50,363 bases of DNA from Clostridia bacterium (lineage in GTDB: Bacteria > Bacillota > Clostridia > Christensenellales > Aristaeellaceae): positions 1 to 50,363 of the forward strand of contig JAFROK010000057.1 in assembly GCA_017429695.1 (NCBI GenBank). The letters run 5' to 3'. Numbering within the stretch: position 1 is the stretch's first letter; each line of letters begins with the position of its first letter. The translations under genes and the position numbers were made by a program. The notes beneath the pieces were generated by a model. The model saw only the letters and a program-made list of their open reading frames with translations. It ran no database searches and was not told the DNA's origin. This document shows, one piece after another, positions 1 through 50,363 of this stretch.

Positions 1-55
1 ATTTGATGCTTCTATTATACCATTAAACCCGTTGATTTTAAAGGAACAGAGGGCT

Positions 56-121
56 TCCGAGGTGTACTGAAATTGTTTTTGGCTACCACTTCCTTTGCTA
101 GACTTTTTCAGTGGTCTCGGA
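56..121. repeat. Imperfect inverted repeat, possible IS terminus
   Basis: Arms at 56-72 and 106-121 pair imperfectly (both contain TCCGAG and ACTGAAA) around a 33-base spacer. The ACTTTTTCAGTGG core resembles termini I associate with IS1182-type elements, but no transposase is visible because the window begins here. The first 181 bases hold no convincing gene. It could equally be a terminator-like hairpin. Confidence 0.25.
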
Positions 122-181
122 CGACCCTTTTCGTTCCGAAAGTGAAACAGCGGGACGCACTTTTTCATTTTATTTCCCGGA

Positions 182-634
182 TCACGAAGGCAGTTCCGGA
201 TCGTGACCGGATACCTCCCGGTCAAGTATTTCCTGCACCGCCTCCAGCGCTTTCTCATGCATCCTGAGCGCCGTCCGGCTGGATATATACATTTCAGCGG
301 CAATCCTTTCCCACGTTTCGAAGTTCAGATACCGCTTCTCCAGGACCAACTGCCAGGCCAGATCCTGAACCATTGAAATCGTCCGGGCAATCTCCAGTTT
401 CTTGTCCACCATCGCGTCTATTTCTTCATCCAGTTCCTTCTCCGCTTCCATGATTTTCATCACCGTTTCTGCCATCGTGTCCGTGCTCCTTGTCCGCTTC
501 ACAACCGGCCGGTCGGGCCGGACAAACCCGGACGTGGAGTTCGCCAGGGCCTTCAGTTTCTCAATCTGCAAAAGCTTGCTCTGAATCAGCTGATCCAGCA
601 TATAAGCCTGGGAAAGATATTCATACGCAGTCAT
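182..634 (-). CDS. DUF1492/ArpU-type phage transcription regulator
   Basis: This is a 150-residue soluble protein. The N-terminal half is helical and charged (EAEKELDEEIDAMVDKK). The C-terminal half is a sigma-70 region 4-like helix-turn-helix (WERIAAEMYISSRTALRMHEKAL, residues about 108-130). Such proteins usually sit last in the early module of Firmicutes phages and are thought to control late transcription. Here it is the last gene of the minus-strand replication cluster. An AGAGGAG site eight bases before the ATG supports the start. Family assignment is from motif recognition; the regulatory target is inferred. Confidence 0.75.
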   Translation of the reverse strand: MTAYEYLSQAYMLDQLIQSKLLQIEKLKALANSTSGFVRPDRPVVKRTRSTDTMAETVMKIMEAEKELDEEIDAMVDKKLEIARTISMVQDLAWQLVLEKRYLNFETWERIAAEMYISSRTALRMHEKALEAVQEILDREVSGHDPELPS

Positions 635-788
635 CTAAAAATCTCCTCTCTCTGTTCTATTACCGTTATCCCTCAAAAAACCACAGAATCCGCAACGGAC
701 TCGGTCTCCGGAACGGCGGGGACGGTTTTTTTCGTTCCGTGTTCGGCCGGAACGCAAAGAACTGTCCCCCGCAGTTCCGCCCATGGCC

Positions 789-2231
789 TCAAAAACCCGC
801 ATATCGTACCGCTTCAATCAAGGCCTCCTGGGTCATGTTCTTTCCTTCCAGCGCCTTCAGGATCCGCTCGTCTATCGTTCCTTCCGTCACCAGATGGTGG
901 ATCACCACCGTTTCCGCCTTCTGCCCCTGCCGCCAGAGCCGGGCGTTCGTCTGCAGATACAATTCCAGGCTCCAGGTGAGCCCGAACCAGACCAGGGTGC
1001 CGCCTCCCGCCTGCAGGTTCAGCCCGTGGCCGGCGGACGCCGGATGGATCGCCGCCACCGGAATCTTCCCCGCGTTCCAGTCCCGGATATCCTCTGAGCT
1101 CTTCAATACCCGCACCTCCGGAAACCTTTCCCGGATCCGGTCGATATCATGCTGGTACCAGTAGGCCACCAGCAGCGGATTCCCGTTGGCGGATTCGATC
1201 AGATCCTCCAGTGCATCCAGTTTCCGGTCATGAATCCGGGCAACTGTACCGTCTTCCGTATAGCAGGCGCCGTTGGCCATCTGGGAGAGCTTGCCGCAAA
1301 GGACGGAAGCGTTTTTGGCGTCAATCGTCAAAGTCTGGACGGAACGCCGGGACAGGCCCTCCGTTTCAGCCGAACATGAAACGGGAAGGACAGCCCCGGG
1401 GTACCGTTCGGCCATCTGAGGTTTCTTTGAGAGAACTGTAAGAAACAGATCTTCCTTCAAAGTCTCATACAGATCTCTTTCCCGCGGATCCATATACACC
1501 GGCACACGGTTCATCACGCATTCCGGCATCTTCAGGTGATCCACGCTCTTCATGGACACCGTGATATCCGATATCTTCCGGAAGATCGCCTCATCCGCCC
1601 CGGGACGGAGCTTCCAGCTGAAAACCTGGCCGTTTCCCCACCTGTCCGGCATGAAGTACGCTTCCCGGTACCGCCCGATAAATCTTCCGAGCCTCTCTCC
1701 CATATCCAGCACCCGGTATTCTGCGAACAGGTCCATATACCCGTTCGGGGACGGCGTACCGGTAAGGCCCACGATCCGTTTCACCATCGGGCGGACAGCC
1801 ATCAGCGCCCGGAAGCGCTTTGCCTGCCAGTTCTTGAAAGACGACAGCTCATCGATAACCACCATGTCATAATCAAAACGCTTGCCCAGGTACTGCACCA
1901 GCCACGGCACGTTCTCCCGGTTGATGAGCGTCACGTTCCTCGATAGTGCCAGCGCCTTTTTCCGCTCATCCGGACTTCCGATGGCCACCGAATAATCCAG
2001 GCCTTTCAGGTGGTCCCATTTCCGGATTTCCTCCGGCCAGGTATCCCTCGCCACCCGCAGCGGCGCGATGACCAGCGTCTTCCGGATCTCTCCCCGTTTA
2101 AACAGTTCCTGCATGGCGGTCAGGGTGATGACGCTCTTTCCCAAACCCATCTGCAGGAGAATTGCCGAAACCGGATGTTCCAGGATAAACTCAGTCGCAT
2201 ACGACTGGTAATCATGCGGAATATATTGCAT
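789..2231 (-). CDS. Phage SNF2-type DEAD/DEAH helicase
   Basis: This is an SF2 helicase of about 480 residues. Visible motifs are the Q-like HDYQSYA at the N-terminus, Walker A MGLGKS (about residue 30), a DEAH variant VIDELSSFKN (about 125), GLTGTPSPNG (motif III) and the C-terminal HGLNLQAGG...RLWRQGQ (motifs V and VI). Phage SNF2 helicases act in replication or recombination. The start is placed at MQYIPHDYQ because AGAAAGGAG lies just before it; an upstream in-frame ATG at 2297 lacks such a site. The VRR-NUC nuclease gene that usually lies between VapE and this gene is absent: the 183-base gap upstream has no ORF, only the palindromic run TATACGCGTATA. Confidence 0.9.
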   Translation of the reverse strand: MQYIPHDYQSYATEFILEHPVSAILLQMGLGKSVITLTAMQELFKRGEIRKTLVIAPLRVARDTWPEEIRKWDHLKGLDYSVAIGSPDERKKALALSRNVTLINRENVPWLVQYLGKRFDYDMVVIDELSSFKNWQAKRFRALMAVRPMVKRIVGLTGTPSPNGYMDLFAEYRVLDMGERLGRFIGRYREAYFMPDRWGNGQVFSWKLRPGADEAIFRKISDITVSMKSVDHLKMPECVMNRVPVYMDPRERDLYETLKEDLFLTVLSKKPQMAERYPGAVLPVSCSAETEGLSRRSVQTLTIDAKNASVLCGKLSQMANGACYTEDGTVARIHDRKLDALEDLIESANGNPLLVAYWYQHDIDRIRERFPEVRVLKSSEDIRDWNAGKIPVAAIHPASAGHGLNLQAGGGTLVWFGLTWSLELYLQTNARLWRQGQKAETVVIHHLVTEGTIDERILKALEGKNMTQEALIEAVRYAGF

Positions 2232-2414
2232 ATGCGCTCCTTTCTCTGCTATACTTCTCTCATTATTCCTCCTGCAAATCATGGACAACTTGGACAACGG
2301 ACGAAATTTTCCTATATACGCGTATATGTATACGCCTGCTTACGCTCAGCTATTGTCTGAAACAATCCAATTAAAATATAGGAAAAAGTTGTCCTGTCCG
2401 TCCCATTCAGAGAC

Positions 2415-4832
2415 CTACTCCAAAAAATCGGGCATATCGGGAATTCGCTCATATATCCGCTGGCGGCCGTACAGCGCTATGGGGACCCGCCTGTCCGACT
2501 TTCGCCAGCCGCGCACCTGCGCCATCAGCGCCGCAATGGCATAACTGTCCGCCGGCTTCATATCGGAAAGATTCCGCCCGAAGCACTCCGCCCATATTTC
2601 CGCGTTGCAAACCTTCTCCCGGCGGACCGTCCCCTTCGGCAGCGTCGGATCCTTCCGGTCCGACAGATAGTTCCGCCGCTCATACAGATCCATATCCCGC
2701 CAGTTTTCCGGCAGGAGGATATCCAGGTACTGTTCCACCATGCCCTGGCGCTCATCCGCCTCCATGGCGGACCGCTGGGCTTCCTCAGCCTCACTGAGCA
2801 GGTCTCCTTCCAGCCAGAGCTTTTCCCCCTGTCGCCAGTAATGCTTGGCTTCCGCCCAGATCTGGTCCCGTTCCTCTTTCGTAAAGGAGAACTTACGAAC
2901 CTGTTCCTTCTGACGGCACTTCACCACCCAGAACCGACGGTTGCCAGTCACGTCCCGCAGATACCCGCGCTCCCCATTCACCGTGGCAATGATCACCGTC
3001 TGCCGGGGATGGGATTCGACCACCTTCCCGTAGGACGGACGGTATATATCGTCCGCAGTGGACAGGAAGGCCTTCACCTTCTCGATATCCGCCTTCTTCA
3101 TGCCCGCCAGCTCGCCGATCTCCGCAATCCAGTATCCCTGCAGTTTCTCGGCGCCGGCCTTGTCGTTCATATCCGTCAGGCTCAGCGTTTCCGAATAATA
3201 CTTGGCCCCCGCCAGCAGTCGGAACAGCGTGCTTTTCCCGATGCCCTGCGCGCCGTCCAGCACCAGCACCGAATCGAACTTCGTTCCGGGTTGGTAAATC
3301 CGCGCTACCGCGGCAGCAAACACCTTGCGCGTCACGGCGCGAACATAGTCTGTATCGTCCGCCTCCAGGCATCTGTGCAGCAATGTTTCAATCCGGCCCA
3401 CTCCGTCCCAGGGAGGCAGGCTGTCCAGGTAATCCCGCACCGGATGAAACTTCCGGTCATCCGCCACCTTCGTAAAGCAGGCGTCCAGGTTGCGCCTGGA
3501 AAACGGCACATACCGCCTGTCCAGCATCACCAGCAGCTGTGCGTCGTCCGCCTCCCGCCAGAAGGGATTTCCTTCCGGACGTTCCCATGGCATTTCCCCG
3601 GTAACCTGCACACGGCACGCCATCTCGTTGTAGGCAAACCCGGCAAAATCCGGATCGTGATTCAGGATCAGCATCAGGTTGTCCACGCTGTTTTCCAGTT
3701 CCTTGGATTTTCCCCGGTACCTCAGCTGCGCGGTCCAGCCCCGGTCTTCCGCATCCCGTTCATTGAATTCCGGATCACTGAAATCAGAATCACTGAAATC
3801 CCGTTCAGCCTCTGCCCGCCGTTCCTCGTCCAGCTTCAGCTTCACCGCGTCCTGGGAAAGGGCAAATTCACACATCTGCTTAAACGACTTCTGTGTCTCA
3901 TCATTTCCGAACCTATGAATCCGCACCAGGTCGAAAGCGTTCATCAGCTTCCCGCCGGCCGGGTCCGTCGCGTGATGCGAATACACAAACCGGTCGTCAT
4001 ACACCACCACGCCGGCGGTGGAGTCCGCGGGAATATAGTCCCATCTCCCCTCCACAGCCGTCGGCGCATATACATCCCCCAGAAAGGTTTTCATAGCATT
4101 GGTAATCGGAAAATACGTCCGGCAGAAAACGCCCACAAGGCCGTCCTTTTCCAGCGGGTCCTGCTGGGACGTAACCGCCCTCTTCATCACCTCCGATTGC
4201 CGGGAGGACACAGGCCACTGGGAAACATCCCGCCAGTCCTCATACATCCCCAGATAGTGGTCCACCGGCAGCGGACAGCCGAAGGACTCATCAAAAACAA
4301 ACTGGCTGTCCGATGAGCAGGACGCCCAGTACATCATGCGCTCCGCTTCGTAGGTGGAATCATCAAAAAGATCCATGCCCAGCTGCTTCGCCACCATCCG
4401 CATCAGCGCCGGATATTCCTCCTCCGACACTTCCCGGTCCAGCAGCAAAACCAGCCGGTACCGCGGCGCCTCCGGCCGGTGCTTGTGCGTCGAATACAAA
4501 AACCAGTCAATCCCGGCGAATACTTTCCGGCACAGCGCCGGGAAGTTCACCTCCGCAGGAATATTGTCCGCATCCAGGCAGCCCAGCGTCCGGAACAGCA
4601 CATGCCCTTTCCCCCGGTGCCCGCCCCGCAGCCATCCGCCCACAAAGCCGCCCTGGTCCTTCAGCTCGTCCCGCTTCTCCTTCGGCAGCTTCGGATACTC
4701 TTCCACCGTTTCCGATGTTCGTATCGGCCGCCTGTTCCGCTCCTTGATCCAGGACCAGTTCCGCTCCTGGTTCTTGTAGTGCTTGTTCGTCCGCCGGTCA
4801 CAGACGGAAATCTTCAGCACAGGATCATTCAT
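2415..4832 (-). CDS. VapE/VirE-family phage replicative primase-helicase
   Basis: This 805-residue protein carries a C-terminal virulence-associated E (D5-like P-loop) helicase domain. Walker A GAQGIGKSTLFR lies near residue 530, followed by YWIAEIGELAGM (Walker B region) and the sensor-like TVNGERGYLRDVTGNRRFW. The N-terminal part (LGCLDADNIP; LYSTHKHRPEAPRYRLVLLL) resembles the archaeo-eukaryotic primase-like region of such proteins. It probably loads and drives the phage fork together with the polymerase just upstream. The gene starts six bases after the polymerase stop, consistent with one operon. An AGAAAGGA site lies about ten bases before the ATG. Full length, no damage seen. Confidence 0.88.
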   Translation of the reverse strand: MNDPVLKISVCDRRTNKHYKNQERNWSWIKERNRRPIRTSETVEEYPKLPKEKRDELKDQGGFVGGWLRGGHRGKGHVLFRTLGCLDADNIPAEVNFPALCRKVFAGIDWFLYSTHKHRPEAPRYRLVLLLDREVSEEEYPALMRMVAKQLGMDLFDDSTYEAERMMYWASCSSDSQFVFDESFGCPLPVDHYLGMYEDWRDVSQWPVSSRQSEVMKRAVTSQQDPLEKDGLVGVFCRTYFPITNAMKTFLGDVYAPTAVEGRWDYIPADSTAGVVVYDDRFVYSHHATDPAGGKLMNAFDLVRIHRFGNDETQKSFKQMCEFALSQDAVKLKLDEERRAEAERDFSDSDFSDPEFNERDAEDRGWTAQLRYRGKSKELENSVDNLMLILNHDPDFAGFAYNEMACRVQVTGEMPWERPEGNPFWREADDAQLLVMLDRRYVPFSRRNLDACFTKVADDRKFHPVRDYLDSLPPWDGVGRIETLLHRCLEADDTDYVRAVTRKVFAAAVARIYQPGTKFDSVLVLDGAQGIGKSTLFRLLAGAKYYSETLSLTDMNDKAGAEKLQGYWIAEIGELAGMKKADIEKVKAFLSTADDIYRPSYGKVVESHPRQTVIIATVNGERGYLRDVTGNRRFWVVKCRQKEQVRKFSFTKEERDQIWAEAKHYWRQGEKLWLEGDLLSEAEEAQRSAMEADERQGMVEQYLDILLPENWRDMDLYERRNYLSDRKDPTLPKGTVRREKVCNAEIWAECFGRNLSDMKPADSYAIAALMAQVRGWRKSDRRVPIALYGRQRIYERIPDMPDFLE

Positions 4833-4838
4833 CTGTCG

Positions 4839-6791
4839 TCAGTCCTTTCTGTATGTTGCACATGTATACCCCTCCGCCCGGAGGATGAGCCCGTCCGCCC
4901 ACGCGGGACACTCGCCCATCATCCGGCAGATTTCCTCCACAGAATCCCCCGGTTCCGCCTCGATGATCACCTCATCATGCACATGGGCAACAATGCGGAA
5001 CCGTCCTTCAACCCGCATCATCGCCTCCGCCAGCAAATCCCTGGAAATCCCCTGCACAATGTTCTCCACAAATTTCGGCCCGTAGGATTCAATCAGCTCC
5101 CATTTCTTCGCGGCGTTCAGGCCCTGGTACATGACGCTTTCACTGCCGAATTTGTTCATTCCGATCCGGGGCTTCACATACGCCAGCGCCCGCCCGCCCG
5201 GCAGGTGGATAAACAGCATGCCCGACCGGCACTCAAAACGCAGCCGATTCATACGCACCGTAGTCTTTTCCGATACAGCCGTTTTCACCGCCGAATCCAC
5301 GTCCCACCACAGCCGGCAGATGTGCGGATTGGCGGTTCGCCAGGCGTTCACCATGGGCTGCAGTTCCTCCTCCGGGGCCCCCATTTCAATGGCCCCCATG
5401 CTTTTCAGCGCACCCACTCCGCCGCCGTAGCCCAGCGCCAGTTCCGCAATCTTCCCCTTCTGCCGCAGATGGCCGTTCACGCCATGCTTCTCCACGGGCA
5501 CATGGAACATTCTGGACGCGGATTCGCTGTAAATATCCCCGCCGGAAGCAAACACTTCCATCCGCCACCCTTCCCCGGCCAGCCACGCGATCACCCGCGC
5601 CTCAATGGCGGAAAAGTCCGCGACAATGAACTGGCCACTGGCCGGAACAAACGCGGTCCGGATCAGTTCCGACAGCACATCCGGCACGGAATCATACAGC
5701 ACTTTCAGCGCGCCAAAATGCCTGTCCAGCACCAGTTTCCGTGCCTGATCCAGATCCGGCAGATGATTCTGCGGCAGGTTCTGCATCTGAACGAGCCGCC
5801 CCGCCCAGCGCCCGCTTCTCGCCGCCCCGTAAAACTGGAAAGCGCCGCGGATCCGGCCGTCTTCGCAGACCGTGTTCCGGATGGCTTCATATTTCTTCAC
5901 GCTGGACTTGGCCAGCTGCATGCGCAAAAGCAGCACCTCCCGTATTTCCGTCCCGGCGTCCTTCAGCATTTCAGCCACCTGCTTCTTTCCGAGGGATGCC
6001 ACATCCATCCCGTGGTCCGTGAGCCACTGCCGAACCTGCAAAACCGAATTCGGATTCGCCAGCTCCGTCCGTCTGCACAGTTCGTCCGTCAGTTCACTCC
6101 GCGCCTTTTCGTCCATCGCCAGCGCCGCTGAAACAAACTGGTCATCCACCGCGATGCCCCGGTCGTTGATGCGCTGGTCCAGTTCATATTCCTGCCATAC
6201 CGATTCCGGCACCGGATAGTTCTTTAGCCGTTCCTGAATCTGCATTTCCACTTCCACATCCCTCCGGTTGTATTCAATAAACAGTTTCCATTTATCCGGA
6301 TCCGTATCCGGCAGGTTCCGGCCGCCCTGGCCGTTCAGCAAGGTCGGCCTGGCCGGCGTACAGAAAAAGCGGATCAGGTCCTTACCTTCCGACATCTTCT
6401 GCTGATCCAGCCCCAGTGCGGCGCCGGCGTCCTTCAGGGAAAGCGGCAGGCCCATATACGCGCACCGGATCATGGTGCACCGCCAGTTCTCCGGGGACAA
6501 AAACTCCCCTTTTTCCAGCCAGCGCATATCCCGCAGCAGCCTGGACAGGCACACCCGTTCAAAGGAAGCGTTGAAGGCCCGTTTCTCCACGGCGGGATCC
6601 TTCAGCGCCCGCAGGAGTTCCAGGCTCAGCGTACCGCCGGCAGACAGGTCTTCCACCTGAACCGGGCCGCCGTTCACGCTGTACCCAAACAAAAGAATCC
6701 GGAAGTCCGGCGCTTCCGCGTCGCGGTACGCGCCGGACTTCACCAGGTTCTCGGATGAAAAAGTTTCAATATCAATGGAAAGGGTTTTCAT
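4839..6791 (-). CDS. Phage-type family A DNA polymerase
   Basis: This 650-residue polymerase has an N-terminal DnaQ-like 3'-5' exonuclease (LSIDIETFSS at residues 4-13; YNRRDVEVE) and a C-terminal Pol I palm. Motif A is VADFSAIEARVIAWLAG (about residue 390), motif B is RQKGKIAELALGYGGG and motif C is HVHDEVIIE (about residue 605). It copies phage DNA. It overlaps the upstream DUF2815 gene by four bases (ATGA), showing translational coupling. All catalytic residues are present, unlike the remnant of a related polymerase at 35784-36119. Confidence 0.95.
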   Translation of the reverse strand: MKTLSIDIETFSSENLVKSGAYRDAEAPDFRILLFGYSVNGGPVQVEDLSAGGTLSLELLRALKDPAVEKRAFNASFERVCLSRLLRDMRWLEKGEFLSPENWRCTMIRCAYMGLPLSLKDAGAALGLDQQKMSEGKDLIRFFCTPARPTLLNGQGGRNLPDTDPDKWKLFIEYNRRDVEVEMQIQERLKNYPVPESVWQEYELDQRINDRGIAVDDQFVSAALAMDEKARSELTDELCRRTELANPNSVLQVRQWLTDHGMDVASLGKKQVAEMLKDAGTEIREVLLLRMQLAKSSVKKYEAIRNTVCEDGRIRGAFQFYGAARSGRWAGRLVQMQNLPQNHLPDLDQARKLVLDRHFGALKVLYDSVPDVLSELIRTAFVPASGQFIVADFSAIEARVIAWLAGEGWRMEVFASGGDIYSESASRMFHVPVEKHGVNGHLRQKGKIAELALGYGGGVGALKSMGAIEMGAPEEELQPMVNAWRTANPHICRLWWDVDSAVKTAVSEKTTVRMNRLRFECRSGMLFIHLPGGRALAYVKPRIGMNKFGSESVMYQGLNAAKKWELIESYGPKFVENIVQGISRDLLAEAMMRVEGRFRIVAHVHDEVIIEAEPGDSVEEICRMMGECPAWADGLILRAEGYTCATYRKD

Positions 6792-7360
6792 GCCAGGAAA
6801 TCCTCGTCTTCGTCGTCCAATCCGGCGAATTCCACCTCCGCGCTCACGCGGCCGCCCAGGCGTTCCCCGTCCTTCACCTTCTGCAGGTTATTCAGCCCGC
6901 AGGCGATGCCCCGGTTTCCGTTGCTGTTGAAGGCATAGAACGTCATGGACACCCGGCAGTAGCAGCCGGAATAAACTTCACTCTGGTCCAGAATCGGATT
7001 GCAGGAAAGATCCACAATCCCCGGCGCCCGGTCGGTGTTCGCGTTCACGAACCACATGCCGGCGAAGGCCGGATCATCCGGACGGTCCAGGTCGCCATCC
7101 CGCAGCGGGTTCTTAATGGCCGACATGGGCGGAACACTCTTCCCGTTGCCCTTCAGCCTGCTCTCCCCTTCGCGGTAGGCCGCCTCAATGGCCGCCTTCA
7201 CCTTCCTGGTGGTCACCTCATCCGTCTTCGGCCATACAGCGCAGACCGAATACTTAGGATTTCCGCCATTAATGGAGGCGGGTTCCCACACGTGTTCATA
7301 GGACAGCCTCGTGTCCTTGCCCGTAATTACCTTGCACATATTCACAGCATCCTTACTCAT
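6788..7360 (-). CDS. DUF2815 phage ssDNA-binding protein
   Basis: This 190-residue protein matches the DUF2815 family, an OB-fold gp2.5-like single-strand binding protein. It has GKDTRLSYEHVWEP near the start, YSGCYCRVSMTFYAFN in the middle, and a short acidic C-terminal tail (LDDEDEDFLA) of the kind SSBs use to recruit partners. It sits directly upstream of the polymerase with a four-base overlap. Its ATG lies inside the stop region of an upstream acidic reading frame (ATGAGTAA), so it was probably coupled to that too. DUF2800, its common partner, is not seen. Confidence 0.85.
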   Translation of the reverse strand: MSKDAVNMCKVITGKDTRLSYEHVWEPASINGGNPKYSVCAVWPKTDEVTTRKVKAAIEAAYREGESRLKGNGKSVPPMSAIKNPLRDGDLDRPDDPAFAGMWFVNANTDRAPGIVDLSCNPILDQSEVYSGCYCRVSMTFYAFNSNGNRGIACGLNNLQKVKDGERLGGRVSAEVEFAGLDDEDEDFLA

Positions 7361-7529
7361 GATTGTTTACCTTACCTTTCTCATCTTTCTGAATATCCGC
7401 ATCCTCACATGCGGTAACATCACCAGCAGCAGCGCCACTGACAACAGCATCATCAGCGGCAAAATCAACTGCCGCCAGATCCATTTCCTTCCGCCGGTCC
7501 GAAACAGGCACGGCGACAAAAACGCGTGC
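7353..7529 (-). other. Acidic in-frame continuation after a stop; interrupted gene or small ORF
   Basis: Directly after the TAA (7530-7532) that ends the preceding gene, the same frame stays open for 58 codons and ends in ATGAGTAA, overlapping the DUF2815 start. A possible ATG at 7484 would give a 43-residue acidic peptide (starts MDLAAVDFAADD, ends KGKVNNHE). The matching frame, acidic composition and coupled ending suggest the upstream gene once ran to 7353 and was cut by a nonsense change. A separate small gene is the alternative. Confidence 0.4.
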
Positions 7530-7892
7530 TTATCCGGCATCCGCATCATCGCCCGAATCACCGGAACCAGAACCGGAACCACACTCACCACCGGAACCCA
7601 GCCCAGCCACCGCGGAAAGCAGTTCCCCGTACTTCTCCGCAGGCACTTCCTTCAGGGAAGAAACTCCATAGGATTCAATCAGGGCTTTGACCTGGGTACT
7701 GAAACCCGCAGCGCACTTTTCCGCCAGCACCGCCCGGACTCCCGGGAGTGTAAGCACTTTTCCCGTTTCCGCATCTGCCGCAGATCCCCGAAACGAAGCT
7801 TCCAGATCATCCGCCCACTGGTTCAGCTTCTGCGCGACCGACCGCATCTCTGCGGCGCCGGCACGCAATCCTTCCAAATTATTCATGTTCAC
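7530..7892 (-). CDS. Rrp5-like small phage protein
   Basis: This 120-residue protein has an N-terminal helical region (MRSVAQKLNQWADDLEASF), then LPGVRAVLAEKCAAGF and VKALIESYGVSSLKEVPAEKYGELL. This pattern is found in phage proteins labelled Rrp5-like and in the C-terminal part of some SSB or recombination partners. It ends in a low-complexity tail (GSGSGSGDSGDD). It overlaps the upstream small gene by four bases. The stop may be secondary, because the frame continues open for 58 codons to the DUF2815 start. Role in phage replication is inferred only from position. Confidence 0.65.
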   Translation of the reverse strand: MNMNNLEGLRAGAAEMRSVAQKLNQWADDLEASFRGSAADAETGKVLTLPGVRAVLAEKCAAGFSTQVKALIESYGVSSLKEVPAEKYGELLSAVAGLGSGGECGSGSGSGDSGDDADAG

Positions 7893-8119
7893 TTTTTCCT
7901 TTCACATTCATCATCCCCGGAATCAGGGACAACCGCTTCATGAATCTCCACCGCATCCACATGTGAGCCGACCGGCGTGAGCACCAGCACCGCGTACTGA
8001 TCCCCCACAAGCCGCCGAAGCACCCGGCTCCGTATCTTTCCCCTGGCCGTCTTCAGCACGGCTTCCTCTCCGCCGCCCGGCCTGCACACATTCACCCGGA
8101 CCCGCTGTCTGAGTCTCAT
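7889..8119 (-). CDS. Small basic phage protein, function unknown
   Basis: This 76-residue protein begins MRLRQRVRVNVCRPGGGEE, with a very strong GGAAGGAGG site seven bases upstream; an ATG at 8182 lacks one. It is basic at the N-terminus and beta-rich in prediction (YAVLVLTPVGSHVDAVEI). It is the first gene of the replication operon and overlaps the next by four bases. I do not recognise a family; length and position suggest an early phage protein. Confidence 0.6.
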   Translation of the reverse strand: MRLRQRVRVNVCRPGGGEEAVLKTARGKIRSRVLRRLVGDQYAVLVLTPVGSHVDAVEIHEAVVPDSGDDECERKK

Positions 8120-8264
8120 ATCCACTCCTCCTTCCTGCAGGAACATCCTCTCTGCAGGTGTTAAGAGTGAAAAAAAAGCCAAAATTTACCCCCCTAAAGC
8201 AAAAAAAATAAAAAAAATTCCGGCCGAAGCCGGATATCACGAGGGATGGAACCTGCAGGAGTTT

Positions 8265-8543
8265 ATGGAACACAACGCCAACATGGCCTTCGGCAGCCCG
8301 GTGCTGATTACGTTCATATGCACGGGCAGAGGGGTGCCGATTGTGATCGACTCATTCGGAAAGGGCGTTACATTCAAAGATCGGAGCGACGGACAGTACG
8401 ACTGTACTGTCCGCGTTCCGACATTCGATATGAAGCTGTTTGCCATGCAGCACTGCGGGTTCGTGCAGGTGACCTCCCCGGAGGAGCTGGCGGATGAGAT
8501 CCGGGACGAACTGCAGGCTGCGGTGGAGAAATATGGCGGCTGA
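8265..8543 (+). pseudogene. C-terminal remnant of a WYL-domain transcription regulator
   Basis: The 92-residue frame matches the C-terminal (WCX) part of WYL regulators: VVIDSFGKGVTF-like (VPIVIDSFGKG), YDCTVRVPTFDMKLFAMQHCGFVQVTSPEELADEI. The frame stays open upstream to about 8217 with continuing similarity (GYHEGWNLQEFMEHNA), then runs into a lysine-rich A-tract region with no HTH or core WYL domain. The N-terminal two thirds are therefore lost. It faces away from the phage operon and may mark the edge of the prophage fragment. Confidence 0.6.
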
Positions 8544-8548
8544 ATCAG

Positions 8549-8581
8549 TCCCCAAGTTCAGGAACTTTTCATTTTTGGGGA
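8549..8581. repeat. TCCCCAA...TTGGGGA hairpin at the end of the ATPase gene
   Basis: TCCCCAA and TTGGGGA pair around a loop that itself contains AGTTC/GAACT. It overlaps the last codons of the minus-strand ATPase gene and lies just after the WYL remnant, so it could terminate one or both. Its TTTTGGGGAA core recurs in the palindrome upstream of the same ATPase. Confidence 0.45.
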
Positions 8582-9777
8582 ACTGTATGGTTTAACCAAT
8601 CTGCAGCATCCACAATTCTGATCCCTTCATGCTGATATTCCGGCTGATAGATTCTCGCAATCAGCATTTTAGGATAGGCATCCCGGATCTTCAGCAGCGG
8701 ATCAATCTCACGTCCAAGTGTTTCAGGGGATGAAATATCGTTCGCCACCTGTATATAGATCTTTTCTCCTTCAGAAATCGCAACAAAATCAATCTCTTTC
8801 TGATATAAGACACCCACATAGACTTCATACCCTCTGCGAAGCAGTTCTATAGCGACCATGTTTTCAAGCACCCGGCCGTAGTCCATGCTCCTTGTCCCCA
8901 GACGAGCGAAACAGAAGCTCTGGTCAACAACATAGTATTTATCTTCTGAGTGCAGATACCGTTTCCCTTTAATATCATACCTTCTGATCCGATAGAAAGC
9001 GAACGCTTTACATAATGCATCGATATATTTGCCAACCGTTTTATGATCGACTTTCTTTTTGCCGGTAATAAGCGTATCTGTAATCGAACGGATGGAGGTC
9101 ACATTTCCGATGTTGTCCATAAGAAAGTCGATCAATTCCTGCAGCAGGATTTCATCTTTCAAACGGTATTTTTTCATGATATCCCGGACAATCAGCGCAT
9201 TCAGAACTTCAGTATTGATGTAGCGGTGCTTCTGTGCTTCTGTTTTATATAAATAAGCGCCGGCCATTCCGCCCTCTGTAATATATCGGGAGAGCGAAGC
9301 ATAAGGTTGATCTGATGGAAAGTATTTCAGAAACTCCTGAAAAGAAAACGGAAACACATGCACCTCATACGTCCTGCCAACAAACAGTGTGGCAAGGTCG
9401 CTGCTTTGCAGAAACGCATTCGATCCGGTGATGTAAATATCATACTTTTCTTTCGCGTGCAGGCTGTTAATGGCTTTTTCAAACGACGGACACATCTGGA
9501 TTTCGTCCACCAGGACATAATTGTTTATCCCGGGAAGAAAGCGATCCTCGATATATTTCTCCAGCGCATGATACTCCATCAAGGATTCAAACTCTGTCAG
9601 GTTATAATTAATGTGAATGATATTGGCCTTTGGATCCTTCCGCTTCAGGCATTCCGCAAATGCATCCATCAGCTTTGATTTTCCGGATCTGCGAACGCCC
9701 GTGATCACCTTGATGTCCGGCGTCTGAGACACTTCCATCATTTCATTTAAATAGGCGCTCCGTTCAATCAGTTTCAT
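8569..9777 (-). CDS. AAA_14/DUF4143 ATP-binding protein
   Basis: This 402-residue protein belongs to the AAA_14 + DUF4143 ATPases. Walker A is GVRRSGKS (residues about 27-34), Walker B VLVDEIQMC (about 91-99), sensor-like YITGSNAFL, and the C-terminal DUF4143 part holds a nuclease-like EVYVGVLYQKEIDFVA...IYIQVANDI. Family members are abundant, often solitary, and of unclear function, though frequently in mobile or defence regions. A TGGAGGA site precedes the ATG. A near-consensus promoter with an overlapping 19-bp palindrome lies upstream, suggesting tight regulation. Confidence 0.85.
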   Translation of the reverse strand: MKLIERSAYLNEMMEVSQTPDIKVITGVRRSGKSKLMDAFAECLKRKDPKANIIHINYNLTEFESLMEYHALEKYIEDRFLPGINNYVLVDEIQMCPSFEKAINSLHAKEKYDIYITGSNAFLQSSDLATLFVGRTYEVHVFPFSFQEFLKYFPSDQPYASLSRYITEGGMAGAYLYKTEAQKHRYINTEVLNALIVRDIMKKYRLKDEILLQELIDFLMDNIGNVTSIRSITDTLITGKKKVDHKTVGKYIDALCKAFAFYRIRRYDIKGKRYLHSEDKYYVVDQSFCFARLGTRSMDYGRVLENMVAIELLRRGYEVYVGVLYQKEIDFVAISEGEKIYIQVANDISSPETLGREIDPLLKIRDAYPKMLIARIYQPEYQHEGIRIVDAADWLNHTVPQK

Positions 9778-9821
9778 GCTGATCCTCCAGTCAAATCCTT
9801 TCAGTCCTATCCTGCATATGC

Positions 9822-9877
9822 ATTATAGAGCTTTCATTCCCCAAAATCAATATTTTTATGATTTTGGGGAATGAAAG
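9822..9877 (-). promoter_or_regulatory. Promoter with 19-bp palindromic operator for the AAA_14 gene
   Basis: On the minus strand TTGATT (9845-9850), 17 bases, TATAAT (9822-9827). A perfect inverted repeat with 19-base arms (9831-9849 and 9859-9877) and a nine-base loop covers the -35 box and most of the spacer, as expected for a repressor site. Confidence 0.65.
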
Positions 9878-9915
9878 GCGGATTGCCGGAATATCCGCAG
9901 CCAGCTATATTGTGG

Positions 9916-10095
9916 TCAGTCCTCTTCCCGCCTGATCTCCTCCGCCCGCTTTCTCACCATCGCCGCGATCTTCGCCTGATCCTTCGTGATCTGCTTCAGA
10001 GAGACATTCCACTTATGTGCAATATCCACAAAGCGGGAACGGTAGGGACGACCCTCGTTTCGTTTCATTCCGGCCTCATACATTCTCCGTAGCAT
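9916..10095 (-). CDS. Short HTH-like fragment, unknown
   Basis: The frame gives about 60 residues from an ATG (MLRRMYEAGMKRNEGRPYR) with a helical, basic C-terminal half (DIAHKWNVSLKQITKDQAKIAAMVRKRAEEI) that looks like a DNA-binding helix pair. The frame remains open upstream (TLTSGERLVM) but then enters the terminator of the neighbouring gene. I read it as a gene fragment rather than a complete gene; start uncertain. Confidence 0.35.
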   Translation of the reverse strand: MLRRMYEAGMKRNEGRPYRSRFVDIAHKWNVSLKQITKDQAKIAAMVRKRAEEIRREED

Positions 10096-10142
10096 CACCA
10101 GCCGTTCCCCTGAGGTTAATGTTGTACCCAGAAGCCAAAAAT

Positions 10143-10463
10143 TCAAAAGAAAAAGGCTCCCGCAGAACGGGAACCTACACTTTGACAGAATAAGGATATC
10201 AGATAATGCACCGGACAACAAGCGACAAGGGGCAGCATATCATCATATTTCAAAAAGCCAGTTTCTTTTATTGATAATACGCCATCTTTCTTCAGCGCTG
10301 CTTCATCTGCTTTTTCTTGCCGACTATACAATTCCGCTTGCGCCAGAACAATAAACTGTTTCAATTCCTCATCCGTCATTGTTGAGAAATCAAAGTTCCC
10401 TAAAGAAGAAACAGGGAACAGTAAAAGACACAGAATTAAAAAGGCACTTAGTATTTGTTTCAT
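10143..10463 (-). CDS. Small secreted protein with aberrant C-terminus
   Basis: The 106-residue frame starts with a clear signal peptide (MKQILSAFLILCLLLFPVSS) followed by a short acidic helix (MTDEELKQFIVLAQAELYSRQ) typical of abundant small exported proteins of Clostridia. The last 30 residues (CCPVHYLISLFCQSVGSRSAGAFFF) are translated through a rho-independent terminator, so the natural stop has probably been lost by a frameshift. A GGTGGAAG site precedes the ATG. Confidence 0.5.
   Translation of the reverse strand: MKQILSAFLILCLLLFPVSSLGNFDFSTMTDEELKQFIVLAQAELYSRQEKADEAALKKDGVLSIKETGFLKYDDMLPLVACCPVHYLISLFCQSVGSRSAGAFFF
10149..10175 (-). terminator. Rho-independent terminator
   Basis: Minus-strand stem GGTTCCCG/CGGGAGCC with a five-base loop, followed by a run of six T. 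It lies inside the open frame of the secreted protein, which argues that the frame has slipped. Confidence 0.7.
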
Positions 10464-10631
10464 TTACTTCCACCCCCAAGGCCAACATTTGGCAATACCG
10501 CATAGCAATATCCCAGAATCTGATGCCTGATGCTTTTCTAATATTGAATTCATTGCTATGGTGCCAATCAGTGCTTCATCATCAGATGAAATCTCACCAT
10601 CATACTCCCTTTTATGCTTCCATATATTAAA
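10464..10631 (-). pseudogene. Startless protein fragment between two genes
   Basis: After the DUF1016 chimera stop, one frame stays open for 55 codons with protein-like composition (WKHKREYDGEISSDDEALIG, then AMNSILEKHQ) and ends GWK-TAA directly against the ATG of the secreted protein. No start codon precedes the conserved-looking part; the only ATG is at its 27th codon. It is probably the tail of a deleted gene. Family not recognised. Confidence 0.3.
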
Positions 10632-10643
10632 TCAGCGAACAAA

Positions 10644-11912
10644 TCAGAGTTCTGTGATGCTATCAGCATACCTGCTCTTCATGGCATGGATTATCTTTGC
10701 AAATTCTTCTGCCTGGAAATCTTTATATTGTTCTTCATTGTTAATGCCATAATCAGTTTCCATGGTGTTTGAAAACTGCAGTTGTTGGGGTTCCCCGTTT
10801 TTGTCGTTGTAAGACAATACTGAAATTGCGCATATTTCTTTTTTCTGTGGGATCAGATTGCTGGCAACATTGCCTACCAGGCCTGAAAACAGTTTTTTGG
10901 CTCCCAGTGGGTCAAATCCGGTCGGCCTTACTTCAGTGTTTCCAAGGAAGTTCTGAGCGCCTTTCAGGACTTTATTTGTTTTATCTGTCGAGGTTAGTCC
11001 AACAGTAAAACCGGTAATTCTTTCGTATGGCAGTGTGATAGCATTTCCCTTATACTCGATGGAAAGGGCATCCCTGTCAGGATCCAGGGATAATGTCACA
11101 ACAACGCCTGATGGTATTTTTCCGATCGGTTGCAAATTGGTTCCGGTGTATTTCGTTTTCCGCTCTACAGACAAATCTTTTTTCAGTTCTCTTGCAGCGC
11201 TTGGTTTGAAGAGTCCCATGGTTCTACCGCCTTTCTTTACAAAAGCAAATCCCCGTCCGAGTTCCATCAGGAAATCGCGGATATGGGTCAGGATAGCGGA
11301 TTCCAATTCGCTTTCCAAATAAGCGTCTTCCGCTTTGAATCCGAGAAATTCCGCGATGATTGGACTTTTGATCAATTCATATTTGTTTTGCTGAAAAGCA
11401 TTTGTTTTGTTTTTCATTTCAGTGATGACCGATTCTTTCTGCGGGGACATCAGCAGACGGTCATAATACTGGGTGCTTATGTTGCGATCGAGCGTCCGCA
11501 CGCTCCAATTTTCATCTACAGCTTCATTCAGATACCAGAGACGGGCAGATTCATCCGAAACACGCAGCAGGCAACGAAAATGAGACCAGCTCAAATTGTG
11601 AACACGCGTGTTCACAATCTCCGGATTCGGGAAAAGCAGAAAAAATTTACGGTAATACTGCAAATTCCGTTTGGAAAAGCTCTCCCCGAATTCTTCCATA
11701 AGCTGTCCGGATAGAACATCCATCAGTTGTTTACCGTATTCAGCCCGATCAGCACCGTTCTGCTCCTGTTGCACAATTCGTTTACCAATATTCCAGTTCA
11801 TGAGTACCTGGGCGGCGCTCACCGCCTGATATGCAGTATTTCGTCCCTGCTGTATGATTTCCCGGATATCATCTACAACAGATTGGAAAGGGATTACTTT
11901 TCCCTTGTTCAT
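10644..11912 (-). CDS. Chimeric protein: DUF1016 N-terminal domain fused to a PH-like protein
   Basis: Residues 1 to about 225 match the DUF1016 N-terminal region of YhcG-type proteins (WNIGKRIVQQEQ; GESFSKRNLQYYRKFFLLFP; LSWSHFRCLLRV; ELGRGFAFVKKGG). The family then continues into a PDDEXK nuclease, but here the frame switches at MGLFKPSAARELKK (about residue 232) to an unrelated 191-residue protein. That part is beta-rich and PH-like (GVVVTLSLDPDRDALSIEYKG; ISVLSYNDKNGEPQQLQFS). The second part has its own ribosome site and ATG at 11219, so it may also be made alone. The ATG start at 11912 has GGAGGA upstream; a GTG at 11924 is also possible. The nuclease active site is absent. Confidence 0.7.
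   Translation of the reverse strand: MNKGKVIPFQSVVDDIREIIQQGRNTAYQAVSAAQVLMNWNIGKRIVQQEQNGADRAEYGKQLMDVLSGQLMEEFGESFSKRNLQYYRKFFLLFPNPEIVNTRVHNLSWSHFRCLLRVSDESARLWYLNEAVDENWSVRTLDRNISTQYYDRLLMSPQKESVITEMKNKTNAFQQNKYELIKSPIIAEFLGFKAEDAYLESELESAILTHIRDFLMELGRGFAFVKKGGRTMGLFKPSAARELKKDLSVERKTKYTGTNLQPIGKIPSGVVVTLSLDPDRDALSIEYKGNAITLPYERITGFTVGLTSTDKTNKVLKGAQNFLGNTEVRPTGFDPLGAKKLFSGLVGNVASNLIPQKKEICAISVLSYNDKNGEPQQLQFSNTMETDYGINNEEQYKDFQAEEFAKIIHAMKSRYADSITEL
11217..11234 (-). promoter_or_regulatory. Internal ribosome binding site and start of the PH-like part
   Basis: AAAGGCGG lies eight bases before an in-frame ATG (11217-11219). It would allow separate translation of the 191-residue C-terminal protein inside the chimera. 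Confidence 0.5.
11595..11618. repeat. Perfect 24-bp palindrome inside the DUF1016 gene
   Basis: ATTGTGAACACG followed by its exact reverse complement, with no loop. It encodes IVNTRVHN immediately before the conserved LSWSHF motif. The truncated DUF1016 gene at 36558 has palindromes in the equivalent interdomain stretch. Confidence 0.85.
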
Positions 11913-12018
11913 TTCTTTGTTCACTCCTCCGCAAATATCTGCCAGACAACTGCCGCAAACCCGTTTTCCGATTCTTCAGTCTTTATTTGGCCCCATTGTT
12001 CGTTTTCATCATATCAAT

Positions 12019-12078
12019 TCAGATCCGGATAGCTTCAGCATACTTTATCAGGAACAGCATCCTGTTTTTGTTTGCCAT
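12019..12078 (-). pseudogene. Nineteen-codon ORF behind a repeated promoter
   Basis: ATG at 12078 with AACGGGGAAA upstream encodes MANKNRMLFLIKYAEAIRI and stops. It follows the 51-bp promoter module at 12105-12155, whose other full copy drives a long secreted protein, so this is probably the 5' stub of a deleted gene or a leader peptide. The rest of 11925-12316 shows no gene. Confidence 0.3.
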
Positions 12079-12104
12079 ACTTGTTTCCCCGTTCTGTTTT
12101 TTTT

Positions 12105-12155
12105 CGCGATTACAGGATATTTTACCATGAACGCGGGAGATCGTCCATATGGAAA
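12105..12155 (-). promoter_or_regulatory. Repeated promoter module, copy 1
   Basis: About 90% identical over 51 bases to 18855-18905. On the minus strand it reads TGGACG, 17 bases, TAAAAT, then ATCCTGTAATCGCG. Just outside its upstream end comes CAGGGTGTGTC, which resembles an insertion-sequence end. Confidence 0.5.
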
Positions 12156-12316
12156 TACAGGGTGTGTCAAATTTTTGGCAGGGGTCCCTGCCTTCCCTTT
12201 TTGAGCCCTTGTAAAAAGTCTCCTTCTCTTTTGTACTTGTAATAAGATCAGCGCAATCCAAAACCATGTTTATAGATGATTCTTTGATTTATCAGAATGA
12301 ACATCATAACAGAATT

Positions 12317-12883
12317 TCATGTTCTTTCTTTCCGGACCATATCCATGCGAATTGTCTCCCAGATATATTTTGCAGCAAAATCCGAACCTGCCTGGGAAGC
12401 ATGCTGCCCGTCTTCCGCGTACATTTCCAGATCTGGCCAGCTTTCCTTATAGCTCCACCAATTTTCTCCGACAGAGGCCAGAAGCGCGCCGATTTCATCT
12501 GCCACATGCCGATGGACTGTGTTCATGTGGACTTGCATTTCCGGCTCACTCTTTTGAGCCCAGCATTCATATATCACCGGAGTGCTTCCGGCTTCGCGGA
12601 TCATCTTGTTCAGGGCGATGGCGGCATTCAGGAAACCTTCTTCTGGTCCAAAGGGATGGGCATGCTCCTGGAGAACGACATAATCATATTTGCCATACAG
12701 GATATTGAAGCGCACATCCGGTTCTTCCGCATGCTGGGAAAGAAACCAGTTGGGATGGGCCAGCATGGTTACCCGGCAGTTGAAACCTTCGTCATCCGCG
12801 CGGCGCTTTACCAGCAGGGGCATATCGTTGAAATAGGTGTGGCTGTTTCCGATGAAAAGGATGTTCAGGTCTTTATTCTTCAT
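12317..12883 (-). CDS. SGNH/GDSL-type hydrolase
   Basis: This 188-residue cytoplasmic protein has block I IGNSHT (catalytic Ser at about residue 14), an LQEHAHPFG loop and the C-terminal DGQHAS motif carrying the Asp-His pair of SGNH esterases. There is no signal peptide. Substrate unknown; relatives deacylate carbohydrates or lipids. Its ATG overlaps the stop of the upstream yaiI-like gene by four bases (ATGA), so the two are co-translated. Confidence 0.8.
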   Translation of the reverse strand: MKNKDLNILFIGNSHTYFNDMPLLVKRRADDEGFNCRVTMLAHPNWFLSQHAEEPDVRFNILYGKYDYVVLQEHAHPFGPEEGFLNAAIALNKMIREAGSTPVIYECWAQKSEPEMQVHMNTVHRHVADEIGALLASVGENWWSYKESWPDLEMYAEDGQHASQAGSDFAAKYIWETIRMDMVRKERT

Positions 12884-13332
12884 TTGGAATCTTCCTCCGC
12901 CTGTATGATCATGCGTTCAAAGCTTTCCGCAAAACGCCTGTCATCTTCCTCTGTGCGCCTGGCAGGGCCTTTCAGATGATGCTTCCCGCTGCGCCGGGCT
13001 TTTTTTGCCAGATGCCGTTCCAGCAGCAGAGTGTCAATGTTGTCATCCGTATACCATCTGCCGCTCTGGTGGATCGCTTTCGCGCCTTTTCCGAGTGCCA
13101 GCGCGGCAACGCCGTAATCCTGCGTGACAACAATGTCTCCGCGCTTGCAGAGATTGATCAGGGCAATATCCACCGCATCCGCGCCGGCACCGATGACTTT
13201 GACGGTACTGTAATCTGATGTCAGCTGGTGATTGGTATCACAGAGCATGGTGACAGGAATTTCATGCTTTCGGGCAATGTCCTCCACGATCCAGGTCACC
13301 GGGCACGCATCCGCGTCAATGTAAATCATCAT
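12880..13332 (-). CDS. yaiI: YaiI/YqxD family protein (UPF0178)
   Basis: This 150-residue protein shows the family signature YIDADACPV at the N-terminus and GDIVVTQDYGVAALAL in the middle. The conserved Asp residues form a PIN/NYN-like metal site, so an RNase activity is suspected for the family, though its role is unsettled. It ends with a basic segment (KKARRSGKHHLKG). It begins two bases after the DUF2075 gene and overlaps the SGNH gene, making a three-gene operon. Confidence 0.88.
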   Translation of the reverse strand: MMIYIDADACPVTWIVEDIARKHEIPVTMLCDTNHQLTSDYSTVKVIGAGADAVDIALINLCKRGDIVVTQDYGVAALALGKGAKAIHQSGRWYTDDNIDTLLLERHLAKKARRSGKHHLKGPARRTEEDDRRFAESFERMIIQAEEDSK

Positions 13333-13334
13333 GC

Positions 13335-15473
13335 TTATATTTCTTCCAACCCTATACTTTTCAGATATTCATAGGTCCCATCATAATATTCTGGGATTCG
13401 GGTACTATCTTCCCAGAAACCTGTTGTAGTCTTGTTGGGGTTGCCTTCCGGAACACAGATCACCATGCCCATTCTGGCCCGGGTCAGGAGAACACGGTAA
13501 GCATTCAGCATGTATTTGATCTGCTCCTGTTTGCTTTCTGTGGTTGGAGTCTGCTCGATCCATTTGGTCTGGCCGTTGAAACGATAGAAGCGCCATTTGC
13601 CTTTGTCATACCGCATATCGGCATCCCAGAGCAAACAGGTATAATCCAGTTCCAATCCCTGAACCTGGATTTCAGTGGCTGCGTCTTCGAGGTAGTTGGA
13701 TGAACGGATATCTGTTTTGTCTTCCAGGAACCAGTGAACAGCGTTTTCATCGCCTGATGGTAATATATGCACTGCCAATGGTTTGAATCTTGCAGATTCC
13801 TTTGTGACTAGGACGCCAGTGCGTTCTGAGCCGCGAACTTTATCGTGAAGCCATTTTCTGGCTTTTGTCATATCCCTCGTTAGCACGATCGGGTATTTGT
13901 CTTTGATTTCTGCATATAGGCTAGGAGCTCCTTTGTCAAAAGACAAAAGCGCATGAACGAAAGCAGATAGTTTTTCGGCCCTAAAAGAGCGAAGGGAAAC
14001 TGCCAAATGCAAGTCTTCTGAATATGTGACGTTTGGGTTGTCCTGCAGCAGTTCATTTACTTTTCCTTCGGCGTATTCCGCGTCTGTCAGCTTTGGCGAG
14101 ATATAAACATCCCAGTGGGAAAACTGATTATTCAATGCTGCAATCCATTCAGATATCCCGGCTTCTCCTGTGTTGATTTCCTGACCGCCTCCGACGAGGC
14201 AGATGATCGTTGCCCAGTCTTCTCGCTGATCCAGCGCCCAGATCAAAAAGGCAGCTTCGGATAAGGGGAAATTCGGAACCTTCAATTTGTTGCCGTATGT
14301 GCCGCCGCGTTTTAAGTAGTTGGCCAATCTTTCATGCGTCCAGGAGCGCTGTGCTTCATCGAAAATGGCAACGTGTTCCACTTCACCATAACCGGCAGAT
14401 TCTACTTTGACGGCTTTTGTCGGATCAATTTCAAGGATACCGTTTTCTACTGGGTTCTTGATCTTGGCCAGCATGTTATCGCGATACCGATGGATCATCT
14501 GTATTGATTTACTCACCTCGCGGCGAGAATCGCTCATTTTCTTCTTTTCGCCATGATCACGACATCTTTTATAGTTATCCTGTGCAAGAGCCTCTGTTAA
14601 AACAGCAACAAGAGGCCCGTTTCCAGACAAATATACCGCACCTTCGTCCTTGACTGGTTCGTTATGTCCCTGGTAGGTTTGCTTGACTGCAACATCCAAA
14701 CCGACCAGCGTCTTCCCGGCTCCTGGCACACCTGTAACAAAGCAAATGCTCTTTTTGAGTTGTTCTTTGCTGTGCTTAATCACTTGAAGAATGTACTGAA
14801 TCGTTCTGTCAGTGGAAACTTCATCTGCCTCATGCCGTGTGATATCTTCTACAGTATGGTTCTCATATAATGATTTGGCCGCTTCGATGATGGTTGGCGT
14901 TGGAGCATATGGGCTGATGATCCAGTTGCTGTTGATCCGGGTTTCATTCGGAAAATGATCTAATACTGCTTTGATTACTGTTAACAACCCTTTAGCGCCT
15001 GTTACCAGTGGATTAATCACTTTGTCATCATATACGGACATCTGAATGACAGAAGAAGCATGCTGATAATTCGTGGCCACAAGGATTGGCGCAATTACTC
15101 TGTCCTGGCTAAATTTATGGAAATTCTTGAGATCCAGTGCATAGTCCAGCACCTGATCCACATCCATTTCCAGGATTCGTGATTCTCCTGCTTTAAACTC
15201 GATACAGAATATAATCCCTCTTAGGAGCAGCACCACATCGACTCTTTTTCCCAGGCGTGGAATGTCATACTCAAAAATTATATGCCCATCCGTTTCGTTG
15301 AGATTGGACAACGTTTCCTGCATGACTGCGATTTCGGTTTTCCATGCTTCTCTCGTGGTCGTAAGTGCTTCGCCATGATAACGATCACACAATACGCCCA
15401 GGATCGTAAGGCCATTCGTCTTAAGGAAACTGTCAATATCGCTAAGGTATAAGCAGCGGGGATTGTTGTTCAT
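13335..15473 (-). CDS. DUF2075 ATPase/helicase-like protein with nuclease-like N-terminus
   Basis: This 712-residue protein has an N-terminal PDDEXK-like region (GKRVDVVLLLRGIIFCIEFKAGE, about residues 75-98). The DUF2075 P-loop ATPase follows, with Walker A VTGVPGAGKT near residue 250, Walker B VAIFDEAQRSW, CLVGGGQEINTGE and a C-terminal helicase-like ASS (QGLELDYTCLLWD; YRVLLTRARMGMVI). Members occur in defence islands and are Schlafen-AAA-like. GGAG lies seven bases before the ATG. Its neighbour at 15775 is another nuclease-helicase, so a shared anti-phage role is plausible but unproved. Confidence 0.85.
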   Translation of the reverse strand: MNNNPRCLYLSDIDSFLKTNGLTILGVLCDRYHGEALTTTREAWKTEIAVMQETLSNLNETDGHIIFEYDIPRLGKRVDVVLLLRGIIFCIEFKAGESRILEMDVDQVLDYALDLKNFHKFSQDRVIAPILVATNYQHASSVIQMSVYDDKVINPLVTGAKGLLTVIKAVLDHFPNETRINSNWIISPYAPTPTIIEAAKSLYENHTVEDITRHEADEVSTDRTIQYILQVIKHSKEQLKKSICFVTGVPGAGKTLVGLDVAVKQTYQGHNEPVKDEGAVYLSGNGPLVAVLTEALAQDNYKRCRDHGEKKKMSDSRREVSKSIQMIHRYRDNMLAKIKNPVENGILEIDPTKAVKVESAGYGEVEHVAIFDEAQRSWTHERLANYLKRGGTYGNKLKVPNFPLSEAAFLIWALDQREDWATIICLVGGGQEINTGEAGISEWIAALNNQFSHWDVYISPKLTDAEYAEGKVNELLQDNPNVTYSEDLHLAVSLRSFRAEKLSAFVHALLSFDKGAPSLYAEIKDKYPIVLTRDMTKARKWLHDKVRGSERTGVLVTKESARFKPLAVHILPSGDENAVHWFLEDKTDIRSSNYLEDAATEIQVQGLELDYTCLLWDADMRYDKGKWRFYRFNGQTKWIEQTPTTESKQEQIKYMLNAYRVLLTRARMGMVICVPEGNPNKTTTGFWEDSTRIPEYYDGTYEYLKSIGLEEI

Positions 15474-15497
15474 CGTATACTCCTGATTTTTAACAAG

Positions 15498-15722
15498 TTA
15501 CTTTTTCGCCCGGAGCAGGTTGACGATTGTCTGCAGCTTCTTGAAGAGTTCTGCAATGCAGAAGCAGAACAAGCCTGAGAACAGGAATATCGGGAAAGTG
15601 TTTACAAAGGCGGTGAATTCGGCGCCTTTGGTGGAGGCTGCGATGATGATGGAGAAGATCAGGCCGACCAGGAGGATAAATACCCCGATGGTTGTGAAGA
15701 AAGATGCTGAGAATTCATTCCC
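15498..15722 (-). pseudogene. Two-helix membrane protein interrupted by a TAG stop
   Basis: A 74-codon frame encodes two clear membrane segments (FFTTIGVFILLVGLIFSIII and FVNTFPIFLFSGLFCFCIAE) and a basic tail (FKKLQTIVNLLRAKK). It has no start codon. Upstream, in the same frame and across a single TAG (15723-15725), reading continues as HKFQYQFHDIKSMM, giving a natural cytoplasmic N-terminus. It looks like a small membrane gene disabled by one nonsense codon, lying between the helicase and DUF2075 genes. Family not recognised. Confidence 0.5.
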
Positions 15723-15774
15723 CTACATCATGCTTTTGATATCATGAAACTGATATTGGAACTTGTGCCTTTGC

Positions 15775-18015
15775 TCAATCGAAATACTTCCTGATCCCTG
15801 CCTCGCACCATTTGCGGATGCTGGCTTTGTCTTCCTCGCTGAGCTGTCTGTACAGGGTTTTGTAGAACTGGATTGTGCCAAGCTGTTTGGCGTGGTGCAT
15901 GACGTGCATGTCCTCGAAGCGTTTGAAGGGCATGGAGAGGATCAGGCGCTCCACGTCCTTCTTTGTGTAGCTGCCTTTGGTGAAGATGCAGTTCTTCTTT
16001 TCCGCCGGTAAGCCGGCGGCGATGCGGTCCTCGTAGAATTTTGCGAATCGGTCGGTGACTTCGTCCAGCCTGGCGCAGCCGGTTTCATCCATGCAGTCCA
16101 GGAAGGCTTCTAGGAAGACCGGTTTGTAGGAATAGCTCATGGTCATGGTTTTTGCCATATCCATAAAGATATTCTTCATATTGTCTTTGGTAATCAGGGT
16201 CCAGCCGAATTCCTTTGCGTAGTTCTGTACGGTTTCCTTTCTGAAGAACAGGAACTTTTTATGCTCGCTGACCGGGACTTCCATGTCGGGGAGGATCTTT
16301 TTCTCCCTGATATATCTTTCGATGGTTTCGCTCTGTTTGTCCACCATCCGGGTGAACTCCACCTGGGAGATCATATCCTTTGCCTGCTCCTGCCAGTTGA
16401 ACAGGTCGACGGTTTCAAAGCCGGTCATGTGAACCGGGTAGTCCACCAGGACTTCCGGCTTTTCGCCTTTCCGGAAGAGATCCATGTCATATTGGACCTG
16501 GTGCTTCCTGCCCAGCACCAGGCCGCCCGGGACGTATTCCCCGATGCCCAGCAGCCGGTGAACGGAATACGGGGCGTTGAACATATTGGCGTTGTCCACA
16601 AAATCAAAGACCATGAGGAATTCCTTGCCGGGATATAATCGCATGCCGCGGCCCAGCTGCTGCATATAGATGGTCTTTGACATGGTGGGCCTGGCCATGA
16701 ACAGCACCTCGGTATGGGGCGAATCCCAGCCCTCGTTCAGCAGGTCGCAGGCGCACAGGACCGGGATCCTTCCGGCTTCGTAATCCTGCAGGATCCGTTT
16801 CCTGTCGCCGGGTTTCGTGTTTCCGGAAACGCACCAGGCTTCAATGCCCTTTTCCCGGAACAGGTCTGTGATTTCCTCCGCGTGGCGGACAGAGGCGCAG
16901 AAGACGACCGTCGGCTTCCCGGAAACGTATTCGCAGTAGGTGTCGACCAGCAGCTGGTTCCGGGCCGGGACGCGGATCGTGGATTCCAGATCCTGGGTGT
17001 TATATTTAAACCCGCTGATGCGCACATCCCGCATGTCAATGTTGGTTCTGATGCGGATGCAGCGGACCGGGCACAGCGTGCCGGTTTCCACGGCTTCCTT
17101 CAGGTCCAGGCGGTGGGCCACATGCTGAAATACTTCCAGCAGGTCCTCCCCGTCCGCCCGCTCCGGGGTGGCGGTGAGGCCCAGAGTGAATTCCGGGCGG
17201 AAATAGGACATCACCTTGCGGTAGGTTTCCGCCGTTCCGTGATGGCATTCGTCGATGATCATATAGGCAAAGTCATCGGGGCTGAAATCCTCCAGGTTCT
17301 GGGAAACGCTCTGGATGCTTCCGCAGACCACATAGGCGTCCTTCTGCCGGGTGCTGCCTTCGTATACACCGGCTGTCACTTCCGGCCAGATATTCCGGAA
17401 GGTGTTCAGTGCCTGCTCCACCAGCTCATGCCGGTGGGCCAGGAACAGGGTGCGCTTGCCGAAGCGCTTCGCGTCCGTGACGGCGGTAACGGTTTTTCCG
17501 GTTCCGGTGGCATGGTAAAGCAGGGCAATGCTGTCCGTCTCCCGCATCTTCAGCAGGTTCTGCAGGGCCTCCTCCTGGTGGTCCATGAGGGCGAAGGCTT
17601 TGCCGCTCTGGACGGGCATGGCGTCTTCGATGTACTGGAACAGCGGGTTCTGCCCGAGGAAGGTGACCAGTTCGTCCTTCACCCGTTCCGGGTTGCGGTC
17701 AATCTGGGCAGAGGTCCAGCGGTATACCTTCCAGCCGTCAAACACCATGCTGTTCTGTTTCAGGAGATCGTCATGGTATTTGTCCTGGGAAACGCTGCCG
17801 GGATCGTGCCAGGTGTTGCCGTCCACTTCAATGGCGATCCGGCCGTCCGGCATTTTCAGGGCAAAGTCAATAAACCGGTGGCCTCCGTAGATATCCACCG
17901 TGGGATACTGCAGATAGACATACTGGCCCTTTTCTGCGCCGAATGTGTCGCAGAAAAGTTCAATGAAGCGGTCTTCCGCGCCGCTGTTACCGGAGGTTTT
18001 GATGGTCGCTGGCAT
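15775..18015 (-). CDS. SF2 helicase with N-terminal DUF559/Vsr-like endonuclease domain
   Basis: This 746-residue protein begins with a PDDEXK-type nuclease fold (HRFIDFALKMPDGRIAIEVDG, then WHDPGSV and VYRWTSAQI). A complete SF2 helicase follows: Walker A HATGTGKT (about residue 173), DECHH (about 256), GLTATPERADG, and the C-terminal motifs NEGWDSPHTEVLFMARPT and QQLGRGMRL. A long C-terminal region is of unknown function. Type III restriction or defence helicases share this build. Its promoter region carries the TGTGATCACA element. The start follows a weak AGAAAG site. Confidence 0.88.
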   Translation of the reverse strand: MPATIKTSGNSGAEDRFIELFCDTFGAEKGQYVYLQYPTVDIYGGHRFIDFALKMPDGRIAIEVDGNTWHDPGSVSQDKYHDDLLKQNSMVFDGWKVYRWTSAQIDRNPERVKDELVTFLGQNPLFQYIEDAMPVQSGKAFALMDHQEEALQNLLKMRETDSIALLYHATGTGKTVTAVTDAKRFGKRTLFLAHRHELVEQALNTFRNIWPEVTAGVYEGSTRQKDAYVVCGSIQSVSQNLEDFSPDDFAYMIIDECHHGTAETYRKVMSYFRPEFTLGLTATPERADGEDLLEVFQHVAHRLDLKEAVETGTLCPVRCIRIRTNIDMRDVRISGFKYNTQDLESTIRVPARNQLLVDTYCEYVSGKPTVVFCASVRHAEEITDLFREKGIEAWCVSGNTKPGDRKRILQDYEAGRIPVLCACDLLNEGWDSPHTEVLFMARPTMSKTIYMQQLGRGMRLYPGKEFLMVFDFVDNANMFNAPYSVHRLLGIGEYVPGGLVLGRKHQVQYDMDLFRKGEKPEVLVDYPVHMTGFETVDLFNWQEQAKDMISQVEFTRMVDKQSETIERYIREKKILPDMEVPVSEHKKFLFFRKETVQNYAKEFGWTLITKDNMKNIFMDMAKTMTMSYSYKPVFLEAFLDCMDETGCARLDEVTDRFAKFYEDRIAAGLPAEKKNCIFTKGSYTKKDVERLILSMPFKRFEDMHVMHHAKQLGTIQFYKTLYRQLSEEDKASIRKWCEAGIRKYFD

Positions 18016-18038
18016 TTGCTTTCTTTTCTTTCTGGTTT

Positions 18039-18059
18039 TGTGATCACAGGATATTTTAA
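18039..18059 (-). promoter_or_regulatory. Promoter/operator with TGTGATCACA palindrome, copy 3
   Basis: On the minus strand TAAAAT is followed by ATCCTGTGATCACA upstream of the helicase. Nineteen bases are identical to the module at 18855-18905, but the upstream half is not shared. The perfect ten-base palindrome would sit at the transcription start. Confidence 0.45.
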
Positions 18060-18083
18060 GACAGGTTATTCCGTTCCGGCGAA

Positions 18084-18803
18084 TTATTTAAAGTATTTCT
18101 TTGTATCCTTCCATTGCTTTTCCACGGAGGACGGGGGCTTCGTTGTGGCAAGGGACTGGTCGGTGTCGATCTGGATACCGGTTCTTCCCCCGCCGTCCTG
18201 GGTCAGGCTGATGATGTATTTTTTGCCGGAGGCGTCTTTCACCTTCAGGAAAACCGCGCCGAACTCCTTTGCGTCGATCCTATCCTCGATTTCAATGTTG
18301 ACAAACGCTTCAACGACATCTCCCAGGAGAACGCCCCAGTCCGGATTCTGGGGGTCCCGGTATCCGGCCATGATATAGCTGATCTGGCCTGAGGCGACAG
18401 CGCCTTTTTCCTTTGCGCTGTCATATTCTTCGCGGGACCATATGCCGGTCAGGTATCCGTCCAGCGCCTGGAGGGTGACAAACTGGGGAATCGTGGTATC
18501 GGGAAGCGTAATCTCCCTCCTGAACCACCGGAGTGTATTGTCTTTCTCCACCCATGCGTATCCCTGCTCTTCCAGCAGCTGTACCAGTTCCGGGCCGGTC
18601 AGTTCCGTCAGCGCGTACATGGTCGGCTGGCCGTACTGGTCCAGGCACCGTTCGTCAAAGGATGAAGGGGATTTCAGGGGATTCTGGGAGTCCAGGGAGT
18701 TCAGGGCGTCCGGGGAGTCCGGGGACGTCCCGGCGGTTTCAGCATATCCGGCGGCAGCGCCGAGCAGCAGGAGGGCAAGCAGTAAAGCAAACAGGCGTTT
18801 CAT
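18084..18803 (-). CDS. Secreted protein of unknown function
   Basis: This 239-residue protein has a strong signal peptide (MKRLFALLLALLLLGAAAGYAE). A Ser/Pro/Asp-rich linker (SPDSPDALNSLDSQNPLKSP) follows, made of near-repeated codons for SPxS and LxSxxP. The globular domain begins at about residue 50 (LTELTGPELVQLLEEQGYAW) and ends in a lysine-rich helix. I do not recognise the family. It probably acts outside the membrane. GGAAGGAAC precedes the ATG, and the repeated promoter module lies just upstream. Confidence 0.7.
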   Translation of the reverse strand: MKRLFALLLALLLLGAAAGYAETAGTSPDSPDALNSLDSQNPLKSPSSFDERCLDQYGQPTMYALTELTGPELVQLLEEQGYAWVEKDNTLRWFRREITLPDTTIPQFVTLQALDGYLTGIWSREEYDSAKEKGAVASGQISYIMAGYRDPQNPDWGVLLGDVVEAFVNIEIEDRIDAKEFGAVFLKVKDASGKKYIISLTQDGGGRTGIQIDTDQSLATTKPPSSVEKQWKDTKKYFK

Positions 18804-18854
18804 TTGTTGATGTTCCTTCCGTACAGATTATTGATTCTTTTCTTTTAGTTTTTG

Positions 18855-18905
18855 CGTGATCACAGGATATTTTACCATGAGTGCGGGAGAACGTCCATAT
18901 GGAAA
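18855..18905 (-). promoter_or_regulatory. Repeated promoter module, copy 2
   Basis: Minus strand: TGGACG (18892-18897), 17 bases, TAAAAT (18869-18874), with a GTGATCAC palindrome (18856-18863) at the predicted start point. About 90% identical to 12105-12155 over 51 bases. The 28-bp inverted repeat end begins only 11 bases beyond it. Confidence 0.55.
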
Positions 18906-18915
18906 AACGGAACGT

Positions 18916-18943
18916 CAGGGCCAACTCATTTGAAAAATGGGTA
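18916..18943 (+). repeat. 28-bp terminal inverted repeat, left copy
   Basis: Begins CAGGGCCAACTCATTTG. It is a perfect reverse complement of 22713-22740. The CAGGG outer end is what I would expect of an ISAs1-family terminus. The 320 bases from 18944 to 19263 hold no gene; a 9-bp stem (19080-19088 with 19108-19116, then TTATT) may be a terminator. Confidence 0.7.
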
Positions 18944-19278
18944 TGGTAATAATCTATGCAGTTCATTTTCTTATCATTAAAGCGGGCGGTTCAAGAAAAT
19001 TTTTGCCCGATGAACGGATTGATGATATAATGATCCCGGAAAAAGCCAGAAACCACCCGAGTTTGACGAGAAATAGAGCAGCCATCGATAATCAGCAAAA
19101 CCAGAATTCGATGGCTTTATTCATCATCTACGGCCACCGGCTGGCCGCCGGGGACCATCGGCTGATGGCGGAAGGTACAGCGGGAATCGTTTTTATTTCA
19201 TCGAATAATATGTTTTACAGCCTGCGGCTTTGAATTATCCTGTTACAGTCCGCAAAAGGAAACGTGAGGTACACGCTT

Positions 19279-20661
19279 ATGTATAAAGTACTGGACTACA
19301 ACCGTCAGAAAGACGGCGAAAAGCTGATTCACAGCGGCAATATTTTTCATGAAGCATTAAAGAAGAAAATTGAATACTGCCATGTGTACCGGGATGGAGT
19401 GCCGGTATATGACCTTGAAAAGATTGACAACAACTACACAATCAGGGACAGCAAAGGCGCACAGGACAACGGATTTTCGGAGATTTTCTTTGATTTCATT
19501 CATTATGATGAAAATGATGACCGAACGATCAACCTGTCCCTCATTAAACGCTTTCAGGTGATTGAAATAGAAGAACTGACCGAATATTCGATCGTGATCG
19601 CAAAAATCGCGGCAACGAAATTAAACATGCAGGTTTTCATCACGGATCCGAAAATCAGGCTGTTTATGGATGACCTCGCAAACATACAGATTGTGGAAGA
19701 ACTGCCCGGACGCCCGGATTCCATGGTGATTACAAAGGAATTCCTGATTGGCCTCTATCGGGGAGATGTCCGGAAGAATCACTCGGTGCCCATTTTCAGT
19801 GAACTGTTCTTTTTACAGGGGCTTGCAGACGGCAAAGATCTCTCCAAAGTGAAATACTGCCAGATCGAATTTGATAAAATCATCGGAATCGGCGCGATAC
19901 TGGATACATACAACAAAATGGAAACGCTCCTGGCCGGATTCGGCATTCAGTGCTTCCTGAAAGAAAACTGCTCACGGTACAACGACGAAATGCTGAACAA
20001 GTATTTTGTTCTCCAGAAAAGGCCGGCCGATGCCAATGAGGAAAACACATGCATTTGTACTGACTTTATCAAACTGTATGTCATCCCCACTTTCCAGATG
20101 ATCCAGGTTCCGCTGAAGGAAACGGTCATTGGCGATGGATTCAACAGAGAGATGGAAGAATACTACGAAGCAGTATTCGGAAACGGTAAGGTGCTGGGTG
20201 TTCTGATTAGGGGTACGGATTACAAAGTGGCAGAAGTCGGCCCCACAAACAAGCAGGCATCTGCGGAATATCTGATTCCCAAAATCAGGCAATGGATGGA
20301 AGAATTCAGTTTCGACAAAATCTTCCTGGCCACCGAGGACCAGGACGCACTGGATACGATGATTCATGAATTTGGCAAAAACAAGGTTCGCGCCATCGCG
20401 CAGGAAAGGTTCTCGGTATCGGAATTCAAGGATGTTCATCTGATCAAAGACCTTGAAAAAGAAAAGCGTTCCGGACTTGCGTACGAAGCGGCCCTGGAAG
20501 ATATCACCGTGAATTACTTCTATGCTTTAAAGCTTCTTGCCAAGTGCAACAGCTTCATTGCAAGCGGAAGCTGCAGCGGAACGAAGATGGTGTTGGGTTT
20601 CAATAACGGCAGATTTGAGCACCAATATATCTATAATCCATTGACGGATCAAAACAGATAA
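19279..20661 (+). CDS. Fucosyltransferase-like glycan enzyme
   Basis: This is a cytoplasmic protein of about 460 residues. The C-terminal half has GVLIRGTDY (the R-x-x-D motif of O-/alpha-1,6-fucosyltransferase-like GT-B enzymes), then FDKIFLATEDQDAL, the acidic loop that normally follows it, and a C-terminal ASGSCSGTKMVLGFN. The N-terminal half is less familiar. It probably transfers a sugar onto a surface glycan, but donor and acceptor are unknown. ATG at 19279 has GAGG nine bases upstream; a GTG at 19264 is an alternative. It lies inside the 28-bp repeat-bounded segment and has no glycan-gene neighbours. Confidence 0.55.
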   Translation: MYKVLDYNRQKDGEKLIHSGNIFHEALKKKIEYCHVYRDGVPVYDLEKIDNNYTIRDSKGAQDNGFSEIFFDFIHYDENDDRTINLSLIKRFQVIEIEELTEYSIVIAKIAATKLNMQVFITDPKIRLFMDDLANIQIVEELPGRPDSMVITKEFLIGLYRGDVRKNHSVPIFSELFFLQGLADGKDLSKVKYCQIEFDKIIGIGAILDTYNKMETLLAGFGIQCFLKENCSRYNDEMLNKYFVLQKRPADANEENTCICTDFIKLYVIPTFQMIQVPLKETVIGDGFNREMEEYYEAVFGNGKVLGVLIRGTDYKVAEVGPTNKQASAEYLIPKIRQWMEEFSFDKIFLATEDQDALDTMIHEFGKNKVRAIAQERFSVSEFKDVHLIKDLEKEKRSGLAYEAALEDITVNYFYALKLLAKCNSFIASGSCSGTKMVLGFNNGRFEHQYIYNPLTDQNR

Positions 20662-20859
20662 CCGGTTTTACGATCTGACACGTCTCGCGAATAACAAGAG
20701 GTTTTTCTGTATGCGGGTGTTTTCATTGTGCCAGATCTTCTTTGGCATTTCTGGAGAAGTCCATGCTTTCCTCCCGGATAAACAGCCGAGTCAACGAATT
20801 AATCAGAACGTTCTGCCAGAGTCATCCCACTTATAGCGAGAATTGCTGCTAAAGTCAAC

Positions 20860-22119
20860 TCAATCTGATTCTTTGGGAAGATGGGGCGTAAAGACCGGAT
20901 CCAGTACTTCCCGGTTATCCTGCAGGAACAGATTGCCTTTCATCCGGCTCAGATCACTGGCGACATCGTCCGGTGAAATGCCGCGAAAATGAACCTCGCA
21001 GTAATCCAGGATATATTCCATATCCGACCGGAGAATGGCGTGCCCGTCCAGATGGATAATCATATTGTTGTGTCCGCCGCAACCCAGCAAATCCCAGACC
21101 GGCTGGGAAGCGATGTATGCCAGGCACTGGCCTTCCGTATTGTTCCAGCCTTCGGAAGTGATACCGGTGACGACAATCAGGTGACGGTCGCTGCCCGCAG
21201 CCAGTGCGCAGAGCATATGCTGATCCACCGGTAGGTGCTTTACCGACGGAATCCGGGCAAAGTTTCCGCAGAACCAGTAACCTTCTCCGCCCTGCAGATT
21301 GGAAAAGGGTTCGTTGATTGAATCATTGGTCCACTGTTCCGGCCCGCCCAGGGAGCGCAAGTCATATGTCTTGCCGTGGTTATCTGCCCGGTAGACGGCG
21401 ATTCCGCCGGCGCCGGAACATGAAGGAATCGTAACGCGGACCCGTTCGTCATATGCTCCGGCCACTGCGGCGCTTTTCCCGTACCGGGATACTCCGCCCA
21501 CCAGCGACAGCCGCGGATTGATGCCGAGGGCCTTCCCCGCCCCGGTTTCCATAACGTCAATAATCTTGCTGACACCCCACGCCCAGGCAAGCAGTGCGCC
21601 GCGCTGTTCATGCGGATCGGTCCGGTCGTAGGGATATAGGGTGTAAAACGCGCCGAGATGGAAATTGTTATCCTGTGAAACCTGGGAACAGTCGTACTGG
21701 ATGCCGGCATATCTCCGTTTCATGGCATACCGGCAGTTGTCTGAAAAGCCGGTCACCCATTGCTTTGTGAACCAGTCCTGGTAATGCCAGGGCCAGTATT
21801 CAATATAGAACGGGAATCCGCCCTCCGGGATATCTGAAGAAGGTACGCCGACCAGTACGGAGAAGGAGGCGCTGCGGTTTTCAACGCAGACGGTAATATT
21901 CAGCAGCGTACCGCCGGTTTCAGGCTCCTCTTCCAGAGACCATGTTAAAGTCTCCTTTGTCCGGTTGGGCATGTACCCATACATATACTCCGAGTACAGC
22001 TTCAGGATCTCTTCTTTCCTGAGCGCCCAGTCTTCCGGTGTTTTGACTTCATCTCCGTTTTTTAAACGCAGGAGTTCCGGAAGTCCTTTGATTTCAGGCA
22101 ACTGTTTCGGGTTTGTCAT
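20860..22119 (-). CDS. CE15-like glucuronoyl esterase
   Basis: This 419-residue alpha/beta-hydrolase has the nucleophile elbow GVSRYGK (Ser about residue 211), which matches the G-C-S-R-x-G-K motif of carbohydrate esterase family 15 except Val for Cys. Other matches are CSGAGGIAVYRAD, the LGGPEQWTND region, and the late HLDGHAIL that can supply the His. CE15 enzymes cut ester links between lignin alcohols and glucuronoxylan. No signal peptide is present, which is unusual and suggests it acts on imported oligosaccharides. GGAGGTG precedes the ATG. Confidence 0.8.
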   Translation of the reverse strand: MTNPKQLPEIKGLPELLRLKNGDEVKTPEDWALRKEEILKLYSEYMYGYMPNRTKETLTWSLEEEPETGGTLLNITVCVENRSASFSVLVGVPSSDIPEGGFPFYIEYWPWHYQDWFTKQWVTGFSDNCRYAMKRRYAGIQYDCSQVSQDNNFHLGAFYTLYPYDRTDPHEQRGALLAWAWGVSKIIDVMETGAGKALGINPRLSLVGGVSRYGKSAAVAGAYDERVRVTIPSCSGAGGIAVYRADNHGKTYDLRSLGGPEQWTNDSINEPFSNLQGGEGYWFCGNFARIPSVKHLPVDQHMLCALAAGSDRHLIVVTGITSEGWNNTEGQCLAYIASQPVWDLLGCGGHNNMIIHLDGHAILRSDMEYILDYCEVHFRGISPDDVASDLSRMKGNLFLQDNREVLDPVFTPHLPKESD

Positions 22120-22375
22120 TTCAGCACCTCCGGAAGGAATAATGATTGAGATACATATAAATGCATATCAACATTCGGCTTTCCGCAGGAAGGACAAAGG
22201 TCTTTCGCTATAACGGCCTCCTTACTCCAACTCGATGATGAGCTGCTTCCGTTTATCCATCTGCCGGTATGAGATTATTTGTTGTCCGATTCATTATATA
22301 TTGTGTTCACCCAAATGTAAACGGTTCCCTGTTTCGAAAACAGGGCAGTCTCATTTAAAACCGGCGCCAAAATGT

Positions 22376-22681
22376 AAAGAAGTAGCCTACTATATCAGTA
22401 GCAAAGAATGGGAAGCAGAAGCTGCGGCGAAGTGTATACAGGGCCATTGGTCGATTGAAAACAATCTGCACTGGTCACTGGATACTGCGTTTAACGAAGA
22501 TGAATCACAAATCTTTAGGGGAAACGCTCAGGTTAACCTGAATGTTGTCAGGAAGATTGCTCAGGGATTATTGAAATCAGAGACATCATTCAAAGGTGGC
22601 AGCATCCGCCGGAAAGCCAATCGTGCTGCCATGATGAATGATTATGCGGAAATGGTTTTGAAGCTTGGTGCGAATCAGTAA
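22376..22681 (+). pseudogene. ISAs1-family transposase, C-terminal remnant
   Basis: About 100 codons match the C-terminus of ISAs1/H-repeat transposases: YYISSKEW, then GHWSIENNLHWSLDTAFNEDES (catalytic Glu in the IEN motif) and GNAQVNLNVVRKIAQGLLK. The N-terminal two thirds, including the first catalytic aspartates, are missing. The element end lies 59 bases downstream at 22713-22740. Confidence 0.85.
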
Positions 22682-22712
22682 TTTCGGAATAATTAGGCTG
22701 TCCTTGTTTGCC

Positions 22713-22740
22713 TACCCATTTTTCAAATGAGTTGGCCCTG
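22713..22740 (-). repeat. 28-bp terminal inverted repeat, right copy
   Basis: Ends GAGTTGGCCCTG. Exact reverse complement of 18916-18943. It lies just beyond the transposase remnant, as a right IS end should. No duplicated target bases flank the pair. Confidence 0.75.
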
Positions 22741-22758
22741 CAAAACAATCACCTCTAC

Positions 22759-22787
22759 TTGATTTTTCCCTCCACCTATGGCAAAAT
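22759..22787 (+). promoter_or_regulatory. Promoter of the solute-binding protein gene
   Basis: TTGATT (22759-22764), 17 bases, CAAAAT (22782-22787) preceded by TATGG as an extended -10. It starts 19 bases outside the IS end. Confidence 0.45.
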
Positions 22788-22837
22788 ACAGGCGGAAGCA
22801 AAAACACAAAACCAAAAACGAAACAGGAGGAAACACC

Positions 22838-23878
22838 ATGAAAAAGCCTCTTTCCTTTTCCCTGGCGCTGATGCTCCTTTTGGGCATCCTGGCCTTCCCC
22901 GCCCTGGCGGAGACAAAGACCTGCGGCGTATTGTCCTACCTGAACATCGAGGAAGAAGATGACATACGCTTCTCGACGGTACGTCGGCCCTTCCTGAGTG
23001 TTCTGTTCCTCCAGGGCGTGCTGACCGGGGACAGCGACTGGCTCGCCGAAGGCACGGCCGAATACCGTTTCTACGACACGCTCAACGACATGATCATGGC
23101 CCTGCAGGGCGGACAACTGGACGCCATCAAGGTTCCCTACTATACCGCCCTGTATCTCAGCAACACCACCGGCAACCTGAAGCCGGAGTCGGAGTACCAT
23201 CCGGAAAAAGCGGACGAAACTGCCGAGTGGGCGCTCAGCCGCCTCAGCGACGGCTATTCCTTCCTGCTGAAGGAAGAGAACGCCGAACTGCGGGACGCCT
23301 TTGACGCGCAGCTCGACGCCATGAAAGCGGACGGCACCCTGCAGAACCTGGTCGACGAGCACATCATCAAAGTGGCGCAAGGCGGAGAGCCGGTCGCCGT
23401 TGAATTCGGGACCTTTGAAGGGGATCCCGTCAAAGTCGCCGTGACCGGTTCCCTGCCGCCCATGGACTACGTGGCCCCGGACGGCACCTTCGCCGGATTC
23501 AACACCGCGGTGCTGGCCGAGATCGGCAAGCGGATGGAGAAGAACATCGAACTGGTGCAGGTGGACAGCCTGGGCCGTTCCCTGGCCCTTTCCGAGGGCA
23601 TTGTGGACGTGGTCTTCTGGACCCGCGCCCTGTCCGAAGACGTTGCGGAGCTCCGCCGTTCAGGCCCCCGGCCCTCCGAAGAAGAGCGGGCGGCACACAG
23701 GGCCGAGCGCTTCGAGAAGATGACGGCGGAAGAGCAGGCCCTCCTCCCCGAAGAGGGGCGTCCGGATGAAGAAACCAGGACCCAGATGGATAACCGTGAC
23801 ATGCCCCCGGACACAATCATCACGATGCCCTACTTCACGGACTTCCCGGTCTGGGTGGTCCTGAAGGACACCCCGTAA
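22838..23878 (+). CDS. Extracellular solute-binding protein, family 3-like, two lobes
   Basis: This 346-residue exported protein has signal peptide MKKPLSFSLALMLLLGILAFPALAE. It contains two family 3 solute-binding segments. The first is shortened (FYDTLNDMIMALQGGQLDAIKV; FLLKEENAELRDAFDAQLDAMKADGTL). The second starts VKVAVTGSLPPMDYVAPDGTFAGFNTAVLAEIGKRM. A highly charged insert (about residues 270-320, RPSEEERAAHRAERF) separates the second lobe from the closing PYFTDFPVWVVLK. No permease or ATPase gene is nearby, so it is an orphan receptor or ligand sensor. CAGGAGG lies seven bases before the ATG. Confidence 0.75.
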   Translation: MKKPLSFSLALMLLLGILAFPALAETKTCGVLSYLNIEEEDDIRFSTVRRPFLSVLFLQGVLTGDSDWLAEGTAEYRFYDTLNDMIMALQGGQLDAIKVPYYTALYLSNTTGNLKPESEYHPEKADETAEWALSRLSDGYSFLLKEENAELRDAFDAQLDAMKADGTLQNLVDEHIIKVAQGGEPVAVEFGTFEGDPVKVAVTGSLPPMDYVAPDGTFAGFNTAVLAEIGKRMEKNIELVQVDSLGRSLALSEGIVDVVFWTRALSEDVAELRRSGPRPSEEERAAHRAERFEKMTAEEQALLPEEGRPDEETRTQMDNRDMPPDTIITMPYFTDFPVWVVLKDTP

Positions 23879-23930
23879 CCCGAACCCCGAAACCATGCAA
23901 GGCTGCCGCGAGGCAGCCTCAGGCCATCGA

Positions 23931-23960
23931 CAAACCTCTAGAAATAGGGGTTTGTTTTTA
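23931..23960 (+). terminator. Rho-independent terminator
   Basis: CAAACCTC and GGGGTTTG pair (one G-T) around an eight-base loop and are followed by a T run. A second hairpin, GGCTGCC/GGCAGCC, lies at 23901-23918. Confidence 0.7.
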
Positions 23961-24111
23961 ATTACTCAGACTTCCCACATAGGAAATAGCCATTGAACCT
24001 TGAAAATTTATGGATCAGCTTCACAATTTCAGTATTAAAATATGGTAGAATAACCTAACGTAAATCTTGCCCGGGCACAGGTCCAGGCTGAATGAAAGAA
24101 GGGAACGCAAC

Positions 24112-25071
24112 ATGCGGAAACAGGCTTTCGGAGACCGTCAGGTTTCAGTGATCGGCTTGGGCAGCGGAGAGTTCGGCGGGAAGATTTCGGAGCGCCAGGC
24201 CCGGGAATTCATGGACGCCTATGCCGACATAGGCGGAAATCTGATTGATACAGGCCGCGTATACGGTGATTTTGTCACGCCAAGAAACGGAGAAAGCGAA
24301 AAGATCATCGGCAGATGGCTCGCAGACCGCCATTGCCGGGAAAAGACCTTTCTCAGCACCAAAGGCGGCCATCCGCCGATCCAGGATATGCAGCGCAGCC
24401 GCCTGAGCAGGGAAGAAATCCGCAGGGACATGGCAGAAAGCCTGGAGGATCTGCAAACGGATCAAGTGGATATTTTCTGGCTCCACAGAGATGACGAAAG
24501 CCGCCCCGTGGGCGACATCATGGAAACACTGCAAAGCCTGATCGAAGACGGAAGAACACGCATGACCGGCGTATCCAACTGGTGTCCGGAACGGATTGAA
24601 GAAGCAAACCGATATGCCGTTTCCCATGGGCTGACGCCGGTTACAGCCAATCAACTCCAATTCAGTCTGGCCCGCCAGGTCAATTGTTATGATCCCGGAC
24701 TGGTTACTATGGACACGAAAGCCTGGCGGATGCACCGGCAGACCGGGATGGTATGCTGCTGCTTTTCCTCCCAGGCGGGCGGATTCTTTACCAAGCTGGA
24801 TGCATCAGGCTGGGATCAGCTGAATGAAAATCTGAAAAACGATTACGGCTGTGAAGAGAATCTGAACATTCTGGAAAAGCTCCGAACCCTCCGCGGGGTA
24901 ACCGGATTATCCATCGGAGCGCTTGCGCTGGCGTATCTGACGTGTCAGCCCTTCCCCACGTTTGCCCTGGTGGGAGCCAGCCGGATCGAACACGTACTGG
25001 CATTGAAGGAAGCGGGAGACGCCGTGATCTCCCCGCAGCAGCGGGACGCGCTTCGCGCGTTCGAACCGTAA
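24112..25071 (+). CDS. Aldo/keto reductase
   Basis: This 319-residue TIM-barrel oxidoreductase has the tetrad motifs NLIDTGRVYGD (Asp and Tyr), STKGG (Lys) and FWLHRDD (His). The C-terminal VGASRIEHVLALKEA binds NADPH. It reduces aldehydes or ketones; substrate unknown. The start at MRKQAFGDRQ is chosen for the AGAAGGGAA site; an ATG at 24067 is less likely. It is monocistronic, between a terminator and a convergent transporter gene, with a TGGTAGAAT extended -10 upstream. Confidence 0.9.
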   Translation: MRKQAFGDRQVSVIGLGSGEFGGKISERQAREFMDAYADIGGNLIDTGRVYGDFVTPRNGESEKIIGRWLADRHCREKTFLSTKGGHPPIQDMQRSRLSREEIRRDMAESLEDLQTDQVDIFWLHRDDESRPVGDIMETLQSLIEDGRTRMTGVSNWCPERIEEANRYAVSHGLTPVTANQLQFSLARQVNCYDPGLVTMDTKAWRMHRQTGMVCCCFSSQAGGFFTKLDASGWDQLNENLKNDYGCEENLNILEKLRTLRGVTGLSIGALALAYLTCQPFPTFALVGASRIEHVLALKEAGDAVISPQQRDALRAFEP

Positions 25072-25087
25072 TGGCCCGGCTGTGCCG

Positions 25088-26833
25088 TTACAGCTTCATG
25101 ATCAGCGTGTTGACGCCGGCGTTATTGTAGTAATCAATCTGCCTGGCAATGCTCGCCGTCAAACGAATGCCGATGTTCCGGCCAGGTTCCTCCGGTTCAA
25201 ACTGGTCCAGGCGTTTCCGAGGGTCGAAAGCAATACAGTTGTCGCGGATCCGGATGGTCAGCCTGTCCCGGGCAACCATGCGGACATCCACATAAATATC
25301 CTTTTCCTGATGGCCGCCATGCTGAAAAATGTTACGGGTCATTTCCTCAATGCATAAACCTGCAAAAGAAGCCGTACGCCGGCTGATTCCTTTTTTCAGG
25401 CAGAACGATACGGCGGATTCGGAAGTGTCGCAGATGCTGTCCATGCTGCGCAGCGTGCATTCCCAACATTCGTCCGGGGAGGCACCGAAGTTTTCAGGAA
25501 GCTTGAGCAAAGCGTCTGTATGGAAACAGATACAACCTTTCCATATCCAGACCGACACGAGAATAACGCCAAGGCAGACGAAATCGACAGCAGCATTGCC
25601 AAGCCATGCAGCATTGATACCGAAAACGGGGACAAAGAAAAAAGCAAACAAGCCGACCGCTGCTGTCTCTGCAACGGACAGAATATTGACCAGATTCATT
25701 TTTCCCTGCGCCTGATAGGTACTCAGCAGCAGGTTCATCAGGAAATTAAGCGGAAGAAAAGTAAACCCCAGCAGGAACATATCCCGGGCAGTATTCCTTG
25801 CCGGAAAATCCGGCCTGAAGAAAAGGCCGGTCAGGACGGAAGACGCGGACAGGATCACAATCAGGATTATAACGCATCCTCCGATACCGATCCTTGCGGC
25901 TGTCCGGAAAAGGCCGCGGAAACTCCGCCGGTCCTGTTCGCCATAAAAGATGCAAGCCAGTGTGGAATAGGCAGTGGTACAGCCTCCGGTAAAAATACCG
26001 ACGATATCGCAGACGGAAATCAGCACATTTACCACGGCAATACCGGGATCTCCGCAGGCACCGGATACAGCCCGGTTCATCAGGGCGTTTTTCACCACCA
26101 GGCCGATGGTAAGCATCAGAACGGGAAAACCACGCAGCGCAGCTTCTCCCACAAGGCGCAGGTCCGGTGCGGTTCGTACAAAATGAACGGTTTTTTCTTT
26201 TTTCAGATATCCCGGCAGCAGGATCAGAAAACCGGCTGCATAGGAGAGGGTGGTTGCCAGACCGATCCCGAGCGTTCCGGCGCCGGCCAGGAGCAGGTCC
26301 CCGAGAAGATTTCCGGCGGACATCACGCCGGCGGAGATGTAGGACCTCCGCATGTCATTGTTAAAGGAGACAAAAGCCATCAGCAGGGCTGTCAGCGCCT
26401 GCAGCGGAATCCCGGGAAGATAACCCAGCATATAATTGCCGAGCAGACGGTGGACATTGCCTCCGGCTCCGAGAAGCGAGGCAATACTGTTCCGGAAGAA
26501 AATGCCCGGGAGGGCAATCAGGGTATAGAAACAGCCTAAAACAAGAAATGAGCTGATAAACAGGGTGTCAATCTTGTCTTTCTTTCCGGCTCCGATATAG
26601 TTTCCAATCAGGATCTGGGAACCGATCACAACCATGTTGAGCATCCCGACTCCCATGGCCAACGGCAGGAAAAACCCCACCGCGGCAAGGGCATCCGGCC
26701 CCAGGCGGCGGCTGATCACCAGGCTGTCCACAAAGCCGCAGATGCTCATGCTCATAAGGACAAACATATTCACAAAGAGCATCCTGATAAAAGGACCGCG
26801 GATCAACCGATTGCCTGATCCTTCTTTTCTCAT
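25088..26833 (-). CDS. MATE-family efflux transporter fused to an HATPase domain
   Basis: This 581-residue protein has two parts. Residues 1 to about 440 form a MATE transporter with about 12 membrane segments (FVDSLVISRRLGPDALAAVGF; GNLLGDLLLAGAGTLGIGLA; NLLLSTYQAQGKMN). The last about 125 residues are a GHKL ATP-binding domain of the RsbW/anti-sigma kind, with N-box LCIEEMTRNIFQHG and G-boxes IRDNCIAFDP and GRNIGIRLTASIA. No histidine phosphoacceptor is seen, so the ATPase part probably senses nucleotide or binds a partner. The start at MRKEGSG is chosen for AGGAGG four bases upstream. Confidence 0.85.
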   Translation of the reverse strand: MRKEGSGNRLIRGPFIRMLFVNMFVLMSMSICGFVDSLVISRRLGPDALAAVGFFLPLAMGVGMLNMVVIGSQILIGNYIGAGKKDKIDTLFISSFLVLGCFYTLIALPGIFFRNSIASLLGAGGNVHRLLGNYMLGYLPGIPLQALTALLMAFVSFNNDMRRSYISAGVMSAGNLLGDLLLAGAGTLGIGLATTLSYAAGFLILLPGYLKKEKTVHFVRTAPDLRLVGEAALRGFPVLMLTIGLVVKNALMNRAVSGACGDPGIAVVNVLISVCDIVGIFTGGCTTAYSTLACIFYGEQDRRSFRGLFRTAARIGIGGCVIILIVILSASSVLTGLFFRPDFPARNTARDMFLLGFTFLPLNFLMNLLLSTYQAQGKMNLVNILSVAETAAVGLFAFFFVPVFGINAAWLGNAAVDFVCLGVILVSVWIWKGCICFHTDALLKLPENFGASPDECWECTLRSMDSICDTSESAVSFCLKKGISRRTASFAGLCIEEMTRNIFQHGGHQEKDIYVDVRMVARDRLTIRIRDNCIAFDPRKRLDQFEPEEPGRNIGIRLTASIARQIDYYNNAGVNTLIMKL

Positions 26834-26865
26834 CTGGCCTCCTGCGCTTTGAAGCTTTTTCATAA
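26768..26865 (-). repeat. About 98-bp direct repeat, copy 1 (GT8 tail + MATE start)
   Basis: Covers the first codons of the MATE gene and a degenerate tail of a GT8 gene. It closely matches 27797-27895, 1,029 bases away. Here the GT8 frame is broken (AYEKASKRRRP in place of AYEKRFKAQKA). Confidence 0.75.
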
Positions 26866-26927
26866 GCTTTGCTGTGATAATTAAAGTTTGGACAAAAGAG
26901 CAGCCTTCTCGACATCATAAATTTTAT

Positions 26928-27782
26928 TTATAAAAAATCCCTGAGCAGGTTTGATTTGTATCTTTGGCTTCCGTAACAGAAAGAGAATGCGATTCTGCTC
27001 CGGTGGCATTCCTGTATGGCTTTACAGAATGCATAGATACCGGGCGACTTTGACTTATAGGATTCATCCCATGAAAAAATGCAATAATACAATGTGTTGC
27101 TCTGAAAACTTCTGAAAGTGACCCCTTGAGCTATGACGTTTCCGTCCAGAATAAATGTCCGCGTCTGAAAACCCTGCTCACTGTAAACCTTCAAATATGC
27201 CTGGATAACCTGATCATTGTAGTTTGTGTCAAATTTGTTGAAACAGTATTCCTGCCATCTGAGCAATACTTCTTTCAGCGGCCTGTCATATTGTATTTTG
27301 ATCTCCCTGTCATTCTTTTTGATCAAACGCCGGTTTCTCTTGATAAAGGAGTTGTATTTCAGTTCATCATCAACTTCCGTCCGGAGGAAATCTCCGCATT
27401 CGGCCAATGAAATCAAATTGGCATCTGCAAACAGGTCAATGTTATTGATATTACTCCTGATGAATTCCGTTTCAAAAACAATCGGGAAATTATATGAAAA
27501 TGTAATTTCATATTTTTTTCCGTCCTGTTCACAAAAAACATAACGGCAAAACAATCCAACAGCTGTCAACAGCATGGCGTCACATCTTGAACAAGTTGCA
27601 GGTTTTTGATCTATATTCGGCACTTGGCCATGTTCAATATGAAGTAATCTTTGAAGCTCTTCTATCTGTTCGCTGTAATGATTTTTCGCCGGCGTGATTG
27701 TTCTGCCGTTGATCATAATACAATCCGGTCGGGAAACGGCAATCCAATTCCCATTCGACACTTTCATTTCTTTGATCCTCAT
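26928..27782 (-). CDS. GNAT-like (CelD/BioF2-type) acyltransferase, putative
   Basis: This 284-residue cytoplasmic protein is richer in A+T than its neighbours. The C-terminal half resembles the second GNAT domain of CelD/FemAB-like acyltransferases (YLKVYSEQGFQTRTFILDGNVIAQGVTFRS; LYYCIFSWDESYKSKSPGIYAFCKAI). The N-terminal half includes SRCDAML and a polar region of unknown role. It may acylate a glycan or peptide. It lies between two copies of a direct repeat, as an inserted gene would. The ATG at 27767 with GAGG upstream is an alternative start. Confidence 0.55.
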   Translation of the reverse strand: MRIKEMKVSNGNWIAVSRPDCIMINGRTITPAKNHYSEQIEELQRLLHIEHGQVPNIDQKPATCSRCDAMLLTAVGLFCRYVFCEQDGKKYEITFSYNFPIVFETEFIRSNINNIDLFADANLISLAECGDFLRTEVDDELKYNSFIKRNRRLIKKNDREIKIQYDRPLKEVLLRWQEYCFNKFDTNYNDQVIQAYLKVYSEQGFQTRTFILDGNVIAQGVTFRSFQSNTLYYCIFSWDESYKSKSPGIYAFCKAIQECHRSRIAFSFCYGSQRYKSNLLRDFL

Positions 27783-27796
27783 CTTTCCGGAACCTT

Positions 27797-27895
27797 ATTC
27801 ACGAAGAGCATCCTGACAAAAGAGCCGCGGATCAACTGACTGCCTGACCCTTCTTTTTTCATTCGGCCTTCTGCGCCTTGAAGCGCTTTTCATAT
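27797..27895 (-). repeat. About 98-bp direct repeat, copy 2 (GT8 end + truncated MATE start)
   Basis: Contains the intact GT8 3' end. Overlapping its stop, a MATE-like start follows (MKKEGSGSQLIRGSFVRMLFVN) that is cut off after about 22 codons. Confidence 0.75.
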
Positions 27896-28746
27896 GCGTG
27901 GACAGTGCCATGCCAGAACTGTTCGTAGGGCACCCCCCGGGAGGCCCAGGGTTTCTTTTCACCGATATACTGGATGATTGCCGGATCTGCCAGCGCCTGG
28001 TCCGGAAAAAGATCTTTATGCTCCGGAAGCAGTCTTCGAATGAAAGCCAGGTCTTCCTTCCGGTCGTCCGGAAATACGTTGTACGTCTTTGGAAGCAGCC
28101 GGACTTTATCACGGTATACCTGGTTCAGCACATCCTGATCCAGATAGCGGAACGGCTTGTGATATGCCAGTTCCAGCGCTTCACGGTCTCCGCCGGATGC
28201 GCGTATTTCCTTCAGGTTCATCAGCACGACCCCTGCGTTGATATAGTACCCTGCCCCGATGCCCCATTCATCTTTCAGACGACAGAGATGAGGTTCTTCC
28301 AGGCAGAGCCTATCAGTAACTCCGGCGATGCACATCCCGTCCATATCCGTATCATACAGATCCGCCAGGGGCCGGGTAATCACCAGGTCGCTGTCCAGAT
28401 ACAGACAGCGCGCTTCCCCATCAAAGAACTCCGGCAGAAAAAGGCGGAAGTAGGCCACCTGAACCGCGTCCGGACTCAGGCAGCACGTCTCATCCGATAC
28501 AAAGCGGCGTGATGTCAGGGAAAGGGGCCATCTGGCCTCCAGTGTACAGCCCGGGAAGCAGGAAGCCATCCGGAAAAGCGGGGCCAGGTCATCCTCGTTC
28601 AGATCCTGATCCACCGACAGCAGAATCCGCAAGTTTCTATCTCCTTTTCCCGCAGTCAGAAGAGAATACATGCTGATCCGGGTAAAAGGAAGATAATACC
28701 GGTTCAGTGAATAGGCGATATTCATCGTATCTGGATCATTCTTCAT
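27859..28746 (-). CDS. Glycosyltransferase family 8
   Basis: This 295-residue retaining glycosyltransferase has the GT8 nucleotide-sugar site (MNIAYSLNRYYLPFTRISMYSLL), the metal-binding YLDSDLVI (DxD), GYYINAGVVLMNLKEI and a terminal HGTVHAYEKRF region (GT8 proteins end with a metal-binding His). It probably adds glucose or galactose to a surface glycan. The ATG at 28746 has CAGGAG seven bases upstream and overlaps the PIG-L stop by four bases, so the two genes form an operon. Confidence 0.88.
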   Translation of the reverse strand: MKNDPDTMNIAYSLNRYYLPFTRISMYSLLTAGKGDRNLRILLSVDQDLNEDDLAPLFRMASCFPGCTLEARWPLSLTSRRFVSDETCCLSPDAVQVAYFRLFLPEFFDGEARCLYLDSDLVITRPLADLYDTDMDGMCIAGVTDRLCLEEPHLCRLKDEWGIGAGYYINAGVVLMNLKEIRASGGDREALELAYHKPFRYLDQDVLNQVYRDKVRLLPKTYNVFPDDRKEDLAFIRRLLPEHKDLFPDQALADPAIIQYIGEKKPWASRGVPYEQFWHGTVHAYEKRFKAQKAE

Positions 28747-29417
28747 ATGATGCTCCTGAAAACACATTCAAAGGCCTCGGCGTAGTCAATCCCCGCCTGG
28801 GCGCCGCGGTACGCGGCCAACCCGGTAATCGCTTCTGTGGATCGGGGATGGGGGTATTGCCGCATCACGCCTGAATACTCACAGAGGGCGGATAGCTTTT
28901 TCTCCAGCCCCTCCTTTCCGATCCGGACAAAGGTGTTGGGCCTGAACGGGCAATCCGCCGGATTGAGGGTCCATTCGGTGGATGAAGGAATCTCCATATA
29001 CAATAGCTCCCGCAGCGGGAGAACCCCTTCTGTCCGCTGGAACAGCCTGCAGGCCGCGTTCACGGCCTTGCCAGTTTCCCGATGGTCTATATTCGTATCC
29101 CCGGGATGATGCGTCACAAGGACCTGCGCTTCCCAGTCGCGGATACAGGATTCCACAAACTGAACCAACTCCAGGTGCGGAACCGTATTCATGCAGATAT
29201 TCGGGAAATCAGCATGAAAGATCTGCTGAACGCCCAGAAACTTCATCGCCCTGGTCATGTCATCGAAAAGGGTTTTCGATACGTTTGACCGGACCGAAAC
29301 GCTTTTGCACATCAGCGCAACGGCCAGGCGGTGCCCCTCCCCGATCAGTTTGGAAATCGTGCCGCCCGCCCCCAGCACTTCGTCGTCCGGGTGCGCAGCA
29401 ACAACCAGCCAATTCAT
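28743..29417 (-). CDS. PIG-L/LmbE-family deacetylase
   Basis: This 224-residue zinc hydrolase has AHPDDEVLGAGGTI (metal-binding His, Asp, Asp at residues 8-13) and THHPGDTNIDHRETG (third ligand His and catalytic region). It removes N-acetyl groups from amino-sugars such as GlcNAc in glycan or glycolipid synthesis. Coupling with a GT8 gene fits a two-step modification of a cell-surface sugar. CGGAGG lies seven bases before the ATG. Confidence 0.92.
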   Translation of the reverse strand: MNWLVVAAHPDDEVLGAGGTISKLIGEGHRLAVALMCKSVSVRSNVSKTLFDDMTRAMKFLGVQQIFHADFPNICMNTVPHLELVQFVESCIRDWEAQVLVTHHPGDTNIDHRETGKAVNAACRLFQRTEGVLPLRELLYMEIPSSTEWTLNPADCPFRPNTFVRIGKEGLEKKLSALCEYSGVMRQYPHPRSTEAITGLAAYRGAQAGIDYAEAFECVFRSII

Positions 29418-29503
29418 TGCTTAACCTCCGAGATCATTGAAAGATTAACTGTCTTCGCCGGGTTTACTGGAAAAAAACGGAAAACTATGTATATTCTGAC
29501 TAT

Positions 29504-29532
29504 ATTGTAAAGAATCTTCCGGTAAATTTCAA
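29504..29532 (-). promoter_or_regulatory. Promoter of the PIG-L/GT8 operon
   Basis: Minus strand: TTGAAA (29527-29532), 17 bases, TACAAT (29504-29509), 87 bases before the PIG-L ATG. Confidence 0.5.
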
Positions 29533-29631
29533 GCGTTTATACATCTGCAGATACTGTGTATATCCACGCTTTTTTCAACGGGAAACTGGATTATTTCAGA
29601 TATATGCGCAAACGGATTTAAGCCGGAAAAA

Positions 29632-30486
29632 TCACTCTTCCGGCTTCCCCCGCCAGCGGATCCAGCGGTACTGCTTTTCCTGTGCCAGGTCGGTGATCTG
29701 CAGGTGGTATCCTTCCAGGTCGAAGCAGGGGGCGCTCAGGCCGATAGCTTCGGGGGTGGAGGCGGTGGCCGCTTCCGGGGGAACATCCAGGATGGTGACG
29801 ATGGCGCCGCCGTAGGGAGGCTCGATATCGTCCATGCCCCGGGCTTCCAGCCAGGCCTTGTAGCGCAGGTGGTAATCGCTGCTGCCGGTGCAGTGGATGA
29901 GCAGGGGGTAGTTGATGTAAGGGATCAGCTCTTCGGGAAGGGTTGTTTCCGTATAGCCGTAATACGACAGGGTGCCGCAGTACATGGCGCTGTGGAAGCC
30001 GCCGGAGGGGTGCTGAATGGCCAGGATGTCGCCGATGCGCAGCAGGGATGCCAGTTCATCCCCGTGGGCTTTGGCGGCGCCCCGGATGATACATTCCGTA
30101 TAGAGGGAGCGGTTCAGCATGCCGGATACCGGGGGATGTTCCGCATAGCCTGTTTTCAGGTTGATGTATCTCGTAAACCCCACGCAGTCAAAACCGCAGA
30201 GGTATTTCCGGTCTGTTTTGTAGTAGTCCGATGAACTGCCAGGGCTGGCGGGCCGCAGGATGGCGCTCAACTGCCGGCCGCCCCAGAAATACGGGCAGCC
30301 GAGTTCAAATCTTGCCTGGATGCCGGCGCCGGTCTGTTCGTTGTAGCGGAGGAGAAAGGGATTCCCCTCTTCCAGGAAGGAAAGGGCGACATCCAGGTAC
30401 CGGCTGCGATCCGCACAGGAGGCAGGCGGTATGGCCAGGCACAGGACCAAAAGGAGCAGGATGAACAGGATCATCTTTCTGGACAT
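29632..30486 (-). CDS. Secreted NlpC/P60-like cysteine peptidase
   Basis: This 284-residue exported protein has signal peptide MSRKMILFILLLLVLCLAIPPASC. Its cysteine-hydrolase core has LGCPYFWGGR, CGFDCVGFTRYIN (nucleophile Cys) and GDILAIQHPSGGFHSAMYCG (catalytic His). NlpC/P60 enzymes cut peptidoglycan stem peptides. The Cys before the mature start could be a lipobox (PASC), making it a lipoprotein. No cell-wall-binding domain is present. CCGGAGG lies seven bases before the ATG. Confidence 0.72.
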   Translation of the reverse strand: MSRKMILFILLLLVLCLAIPPASCADRSRYLDVALSFLEEGNPFLLRYNEQTGAGIQARFELGCPYFWGGRQLSAILRPASPGSSSDYYKTDRKYLCGFDCVGFTRYINLKTGYAEHPPVSGMLNRSLYTECIIRGAAKAHGDELASLLRIGDILAIQHPSGGFHSAMYCGTLSYYGYTETTLPEELIPYINYPLLIHCTGSSDYHLRYKAWLEARGMDDIEPPYGGAIVTILDVPPEAATASTPEAIGLSAPCFDLEGYHLQITDLAQEKQYRWIRWRGKPEE

Positions 30487-30693
30487 TTTTTCCTCCGGAT
30501 TCGGGAAAGTGCTTCGTCATGGGAAAGATAAGTGCAAGCCTCTAAGCCAATAAATTCGTCAAAACGGCTTAAATTACCTTGCACTTTGAACCGCCAAAAT
30601 CGTCCTCTATGCCTTTGTTTTCAACACCTCCCGATTTGTTGAGCAGACACTATATATGTACTATCATCCGTCCCTCGCGGATTTGTCTGGTTG

Positions 30694-31272
30694 TTATTTC
30701 AGCTTTCGGAGGCACTTATCGAATAGCGCTTCCATTCTTTCATACTTACAGAGGAACGCATCAACACTGGCATCCAGCATCTCTTGTCTTGCTACCTTGC
30801 TGAAATCAATAGCAAAATGATTGTATAACGCCAGTTCCCTTATAAATTCCCTTTGGGTTCTGCCATTACCTTCCCGGAATGGATGGAGTGCATTGATTTC
30901 CGAAAAGTGATAAGCTAATCGCTTAACAAATTGTTCGTAAGCCAATCCCTCAAGGTAGCTTTCCCTTCTGATTGCGCTGAAAACAACATCCGATTGATTC
31001 TCGAGAAACATTGCTCTGCAGAACATATTTCCTTTTGCAATATCAACCTTCCTCAATTCTCCGGCCCAGGTATACAAATCCTGAAAGATATAAAAATGGA
31101 TGCCGCGCAAATGATCAAGATCAAATCTTCCCCGGTATGGTTTCCTGATTAAATCATTGATTCTGATTGCCGTGAGCTTTCTCTCTACTTCATGGAATTT
31201 TTCCTGATTGACTATACCAAGTTTGTTCTTCAATACATCTGAATCAGGATAGCAATACATCAGATCGCCCAT
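30694..31272 (-). CDS. fic: Fic-domain toxin (AMP-transferase)
   Basis: This 192-residue protein has the Fic motif HPFREGNGRTQR (His catalytic; second Gly-Asn binds phosphates), the flap RKVDIAKGNMFC and the N-terminal LYTWAGELR. It probably AMPylates a host target. No inhibitory helix is seen in the protein itself; the required S/TxxxEG motif is in the upstream antitoxin, making this a class I Fic. Its ATG overlaps the antitoxin stop by one base (TAATG), with CGGAGG inside the antitoxin gene. Confidence 0.92.
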   Translation of the reverse strand: MGDLMYCYPDSDVLKNKLGIVNQEKFHEVERKLTAIRINDLIRKPYRGRFDLDHLRGIHFYIFQDLYTWAGELRKVDIAKGNMFCRAMFLENQSDVVFSAIRRESYLEGLAYEQFVKRLAYHFSEINALHPFREGNGRTQREFIRELALYNHFAIDFSKVARQEMLDASVDAFLCKYERMEALFDKCLRKLK

Positions 31273-31631
31273 TACACAGCCTCCGAAACTTCACCACGGT
31301 CAGCAGGTGTAATGGATGAGTAAATCATTTTCCGAAGCTCATCTCCCGTTACCTTTCCTTCGCTGTAATCTGTAAGCATCCGGGTTTCCTCTTCTGTCAG
31401 ACTCATCCCTTCCATCGCCAGAGTGGTCTTTGTCTCCTGCACACTCTCCTCAATTGAATACGCCGGATGATGCATTTTTACTTCAAACGGAATACTCTCT
31501 GTGATAATGATCTGCTTCAGAAGCATATTGACAACCGCAGAAAGATTTGTTCCAAGTGAATCCAGTATTTCAGCCGCTCTCTCGCGGTCATTCGGATCCG
31601 TCCTAACCTGTAACATGGATGAATTTGCCAT
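31272..31631 (-). CDS. Dual-domain antitoxin: RelB/DinJ ribbon-helix-helix plus VbhA-like
   Basis: This is a 119-residue antitoxin. The N-terminal half is a RelB/DinJ DNA-binding region (MLQVRTDPNDRERAAEILDSLG; LSAVVNMLLKQI). The C-terminal part carries TLAMEG, matching the Fic-inhibitory motif [ST]xxxE[GN], followed by the VbhA-like helices LTEEETRMLTDYSEGKVTGDELRKMI. One chain should both repress the operon and block Fic ATP binding. The start is placed at MANSSMLQV for its GGGAGG site. The promoter upstream holds a matching palindrome. Confidence 0.85.
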   Translation of the reverse strand: MANSSMLQVRTDPNDRERAAEILDSLGTNLSAVVNMLLKQIIITESIPFEVKMHHPAYSIEESVQETKTTLAMEGMSLTEEETRMLTDYSEGKVTGDELRKMIYSSITPADRGEVSEAV

Positions 31632-31659
31632 TGTAAAGCCTCCCTTCAAGGTTTGTCTT

Positions 31660-31688
31660 ATTATACCACAACGTCAGTACGTTGTAAA
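31660..31688 (-). promoter_or_regulatory. Promoter and palindromic operator of the Fic module
   Basis: Minus strand TTTACA (31683-31688), 17 bases, TATAAT (31660-31665). The palindrome ACAACGT-CAGT-ACGTTGT (31668-31685) fills the spacer, ideal for repression by a ribbon-helix-helix antitoxin. Confidence 0.75.
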
Positions 31689-31826
31689 CTTGTTGGCTCT
31701 GATTTGCGATAAGGATTTATGAAACTTCCCGTGAGAAATCTATTCACCTCACCAAGGCGGTCAAATTGCTGAAGATCACATTGGTAGAGGAAGGGATCTG
31801 AGCAAAAACAGCCCGCATAATACAGC

Positions 31827-33752
31827 TCACTTCTGAACGAATGTGACCAGTCCGTCAAAGGGAATCGTCACATTCAGTTCCGGAGGAACTTTGCTGACGT
31901 CGAAGCAGGACATATCCAGCGGGATCAGGGCGATTTGCCCGCTTTCCGGATTCAGGACCAGCATGACCGTATTGTTGATTTCTCTCGGTTTCAGGTCGGC
32001 AAGCGCCGGGAAAGCGGTTTTCACTTCGAAGGGCAGCGGGTTCCCGTAGCGGTCCGTTTCCTGCTTGTCCTGCAGCTTCAGCTGCTCAAAGCCGCAAAGG
32101 AAACAATACTCGCTCAGGTCAGGATCATCCTGTGCTTCCTTTCCGTTGGTGCGATATAATTTGTAATTACTGCCAAGGGCTTCGACCGCGTTTTCCACGC
32201 TGATCCGCTCCTCCGGCGGATTGTTTGGATTGTTTACTCCGTTCAGCACTGCCTTCAGGCTGTCTGCGTCAACGGCCAGGGTCTTCCCGTCTTTTGCGAG
32301 GTCTGTTATGAGATCCTCTGTAAATGCATCCACATCCGTGATCTGCTTCATGGCATAATTCGTCGCGGCCGAATCTGCCGGGCTTACCGGGGTTGCCGGG
32401 CGGGCCGGTTCTGGAACAGGCGCCGGCTCGGGCTTAGGCGCCGGAGCAGGCGCAGGCTCGGGCTTAGGCGCCGGAGCAGGCGCAGGCTCGGGTTCAGGCG
32501 CAGGAGCAGGCGCAGGCTCGGGTTCAGGCGCAGGCTCGGGTTCAGGCGCAGGATCAGGCGCCGGGGCAGGATCAGGATCAGGCGCAAATCCCAGCAGTTT
32601 TCCGCATGCCCCGCAGTAAATCTTCCCATCGTCTTCCGGATCGCTCGGAACGTGAACCGCTTCGCCGGTTGTGATCTTCCGCCGGCTTAATTCCGCTCCG
32701 CATACGCTGCAGTACTTCACGAGATCGTAACTCTCGGGGCCGCTGCAGTTCGCTTCTTTTTCGTTTTCCCTTACTTCCTCGCCCACGACGTGCGCTTTCT
32801 GTTCGAGCTCAATATGCACGCCGGACAGTTCTTCGCCGCATACCATGCAGCACTGAACCAGATCGTAGCTGCCGGGATGTTCGCAGGTCGCGGCCACTTC
32901 GTTTTTCTTCACAGGATCGCTTGGGACATGGGCCGTTTTTTCGGTTACGACGGTTTCCCGGCTCACTTCCGCCCCGCATACCGTGCAGTACTGAACCAGG
33001 TCGTAGCTGCCGGTATGTTCGCAGGTCGCGGCTGTTTCTTTTTCCTTCACGGCCTCACCCGGGGTGTGGGGCGCTTGATCGGTCTCTTTGGTTTCCCGGC
33101 TCACTTCCGCCCCGCATACCGTGCAGTACCAGACCAGGTCATAGCTGCCATTCGCTGTACAGGTGGCGGCTGTTTCCTTTTCCTTCACCGCATCGCCAGG
33201 GGTGTGGGGCGCTTGATCGGTCTCTTTGGTTTCCCGGCTCACTTCCGCCCCGCATACCGTGCAGTACTGAACCAGGTCATAGCTGCCATTCGCTGTGCAG
33301 GTGGCGGGTGTTTCGTTTTCCTTTACGGCGTCGCCCGGGGTGTGGGCCGCTTTGACCACGACGGTCTCCCGGCTTACTTCCTCTTCGCATACCGTGCAGT
33401 ACCGGACCAGGTCGTAGCTGCCGTCCTCCGTACAGGTGGCGGGGGTTTCGTTTTCCTTTACGGCATCGCCCGGGGTATGGGGCGCCAGGTCCTCGAGGAC
33501 AATGGTCTCCCGGAACTCTGCCCCGCATATGGTACACGTCCAGACCATGTCGTAAAGCCCGGGTTCCTGGCAGGTGGATGGGATTTCACTTTCCGGATCC
33601 CGGACCGGATCTCCCAGAACATGGTTGCATGTGTTCCCGCCATTAATATCCGTATTTTCCCCGTTTTCCGCCGGTTCCATTGCTGAAGCGCTGCCGAGCA
33701 CAAAGCCCAGGGCGGTCATCCAGGCCAGAAATTTTGTTGCTGTCTTCTTCAT
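31827..33752 (-). CDS. Secreted protein with seven Cys/His repeats and a Pro-rich stalk
   Basis: This is a 641-residue protein. A signal peptide (residues 1-24) precedes seven repeats of about 46 residues. Each has one Cys, a GSYDLVxYC-x2-CG core and a His near the end, so each can offer three Cys and one His for zinc. A last CxxC (YCGACGKLLG) closes the array. A Pro/Ala/Glu/Lys stalk (PAPAPEPEPAP type, about residues 385-455) leads to a C-terminal domain of about 180 residues without a sorting motif or transmembrane helix. The repeats are near identical in DNA in the middle (units 3 and 4), showing recent duplication. Likely surface or matrix protein; partner unknown. Confidence 0.75.
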   Translation of the reverse strand: MKKTATKFLAWMTALGFVLGSASAMEPAENGENTDINGGNTCNHVLGDPVRDPESEIPSTCQEPGLYDMVWTCTICGAEFRETIVLEDLAPHTPGDAVKENETPATCTEDGSYDLVRYCTVCEEEVSRETVVVKAAHTPGDAVKENETPATCTANGSYDLVQYCTVCGAEVSRETKETDQAPHTPGDAVKEKETAATCTANGSYDLVWYCTVCGAEVSRETKETDQAPHTPGEAVKEKETAATCEHTGSYDLVQYCTVCGAEVSRETVVTEKTAHVPSDPVKKNEVAATCEHPGSYDLVQCCMVCGEELSGVHIELEQKAHVVGEEVRENEKEANCSGPESYDLVKYCSVCGAELSRRKITTGEAVHVPSDPEDDGKIYCGACGKLLGFAPDPDPAPAPDPAPEPEPAPEPEPAPAPAPEPEPAPAPAPKPEPAPAPAPKPEPAPVPEPARPATPVSPADSAATNYAMKQITDVDAFTEDLITDLAKDGKTLAVDADSLKAVLNGVNNPNNPPEERISVENAVEALGSNYKLYRTNGKEAQDDPDLSEYCFLCGFEQLKLQDKQETDRYGNPLPFEVKTAFPALADLKPREINNTVMLVLNPESGQIALIPLDMSCFDVSKVPPELNVTIPFDGLVTFVQK

Positions 33753-33797
33753 ATGCTGGTGCCTCTTTTCCTTTTACTGCGGTTTTATGTTTTTCGG

Positions 33798-34355
33798 TTA
33801 TGTTTCGGGCGTGAGAAACCGGCTGAGATATGCCCGGTTGTTGGCGATCAGCTCCTCCAGGGTGACAGGGGTATAGCCGTTGATTTCCACCCCTGCGTTG
33901 AACATGTTCTCCTTTTCCAGGAGCAGGGGCCAGAAGTCGTAATCCGTGCTGTTGTGGATATGGCCGTAGACCAGGTAAGCGCCTTTGTGCTCCTTATACC
34001 AGGTCATCATCGGATAATGGCACAGGGTGATCCGGTTATCGCCGTCATGGATCATTTCCATATGGGAAATTTTGTCGAAATACTTTTCCGCCAGCTCATC
34101 GGTCAGCCAGGTATGGTCGTGGTTTCCGAGAACCAGCACTTTATGGCCTTTCAGGACGGAAAGGATTTCCCCTGCCGGGCGCTCGTTGCGGAAGAACATG
34201 TCCCCGACGATATAGACCGTATCCTTCGCCTTGACCCGGCTGTTCCAGTTTTCCACCATGGCATGGTCCATTTCATCCACGGTTTCAAAGGGGCGTTCGC
34301 AGTTGACCCTGATTTTTTCATGGCCGAAATGCGTGTCGGCGATATAGTAAACCAT
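33798..34355 (-). CDS. Calcineurin-like metallophosphoesterase
   Basis: This 185-residue protein has the phosphoesterase motifs YIADTHFGH (D-x-H), VGDMFFRNE (GDxxxR-like), GNHDH (GNHD), LCHYPM and VYGHIHNS (GHxH). This short form is common in Firmicutes and phages and acts on small phosphodiesters or nucleic acid ends; target unknown. The start at MVYYIAD follows GGAGGAGCAGG; the frame upstream has no protein-like content. It lies 45 bases upstream of the repeat protein gene and may share a transcript. Confidence 0.9.
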   Translation of the reverse strand: MVYYIADTHFGHEKIRVNCERPFETVDEMDHAMVENWNSRVKAKDTVYIVGDMFFRNERPAGEILSVLKGHKVLVLGNHDHTWLTDELAEKYFDKISHMEMIHDGDNRITLCHYPMMTWYKEHKGAYLVYGHIHNSTDYDFWPLLLEKENMFNAGVEINGYTPVTLEELIANNRAYLSRFLTPET

Positions 34356-34573
34356 CTTTTTCCTGCTCCTCCGGTCATTGTTCCATACCATTATACCGCA
34401 AAAATGCCGTTCAGGCGACCCGGATTTCCATATTGAAATCATCCTGCATCCTGTGTATACTTGGGTGCAGGGGAAAAGTGTTCATCATACGGCGTGCGAA
34501 GGAAAAGGAGGGGCTTTTCCCGCATACGGGCTTCATGGCCCGGAATAAAAAATCACAAAGGAGCTGAACCGGA

Positions 34574-35140
34574 ATGAAAAAACTGCTGAGCTGGATTCTG
34601 TGCATGTGTATCTGCCTGGCCGGAATGGCCGGGGCTTTCGCGGAAGAGGCCGCCCCGGCGGACGCGCGGCTGGTTTTTGCCGCGGACTGCATGCAGCAGA
34701 TCAAGGACCTGGCTGCGGAAAAGGAAATCAAATTTGAACGGGCCTGGGATATTTCCGAACTGGACAAGGACGCGATCCTGAAGGCGGCGGTGCTTGCCGT
34801 TACCCCCGAGCAGGTGGCCATGGCGGACGGCATGGGCACGCTGGCGGACCTGTCCCGGATGATCAACGTATTCAACGGCGACTATACGGAAAAAGCGGCT
34901 GCCCTGGCCATTGAAGGAACGGACGCCGCCGTGGCCAACGGGGAAAACTTCGTGATCTTTGCGATGTATGAATACCATATCCTGCTGACCCTGGTGCGCA
35001 GCGACGGCACCTGGGGCAGCGTCCTGCTGATGAGCGACCGGAACGTGCTGAGCCAGTTCTCGGAAGAAGCCATCCGGACGATGGTCCAGCCGTACCTGCC
35101 CGGGGACATCGGCATTGAAATACTGGAAATCAATCCCTGA
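34574..35140 (+). CDS. Secreted protein of unknown function
   Basis: This 188-residue protein has signal peptide MKKLLSWILCMCICLAGMAGAFAEE. The mature part is a compact alpha/beta domain (LVFAADCMQQIKDLAAEKEIKFERAW; NGENFVIFAMYEYHILLTLVRS) ending LPGDIGIEILEINP. I do not recognise a family. GGAGCTG lies nine bases before the ATG. A strong terminator follows, so it is a single-gene unit. Confidence 0.72.
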   Translation: MKKLLSWILCMCICLAGMAGAFAEEAAPADARLVFAADCMQQIKDLAAEKEIKFERAWDISELDKDAILKAAVLAVTPEQVAMADGMGTLADLSRMINVFNGDYTEKAAALAIEGTDAAVANGENFVIFAMYEYHILLTLVRSDGTWGSVLLMSDRNVLSQFSEEAIRTMVQPYLPGDIGIEILEINP

Positions 35141-35158
35141 GAACCGGTGATACAGCAG

Positions 35159-35213
35159 AAAGGAGCTGTCTCAAAATGATCTGAAAAGATCATAAGAGGC
35201 AGCTCCTTTTCCT
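35159..35213 (+). terminator. Strong rho-independent terminator
   Basis: Fourteen-base arms (35159-35172 and 35196-35209, one G-T pair) with an inner hairpin TGATCT/AGATCA, followed by TTTTCCTTT. Confidence 0.8.
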
Positions 35214-35316
35214 TTGCTGAAATGAAAAAAGAGCAGTGTTTCCGTCGCTCCGCACGAACCGGAATGATATACGGAAGCCGGGATGTCATGGTTCTCCAGG
35301 CGTCCGGTTCCGCTTT

Positions 35317-35643
35317 TCAGTCGTCCCACACACATCTTTCATACCCGCACTTGCGGCATTTTTCGATTCTGTTCCATCCCCAGAGTTTACCTTCTACCCG
35401 TTTGACAAACTCAAAGTCATGCAGACAATTGTATTGCCTGTTTCCGCCCGAGACCTTTTCCATCTCTTCCATGTTGAGTTCCCGCTGGGCGCCGGAAACA
35501 AGCTCGTAGCCCATGGACGCGGCAAAAGCCTTGATCTTCTCCTTCAGTTCTTCGCCCTCGCCGGTGATCTCCTTCATCCTGGCTGTCTGCGCTTCGTCCT
35601 TCGCAACCAGTTCCTCTAAGTCCTGCATTGTAATCTTTTCCAT
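35317..35643 (-). CDS. RiPP-like precursor: leader with Gly-Gly motif and zinc-ribbon-like core
   Basis: This 108-residue protein has a helical acidic leader (MEKITMQDLEELVAKDEAQTAR) ending ELNMEEMEKVSGGN, a Nif11/bacteriocin-type double-glycine cleavage signal near residue 67. The remaining 41 residues hold C-x-H, then CRKCGYERC: four Cys and one His in a zinc-ribbon-like arrangement (NCLHDFEFVK; WNRIEKCRKCG). No maturase or peptidase-transporter gene is nearby. AAAGGGG lies eight bases before the ATG. It could be an exported peptide or simply a small zinc protein with a leader. Confidence 0.55.
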   Translation of the reverse strand: MEKITMQDLEELVAKDEAQTARMKEITGEGEELKEKIKAFAASMGYELVSGAQRELNMEEMEKVSGGNRQYNCLHDFEFVKRVEGKLWGWNRIEKCRKCGYERCVWDD

Positions 35644-35783
35644 CAGAGTACCCCTTTCTATATCATTAGTAGACTGTTATCCCGCAAGTTGATACGGATG
35701 AAACTGCCCGCATGGCAGTATATTTTTCAGTTCGGCTGTTTTTTGCTGTATTGATTATGGCATAAAGCGGAGAGAAACACAAG

Positions 35784-36119
35784 ATGAATCTGTATTCAGA
35801 AGCGGCGGCAAAAGACGGGAATGATCCCGGGATCAGCGCCGTGAACAGGAGAACAATGCTGTTCATCTCCCTGCCCTCCGGCCGGAAGCTGGCCTACGTC
35901 AAACCCCGGATCGAAGAGAACCAGTTCGGCGGCGAAAGCATCACCTACTGCGGAACAGACGCACAGAAGCACTGGACCCGGGTGGAATCCTACGGCCCGA
36001 AGATCGTGGAGAATATCATCCAGGCCGTTTGCCGGGACCTGCTGGCAGACGCCATGAAGAGCCTGCGCCGTCAATTTGCCATTCTGATGCAGCAATACAA
36101 AAAAGGCCTGCGGACATGA
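35784..36119 (+). pseudogene. C-terminal fragment of a second phage DNA polymerase
   Basis: The 111-codon frame (RTMLFISLPSGRKLAYVKPRI; SYGPKIVENIIQAVCRDLLADAM) is a close paralogue of residues about 500-590 of the intact polymerase at 4839-6791. It has lost everything before the fingers region and breaks off before motif C, replaced by LRRQFAILMQQYKKG. It has its own ATG and GGAGAG site, so a short protein could be made, but it cannot be an active polymerase. Confidence 0.8.
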
Positions 36120-36140
36120 ATCCATCAGGTTTTTTACGAT

Positions 36141-36212
36141 TGGCCCTTTAAATCCGACTGAAAATGGCCCTTTATTCCCGACGCAAAATGGCCCTTTTCA
36201 CCCGACGCTAAC
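36141..36212 (+). repeat. Three 24-bp direct repeats
   Basis: Units start at 36141, 36165 and 36189, exact period 24. Each begins TGGCCCTTT and holds CCGAC near its end. Multiple short repeats of this kind form the ends of IS21-family elements; iteron-like sites are the alternative. No transposase is adjacent. Confidence 0.7.
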
Positions 36213-36304
36213 ACTGGAGAACGAACAACCACATTTGACAGTGTTTTCTTTATTTGGTATTATTGTGTGGGAATTCCCATTGTAATCATTTGGGAGGAAC
36301 TTTT

Positions 36305-36553
36305 ATGAGTACAGTTGTCCGAGAATATGATGCGAAAATCGATTCGAAAAAGAGGCTTACGCTGCGCGGCGCCAAGTATGATTATTATCATGTCTCTGTC
36401 CTTCAGGATCAGAGAATTATTCTGGAGCCGAGAATACTGACGGTTCCTGAAGAAATATCAGAAAACACTCTGAAAATGATGGACAGCGCAGTAAAGAACA
36501 TGAAAAATGGAAAGGTTTCGCAGACACCGGATCTATCTGAATTCAAGGAGTAA
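36305..36553 (+). CDS. Putative antitoxin-like small protein
   Basis: This 82-residue protein starts with a short beta-rich domain (VREYDAKIDSKKRLTLRGAKYDYYHVSV) that resembles AbrB/MazE-like swapped-hairpin DNA-binding domains. A helix and a basic to acidic tail follow (NTLKMMDSAVKNMKNG). Such proteins often sit next to RelE-type toxins, but here the next gene is a DUF1016 remnant, four bases downstream. GGGAGGAAC precedes the ATG. Confidence 0.5.
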   Translation: MSTVVREYDAKIDSKKRLTLRGAKYDYYHVSVLQDQRIILEPRILTVPEEISENTLKMMDSAVKNMKNGKVSQTPDLSEFKE

Positions 36554-36557
36554 AGCC

Positions 36558-36977
36558 ATGAGTGAGATCCAGAAATACGATGAGGCGGTGCAGGTCATCA
36601 AGACTGCAATCCTACAAAGCCAGTATGATGCCGCGCGGTCTGTCAATGAGAAACAACTGATGCTGTATTACGGCATTGGCAAGTTCATATCTCTGAATTC
36701 CCGGAAAGGATTCTGGGGACAGGGTGCGATCGATGCAATCAGTGAACGGTTGGGGAAGGAATTGCCGGGATTGAAAGGCTTTTCGGCTCGAAATTTACGA
36801 AATATGCGTACATTCTATGAGGAATGGACTATATTGGAACAGACGTCAGGCACCAATGAACAAATATCTATTTCAAATTTGGCAGACGCATCTGCCAATA
36901 TCACAACTGCCATCACTATTCCAAATTGGCAGACGCATCTGCCAATTTCCGATGGTTTGTGTGTTAGCTATCACTGA
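36558..36977 (+). pseudogene. Truncated DUF1016/YhcG N-terminal domain
   Basis: The 139-codon frame has the DUF1016 start (LMLYYGIGKFISLNSRKGFWGQGAIDAISERLGKELPG; FSARNLRNMRTFYEEW). It then enters a stretch built on two copies of a 20-bp palindrome (NLADASAN and NWQTHLPI are the same palindrome in two frames) and stops at CVSYH. Complete relatives continue with a second helical domain and a PDDEXK nuclease, both missing here. GGAG precedes the ATG and the antitoxin-like gene ends four bases upstream. Confidence 0.8.
36879..36945. repeat. Two identical 20-bp palindromes in the DUF1016 interdomain region
   Basis: TTGGCAGACGCATCTGCCAA occurs at 36879-36898 and 36926-36945. Each pairs TTGGCAGA with TCTGCCAA around CGCA. 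Centre-to-centre distance is 47 bases, so the two copies are read in different frames. Confidence 0.9.
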
Positions 36978-37016
36978 TAATACGTGAAAAGAAACAATAG
37001 GGTATAATAAGCTAAG

Positions 37017-37060
37017 AAAACAGCCATGCAGGAGCATTCTTGCTCAAACATGGCTGTTTT
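37017..37060. terminator. Bidirectional rho-independent terminator
   Basis: Twelve-base arms AAAACAGCCATG/CATGGCTGTTTT around an inner GAGCA/TGCTC hairpin. A/T runs on both sides let it serve the plus-strand remnant and the minus-strand M13 peptidase gene. Confidence 0.75.
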
Positions 37061-37168
37061 CCTTGTTACACCGCCCGAAGATGTCAGTCCAAATCAGTTC
37101 TTTTCATAAATCCCTAACTTGAACCGCCTTTACGGAGCGGCTTTTCTTGATGCTTTGTGACCGGCCCT

Positions 37169-39241
37169 TTATTTTCCCCAGGTTTTCAGGCGGTCTTCCG
37201 GCTTCACATACATTCCGTCGCCTTCCTGAACGTCGAAGGCTTCATAGAATTCATCCAGCATCTGGAGATTGACGTTGACCCGCAGGTAGGACAGCGCGTG
37301 CGGATCGTTCTGCAGCGCCGTGATTACCGCTTCCGGAACAGCAGCGGCATAGAGCCTTGCGTTTTCACGGAAGAAGGCCTGCAGGTCCAGTCCCTTTGTT
37401 TTCGCCAGCAGGGCGGCCGCTTTCATGCCGGCCAGGTCCGCCGTGTTTTCCACCCGCAGGAAGGTGCCCCGGCAGTATACGTCCGGCATGACAGTGATGG
37501 CGTTGTAATAATCCTCCACCGCTTTCACCTTGCTGAGGAAGATCTCCCGGTCCGCTTCACCCAGGATCCCGATGCCCCGTCCGTAGGCGTCGCACTGGCT
37601 GCCGGCATAGTCGAAGGCGTGGCTGAGCTCATGGGCGATCACGGTTCCGAGGCCGCCCAGCATCTGTTCTTCCGTGGCGTCCTCCGGGCAGTTGTAGGAG
37701 AACATGAAACCGGGAAGGAGATTGACGCTGTTGGAGAACGGATCATAGAAGCAGTTTGTCATGAGCGGGTAGCATGCCTTCCAGGCCAGGTCCGCTTTGG
37801 CGGGCTTGCCGATCAGGCTGTTCTCCTGGTCGTTCAGGTAGGCTTTGAGGGCCAGGTAATTGCTGAAGAGGCTGCCGCCTTCGGAGGAGGGGGTCAGCTT
37901 CAGGCCGGAGAAATCATAATACCCGCCGTCCGGCTCCAGGATGCCCAGCCGCATATTGTCCAGTTTTTCCAGGGCCTTTTCCCGGCTTTCAACGCTGAGC
38001 CATTCCGTTTCGTTCAGGAGCGTGCGGTAGGTATCGATCAGTTCCTGCGTCATAACGGTCAGCTTTTCTTTCAGCCCGCTTCCCAGCACCTGCTCCGCGT
38101 AGAGTTTTCCCAGCAGGTGGCCGAAGGTATCCACCCGGTTGCAGACATACCAGGGATTGGTCGCCTCGTCCAGGGGCGCCTTGCCGCTTTGGGCCCGCAT
38201 GTCATTGACATAATCGGGGCTCAGGAAAGGAGCGGCTTCCATCAGGACCTTGTAGCCGGTCAGGAGCTTGAGGCGGTCGAGGTTTTCTTCGGTCCAGAGG
38301 GCGTCCAGGGCTTTCAGCCAGTCGGGATACAGCACGATATAGGCCGCCGCCGCGTCCTTTCCGAACTTTTTCAGCGTGGCAGAGAGCGGGAAACGGCTGC
38401 AGAAGCTGTCCAGCTCTTCCGGGGACAGGCGCTGCGGCGCGTCGGAAATATAACCGTAGTCCGCCAGGGCCGCGGCCGCTTCGCTGTAGGTTTTGCTGAC
38501 GTAGCTGACCTCCGTATTGAAGAGGTCCAGGGCGGTGTCGGTGATGTTTTCAGCCTCAACGCCCAGGGCAGTCAGCACGTTCAGCAGATAATCGGCACGC
38601 TCCAGGGAACTGACCTTCTGGGAGAGGGATTCCAGGTCCGCCGCCGGCTCGGTATAGTTGTTCATGCCGTTTGAGAAATCGGTGGTCAGCGCAAGGGCAG
38701 GATAGATCCATACGCCGTTTTCCTCGTTCAGGGCCAGCGGCGCCACAGGCATGGTCAGGTATGGCGAGAAGGGAAAATCCTCCGCCGTCAGCACCGCGTT
38801 CAGCTCCTCCAGGGAGGCGGCCGCGCTGATGCGGTCCAGGTACGGAGTCACCCCGGAATACCCGGCGGCACGGAGCGCTTCCATGTCCGCGGCCTGCTCC
38901 CAGAAGATTTTCAGCTGGGCAACATCGTCACCGGCTGCGGAACCGTCCTGCAGGAGCGCCGTGACCGCCGCCTCGACTTCCGCCCCGGCAGTCATTATCG
39001 GCATATACATGCCTTCCTGGTTGGCCGCCAGGACATCGTAATTCACAGCGGCATAGAAATCATCCTTCAGGTCCGGCGCCGTCTCCGGCAGGTTGCCGGT
39101 GACCATGCTGTTGACCCAGGGAGAGCCGTACAGTTCCGCCGGCTCTTCGGCGGGCAGCGCCTCGGCGAAAGCGCCGAAGGCCATGGCCAGCGCCAGAACC
39201 AGCGCAGCCAGGGCAGTCATCCAGTGTTTCATGTGTTTCAT
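37169..39241 (-). CDS. M13-family zinc metallopeptidase, secreted
   Basis: This 690-residue exported peptidase has signal peptide MKHMKHWMTALAALVLALAMAFGAFAE, a long helical N-terminal lobe, then the zinc site VIAHELSHAFD (about residue 535) and the third ligand in VENTADLAG (about 597). The late MLDEFYEAF and MYVKPEDRLKTW match the neprilysin family. Members cut small peptides outside the cell. The start at MKHMKHW follows AAAGGAGACG. Full length, active-site residues intact, no partner genes nearby. Confidence 0.93.
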   Translation of the reverse strand: MKHMKHWMTALAALVLALAMAFGAFAEALPAEEPAELYGSPWVNSMVTGNLPETAPDLKDDFYAAVNYDVLAANQEGMYMPIMTAGAEVEAAVTALLQDGSAAGDDVAQLKIFWEQAADMEALRAAGYSGVTPYLDRISAAASLEELNAVLTAEDFPFSPYLTMPVAPLALNEENGVWIYPALALTTDFSNGMNNYTEPAADLESLSQKVSSLERADYLLNVLTALGVEAENITDTALDLFNTEVSYVSKTYSEAAAALADYGYISDAPQRLSPEELDSFCSRFPLSATLKKFGKDAAAAYIVLYPDWLKALDALWTEENLDRLKLLTGYKVLMEAAPFLSPDYVNDMRAQSGKAPLDEATNPWYVCNRVDTFGHLLGKLYAEQVLGSGLKEKLTVMTQELIDTYRTLLNETEWLSVESREKALEKLDNMRLGILEPDGGYYDFSGLKLTPSSEGGSLFSNYLALKAYLNDQENSLIGKPAKADLAWKACYPLMTNCFYDPFSNSVNLLPGFMFSYNCPEDATEEQMLGGLGTVIAHELSHAFDYAGSQCDAYGRGIGILGEADREIFLSKVKAVEDYYNAITVMPDVYCRGTFLRVENTADLAGMKAAALLAKTKGLDLQAFFRENARLYAAAVPEAVITALQNDPHALSYLRVNVNLQMLDEFYEAFDVQEGDGMYVKPEDRLKTWGK

Positions 39242-39368
39242 TGTCGTCGTCTCCTTTTCTGCTTGTCTGGTTTGCTGAAAACAACAGGGTATATCGGACC
39301 CCATATGCCTGTTGCAGATTGTATTCCAGCTTATGCGATGATCATATCACGTTTATCCGGCCTGTGTC

Positions 39369-39407
39369 AAAGTGGAACGTAGGGGACGGTTCCCTACGTT
39401 CCACTTT
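39369..39407. repeat. GGAACGTAGGGGACGG hairpin repeat, copy 1
   Basis: Perfect 16-base arms starting AAAGTGGAACGTAGGG around GACGGTT. Related copies lie at 39749-39832 and 42433-42457. They are intergenic and may also end transcription. Confidence 0.75.
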
Positions 39408-39414
39408 TTCCGGC

Positions 39415-39443
39415 TGGACAGACGGAAAACGGTATATTATAAT
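39415..39443 (+). promoter_or_regulatory. Promoter of the small membrane protein gene
   Basis: TGGACA (39415-39420), 17 bases, TATAAT (39438-39443), forty bases before the ATG. Confidence 0.65.
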
Positions 39444-39482
39444 GAGTTGGATTCCATTATCTTTTGAGGAGGGTATTCTTTC

Positions 39483-39707
39483 ATGAAAAATAACCTGGTG
39501 AAGTACATTGTCGTCGGCATCATATGCTGCGCCCTTTTCATGGTCGGCTGGGCGCTGCTCGACATGTGGATCCGTGGCGATGCCTTTGTCGACGGTTTCA
39601 AGGGCGTCCTGGACTGGGTGCTGGGCGTAGCCTTCGGTACTTCCTGCGCCTGGACGGTTTACAAAAACGACCAGAAAAAGGCCAAGGACGAAGGCAAAAA
39701 GGAATAA
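39483..39707 (+). CDS. Small membrane protein
   Basis: This 74-residue protein has a first membrane helix (LVKYIVVGIICCALFMVGWALL), a possible second one (GVLDWVLGVAFGTSCAWTVY) and a highly charged tail (KNDQKKAKDEGKKE). Function unknown; similar short proteins are widespread in Clostridia. GAGGAGG lies nine bases before the ATG, a good promoter stands upstream and a terminator follows directly, so it is a self-contained unit. Confidence 0.75.
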   Translation: MKNNLVKYIVVGIICCALFMVGWALLDMWIRGDAFVDGFKGVLDWVLGVAFGTSCAWTVYKNDQKKAKDEGKKE

Positions 39708-39720
39708 GCGCTTTACCTGC

Positions 39721-39748
39721 AAAAGCGGCTCCGAACGGAGCCGCTTTT
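39721..39748 (+). terminator. Rho-independent terminator
   Basis: AAAAGCGGCTCC/GGAGCCGCTTTT, a 12-base perfect stem with a four-base loop and T run, 13 bases after the stop. Confidence 0.85.
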
Positions 39749-39832
39749 AAAGTGGAACGTAGGGGACGGTTCTCTATGTTCCACTTTTGGGGAAAACGGA
39801 ACGTGAGGAACCGTCCCCTACGTTCCACTTTT
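39749..39832. repeat. GGAACGTAGGGGACGG hairpin repeats, copies 2 and 3
   Basis: Two further units in opposite orientation (AAAGTGGAACGTAGGGGACGG at the left; ACCGTCCCCTACGTTCCACT at the right). The last bases of the array overlap the stop codon of the neighbouring secreted-protein gene. Confidence 0.75.
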
Positions 39833-41408
39833 ACTCTGTAACCAGATTGAAGAAGCCAATAGTGTTGTCGTTTGTGTGGATCACGATGGTGCCGTCCGGG
39901 TTCCATTCAATGCCCGGCAGGAAGGCGCGGCTGTAGGGCGTGCCTGCCGCAATGTTCAGGCTGATCGTATTCGCCGGTAACGCCACATGCCGGAGTTCCA
40001 TCGTGTCCGGTTTCAGCAGGTAAAGTTCCATCGAACCATCGTTGCCTCCTGCCAGGTACGGTCTCACCGCCAGGAGCGCCTGCTGTCCGTCCGGGGACAT
40101 GCATACATTGAGGATCGTCGGTGTGGGATTCCGCATTTCTTCCGCCGGATCGATTCCTTCCGGCACCTCCGGGGAAAGGCTGAACGCCAGCGCCTGGACA
40201 TATATCAGGAAATCCTGAGCAGGGACCATTTCCATGTCTTCAACAGCATCTCCGGTTTTCCGCATGTACCATGCATCAAACAGGGTGCCTTCATCCGGAT
40301 GGAAGCGCAGCAGGTTGATGCGATTCATGGCCATAAGCGGCGCTGAATACATGCTGCTGACCTCTTCGGCCACTGAAACCGCTTCCGCGGACGTTGTTTT
40401 CATATTACGGGCAACCATCAGGCCGTATCCGGTGGCAGGGGAATAAACAAAGCGCGATGCGCCGATTGCACCGGGAATCATGGTCGACAGGACATCCGCC
40501 GTCCATTTCTCCCCGGAGGGCCTGAAGCGGATCAGCACAATTCCGTTCATCCTGTTGTTTCCCGAACCGTAAATACCGGACAGGAACCAGCTGCCGTCCG
40601 CCGCTTCCACCAGGTTGGAGCCGGAGGCCGGCTGGTAACCTGTGTCCTGGCGGTACGGAGTTCTGCAGAGGATTTCCCGGCTGCCGTCCGCTGTAGCAGT
40701 GCGGCAGAAGCACAGATATTTATTTTCGTTTTCCTTTCTTACGACCAGGTAATACACATACTGCCCGTCCCGGCTCATGGCACTCAGCCACATATATCCG
40801 TAATTATCATCGGCGGGTTTCTGGCCATAGCTTTCCGCCATCCAGATTTCATTTGAAACGGTATCAATCACCGGAACGCATCTGGATGCAGGACTCATTT
40901 CCAACGCAAAATGGTATTCGCTCAGGGCCACATAGCGGCCGTCCTCCGACCAGGACAGGCCGTTCACACCGGGGAAACTGGTCAGAAGGCTTTTGAACTT
41001 ATCCAGATACTGGTTCGGATCCCCGGCGCCGAATTCCAGGTTTTCCGCCACCGGGATCATCTCCCCGTCCCGGACCAGGCAGAGATGATATACCGTTTTA
41101 GTCGAGGGTACAGATTTCCTGCTTTTCCTGCCCGGAAGGGAACTGTTCACTTTTGAATTCTTTTCCTGCGCCTTTTCCTGGGCTGCCGCAATCTCTTCTT
41201 CGGTCAGCGGCACTTCCTCCACGGTATATGTCAGCATCGTTTTCCCGTCCGGGGAGATACCGAGGTATTCCCTTGGCTGCAGCGCTTCGCCCGCCATTTC
41301 CGCCGGCAGTACGACCGGGCTTTCTACCGGCTTCAGGCGCAGCGTCTCCGCTCCCGCGGCGGAATAAAGCAGCAAAGCCGCCAGGATCAGACAGCATAAC
41401 CGTTTCAT
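39831..41408 (-). CDS. Secreted beta-propeller-like protein
   Basis: This 525-residue exported protein has signal peptide MKRLCCLILAALLLYSAAGAE. The rest has spaced blade-like motifs (YLGISPDGKTMLTY; LSWSEDGRYVALSEY; LSAMSRDGQYVYYLV; VCMSPDGQQALLAV; IEWNPDGTIVIHT), the S/N-x-DG strand pattern of TolB/WD40-like propellers. An inserted charged loop (about residues 74-98) is present. Ligand unknown. Its ATG overlaps the PAP2 stop (ATGA), so translation is coupled. Confidence 0.7.
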   Translation of the reverse strand: MKRLCCLILAALLLYSAAGAETLRLKPVESPVVLPAEMAGEALQPREYLGISPDGKTMLTYTVEEVPLTEEEIAAAQEKAQEKNSKVNSSLPGRKSRKSVPSTKTVYHLCLVRDGEMIPVAENLEFGAGDPNQYLDKFKSLLTSFPGVNGLSWSEDGRYVALSEYHFALEMSPASRCVPVIDTVSNEIWMAESYGQKPADDNYGYMWLSAMSRDGQYVYYLVVRKENENKYLCFCRTATADGSREILCRTPYRQDTGYQPASGSNLVEAADGSWFLSGIYGSGNNRMNGIVLIRFRPSGEKWTADVLSTMIPGAIGASRFVYSPATGYGLMVARNMKTTSAEAVSVAEEVSSMYSAPLMAMNRINLLRFHPDEGTLFDAWYMRKTGDAVEDMEMVPAQDFLIYVQALAFSLSPEVPEGIDPAEEMRNPTPTILNVCMSPDGQQALLAVRPYLAGGNDGSMELYLLKPDTMELRHVALPANTISLNIAAGTPYSRAFLPGIEWNPDGTIVIHTNDNTIGFFNLVTE

Positions 41409-42358
41409 TTATCTTTCCTCCCCTTCGTTCCAAAATGCCTGATGCACCACGGGAAAAGGAATGTCACATAGAACATCTGGAGGAAGCATGTCAGGATCGT
41501 TCCCGCTGCGCCGGGGATCCACTTTTTGAGCAGCGGCATCAGCACCAGGCTGACCGCATAGTAACTGAGCAGCCCGGTGGCAAACCGTGTGACCCTCGCC
41601 GCCATGGGAACGTCCGTTGAGAAACCCACAAACCTTCTTTCCAGCACCCAGCCGGCAAAAAAGCCGATACACCATCCGACGCCTTTGTAGGTATCATTTG
41701 CCATTTTCTGGCCGTCCACCAGCAGCTTCCCTGCCGCGTCGTAGTCTTCAGGATAATGTTTCACCGCGGCAAACACCGCCACGGCGGCGGCAATGGCAAT
41801 TCCGATGCACATCACCGGGATATCCTTGCCGGGGTGCGCGTCGACCCACTTCAGCAGCCTGCCGATGAGCCACATGACCAGCAAACCGCTCCCCGCGCCG
41901 ATCAGGATATCCTGGGGCGTATGCACACCGAGGAAGTTCCGGCTGAAGGCGATCAGCACGACAATCAGGCCGAGGACGATCCGCAGCAACCGGGGCAGCT
42001 CCTTCCGGATGGCCCCGCCGCCGTACAGGGATGCGGCATTCACGCTGTGGCCGCTGGGGAATGAGTAGCCTGTGGCCTCTGCCATGGCTTCGCTGTTGGG
42101 AATAATGCGGGGATCCCGGATCCAGGGGCGATAGGCGCAGACCGTTACCTTCAGCAGCCCGTTGAGGACCCGGTTGCCGCTCCAGCCCATCAGGAGGTAA
42201 TTGCCGAATTCCTTGCTGACGCACCAGTAGATCACCCCGATGATGATCAGCACAACATTCATTTCCCCGATGAAACTCATCTTCAGGAAAAAATCCGTGA
42301 GGAAAGCGCCTGCGCCTTCCCTGAACTCCTGAAGCGCCAGAAGAATATCAATATCCAT
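41405..42358 (-). CDS. PAP2-family membrane phosphatase
   Basis: This 317-residue integral membrane protein carries the PAP2 signature: KVTVCAYRP (KxxxxxxRP), YSFPSGHS (PSGH) and SRNFLGVHTPQD (SRxxxxxHxxxD), with several membrane helices before and after. It removes phosphate from lipid phosphates such as undecaprenyl pyrophosphate or phosphatidate. The start at MDIDILLALQ follows GGAGGTGC. It is the first gene of an operon with the secreted propeller protein. Confidence 0.9.
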   Translation of the reverse strand: MDIDILLALQEFREGAGAFLTDFFLKMSFIGEMNVVLIIIGVIYWCVSKEFGNYLLMGWSGNRVLNGLLKVTVCAYRPWIRDPRIIPNSEAMAEATGYSFPSGHSVNAASLYGGGAIRKELPRLLRIVLGLIVVLIAFSRNFLGVHTPQDILIGAGSGLLVMWLIGRLLKWVDAHPGKDIPVMCIGIAIAAAVAVFAAVKHYPEDYDAAGKLLVDGQKMANDTYKGVGWCIGFFAGWVLERRFVGFSTDVPMAARVTRFATGLLSYYAVSLVLMPLLKKWIPGAAGTILTCFLQMFYVTFLFPWCIRHFGTKGRKDK

Positions 42359-42432
42359 GTCCTGCACCTCCAAGGGCTGTTTTTTTGTCTTGCTTCCGGG
42401 CACATTATAGCATACGGCCGCGGCTGCTGTCC

Positions 42433-42457
42433 ATGTGGAACGTAGGGGACAGTCCCC
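42433..42457. repeat. Half copy of the GGAACGTAGGGGAC repeat
   Basis: Contains ATGTGGAACGTAGGGGACAG but no matching second arm. The region 42359-42478 holds no gene. Confidence 0.55.
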
Positions 42458-42478
42458 AATGGCATTAAGCTACTTAAC

Positions 42479-42880
42479 TTAACAGGCAGGCCAGGAATAT
42501 ACAAGGTCAGGTACAAGGTCAGGTACAGGGTCAGGTACAGATTTGTATCGGTCCCGCGTCAGGTAAAACAGCCTGTACGACGCCGGCTTGCAGTTTCCCT
42601 CCCCCGGGACGAAGTCGATGAAGCCCATTTCCTTCAGGGTTTCCCTGGCTTTCAGGATGCTGCGCTTGTCGATGGCGCTCTTGAGCTTCAGCTCTTCGAC
42701 GGAGACCGGGAAGAAGCCATCCGGCCATTCCCAGGCGCCGGTGGACGGGTTCCTTTTCTGCCGCTCATTGGCGCAGGCAAACAGGGTATGCCAGAGGAAC
42801 CTTGCTTCCCGCGGGAGGCAGGTTTTCTGGACCGTGTCGTAGATTGCCCGGAATTCGTTCATTGGATTGATCTGGCACAT
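42479..42880 (-). CDS. DnaD-like phage replication protein, N-terminal part
   Basis: This 133-residue protein resembles the winged-helix N-terminus of phage replisome organisers (FRAIYDTVQKTCLPREARFLWHTLFACANERQK; FFPVSVEELKLKSAIDKRSILKARETLKEMGFI). The second domain is replaced by a tetrapeptide repeat (VPDP VPDL VPDL) coded by three 12-bp DNA repeats at 42503-42538, then VYSWPAC. It is probably a truncated phage gene or a short regulator. The start at MCQINPM is tentative, with only AAAGAAAG upstream. Confidence 0.5.
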   Translation of the reverse strand: MCQINPMNEFRAIYDTVQKTCLPREARFLWHTLFACANERQKRNPSTGAWEWPDGFFPVSVEELKLKSAIDKRSILKARETLKEMGFIDFVPGEGNCKPASYRLFYLTRDRYKSVPDPVPDLVPDLVYSWPAC

Positions 42881-43040
42881 GGTTTCGCGCTTTCTTTGCT
42901 TTTTGTTCCCATTGTTGTTTCTTGCTTTTTCTTGTTTGTTCCCGTTTGGGAGCTGCATCTGTTTCGGAAAGGCGAAGGGCCTGCGTCCTTCGCCTCTGCC
43001 GGGACTATATCATTTTGGCCCCGGGTCTGTCAACAGGGGG

Positions 43041-43799
43041 TCAGCCGTTTCCGCCTTCCTCGGCATCGGTATAGACATCGAAATAGACAATGCGGACCAT
43101 CGGGCTGGTCTGGACGCCAAACTTGATGCGCCAGGTCATTTCCGCAAAGGCCTCGGAATAGTTCAGGTCAAAAACGTTTTTGTTGTCATAGCTGTCCGTA
43201 TAGGTGTCGTAATAATGGGTCAGGAATTCGTTATTGCCCTCGTTGACGGGATAGAGCAGGGTGTATTCTTCATACACCTGGGGACACACTTCCGCCAGGA
43301 AGGGATATTCCACCTTCCGGTCCAGCTCCTCGCGCCAGGCCACCAGGGCGTCCTCATCCCCGGGAACGTCGTGGGATCCGCTGTCTTCGTCATCGCCCAC
43401 ATATTCGTTGGCAACTTCGAAGAAACCGCTGGCGGCATTTTCATACAGGATCACATTGCCGTTGAAATCGAACGCCACGTCGCCGTAGCAGTAGTCCCCG
43501 TCCTCATCGCCGTCCTTGGCATAGACGATCCAGGTGCCTTCCTCCCAGGGCTCCGCTTTGAAATAAGCGATGTCGAAATCAAAGCCCAGGTAGTCCAGGG
43601 CGAAGATCTCCTTCGCGTATTCCACGGCCTCCTCCGCGGTTTTGACGGGCCGCACATTCAGCGTGCCCTCAAAGGACGGGATCGGCGTCAGCACCGCCTC
43701 AGCGGTTCCCTCCTCCGGAATGACGGGCAGCTCAGCCGCCGCAGCGCCGACGCCCAGCAGCATTACCAGCGCCAGCATCCAGGCAAATACCTTCTTCAT
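43041..43799 (-). CDS. Secreted acidic protein of unknown function
   Basis: This 252-residue exported protein has signal peptide MKKVFAWMLALVMLLGVGAAAAE. It is very acidic (GDEDGDYCYGDVAFD; YVGDDEDSGSHDVPGDED) with a PepSY-like opening (VRPVKTAEEAVEYAKEIF) and a tyrosine-rich C-terminal half. It may bind calcium or a cell-wall ligand; no family is recognised. The ATG at 43799 is preferred because GGAGG is 11 bases away, versus only two for the ATG at 43808. Confidence 0.65.
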   Translation of the reverse strand: MKKVFAWMLALVMLLGVGAAAAELPVIPEEGTAEAVLTPIPSFEGTLNVRPVKTAEEAVEYAKEIFALDYLGFDFDIAYFKAEPWEEGTWIVYAKDGDEDGDYCYGDVAFDFNGNVILYENAASGFFEVANEYVGDDEDSGSHDVPGDEDALVAWREELDRKVEYPFLAEVCPQVYEEYTLLYPVNEGNNEFLTHYYDTYTDSYDNKNVFDLNYSEAFAEMTWRIKFGVQTSPMVRIVYFDVYTDAEEGGNG

Positions 43800-44056
43800 A
43801 TTCTTCATATCCTCCGCTCCCTTCTTCCGCCCTTCTCCGGGGCGCTCTGCTTAATATACGAATATCACAGCCGGTCTGTTCCCTTATTCTACCCCAAAGG
43901 GCCGGCTTTTGTCGACCTTTTTGCGCGTTTTCGGCATGATTTTCAGAAAAGTTGCACAGAAATGAGCGGATATGAGCGGTTTTGCACCGGGACCCACCCC
44001 GCCTTTGTGATATGGTATGCTTGGCAAAAGACAAACGAAAAGAGGTGTTCCCCCCT

Positions 44057-44443
44057 GTGAAATCACCGCCCATTCTCCACGGCCTCCGGAGAAAGATGAC
44101 CAAGGAGGTCTTTGAGGAACTGGTTTCCCTCCAGTGTGAGCCGGACGAAATCCTCGGCTACATCGGAACCACGGAAGAAAAGCTCGACAGCTGGTGCCGC
44201 CGGGCGTATAAACGCCATCCCCTGGACGACATGATCCGCATGATCCGCCAGGACGGCCTGATCGCCATCCGCCGGGCATCCTTTGAGCTGCTGAAGAAAA
44301 GCGCCACCATCATCTCCCAGCAATACAACCGCTTCCTGCCCGGGGCAGGCGCGGAGGACCGCTCCCAGGCGGACGAGGCCATCCGGGCATTCACCGGCAT
44401 GATCAACGTCCCGGAGGACAAGGTCCGGGAGCTGTTCGAATAG
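44057..44443 (+). CDS. Phage terminase small subunit-like protein
   Basis: This protein of about 128 residues has an HTH-rich DNA-binding region (MTKEVFEELVSLQCEPDEILGYI; TEEKLDSWCRRAYKRHP) and a helical oligomerisation part (IRRASFELLKKSATIISQQYN), as in small terminase subunits. It lies directly upstream of the terminase large-subunit remnant. The start is uncertain: GTG at 44057 has AGAGGTG upstream, and an ATG at 44012 is possible. It is the first gene of the morphogenesis block. Confidence 0.7.
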   Translation: MKSPPILHGLRRKMTKEVFEELVSLQCEPDEILGYIGTTEEKLDSWCRRAYKRHPLDDMIRMIRQDGLIAIRRASFELLKKSATIISQQYNRFLPGAGAEDRSQADEAIRAFTGMINVPEDKVRELFE

Positions 44444-44456
44444 CGCCTTTTGTTCT

Positions 44457-45210
44457 TCAGCCGCTTTCACGGAAACAGAAGCAGGCCCTCCTGTGGTGGC
44501 GCCCGGGATCGGGCCACGAGCACGACCGGATCATGCTGGCCGACGGGGCGATCCGCTCCGGCAAGACCATCTCCATGATCCTCTCTTTTCTCGAGTGGAG
44601 CCTTTCCACCTTCCACGACAAGGATTTCATCATCGCCGGCGTGACCGGCGGCGCCCTGCGGCGAAACGTCCTGGAGCCGATGATCCGGATCCTGGAAACC
44701 TACGGGATCAGCCACGAGCTGAAGCGCACCGAATCGAAGCTGATCATCGGGTCGAACACCTACCACCTGTTCGGCGCCGACAAGGACAACGCCCAGGACA
44801 AGCTCCAGGGCATGACGGCGGCCGGCGCCGCGGAAATTCCCGCGACCAAGCTCTTCGGCCGCTCCCCGCAGGGATTCAACACGAACGGCGAATCGGACCT
44901 GAAAAACTATGCCGAAATGATCTCCGGCCTGCAGGAGCGGATGCTCCGCCCGGCGCTGGAAAAGCTGCTGCCGGTGATGGCCGTGAGCTGCTGGGGCTTC
45001 CGCCCGGACGACCTGGATATCGTCTTTGAACCCATTATCTCCCCCACTCCGAAGGAGCGGGCGGAGCTGATCGACCGCCTGTCCGGCTCCGTGATCGAAG
45101 CCTGGACCGCCGGGCTCATCACCCGGGAGGAAGCCGTGGAGGAGCTGAAGGCAAGAGGCGCCGAGCTCGGCGTCTGGAGCAAGCTGAGGGATCAGGAGAG
45201 CGAGGCCTGA
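44457..45210 (+). pseudogene. Terminase large subunit fused in frame to portal protein C-terminus
   Basis: The frame starts with terminase sequence (LSRKQKQALLWWRPG; Walker A DGAIRSGKT; YHLFGADKDNAQDKLQGM). At about 44825 it switches without losing frame to the C-terminus of a DUF1073-type portal (ATKLFGRSPQGFNTNGESDLKN; PTPKERAELIDRLSG). The terminase nuclease domain and about two thirds of the portal are gone. No normal start codon precedes the terminase homology; the first ATG is at 44533. The junction lies in a GC-rich repeat-like GGCGGCCGGCGCCGCGG, suggesting deletion by short homology. Confidence 0.85.
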
Positions 45211-45216
45211 GACCTG

Positions 45217-45897
45217 TTACGGTAATACAGACGGAAGCTCCCTGACATGGGCGCCGTCATTGATCAGCTCCCAGACGGGCAGCTGCGCCTTTCCCTCCCG
45301 GCTGTCAAACCGCAGGATCGCGATGCCCGTGAAGTGATAATGCATCGAGGCGCACAGATACGGAAACGGCAGGTTCAGCAGCCGCGCGGCCATCGCCACC
45401 GACGATCCCCCGTGGCTGAACAGTGCCACCGTGCTCCGGTTCTCCTTCATGCACCGGTAATACGCCCCGTCCCGCACATAGCCCAGGGACGCCATCCATT
45501 CGTCCGTTTTTACGGCTACCGCCAGGGCGGAATCCGTGACCCGGTTGTCAATGAACAGCGGATGCTCCGGCCAGTCCGTCCTTGTCAGGTCCCATCCGGT
45601 GCGGCTCAGCTCGTCCGCGATGTCCCAGGGATGTCCGTCGGAAAAGATTGGCTTTCCGCTTTTGCTGCCCCAATCCAGCTCGTGCATGAAATCCAGCACC
45701 TGCACCGGGCCCAGCTTCAGCCGCTTTGCGGTGATCTCCGCCGTCTCCAGCGCCCGGCCGTAGGGCGAGGAAAACACCTTTTCAATGCCCTCTCCCGCCA
45801 GCCGCTCCGCCGCCGCTTCCGCCTGCCGGATGCCCAGCGCCGTGAGGCAGTTCTTTTCATAGTTCGGCTCCCCGTGACGCACAAAAATAATTCGCAT
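45217..45897 (-). CDS. Histidine phosphatase family protein
   Basis: This 226-residue protein has the RHGE motif at residues 7-10 (IIFVRHGEP), SSPYGRALETAEI and FSHGGSSVAM with the second catalytic His. It is a phosphoglycerate-mutase-like phosphatase; substrate unknown. GGAGATC lies six bases before the ATG; a longer frame to 45948 has no such site. It lies opposite the phage fragments, so it is either host DNA caught between deletions or a cargo gene. Confidence 0.9.
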   Translation of the reverse strand: MRIIFVRHGEPNYEKNCLTALGIRQAEAAAERLAGEGIEKVFSSPYGRALETAEITAKRLKLGPVQVLDFMHELDWGSKSGKPIFSDGHPWDIADELSRTGWDLTRTDWPEHPLFIDNRVTDSALAVAVKTDEWMASLGYVRDGAYYRCMKENRSTVALFSHGGSSVAMAARLLNLPFPYLCASMHYHFTGIAILRFDSREGKAQLPVWELINDGAHVRELPSVLP

Positions 45898-46021
45898 ATG
45901 ATCTCCGTTCCTTTCTGAAGTGAACCCATCATACCATGATTGCACCATTCTGTCATCCTGAACGCAGTGAAGGATCTCATTCCCGGAGCTGCAAAAGAAC
46001 GACCCTTTTTTGAGGTGAAGT

Positions 46022-46348
46022 ATGCATTACTATGGAACCCGCCTGTCAGAAAATATATCGCGCAGAGATCCTGAAGGGTACCTGCTGTGCCTGAACGTTC
46101 CCGTGGCTCGCACCGGCACCCAGGAATACATGCCGGAAGAACTAGGCCTTGGATCCGGCGCCTCGCCGGTGCCGGTTTACCGGCCGGAGGAGGAAGTCTT
46201 CTCCCCGGAAACCATCGCTTCCTTCGAAGGCATGCCGGTGACCAACGACCATCCGCCGGACAGCGTCAACGCCGGCAACATTCCATCAACGAAAACGGGT
46301 ATCCCGCCCCGACAGATGTCGTGGTCTGCCGGGTATGGGCCGCTGTGA
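46022..46348 (+). pseudogene. DUF2213 phage protein, N-terminal fragment
   Basis: The first about 85 codons match the N-terminus of DUF2213 phage proteins (TRLSENISRRDPEGYLLCLNVPVARTGTQEYM; VFSPETIASFEGMPVTNDHP). After VNAGN the frame reads unrelated residues and stops; from there the downstream head-tail adaptor is in another frame. TGAGGTG precedes the ATG. In intact phages DUF2213 is a structural or protease-like gene near the portal. Confidence 0.75.
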
Positions 46349-46731
46349 CGGACGCTGGAAACCAGCACTACCGGGCTGCCGATGTCATGAACACCGAGGC
46401 TGTCATCAACTTCACCATCCGGTACCAGGAGGACATCAAGCCCGGGATGTGGGTGCGCTTTCAGGGAGATAAATGGAACATCTCAACTCTGGGCGAGTAT
46501 AGCTTCAAGCGCACCTATCACTCCGATCGCTCCGGAACCCTGACGCTGCCGGAATACGTCTACGCCACATACAACGAGCTGATGAAAAATGGCTGGCGGA
46601 TGAAGGAAATCGACGAAATGGATATGCTGGGTTTCCTGCGCCTGCGGGCATGGGACGCCCAGCGGGAACATGAAAAGAAAAAACCCCGGCAACGCTTCAT
46701 TGATGAAGTCTGGCCGGGGGTGAAACCATAA
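46282..46731 (+). pseudogene. Head-tail adaptor fused in frame to tail assembly chaperone-like protein
   Basis: Codons from about 46291 encode a head closure/adaptor protein (VWAAVTDAGNQHYRAADVMNTEAVINFTIRY; PGMWVRFQGDKWNI). At about 46515 the frame becomes a tail assembly chaperone-like sequence (LTLPEYVYATYNELMKNGWRMKEIDEMD; RQRFIDEVWPGV). No start codon of its own lies at the front, and the piece abuts the DUF2213 fragment in another frame. The whole is 150 codons and ends two bases from the convergent VanZ stop. Confidence 0.75.
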
Positions 46732-46732
46732 T

Positions 46733-47224
46733 TCAGTTTTTCTTTTCTGCTTTCATTAACAGGAGTGTCAGAAGCGAGCCAATGATTACGCCTGCACTGT
46801 TCAGAATAAAGTCTTCAATATCGCAGATACCGCGATGAGTGAGAAGTTGCAAGAGCTCAATTGCAAGCGATAGGCCTATTCCCGCCACAGATAAGGTCAT
46901 GAAACTGAGTCTTTTCTGCAGGATACCATAAAGCAAAATGGGAAACGGAATGAACATTACGATGTTTGTAATGTAGTCAAACAACATGGCATTGCCGTCT
47001 GGCTGAAAAGGTATAAGGTTGATTCTTGTCTCCATGACGGGCGTTCTGGAAAGCCATGTAACATAGAGCAGGCTAATGCCCCATACGCACATGCAAACAA
47101 TGCTGTAACATCGTATGATCCGCTTCTGTGTAAAGTGAAACACGAGGAACGTAATTCCCACAAAAAGCAGGATGAATACAGGAAAGACAGCTGGTTCACT
47201 GAAAAAACGAAGGATCATTTCCAT
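46733..47224 (-). CDS. VanZ-like membrane protein
   Basis: This 163-residue protein has four to five membrane helices. The VanZ pattern is visible: YVTWLSRTPVMETRINLIPFQP, NIVMFIPFPILLYGIL and ELLQLLTHRGICDIEDFILNSAGVIIGSL. VanZ proteins are linked to low-level teicoplanin resistance or other envelope roles. A frame upstream to 47305 lacks protein-like content; the ATG at 47224 has AAGGA upstream. It is on the opposite strand to the phage genes on both sides. Confidence 0.85.
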   Translation of the reverse strand: MEMILRFFSEPAVFPVFILLFVGITFLVFHFTQKRIIRCYSIVCMCVWGISLLYVTWLSRTPVMETRINLIPFQPDGNAMLFDYITNIVMFIPFPILLYGILQKRLSFMTLSVAGIGLSLAIELLQLLTHRGICDIEDFILNSAGVIIGSLLTLLLMKAEKKN

Positions 47225-47325
47225 GCTATCCTTGCTGCACCTCCTCGTAATCCGGATTGCCCTGATGGGCCTGCCCATTATACCCCTGAACCCCTTATCT
47301 CGCAAGCAAAAGAAGGTGAATTCTC

Positions 47326-48072
47326 ATGGCTGAAACCCTGCGCGAACTGGTGGTCGCGCTGTCGCTGGACTCCAGCAATTTCACGCGCAATATGCGCTCC
47401 ATCAATCAGCAGATCAAGGAAGCCGAGTCCACCTTCCGTCTGGCTGGCGCTGGCGTGGAAAACTTCGAGAAGACCGTTGCCGGAACTGAAGCGAAGCTCT
47501 CCATGCTGGGAAATAAGCTGACCCAGCAGAACCGTGCTGTGGAGCAGTACAGCCGAGCTCTTGTTGCCGCCAACGATAAGCTGAAAGAGAACTATGATCG
47601 GCACAAAGATTATTCTGCCCGGCTGGAACAGGCGAAGGCCCGGCAGGAAGCCCTACGCTTCGAAGTTGAAACCTCCAAGGCAGCCTATGAACATTACCGG
47701 GATACCCTTGGGGAAACGGACTCCGCGACGATCGCCGCAAAGGCGAATCTGGAACGGTACCAGGAGGAACACGCTGAAGCGACCGCAGAGGTTACGAAAC
47801 TGGAGGGCCAGGTCAAAGCCCTGCAGAAAACCATGCAGAACAGCGCAGATGCCGCTTCCAAGGCTGCGACAGACCTGAACAACGCCAAGGCTGCTGCCCG
47901 GGAAACGGATGCGGAGATCAAAAAGCTGACGGAAGAACTGTACCGGATGACAAAGTTCCTGATCGCTGAAGACGACCAGGAGACGGATGAAGATCTGACC
48001 CTCGAGGAACGGGTCACCCGGCTGGAAAAGCGGGTGGCCATGCTGGAAGCATACGACGGTGCGGTCGGCTGA
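47326..48072 (+). pseudogene. Tape measure protein N-terminus fused to another phage protein's tail
   Basis: Residues 1-205 match the coiled-coil start of siphophage tape measure proteins (LVVALSLDSSNFTRNMRSINQQIKEAESTFRL). The coiled coil continues through KAAARETDAEIKKLTEEL. It then jumps in frame to about 45 residues that look like the C-terminus of a small tail or host-interaction protein (MTKFLIAEDDQETDEDLTLEERV). Intact tape measures are several times longer and have membrane segments, absent here. The ATG has AAAAGAAGGTG upstream, so a 248-residue protein may be made. Confidence 0.8.
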
Positions 48073-48078
48073 CCGCTT

Positions 48079-48113
48079 GGCCTTGCAGAAATAATCTGCA
48101 GGGCCACTTTTTT
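48079..48113 (+). terminator. Rho-independent terminator of the phage block
   Basis: GGCCTTGCAGA/TCTGCAGGGCC (one mismatch) with loop AATAA and a T run, seven bases after the stop. Confidence 0.7.
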
Positions 48114-48240
48114 CGTTTTGGGGAGAAATACAGTGCTATATCTTTCATTTCTAATCCTGTTTTTCTGATATGCACTGCTTTATCCTATAACCGTACCGAA
48201 TGACCGGTACATACGAAACGACAAAACGGAGGAAAGAAAA

Positions 48241-48429
48241 ATGCTGCGTCTGCTTGGTATCCTGACCCTGGGGAACATGATCTTTGGTAGCCATCGCTGC
48301 CATTGCCATCATCATCGCTATGGCGGACTGGGCAGAGGCCTTCTGCTCGGTGCGCTGATCGGACTGTTTGCAAGTCGTGCGAATCAGAATCGTACAGAAG
48401 AGTATGAAGGAGAGAACTACAATGGATAA
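48241..48429 (+). CDS. Small His-rich membrane-associated protein
   Basis: This 62-residue protein has a short hydrophobic start (MLRLLGILTLGNMIFG), then a metal-binding-like cluster RCHCHHHR, a Gly/Leu-rich helix (GLGRGLLLGALIGLFA) and a polar tail. Function unknown; the His/Cys cluster could bind Zn, Cu or Ni. CGGAGGAAAG precedes the ATG. It overlaps the next gene by eight bases, heading a micro-operon of three very short genes. Confidence 0.65.
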   Translation: MLRLLGILTLGNMIFGSHRCHCHHHRYGGLGRGLLLGALIGLFASRANQNRTEEYEGENYNG

Positions 48430-48622
48430 GAAACTGTACAACACGTGGATGACAATCACTGCTCTGGTGTTGGGAATCATTGGTCTTGCTTTTATTTTGG
48501 TATCGATTTTTGATTCTGGGGCAGGAAACTCCGTGCTTATCATAGGTTTGCTGTTCATTGTAGTTGGAAACCTTTTTAATGTGATTCGGATGCAACAGAA
48601 CAGGAAGAACCAGGAGGGATAA
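48422..48622 (+). CDS. Small two-helix membrane protein
   Basis: This 66-residue protein has two clear membrane helices (WMTITALVLGIIGLAFILVSIF and SVLIIGLLFIVVGNLFNVI) and a basic tail (RMQQNRKNQEG). The ATG lies inside the end of the His-rich gene with GGAGAG upstream, showing coupling. Function unknown. Confidence 0.65.
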   Translation: MDKKLYNTWMTITALVLGIIGLAFILVSIFDSGAGNSVLIIGLLFIVVGNLFNVIRMQQNRKNQEG

Positions 48623-48625
48623 TCT

Positions 48626-48775
48626 GTGTTTGAGTATAGGGTTGAAGTTTATGCTATTCGTCAGGCTGAAGCTGAAATGAACCGTATGGCTGCTGATGGC
48701 TGGCGTGTTGTTGCAGTTTCACCCAATATTGCTATGAGTCATGGATTGGTAGTGACTTTCGAACGGCAGAAATGA
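48626..48775 (+). CDS. DUF4177-like protein, GTG start
   Basis: This 49-residue protein reads VFEYRVEVYAIRQAEAEMNR, then AADGWRVVAVSPN and LVVTFERQK. It matches DUF4177, a small beta-alpha-beta protein of unknown role found with membrane proteins. It starts at a GTG three bases after the stop of the two-helix gene, with CAGGAGGG seven bases upstream. A terminator follows at 48823. Confidence 0.65.
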   Translation: MFEYRVEVYAIRQAEAEMNRMAADGWRVVAVSPNIAMSHGLVVTFERQK

Positions 48776-48822
48776 CCAGCACCCGTAATAACAGAAGCGG
48801 GGACAGACTTTCATATATTGGG

Positions 48823-48855
48823 GGCAGGAGCCATTTCCCGCTCCCGCCTTTATTT
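48823..48855 (+). terminator. Rho-independent terminator
   Basis: GGCAGGAGC/GCTCCCGCC (one A-C mismatch) followed by TTTATTTT, after the three-gene micro-operon. Confidence 0.6.
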
Positions 48856-48938
48856 TGTAAGGAGTTGTGAAGCAATCCATGGGACCGCTTTTTTGTTTTT
48901 GGGACTGATAATGTAAACACTGTCGAAACAGGAAACGC

Positions 48939-48967
48939 TTGACTTTACTTGCTTTCCGTAGTATAGT
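48939..48967 (+). promoter_or_regulatory. Strong promoter of a short transcript
   Basis: TTGACT (48939-48944), exactly 17 bases, TATAGT (48962-48967). Transcription should start near 48974. Confidence 0.75.
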
Positions 48968-49000
48968 GACCGCAATCTTTTTCGGAAAGGATCTCTTCTC

Positions 49001-49099
49001 ATGAACCGGTTCGAATTTGTTGCCGTACTGCCCGCGAACACTGTGGAACATGTCCGCACTATCGTCGTATCCGATTGCCGGAAGTTCAGAGAAGAGTAG
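49001..49099 (+). CDS. 32-codon ORF inside a promoter-to-terminator unit
   Basis: An ATG with AAAGGATC upstream encodes MNRFEFVAVLPANTVEHVRT and 12 more residues (ending SDCRKFREE). It lies between the promoter at 48939 and the terminator at 49126, giving a transcript of about 180 bases. It may be a leader peptide, a small protein, or chance coding in a small RNA. The product resembles no family I know. Confidence 0.4.
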   Translation: MNRFEFVAVLPANTVEHVRTIVVSDCRKFREE

Positions 49100-49125
49100 T
49101 TGGTATATCCATATCAATCAACCAG

Positions 49126-49156
49126 CCGCTTATCTCTGACAGATAAGCGGTTTTTT
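49126..49156 (+). terminator. Rho-independent terminator upstream of the methyltransferase
   Basis: CCGCTTATCT/AGATAAGCGG, a perfect ten-base stem with loop CTGAC and six T. It lies only 32 bases before the methyltransferase ATG, so it may also act as an attenuator. Confidence 0.85.
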
Positions 49157-49187
49157 GATATCATTTCAGAAGGGAGTGAACCCAGCC

Positions 49188-50000
49188 ATGCGCGAAGAAA
49201 CCGAAACGATCCGTACTTACTACAACGCCAATCCCCGGAAGGAATGGGACCGCCTGATGAAAAAGCACCCGTATGAGAAATATATCACGGTCCATGTCAT
49301 GGACCGGTACATTCAGCCGGGCTGCAGTATTCTGGATATCGGCGGCGGGCCGGGTCATTACTCCATCCATTACGCGAAGCAGGGGCATCCGGTAACGCTG
49401 CTGGACCTGAGCGATGAGAACGTGCGTTTCGCGAAGAAGAAAGCCAGGCAGTACGGCGTGAAGATCACCGCCCTGCAGGGTAACGCGCTGGACCTTTCCC
49501 GATTCCCCGATGAATCGTTTGACACTGTTTTCCTGATGGGCCCGCTGTACCACCTGATGAATGAGGAGAGCAGAATTCGTGCGATTCAGGAGGCAAAGCG
49601 AGTGCTGAAACCAGACGGATATCTGTTCAGCAGTTTTATTCTCATGTTCGGTGGCGTGATTTACGGCTTGCGGGAACTGGAAGAAACAATCCTGATGCCG
49701 AGAGAACAGCAGTATTTTGAAGTGGCCGCTAAAGATGAAAGCCTGGCATTTGACGCGTTTACCTATTCATATATGACCACAGTCCGGGATGCGGAACAAC
49801 TGCTGGCTTCCGTTCCCGGACTGAAGACGGAGACTGTTTTCGGCCAGGAGAGCATCCTCGCTCCGTATAAGAATGAACTGGCAAAGCAACCAAAAAAGAT
49901 CCGGATGGCATGGTATGAATACGCGCTGCGGTTTTGTGAGAAGCGCGAATACCTGACACACACGGAACATCTAATGATCGTGTCAAAAAAGGATTCGTGA
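49188..50000 (+). CDS. Class I SAM-dependent methyltransferase
   Basis: This 270-residue cytoplasmic protein has motif I ILDIGGGPGHYSI, post-I VTLLDLSDENVR, motif II-like FDTVFLMGPLYHL and RVLKPDGYLF, the layout of a Rossmann methyltransferase (Methyltransf_11/25). The C-terminal 100 residues form a substrate cap. It probably methylates a small molecule; no neighbour indicates which. GGAGTG lies about ten bases before the ATG. The preceding terminator suggests read-through or attenuated expression. Confidence 0.9.
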   Translation: MREETETIRTYYNANPRKEWDRLMKKHPYEKYITVHVMDRYIQPGCSILDIGGGPGHYSIHYAKQGHPVTLLDLSDENVRFAKKKARQYGVKITALQGNALDLSRFPDESFDTVFLMGPLYHLMNEESRIRAIQEAKRVLKPDGYLFSSFILMFGGVIYGLRELEETILMPREQQYFEVAAKDESLAFDAFTYSYMTTVRDAEQLLASVPGLKTETVFGQESILAPYKNELAKQPKKIRMAWYEYALRFCEKREYLTHTEHLMIVSKKDS

Positions 50001-50031
50001 CAACGGCAGATTCGTAATGGAGGAAGCAGAC

Positions 50032-50363
50032 ATGAAATACAGCAAAACAGTCGTCCTTAAGGATGGCAGGACTTGTATCATAAGGAACGGAACACGGCAG
50101 GATGCGCAGGGTGTATGGGACAATTTCGTTCTTACCCATGGGGAGACGGAATACCTGACGACCTATCCTGAAGAAGTAACCTTCACCCTGGAACAGGAAG
50201 AAGCATACCTGAAACAGAAAGAAGAAAGTGACCGGGACGCGGCTCTGCTGGCTGAGGTCGACGGGAAGGTTGTCGGAACGGCAGGCGTAGACAGCCTCAA
50301 TGCGGCGGAAAAAACGAGGCACCGGGCTCATTTCGGCATCAGTATCGCAAAAGCCTGGTGGGG
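50032..50363 (+). CDS. GNAT acetyltransferase, truncated by the window end
   Basis: The visible 110 codons (MKYSKTVVLKDGRTCIIRNG; EEAYLKQKEESDRDAALLAE; GTAGVDSLNAAEKTRHRAHFGISIAKAWW) match the N-terminal half of RimJ/RimL-like GNAT enzymes. The GISIAKAWW segment enters the acetyl-CoA loop. GGAGGAAGC precedes the ATG; an ATG at 50017 is an alternative. It starts 31 bases after the methyltransferase stop, so the two are probably co-transcribed. Confidence 0.85.
   Translation, partial: MKYSKTVVLKDGRTCIIRNGTRQDAQGVWDNFVLTHGETEYLTTYPEEVTFTLEQEEAYLKQKEESDRDAALLAEVDGKVVGTAGVDSLNAAEKTRHRAHFGISIAKAWW

What the first reader, a model, noticed from the sequence alone, without database searches (positions are those of the whole stretch)
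36558..36977. Palindromic DNA inserts at the hypervariable hinge of DUF1016/YhcG genes
The truncated DUF1016 gene holds two exact copies of TTGGCAGACGCATCTGCCAA in the stretch between its two helical regions, read in different frames. The chimera at 10644 carries a different perfect 24-bp palindrome (11595-11618) in the corresponding place, just before LSWSHF. Palindromes that differ in sequence yet share one position in paralogous genes suggest a mobile or gene-conversion element. They could be a hairpin target of the family's own nuclease, or a site for reassortment. The second gene is cut right after its repeats, as a recombination product would be.
Basis: partly seen in the sequence, partly recalled or inferred. 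Interest (0 to 1): 0.85.

Follow-up and report, generated by a model that had tools for sequence, protein, structure and literature searches.

The report
Genes that carry their own address
A widespread family of bacterial and archaeal nuclease genes (DUF1016/YhcG, including one in E. coli K-12) carries, inside its own coding sequence, a private mirror-image DNA word that its own protein appears built to read, word and reader changing together by a simple code, which points to an unrecognised kind of self-control or self-recognition in candidate phage-defence genes.

Summary
The palindromes are real and belong to the DUF1016 family at large. Of 176 DUF1016 genes (<80% identical), 139 carry a hinge palindrome that at most 1 of 100 protein-preserving codon shuffles equals; palindromes are 41 times denser there than in the rest of the same genes. 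Arms vary freely but stay complementary, with no excess of G.T pairs, which argues against an RNA hairpin. Two of these words, searched in six genomes each, occur only in DUF1016 genes. The N-terminal domain resembles the ParB/Noc DNA-binding fold, the C-terminus an EndoMS-like nuclease. Residues outside the palindrome co-vary with its bases: Arg86 with G 6.5-7 bp from the dyad (73 of 74; 8 of 78 without Arg), Ser114 with A at 2.5-3 bp (55 of 61; 0 of 91). Independent contrasts agree 22:0 and 16:0. These match ParB specificity residues R173 and G201. Best reading: each gene embeds the cognate site of its own protein. Binding is inferred, not shown; the purpose (autorepression, or recognition of rival copies) is open.

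The parts
36558..36977 (+). Truncated DUF1016_N gene (139 aa, P0002) without YhcG nuclease domain; homology to relatives ends about 36945-36956
   Evidence: Pfam DUF1016_N E 5e-19; homology end
36789..36791 (+). Codon of Arg78 (family column 86, recognition helix GFSARN)
   Evidence: translation; column mapping and fit of the R86/G rule
36879..36898 (.). Palindrome copy 1 (8-bp arms, CGCA centre)
36923..36948 (.). Palindrome copy 2 (11-bp arms, CGCA centre); G at 6.5 bp from the dyad fits Arg at column 86
10644..11924 (-). DUF1016 chimera gene (426 aa, P0001): full DUF1016_N, first ~49 residues of YhcG_C, then a C-terminus without Pfam match
11595..11618 (.). Perfect 24-bp palindrome ATTGTGAACACGCGTGTTCACAAT, encoding I103-N110; the only site in the genome matching TTGTGAACN{2,6}GTTCACAA
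11667..11669 (-). Codon of Arg86 (recognition helix SFSKRN), predicted to read G at 6.5 bp from the dyad
11583..11585 (-). Codon of Ser114 (LSWSHF), equivalent of ParB G201, predicted to read A at 2.5 bp
11574..11576 (-). Codon of Arg117, equivalent of ParB R204; goes with C at 3.5 bp
11457..11870 (-). DUF1016_N domain; the corresponding part of the modelled relative L032 resembles the Noc/ParB DNA-binding domain

Best explanation
The palindrome is the cognate double-stranded DNA site of the DUF1016 protein, embedded in that protein's own gene. A ParB/Noc-type helix-turn-helix domain would bind it as a symmetric dimer, the recognition-helix residue at column 86 reading the base 6.5-7 bp from the dyad and the residue at column 114 (ParB position 201) the base 2.5-3 bp from it. 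SHOWN by computation: conserved place, compensatory change, absence elsewhere for the two words searched genome-wide, fold resemblance, residue-base code. INFERRED: physical binding (about 0.9). INFERRED with less support: the consequence. I think autorepression most likely (about 0.5): the protein sits on its own gene about 300 bp into the reading frame, blocks transcription whatever promoter the gene has landed behind, and keeps a potentially harmful nuclease low until something (for example phage DNA or replication stress) draws it away. Second is action of the nuclease on DNA carrying the same word, i.e. exclusion of rival copies (about 0.2).
Confidence: 0.85

Rival explanations
1. The palindrome is a hairpin or cruciform recognised by its shape (by the DUF1016 nuclease or a resolvase), so that only pairing and not sequence matters.
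For: Arms are hypervariable yet paired. The innermost pair does not covary (0.84 observed vs 0.79 expected; 0.40 vs 0.37). E. coli yhcG has tandem copies with one core and different mid-arms. Palindromes lie at deletion junctions in some alleles.
Against: Shape recognition does not predict that base 7 follows residue 86 and base 3 follows residue 114, 22:0 and 16:0 in independent contrasts, nor that these are ParB specificity positions.
Confidence: 0.08
2. It is an RNA hairpin in the mRNA that controls translation or decay.
For: Strong stems with 3-7-nt centres are common.
Against: No excess of G.T over A.C: 11 versus 15 among 1783 stem cells, and 7 versus 8 in the 63-nt class (palindromes were scored by Watson-Crick pairs, so only the ratio is informative). 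The residue-base code involves a ParB-like domain. A copy also lies beyond the E. coli stop codon. No Rfam family reaches its gathering score in the window.
Confidence: 0.02
3. A mutational by-product: template switching keeps perfecting an ancient quasi-palindrome without any function (mechanism recalled, not looked up).
For: Both arms differ together between E. coli alleles that are 97% identical (L337/L338).
Against: It does not explain one place across bacteria and archaea, 41-fold enrichment within the gene, or the link to DNA-reading residues. It may well be how new words arise quickly.
Confidence: 0.03
4. A mobile palindromic element (REP-like or Rickettsia palindromic element-like) inserted repeatedly in these genes.
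For: Extra copies in some hinges (26 of 176 genes list two or more palindromes of score 7 or more, some of them plainly chance ones); the window gene has two identical copies.
Against: Two words searched in six genomes each occur only inside DUF1016 genes. The E. coli word lies in a gene annotated yhcG, DUF1016 or PDDEXK nuclease in all 40 listed of 3526 matching records; places per genome median 2 (the two strands), highest 4. Arms differ between genes.
Confidence: 0.02
5. Same cognate site, different purpose: the nuclease acts on any DNA bearing its word, excluding incoming copies of the same element (incompatibility), the resident copy being spared by modification or by state of activation.
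For: Nuclease fold with conserved D269 and K286 of YhcG; genes sit in hsdM-hsdS and pglX-pglZ operons and on plasmids; the palindromes recovered differ from one another in each multi-copy genome tabulated, as in incompatibility groups; PADLOC candidate PDC-S02.
Against: No cleavage or methylation data; the site would make the own gene a target.
Confidence: 0.2

Closest known systems
ParB-parS and Noc-NBS
   Same: Predicted fold of the DNA-binding domain; two-fold symmetric palindrome; Arg at the recognition helix with G 6.5 bp from the dyad; residue 201 equivalent goes with an inner base (PMC7383237, passages and sections 9-10). parS can lie inside parB (parS-359, PMC4442127, one passage seen) or inside repB coding sequence (PMC4492784, passages seen).
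   Different: DUF1016 has an EndoMS-like nuclease and no room for the CTPase domain; the site differs from gene to gene; it overlaps the DNA encoding the DNA-binding domain at a fixed place in most members sampled; for two words no copy was found elsewhere in the genomes searched.
Intragenic operators such as lacO2 in lacZ (recalled)
   Same: Repressor site inside a coding sequence.
   Different: Here the gene containing the site encodes the presumed binder, and the site is private to the gene.
Rickettsia palindromic elements (mentioned in PMC4316617, passages seen)
   Same: Palindromic DNA inside open reading frames.
   Different: Those are about 100-150 nt and dispersed; here about 18-34 nt, one gene family, co-evolving with the protein.
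YhcG/DUF1016 in the literature
   Same: Nuclease superfamily assignment (PMC1189080, passages seen); a yhcG deletion is synthetic lethal with dnaB, dnaN and parE alleles (PMC2672614, passages seen).
   Different: The 2005 paper found no confident match for the N-terminal domain. None of the papers listed for DUF1016 or YhcG shows the palindrome in what I saw of them (listings with abstract starts; passages of PMC4316617, PMC11341870, PMC1913061, PMC1189080, PMC2672614).

Membership tests
DUF1016_N / YhcG (PF17761, PF06250) | Pfam profile match over cut-off | tested here: met
   10644 gene: 154.1 and 39.7 bits; 36558 gene: DUF1016_N 69.2 bits only
ParB/Noc DNA-binding fold | Structural similarity of the domain to solved ParB/Noc DNA-binding domains | tested here: met
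ParB/Noc DNA-binding fold | Sequence relationship | tested here: met
   HTH_ParB over cut-off for the window gene in six-frame search, 23.4 vs 22.6 bits, but 21.0 vs 22.6 on the annotated protein; hhalign 44 columns, E 4.6e-5, probability 68.6%
ParB/Noc family proper | N-terminal CTP-binding domain | tested here: not met
   The model begins with one helix, residues 3-52, running into the DNA-binding domain; only DUF1016_N and YhcG_C pass their cut-offs in P0001. So it is not filed as a ParB
ParB/Noc family proper | Binding of a palindromic cognate site | not testable with these tools
   Inferred from the residue-base code only
PD-(D/E)XK nuclease | Fold of the C-terminal domain | tested here: met
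REP / Rickettsia palindromic element | Dispersed copies in the genome | tested here: not met
   Two patterns, six genomes each, hit only DUF1016 genes
RNA hairpin element | Preference for G.U among imperfect pairs | tested here: not met
   11 G.T vs 15 A.C of 1783 cells

The most novel reading that the evidence does not exclude
DUF1016 genes are self-addressed: a single stretch of DNA is at once the target word and part of the code for the protein that reads it, and the word-reader pair diversifies freely to give many private, mutually blind channels. The attached nuclease then uses the word to tell DNA carrying its own gene from other DNA, silencing or destroying rival copies: a specificity system built into the gene itself, with no separate target locus, guide or antitoxin.
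Probability: 0.2. Interest if true: 0.97.

Novelty: new variant of a known kind. Interest (0 to 1): 0.88.

Why it matters
It gives a sequence-level prediction, quickly testable with E. coli K-12 protein, for a widespread family without known function that PADLOC lists as a phage-defence candidate and that can sit in type I restriction and BREX operons. It would explain how a mobile nuclease gene keeps its own control site whatever promoter it lands behind. The family offers many natural protein-DNA pairs with a visible recognition code, useful for studying how DNA-binding specificity diverges and as a source of orthogonal site-binder pairs.

Tried and rejected
Rejected: RNA hairpin (no G.T excess; no Rfam match at the gathering threshold in the window); dispersed repeat; chance. 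Kept as a rival: pure shape recognition, because of the E. coli tandem copies.

A mistake of mine: the notebook entry says family column 109 equals ParB residue 201. Section 10 of PMC7383237 (contacts G170, K171, S172, R173, N178, G201, R204), the ParB consensus and the hhalign alignment show that column 114 is the equivalent of 201 and column 117 of 204. An early belief that the mid-arms are unread stem (note) was overtaken: base 7 follows residue 86. That column 86 is ParB 173 rests on equal spacing (28 residues) to 114/201 in P0001; the hydrophobic pattern of the helix could shift it by one.

Led nowhere or failed: E. coli YhcG as a viral-contig query (no hit); solved structures by sequence with A1 (nothing significant); literature on a DUF1016 palindrome (none seen); R117/C in contrasts; the identity-corrected regression in the mixed 72-nt class, which put columns 187, 91, 42, 185 and 264 highest outside the hinge; the within-cluster permutation, no control because one cluster held 113 of 128 genes. 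Not done: a second structure prediction, protein-DNA complex modelling, more E. coli alleles (8 allele regions fetched besides MG1655).

Rows dropped: of 378 open frames hit by the profile, 267 had both hinge flanks aligned and 176 were kept at <80% identity. The code counts use the 152 of 176 with score >=8, the contrasts the 112 with an aligned nuclease domain of 128 odd-centred ones, the regression 34 and 80 genes. Twelve plasmid genes were taken by me from 40 listed of 449 records; one (L345) is 88% identical to a member of the set, one (L348) has no palindrome of score 7, and the palindrome of L344 scores only 7.

Full report
WHAT WAS CLAIMED AND CHECKED. The two copies of TTGGCAGACGCATCTGCCAA at 36879 and 36926, and the perfect 24-bp palindrome at 11595-11618, are in the sequence. 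The first is imperfect at its centre (8-bp arms, CGCA), and its second copy extends to 11-bp arms. Both host genes match DUF1016_N. The 36558 gene is cut: homology to two relatives ends at or just past the second palindrome. The 10644 gene keeps the whole N-terminal domain, but after about residue 231 its nuclease domain gives way to a sequence without Pfam match.

THE FAMILY. I collected DUF1016 genes from the window's own genome (3 matches), a relatives sample (25 of 120 genomes with a match, own genome included), a genome-contig scan (74 loci), viral contigs (7 and 64 loci), six genomes behind earlier loci (6 of 6), a phylum sample (17 of 299, own included), and phylum samples around a gammaproteobacterial, a cyanobacterial, a methanosarcinal and a spirochaetal genome (46 of 249, 16 of 59, 11 of 100 and 15 of 80 genomes with a match, centres included). 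The E. coli K-12 gene is in L106. A profile from 20 diverse proteins (A1) hit 378 open frames. Of these, 267 have both flanks of the hinge aligned and 176 remain at <80% identity.

ENRICHMENT. In each of the 176 genes I scored the best palindrome in the hinge (the stretch between the recognition helix and the W of the LSWSH motif; median 72 nt) and compared it with 100 shuffles of synonymous codons, which keep protein and codon use. The observed mean score is 10.2 against 5.0; 139 of 176 genes are matched by at most 1 of 100 shuffles. At score >=9 there are 137 palindromes in 19.8 kb of hinge (127 of 176 genes) and 28 in 167 kb of the rest of the same genes, a 41-fold difference. Several of those 28 look like the same kind of element displaced: L314, L322 and L323 have none at the hinge but one about 230-265 nt further on, and L149, L151, L160, L182 and L194 have a second copy upstream of the hinge. 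Within 1.5 kb of the hinge, 21 of 253 other palindromes resemble the gene's own hinge word, against 2.4 expected from swapped genes.

THE ARMS VARY BUT STAY PAIRED. In the 63-nt hinge class (37 genes, gap-free) offsets 3 to 8 from the axis are Watson-Crick in 84-100% of genes, where independent columns would give 30-49% (82% at the nearly constant offset 5); at offset 7, 37 of 37 genes are paired (C-G 14, G-C 12, T-A 8, A-T 3). The pair counter, which also counts G-U, gives 87.1% paired cells (64.2% after shuffling, at most 36.8% when slid), 110 cells with both sides changed (34.2 shuffled) and a covariation score of 0.576 (0.158 shuffled, at most 0.116 slid); the number of pairs with double change (10 vs 7.7; 10 of 500 shuffles) and of pair types (24 vs 21.4; 66 of 500) exceed shuffles less clearly. 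Among 1783 stem cells of the palindromes with score >=8, 11 are G.T, 15 A.C and 18 other mismatches; in the 63-nt class at offsets 2-9 they are 7, 8 and 9. An RNA hairpin should favour G.T. The pair next to the axis does not covary.

NOT DISPERSED, AS FAR AS TESTED. TTGGCAGAN{3,6}TCTGCCAA occurs in the window's genome only at the two window sites, once each inside the DUF1016 genes of G007 and G038, and not in G009, G120 or G124. TTGTGAACN{2,6}GTTCACAA occurs once in the window's genome (this gene) and once in G124 (its DUF1016 gene), and not in four other genomes. The main E. coli word matches in 3526 of 5426 genomes, with a median of two places (the two strands) and at most four; the 40 listed records all lie in genes annotated yhcG, DUF1016 or PDDEXK nuclease. 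In the genomes I tabulated with several recovered palindromes these differ from one another, for example 6 of 6 in G124 and 5 of 5 in G820.

THE RECOGNITION CODE. I asked whether protein residues outside the palindrome go with its bases. In the 63-nt class (34 genes), after regression on overall identity, the best columns outside the palindrome-encoded ones were 114, 117, 142, 89 and 143, with 75 and 84 next. These lie in the recognition helix and in the parts equivalent to the two further ParB helices that touch parS (alpha 4, 6 and 8; PMC7383237 section 9). In the mixed 72-nt class (80 genes) the same regression gave other columns (187, 91, 42, 185, 264); that class mixes centre types and subfamilies. 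Tabulated over 152 genes: Arg at column 86 has G at 7 (odd-centred) or 6.5 (even-centred) bp from the dyad in 73 of 74 genes, other residues in 8 of 78; Ser at 114 has A at 3 or 2.5 bp in 55 of 61, other residues in 0 of 91; Arg at 117 has C at 4 or 3.5 bp in 42 of 47, others in 4 of 105. In the odd-centred table Thr, Gly, Tyr, Phe and Arg at 114 tend to have core words of their own (by eye). Thinned to <50% identity (33 genes) the first two rules hold at 14/14 versus 1/19 and 13/14 versus 0/19.

PHYLOGENY AND MULTIPLE TESTING. On a tree of the nuclease domain alone (112 of 128 odd-centred genes), phylogenetically independent contrasts agree 22 to 0 for R86/G (25 pairs, 3 uninformative) and 16 to 0 for S114/A (18 pairs, 2 uninformative); R117/C gives 3 to 1 (8 pairs, 4 uninformative) and is not significant; four control combinations are not significant. 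In a scan of 28,086 residue-base combinations, which used no knowledge of ParB, R86/G ranks first and passes Bonferroni; S114/A (p 3e-5) does not pass it but is the next residue-base pair outside the palindrome-encoded columns. Since I saw the rules before testing them, I then fetched 12 plasmid genes: 11 have a palindrome; the S114 rule fits 11 of 11 and the R86 rule 10 of 11, the miss being L342. Both window genes fit: P0001 has R86/G, S114/A and R117/C; P0002 has Arg at column 86 with G.

AGREEMENT WITH PARB BIOCHEMISTRY. In ParB, R173 (Q in Noc) reads base 1, and G201 (R in Noc) lies at base 6 (PMC7383237, passages and sections 9-10). From the listed contacts and the ParB consensus, G201 is the G of SAGHAR, which hhalign aligns with column 114. 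The spacing 173-201 equals 86-114 in P0001, so column 86 is most simply the position of R173. With the recalled parS sequence, base 1 (G) is 6.5 bp from the dyad: the same residue type, base and distance as R86/G here.

E. COLI AS A NATURAL EXPERIMENT. MG1655 yhcG has three palindromes in the hinge (P1-P3) and a fourth 15 nt after its stop codon, all with the core CAGAC..GTCTG. An O157 allele (L336) lacks P2 and P3, another (L340) keeps a hybrid of P2 and P3, and two pseudogene alleles (L339, L341) are cut right after P3. The alleles L337 and L338 have Arg instead of Lys at column 86, and their P1 has G instead of C at base 7: a code switch within one species. P2-P4 do not follow that pattern, which I cannot explain.

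CONTEXT AND FUNCTION. DUF1016 is PADLOC's candidate PDC-S02. Among the 12 plasmid regions it lies between hsdM and hsdS in two and between pglX and pglZ of BREX in one. Deleting yhcG is synthetic lethal with dnaB, dnaN and parE alleles (PMC2672614, passages seen). The most economical function is autorepression by a roadblock inside the gene; parS inside parB and inside repB (PMC4442127 and PMC4492784, passages seen) and lacO2 (recalled) are precedents for position. Use of the word to recognise rival DNA is the bolder reading. Neither is shown.

VERDICT. What is there is a family-wide, gene-private, intragenic site co-evolving with a ParB/Noc-like reader that is normally joined to a nuclease. 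I saw nothing of it in the papers listed for DUF1016 or YhcG (listings and some passages only); papers outside that library were not searched.

Noticed in passing
L106 4971-4995 (E. coli MG1655, after yhcG): A fourth copy of the yhcG palindrome, ATTCTGCAGACAGTGTCTGCAGAAT, lies 15 nt after the yhcG stop codon, between the convergent yhcG and nanQ genes.
   Followed up: partly
L336, L339, L340, L341 (E. coli alleles): yhcG palindromes are junctions of natural deletions and truncations; two pseudogene alleles continue after P3 into a cassette with a 101-aa gene labelled transposase, a label I did not check.
   Followed up: partly
L314, L322, L323, L310: DUF1016 genes without a strong hinge palindrome but with one of score 11-14 about 145-265 nt downstream, near the boundary of the two domains.
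   Followed up: no
L149, L151: A second copy of the gene's own palindrome near the start of the open frame, by position close to the start codon, where an ordinary operator would lie.
   Followed up: partly
L349 3953-5110: A DUF1016 gene sits between pglX and pglZ of a BREX cluster on a Methylomonas plasmid; L342 and L346 have one between the M and S genes of type I systems.
   Followed up: no
window 10644-11231 (minus strand): The C-terminal part of P0001 after residue ~231 reached no Pfam family; whether the fusion is expressed is unknown.
   Followed up: no
window 39369-39407 and 39749-39831: Two inverted repeats sharing AAAGTGGAACGTAGGGGAC, arms 19 and up to 39 nt; perhaps copies of a small repeat.
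   Followed up: no
window 36305-36553: A small 82-aa gene just upstream of the truncated DUF1016 gene without Pfam match; antitoxin-like in size and place only.
   Followed up: no
L350: Two DUF1016 genes flank a pair of integrase genes on an Arthrobacter plasmid.
   Followed up: no
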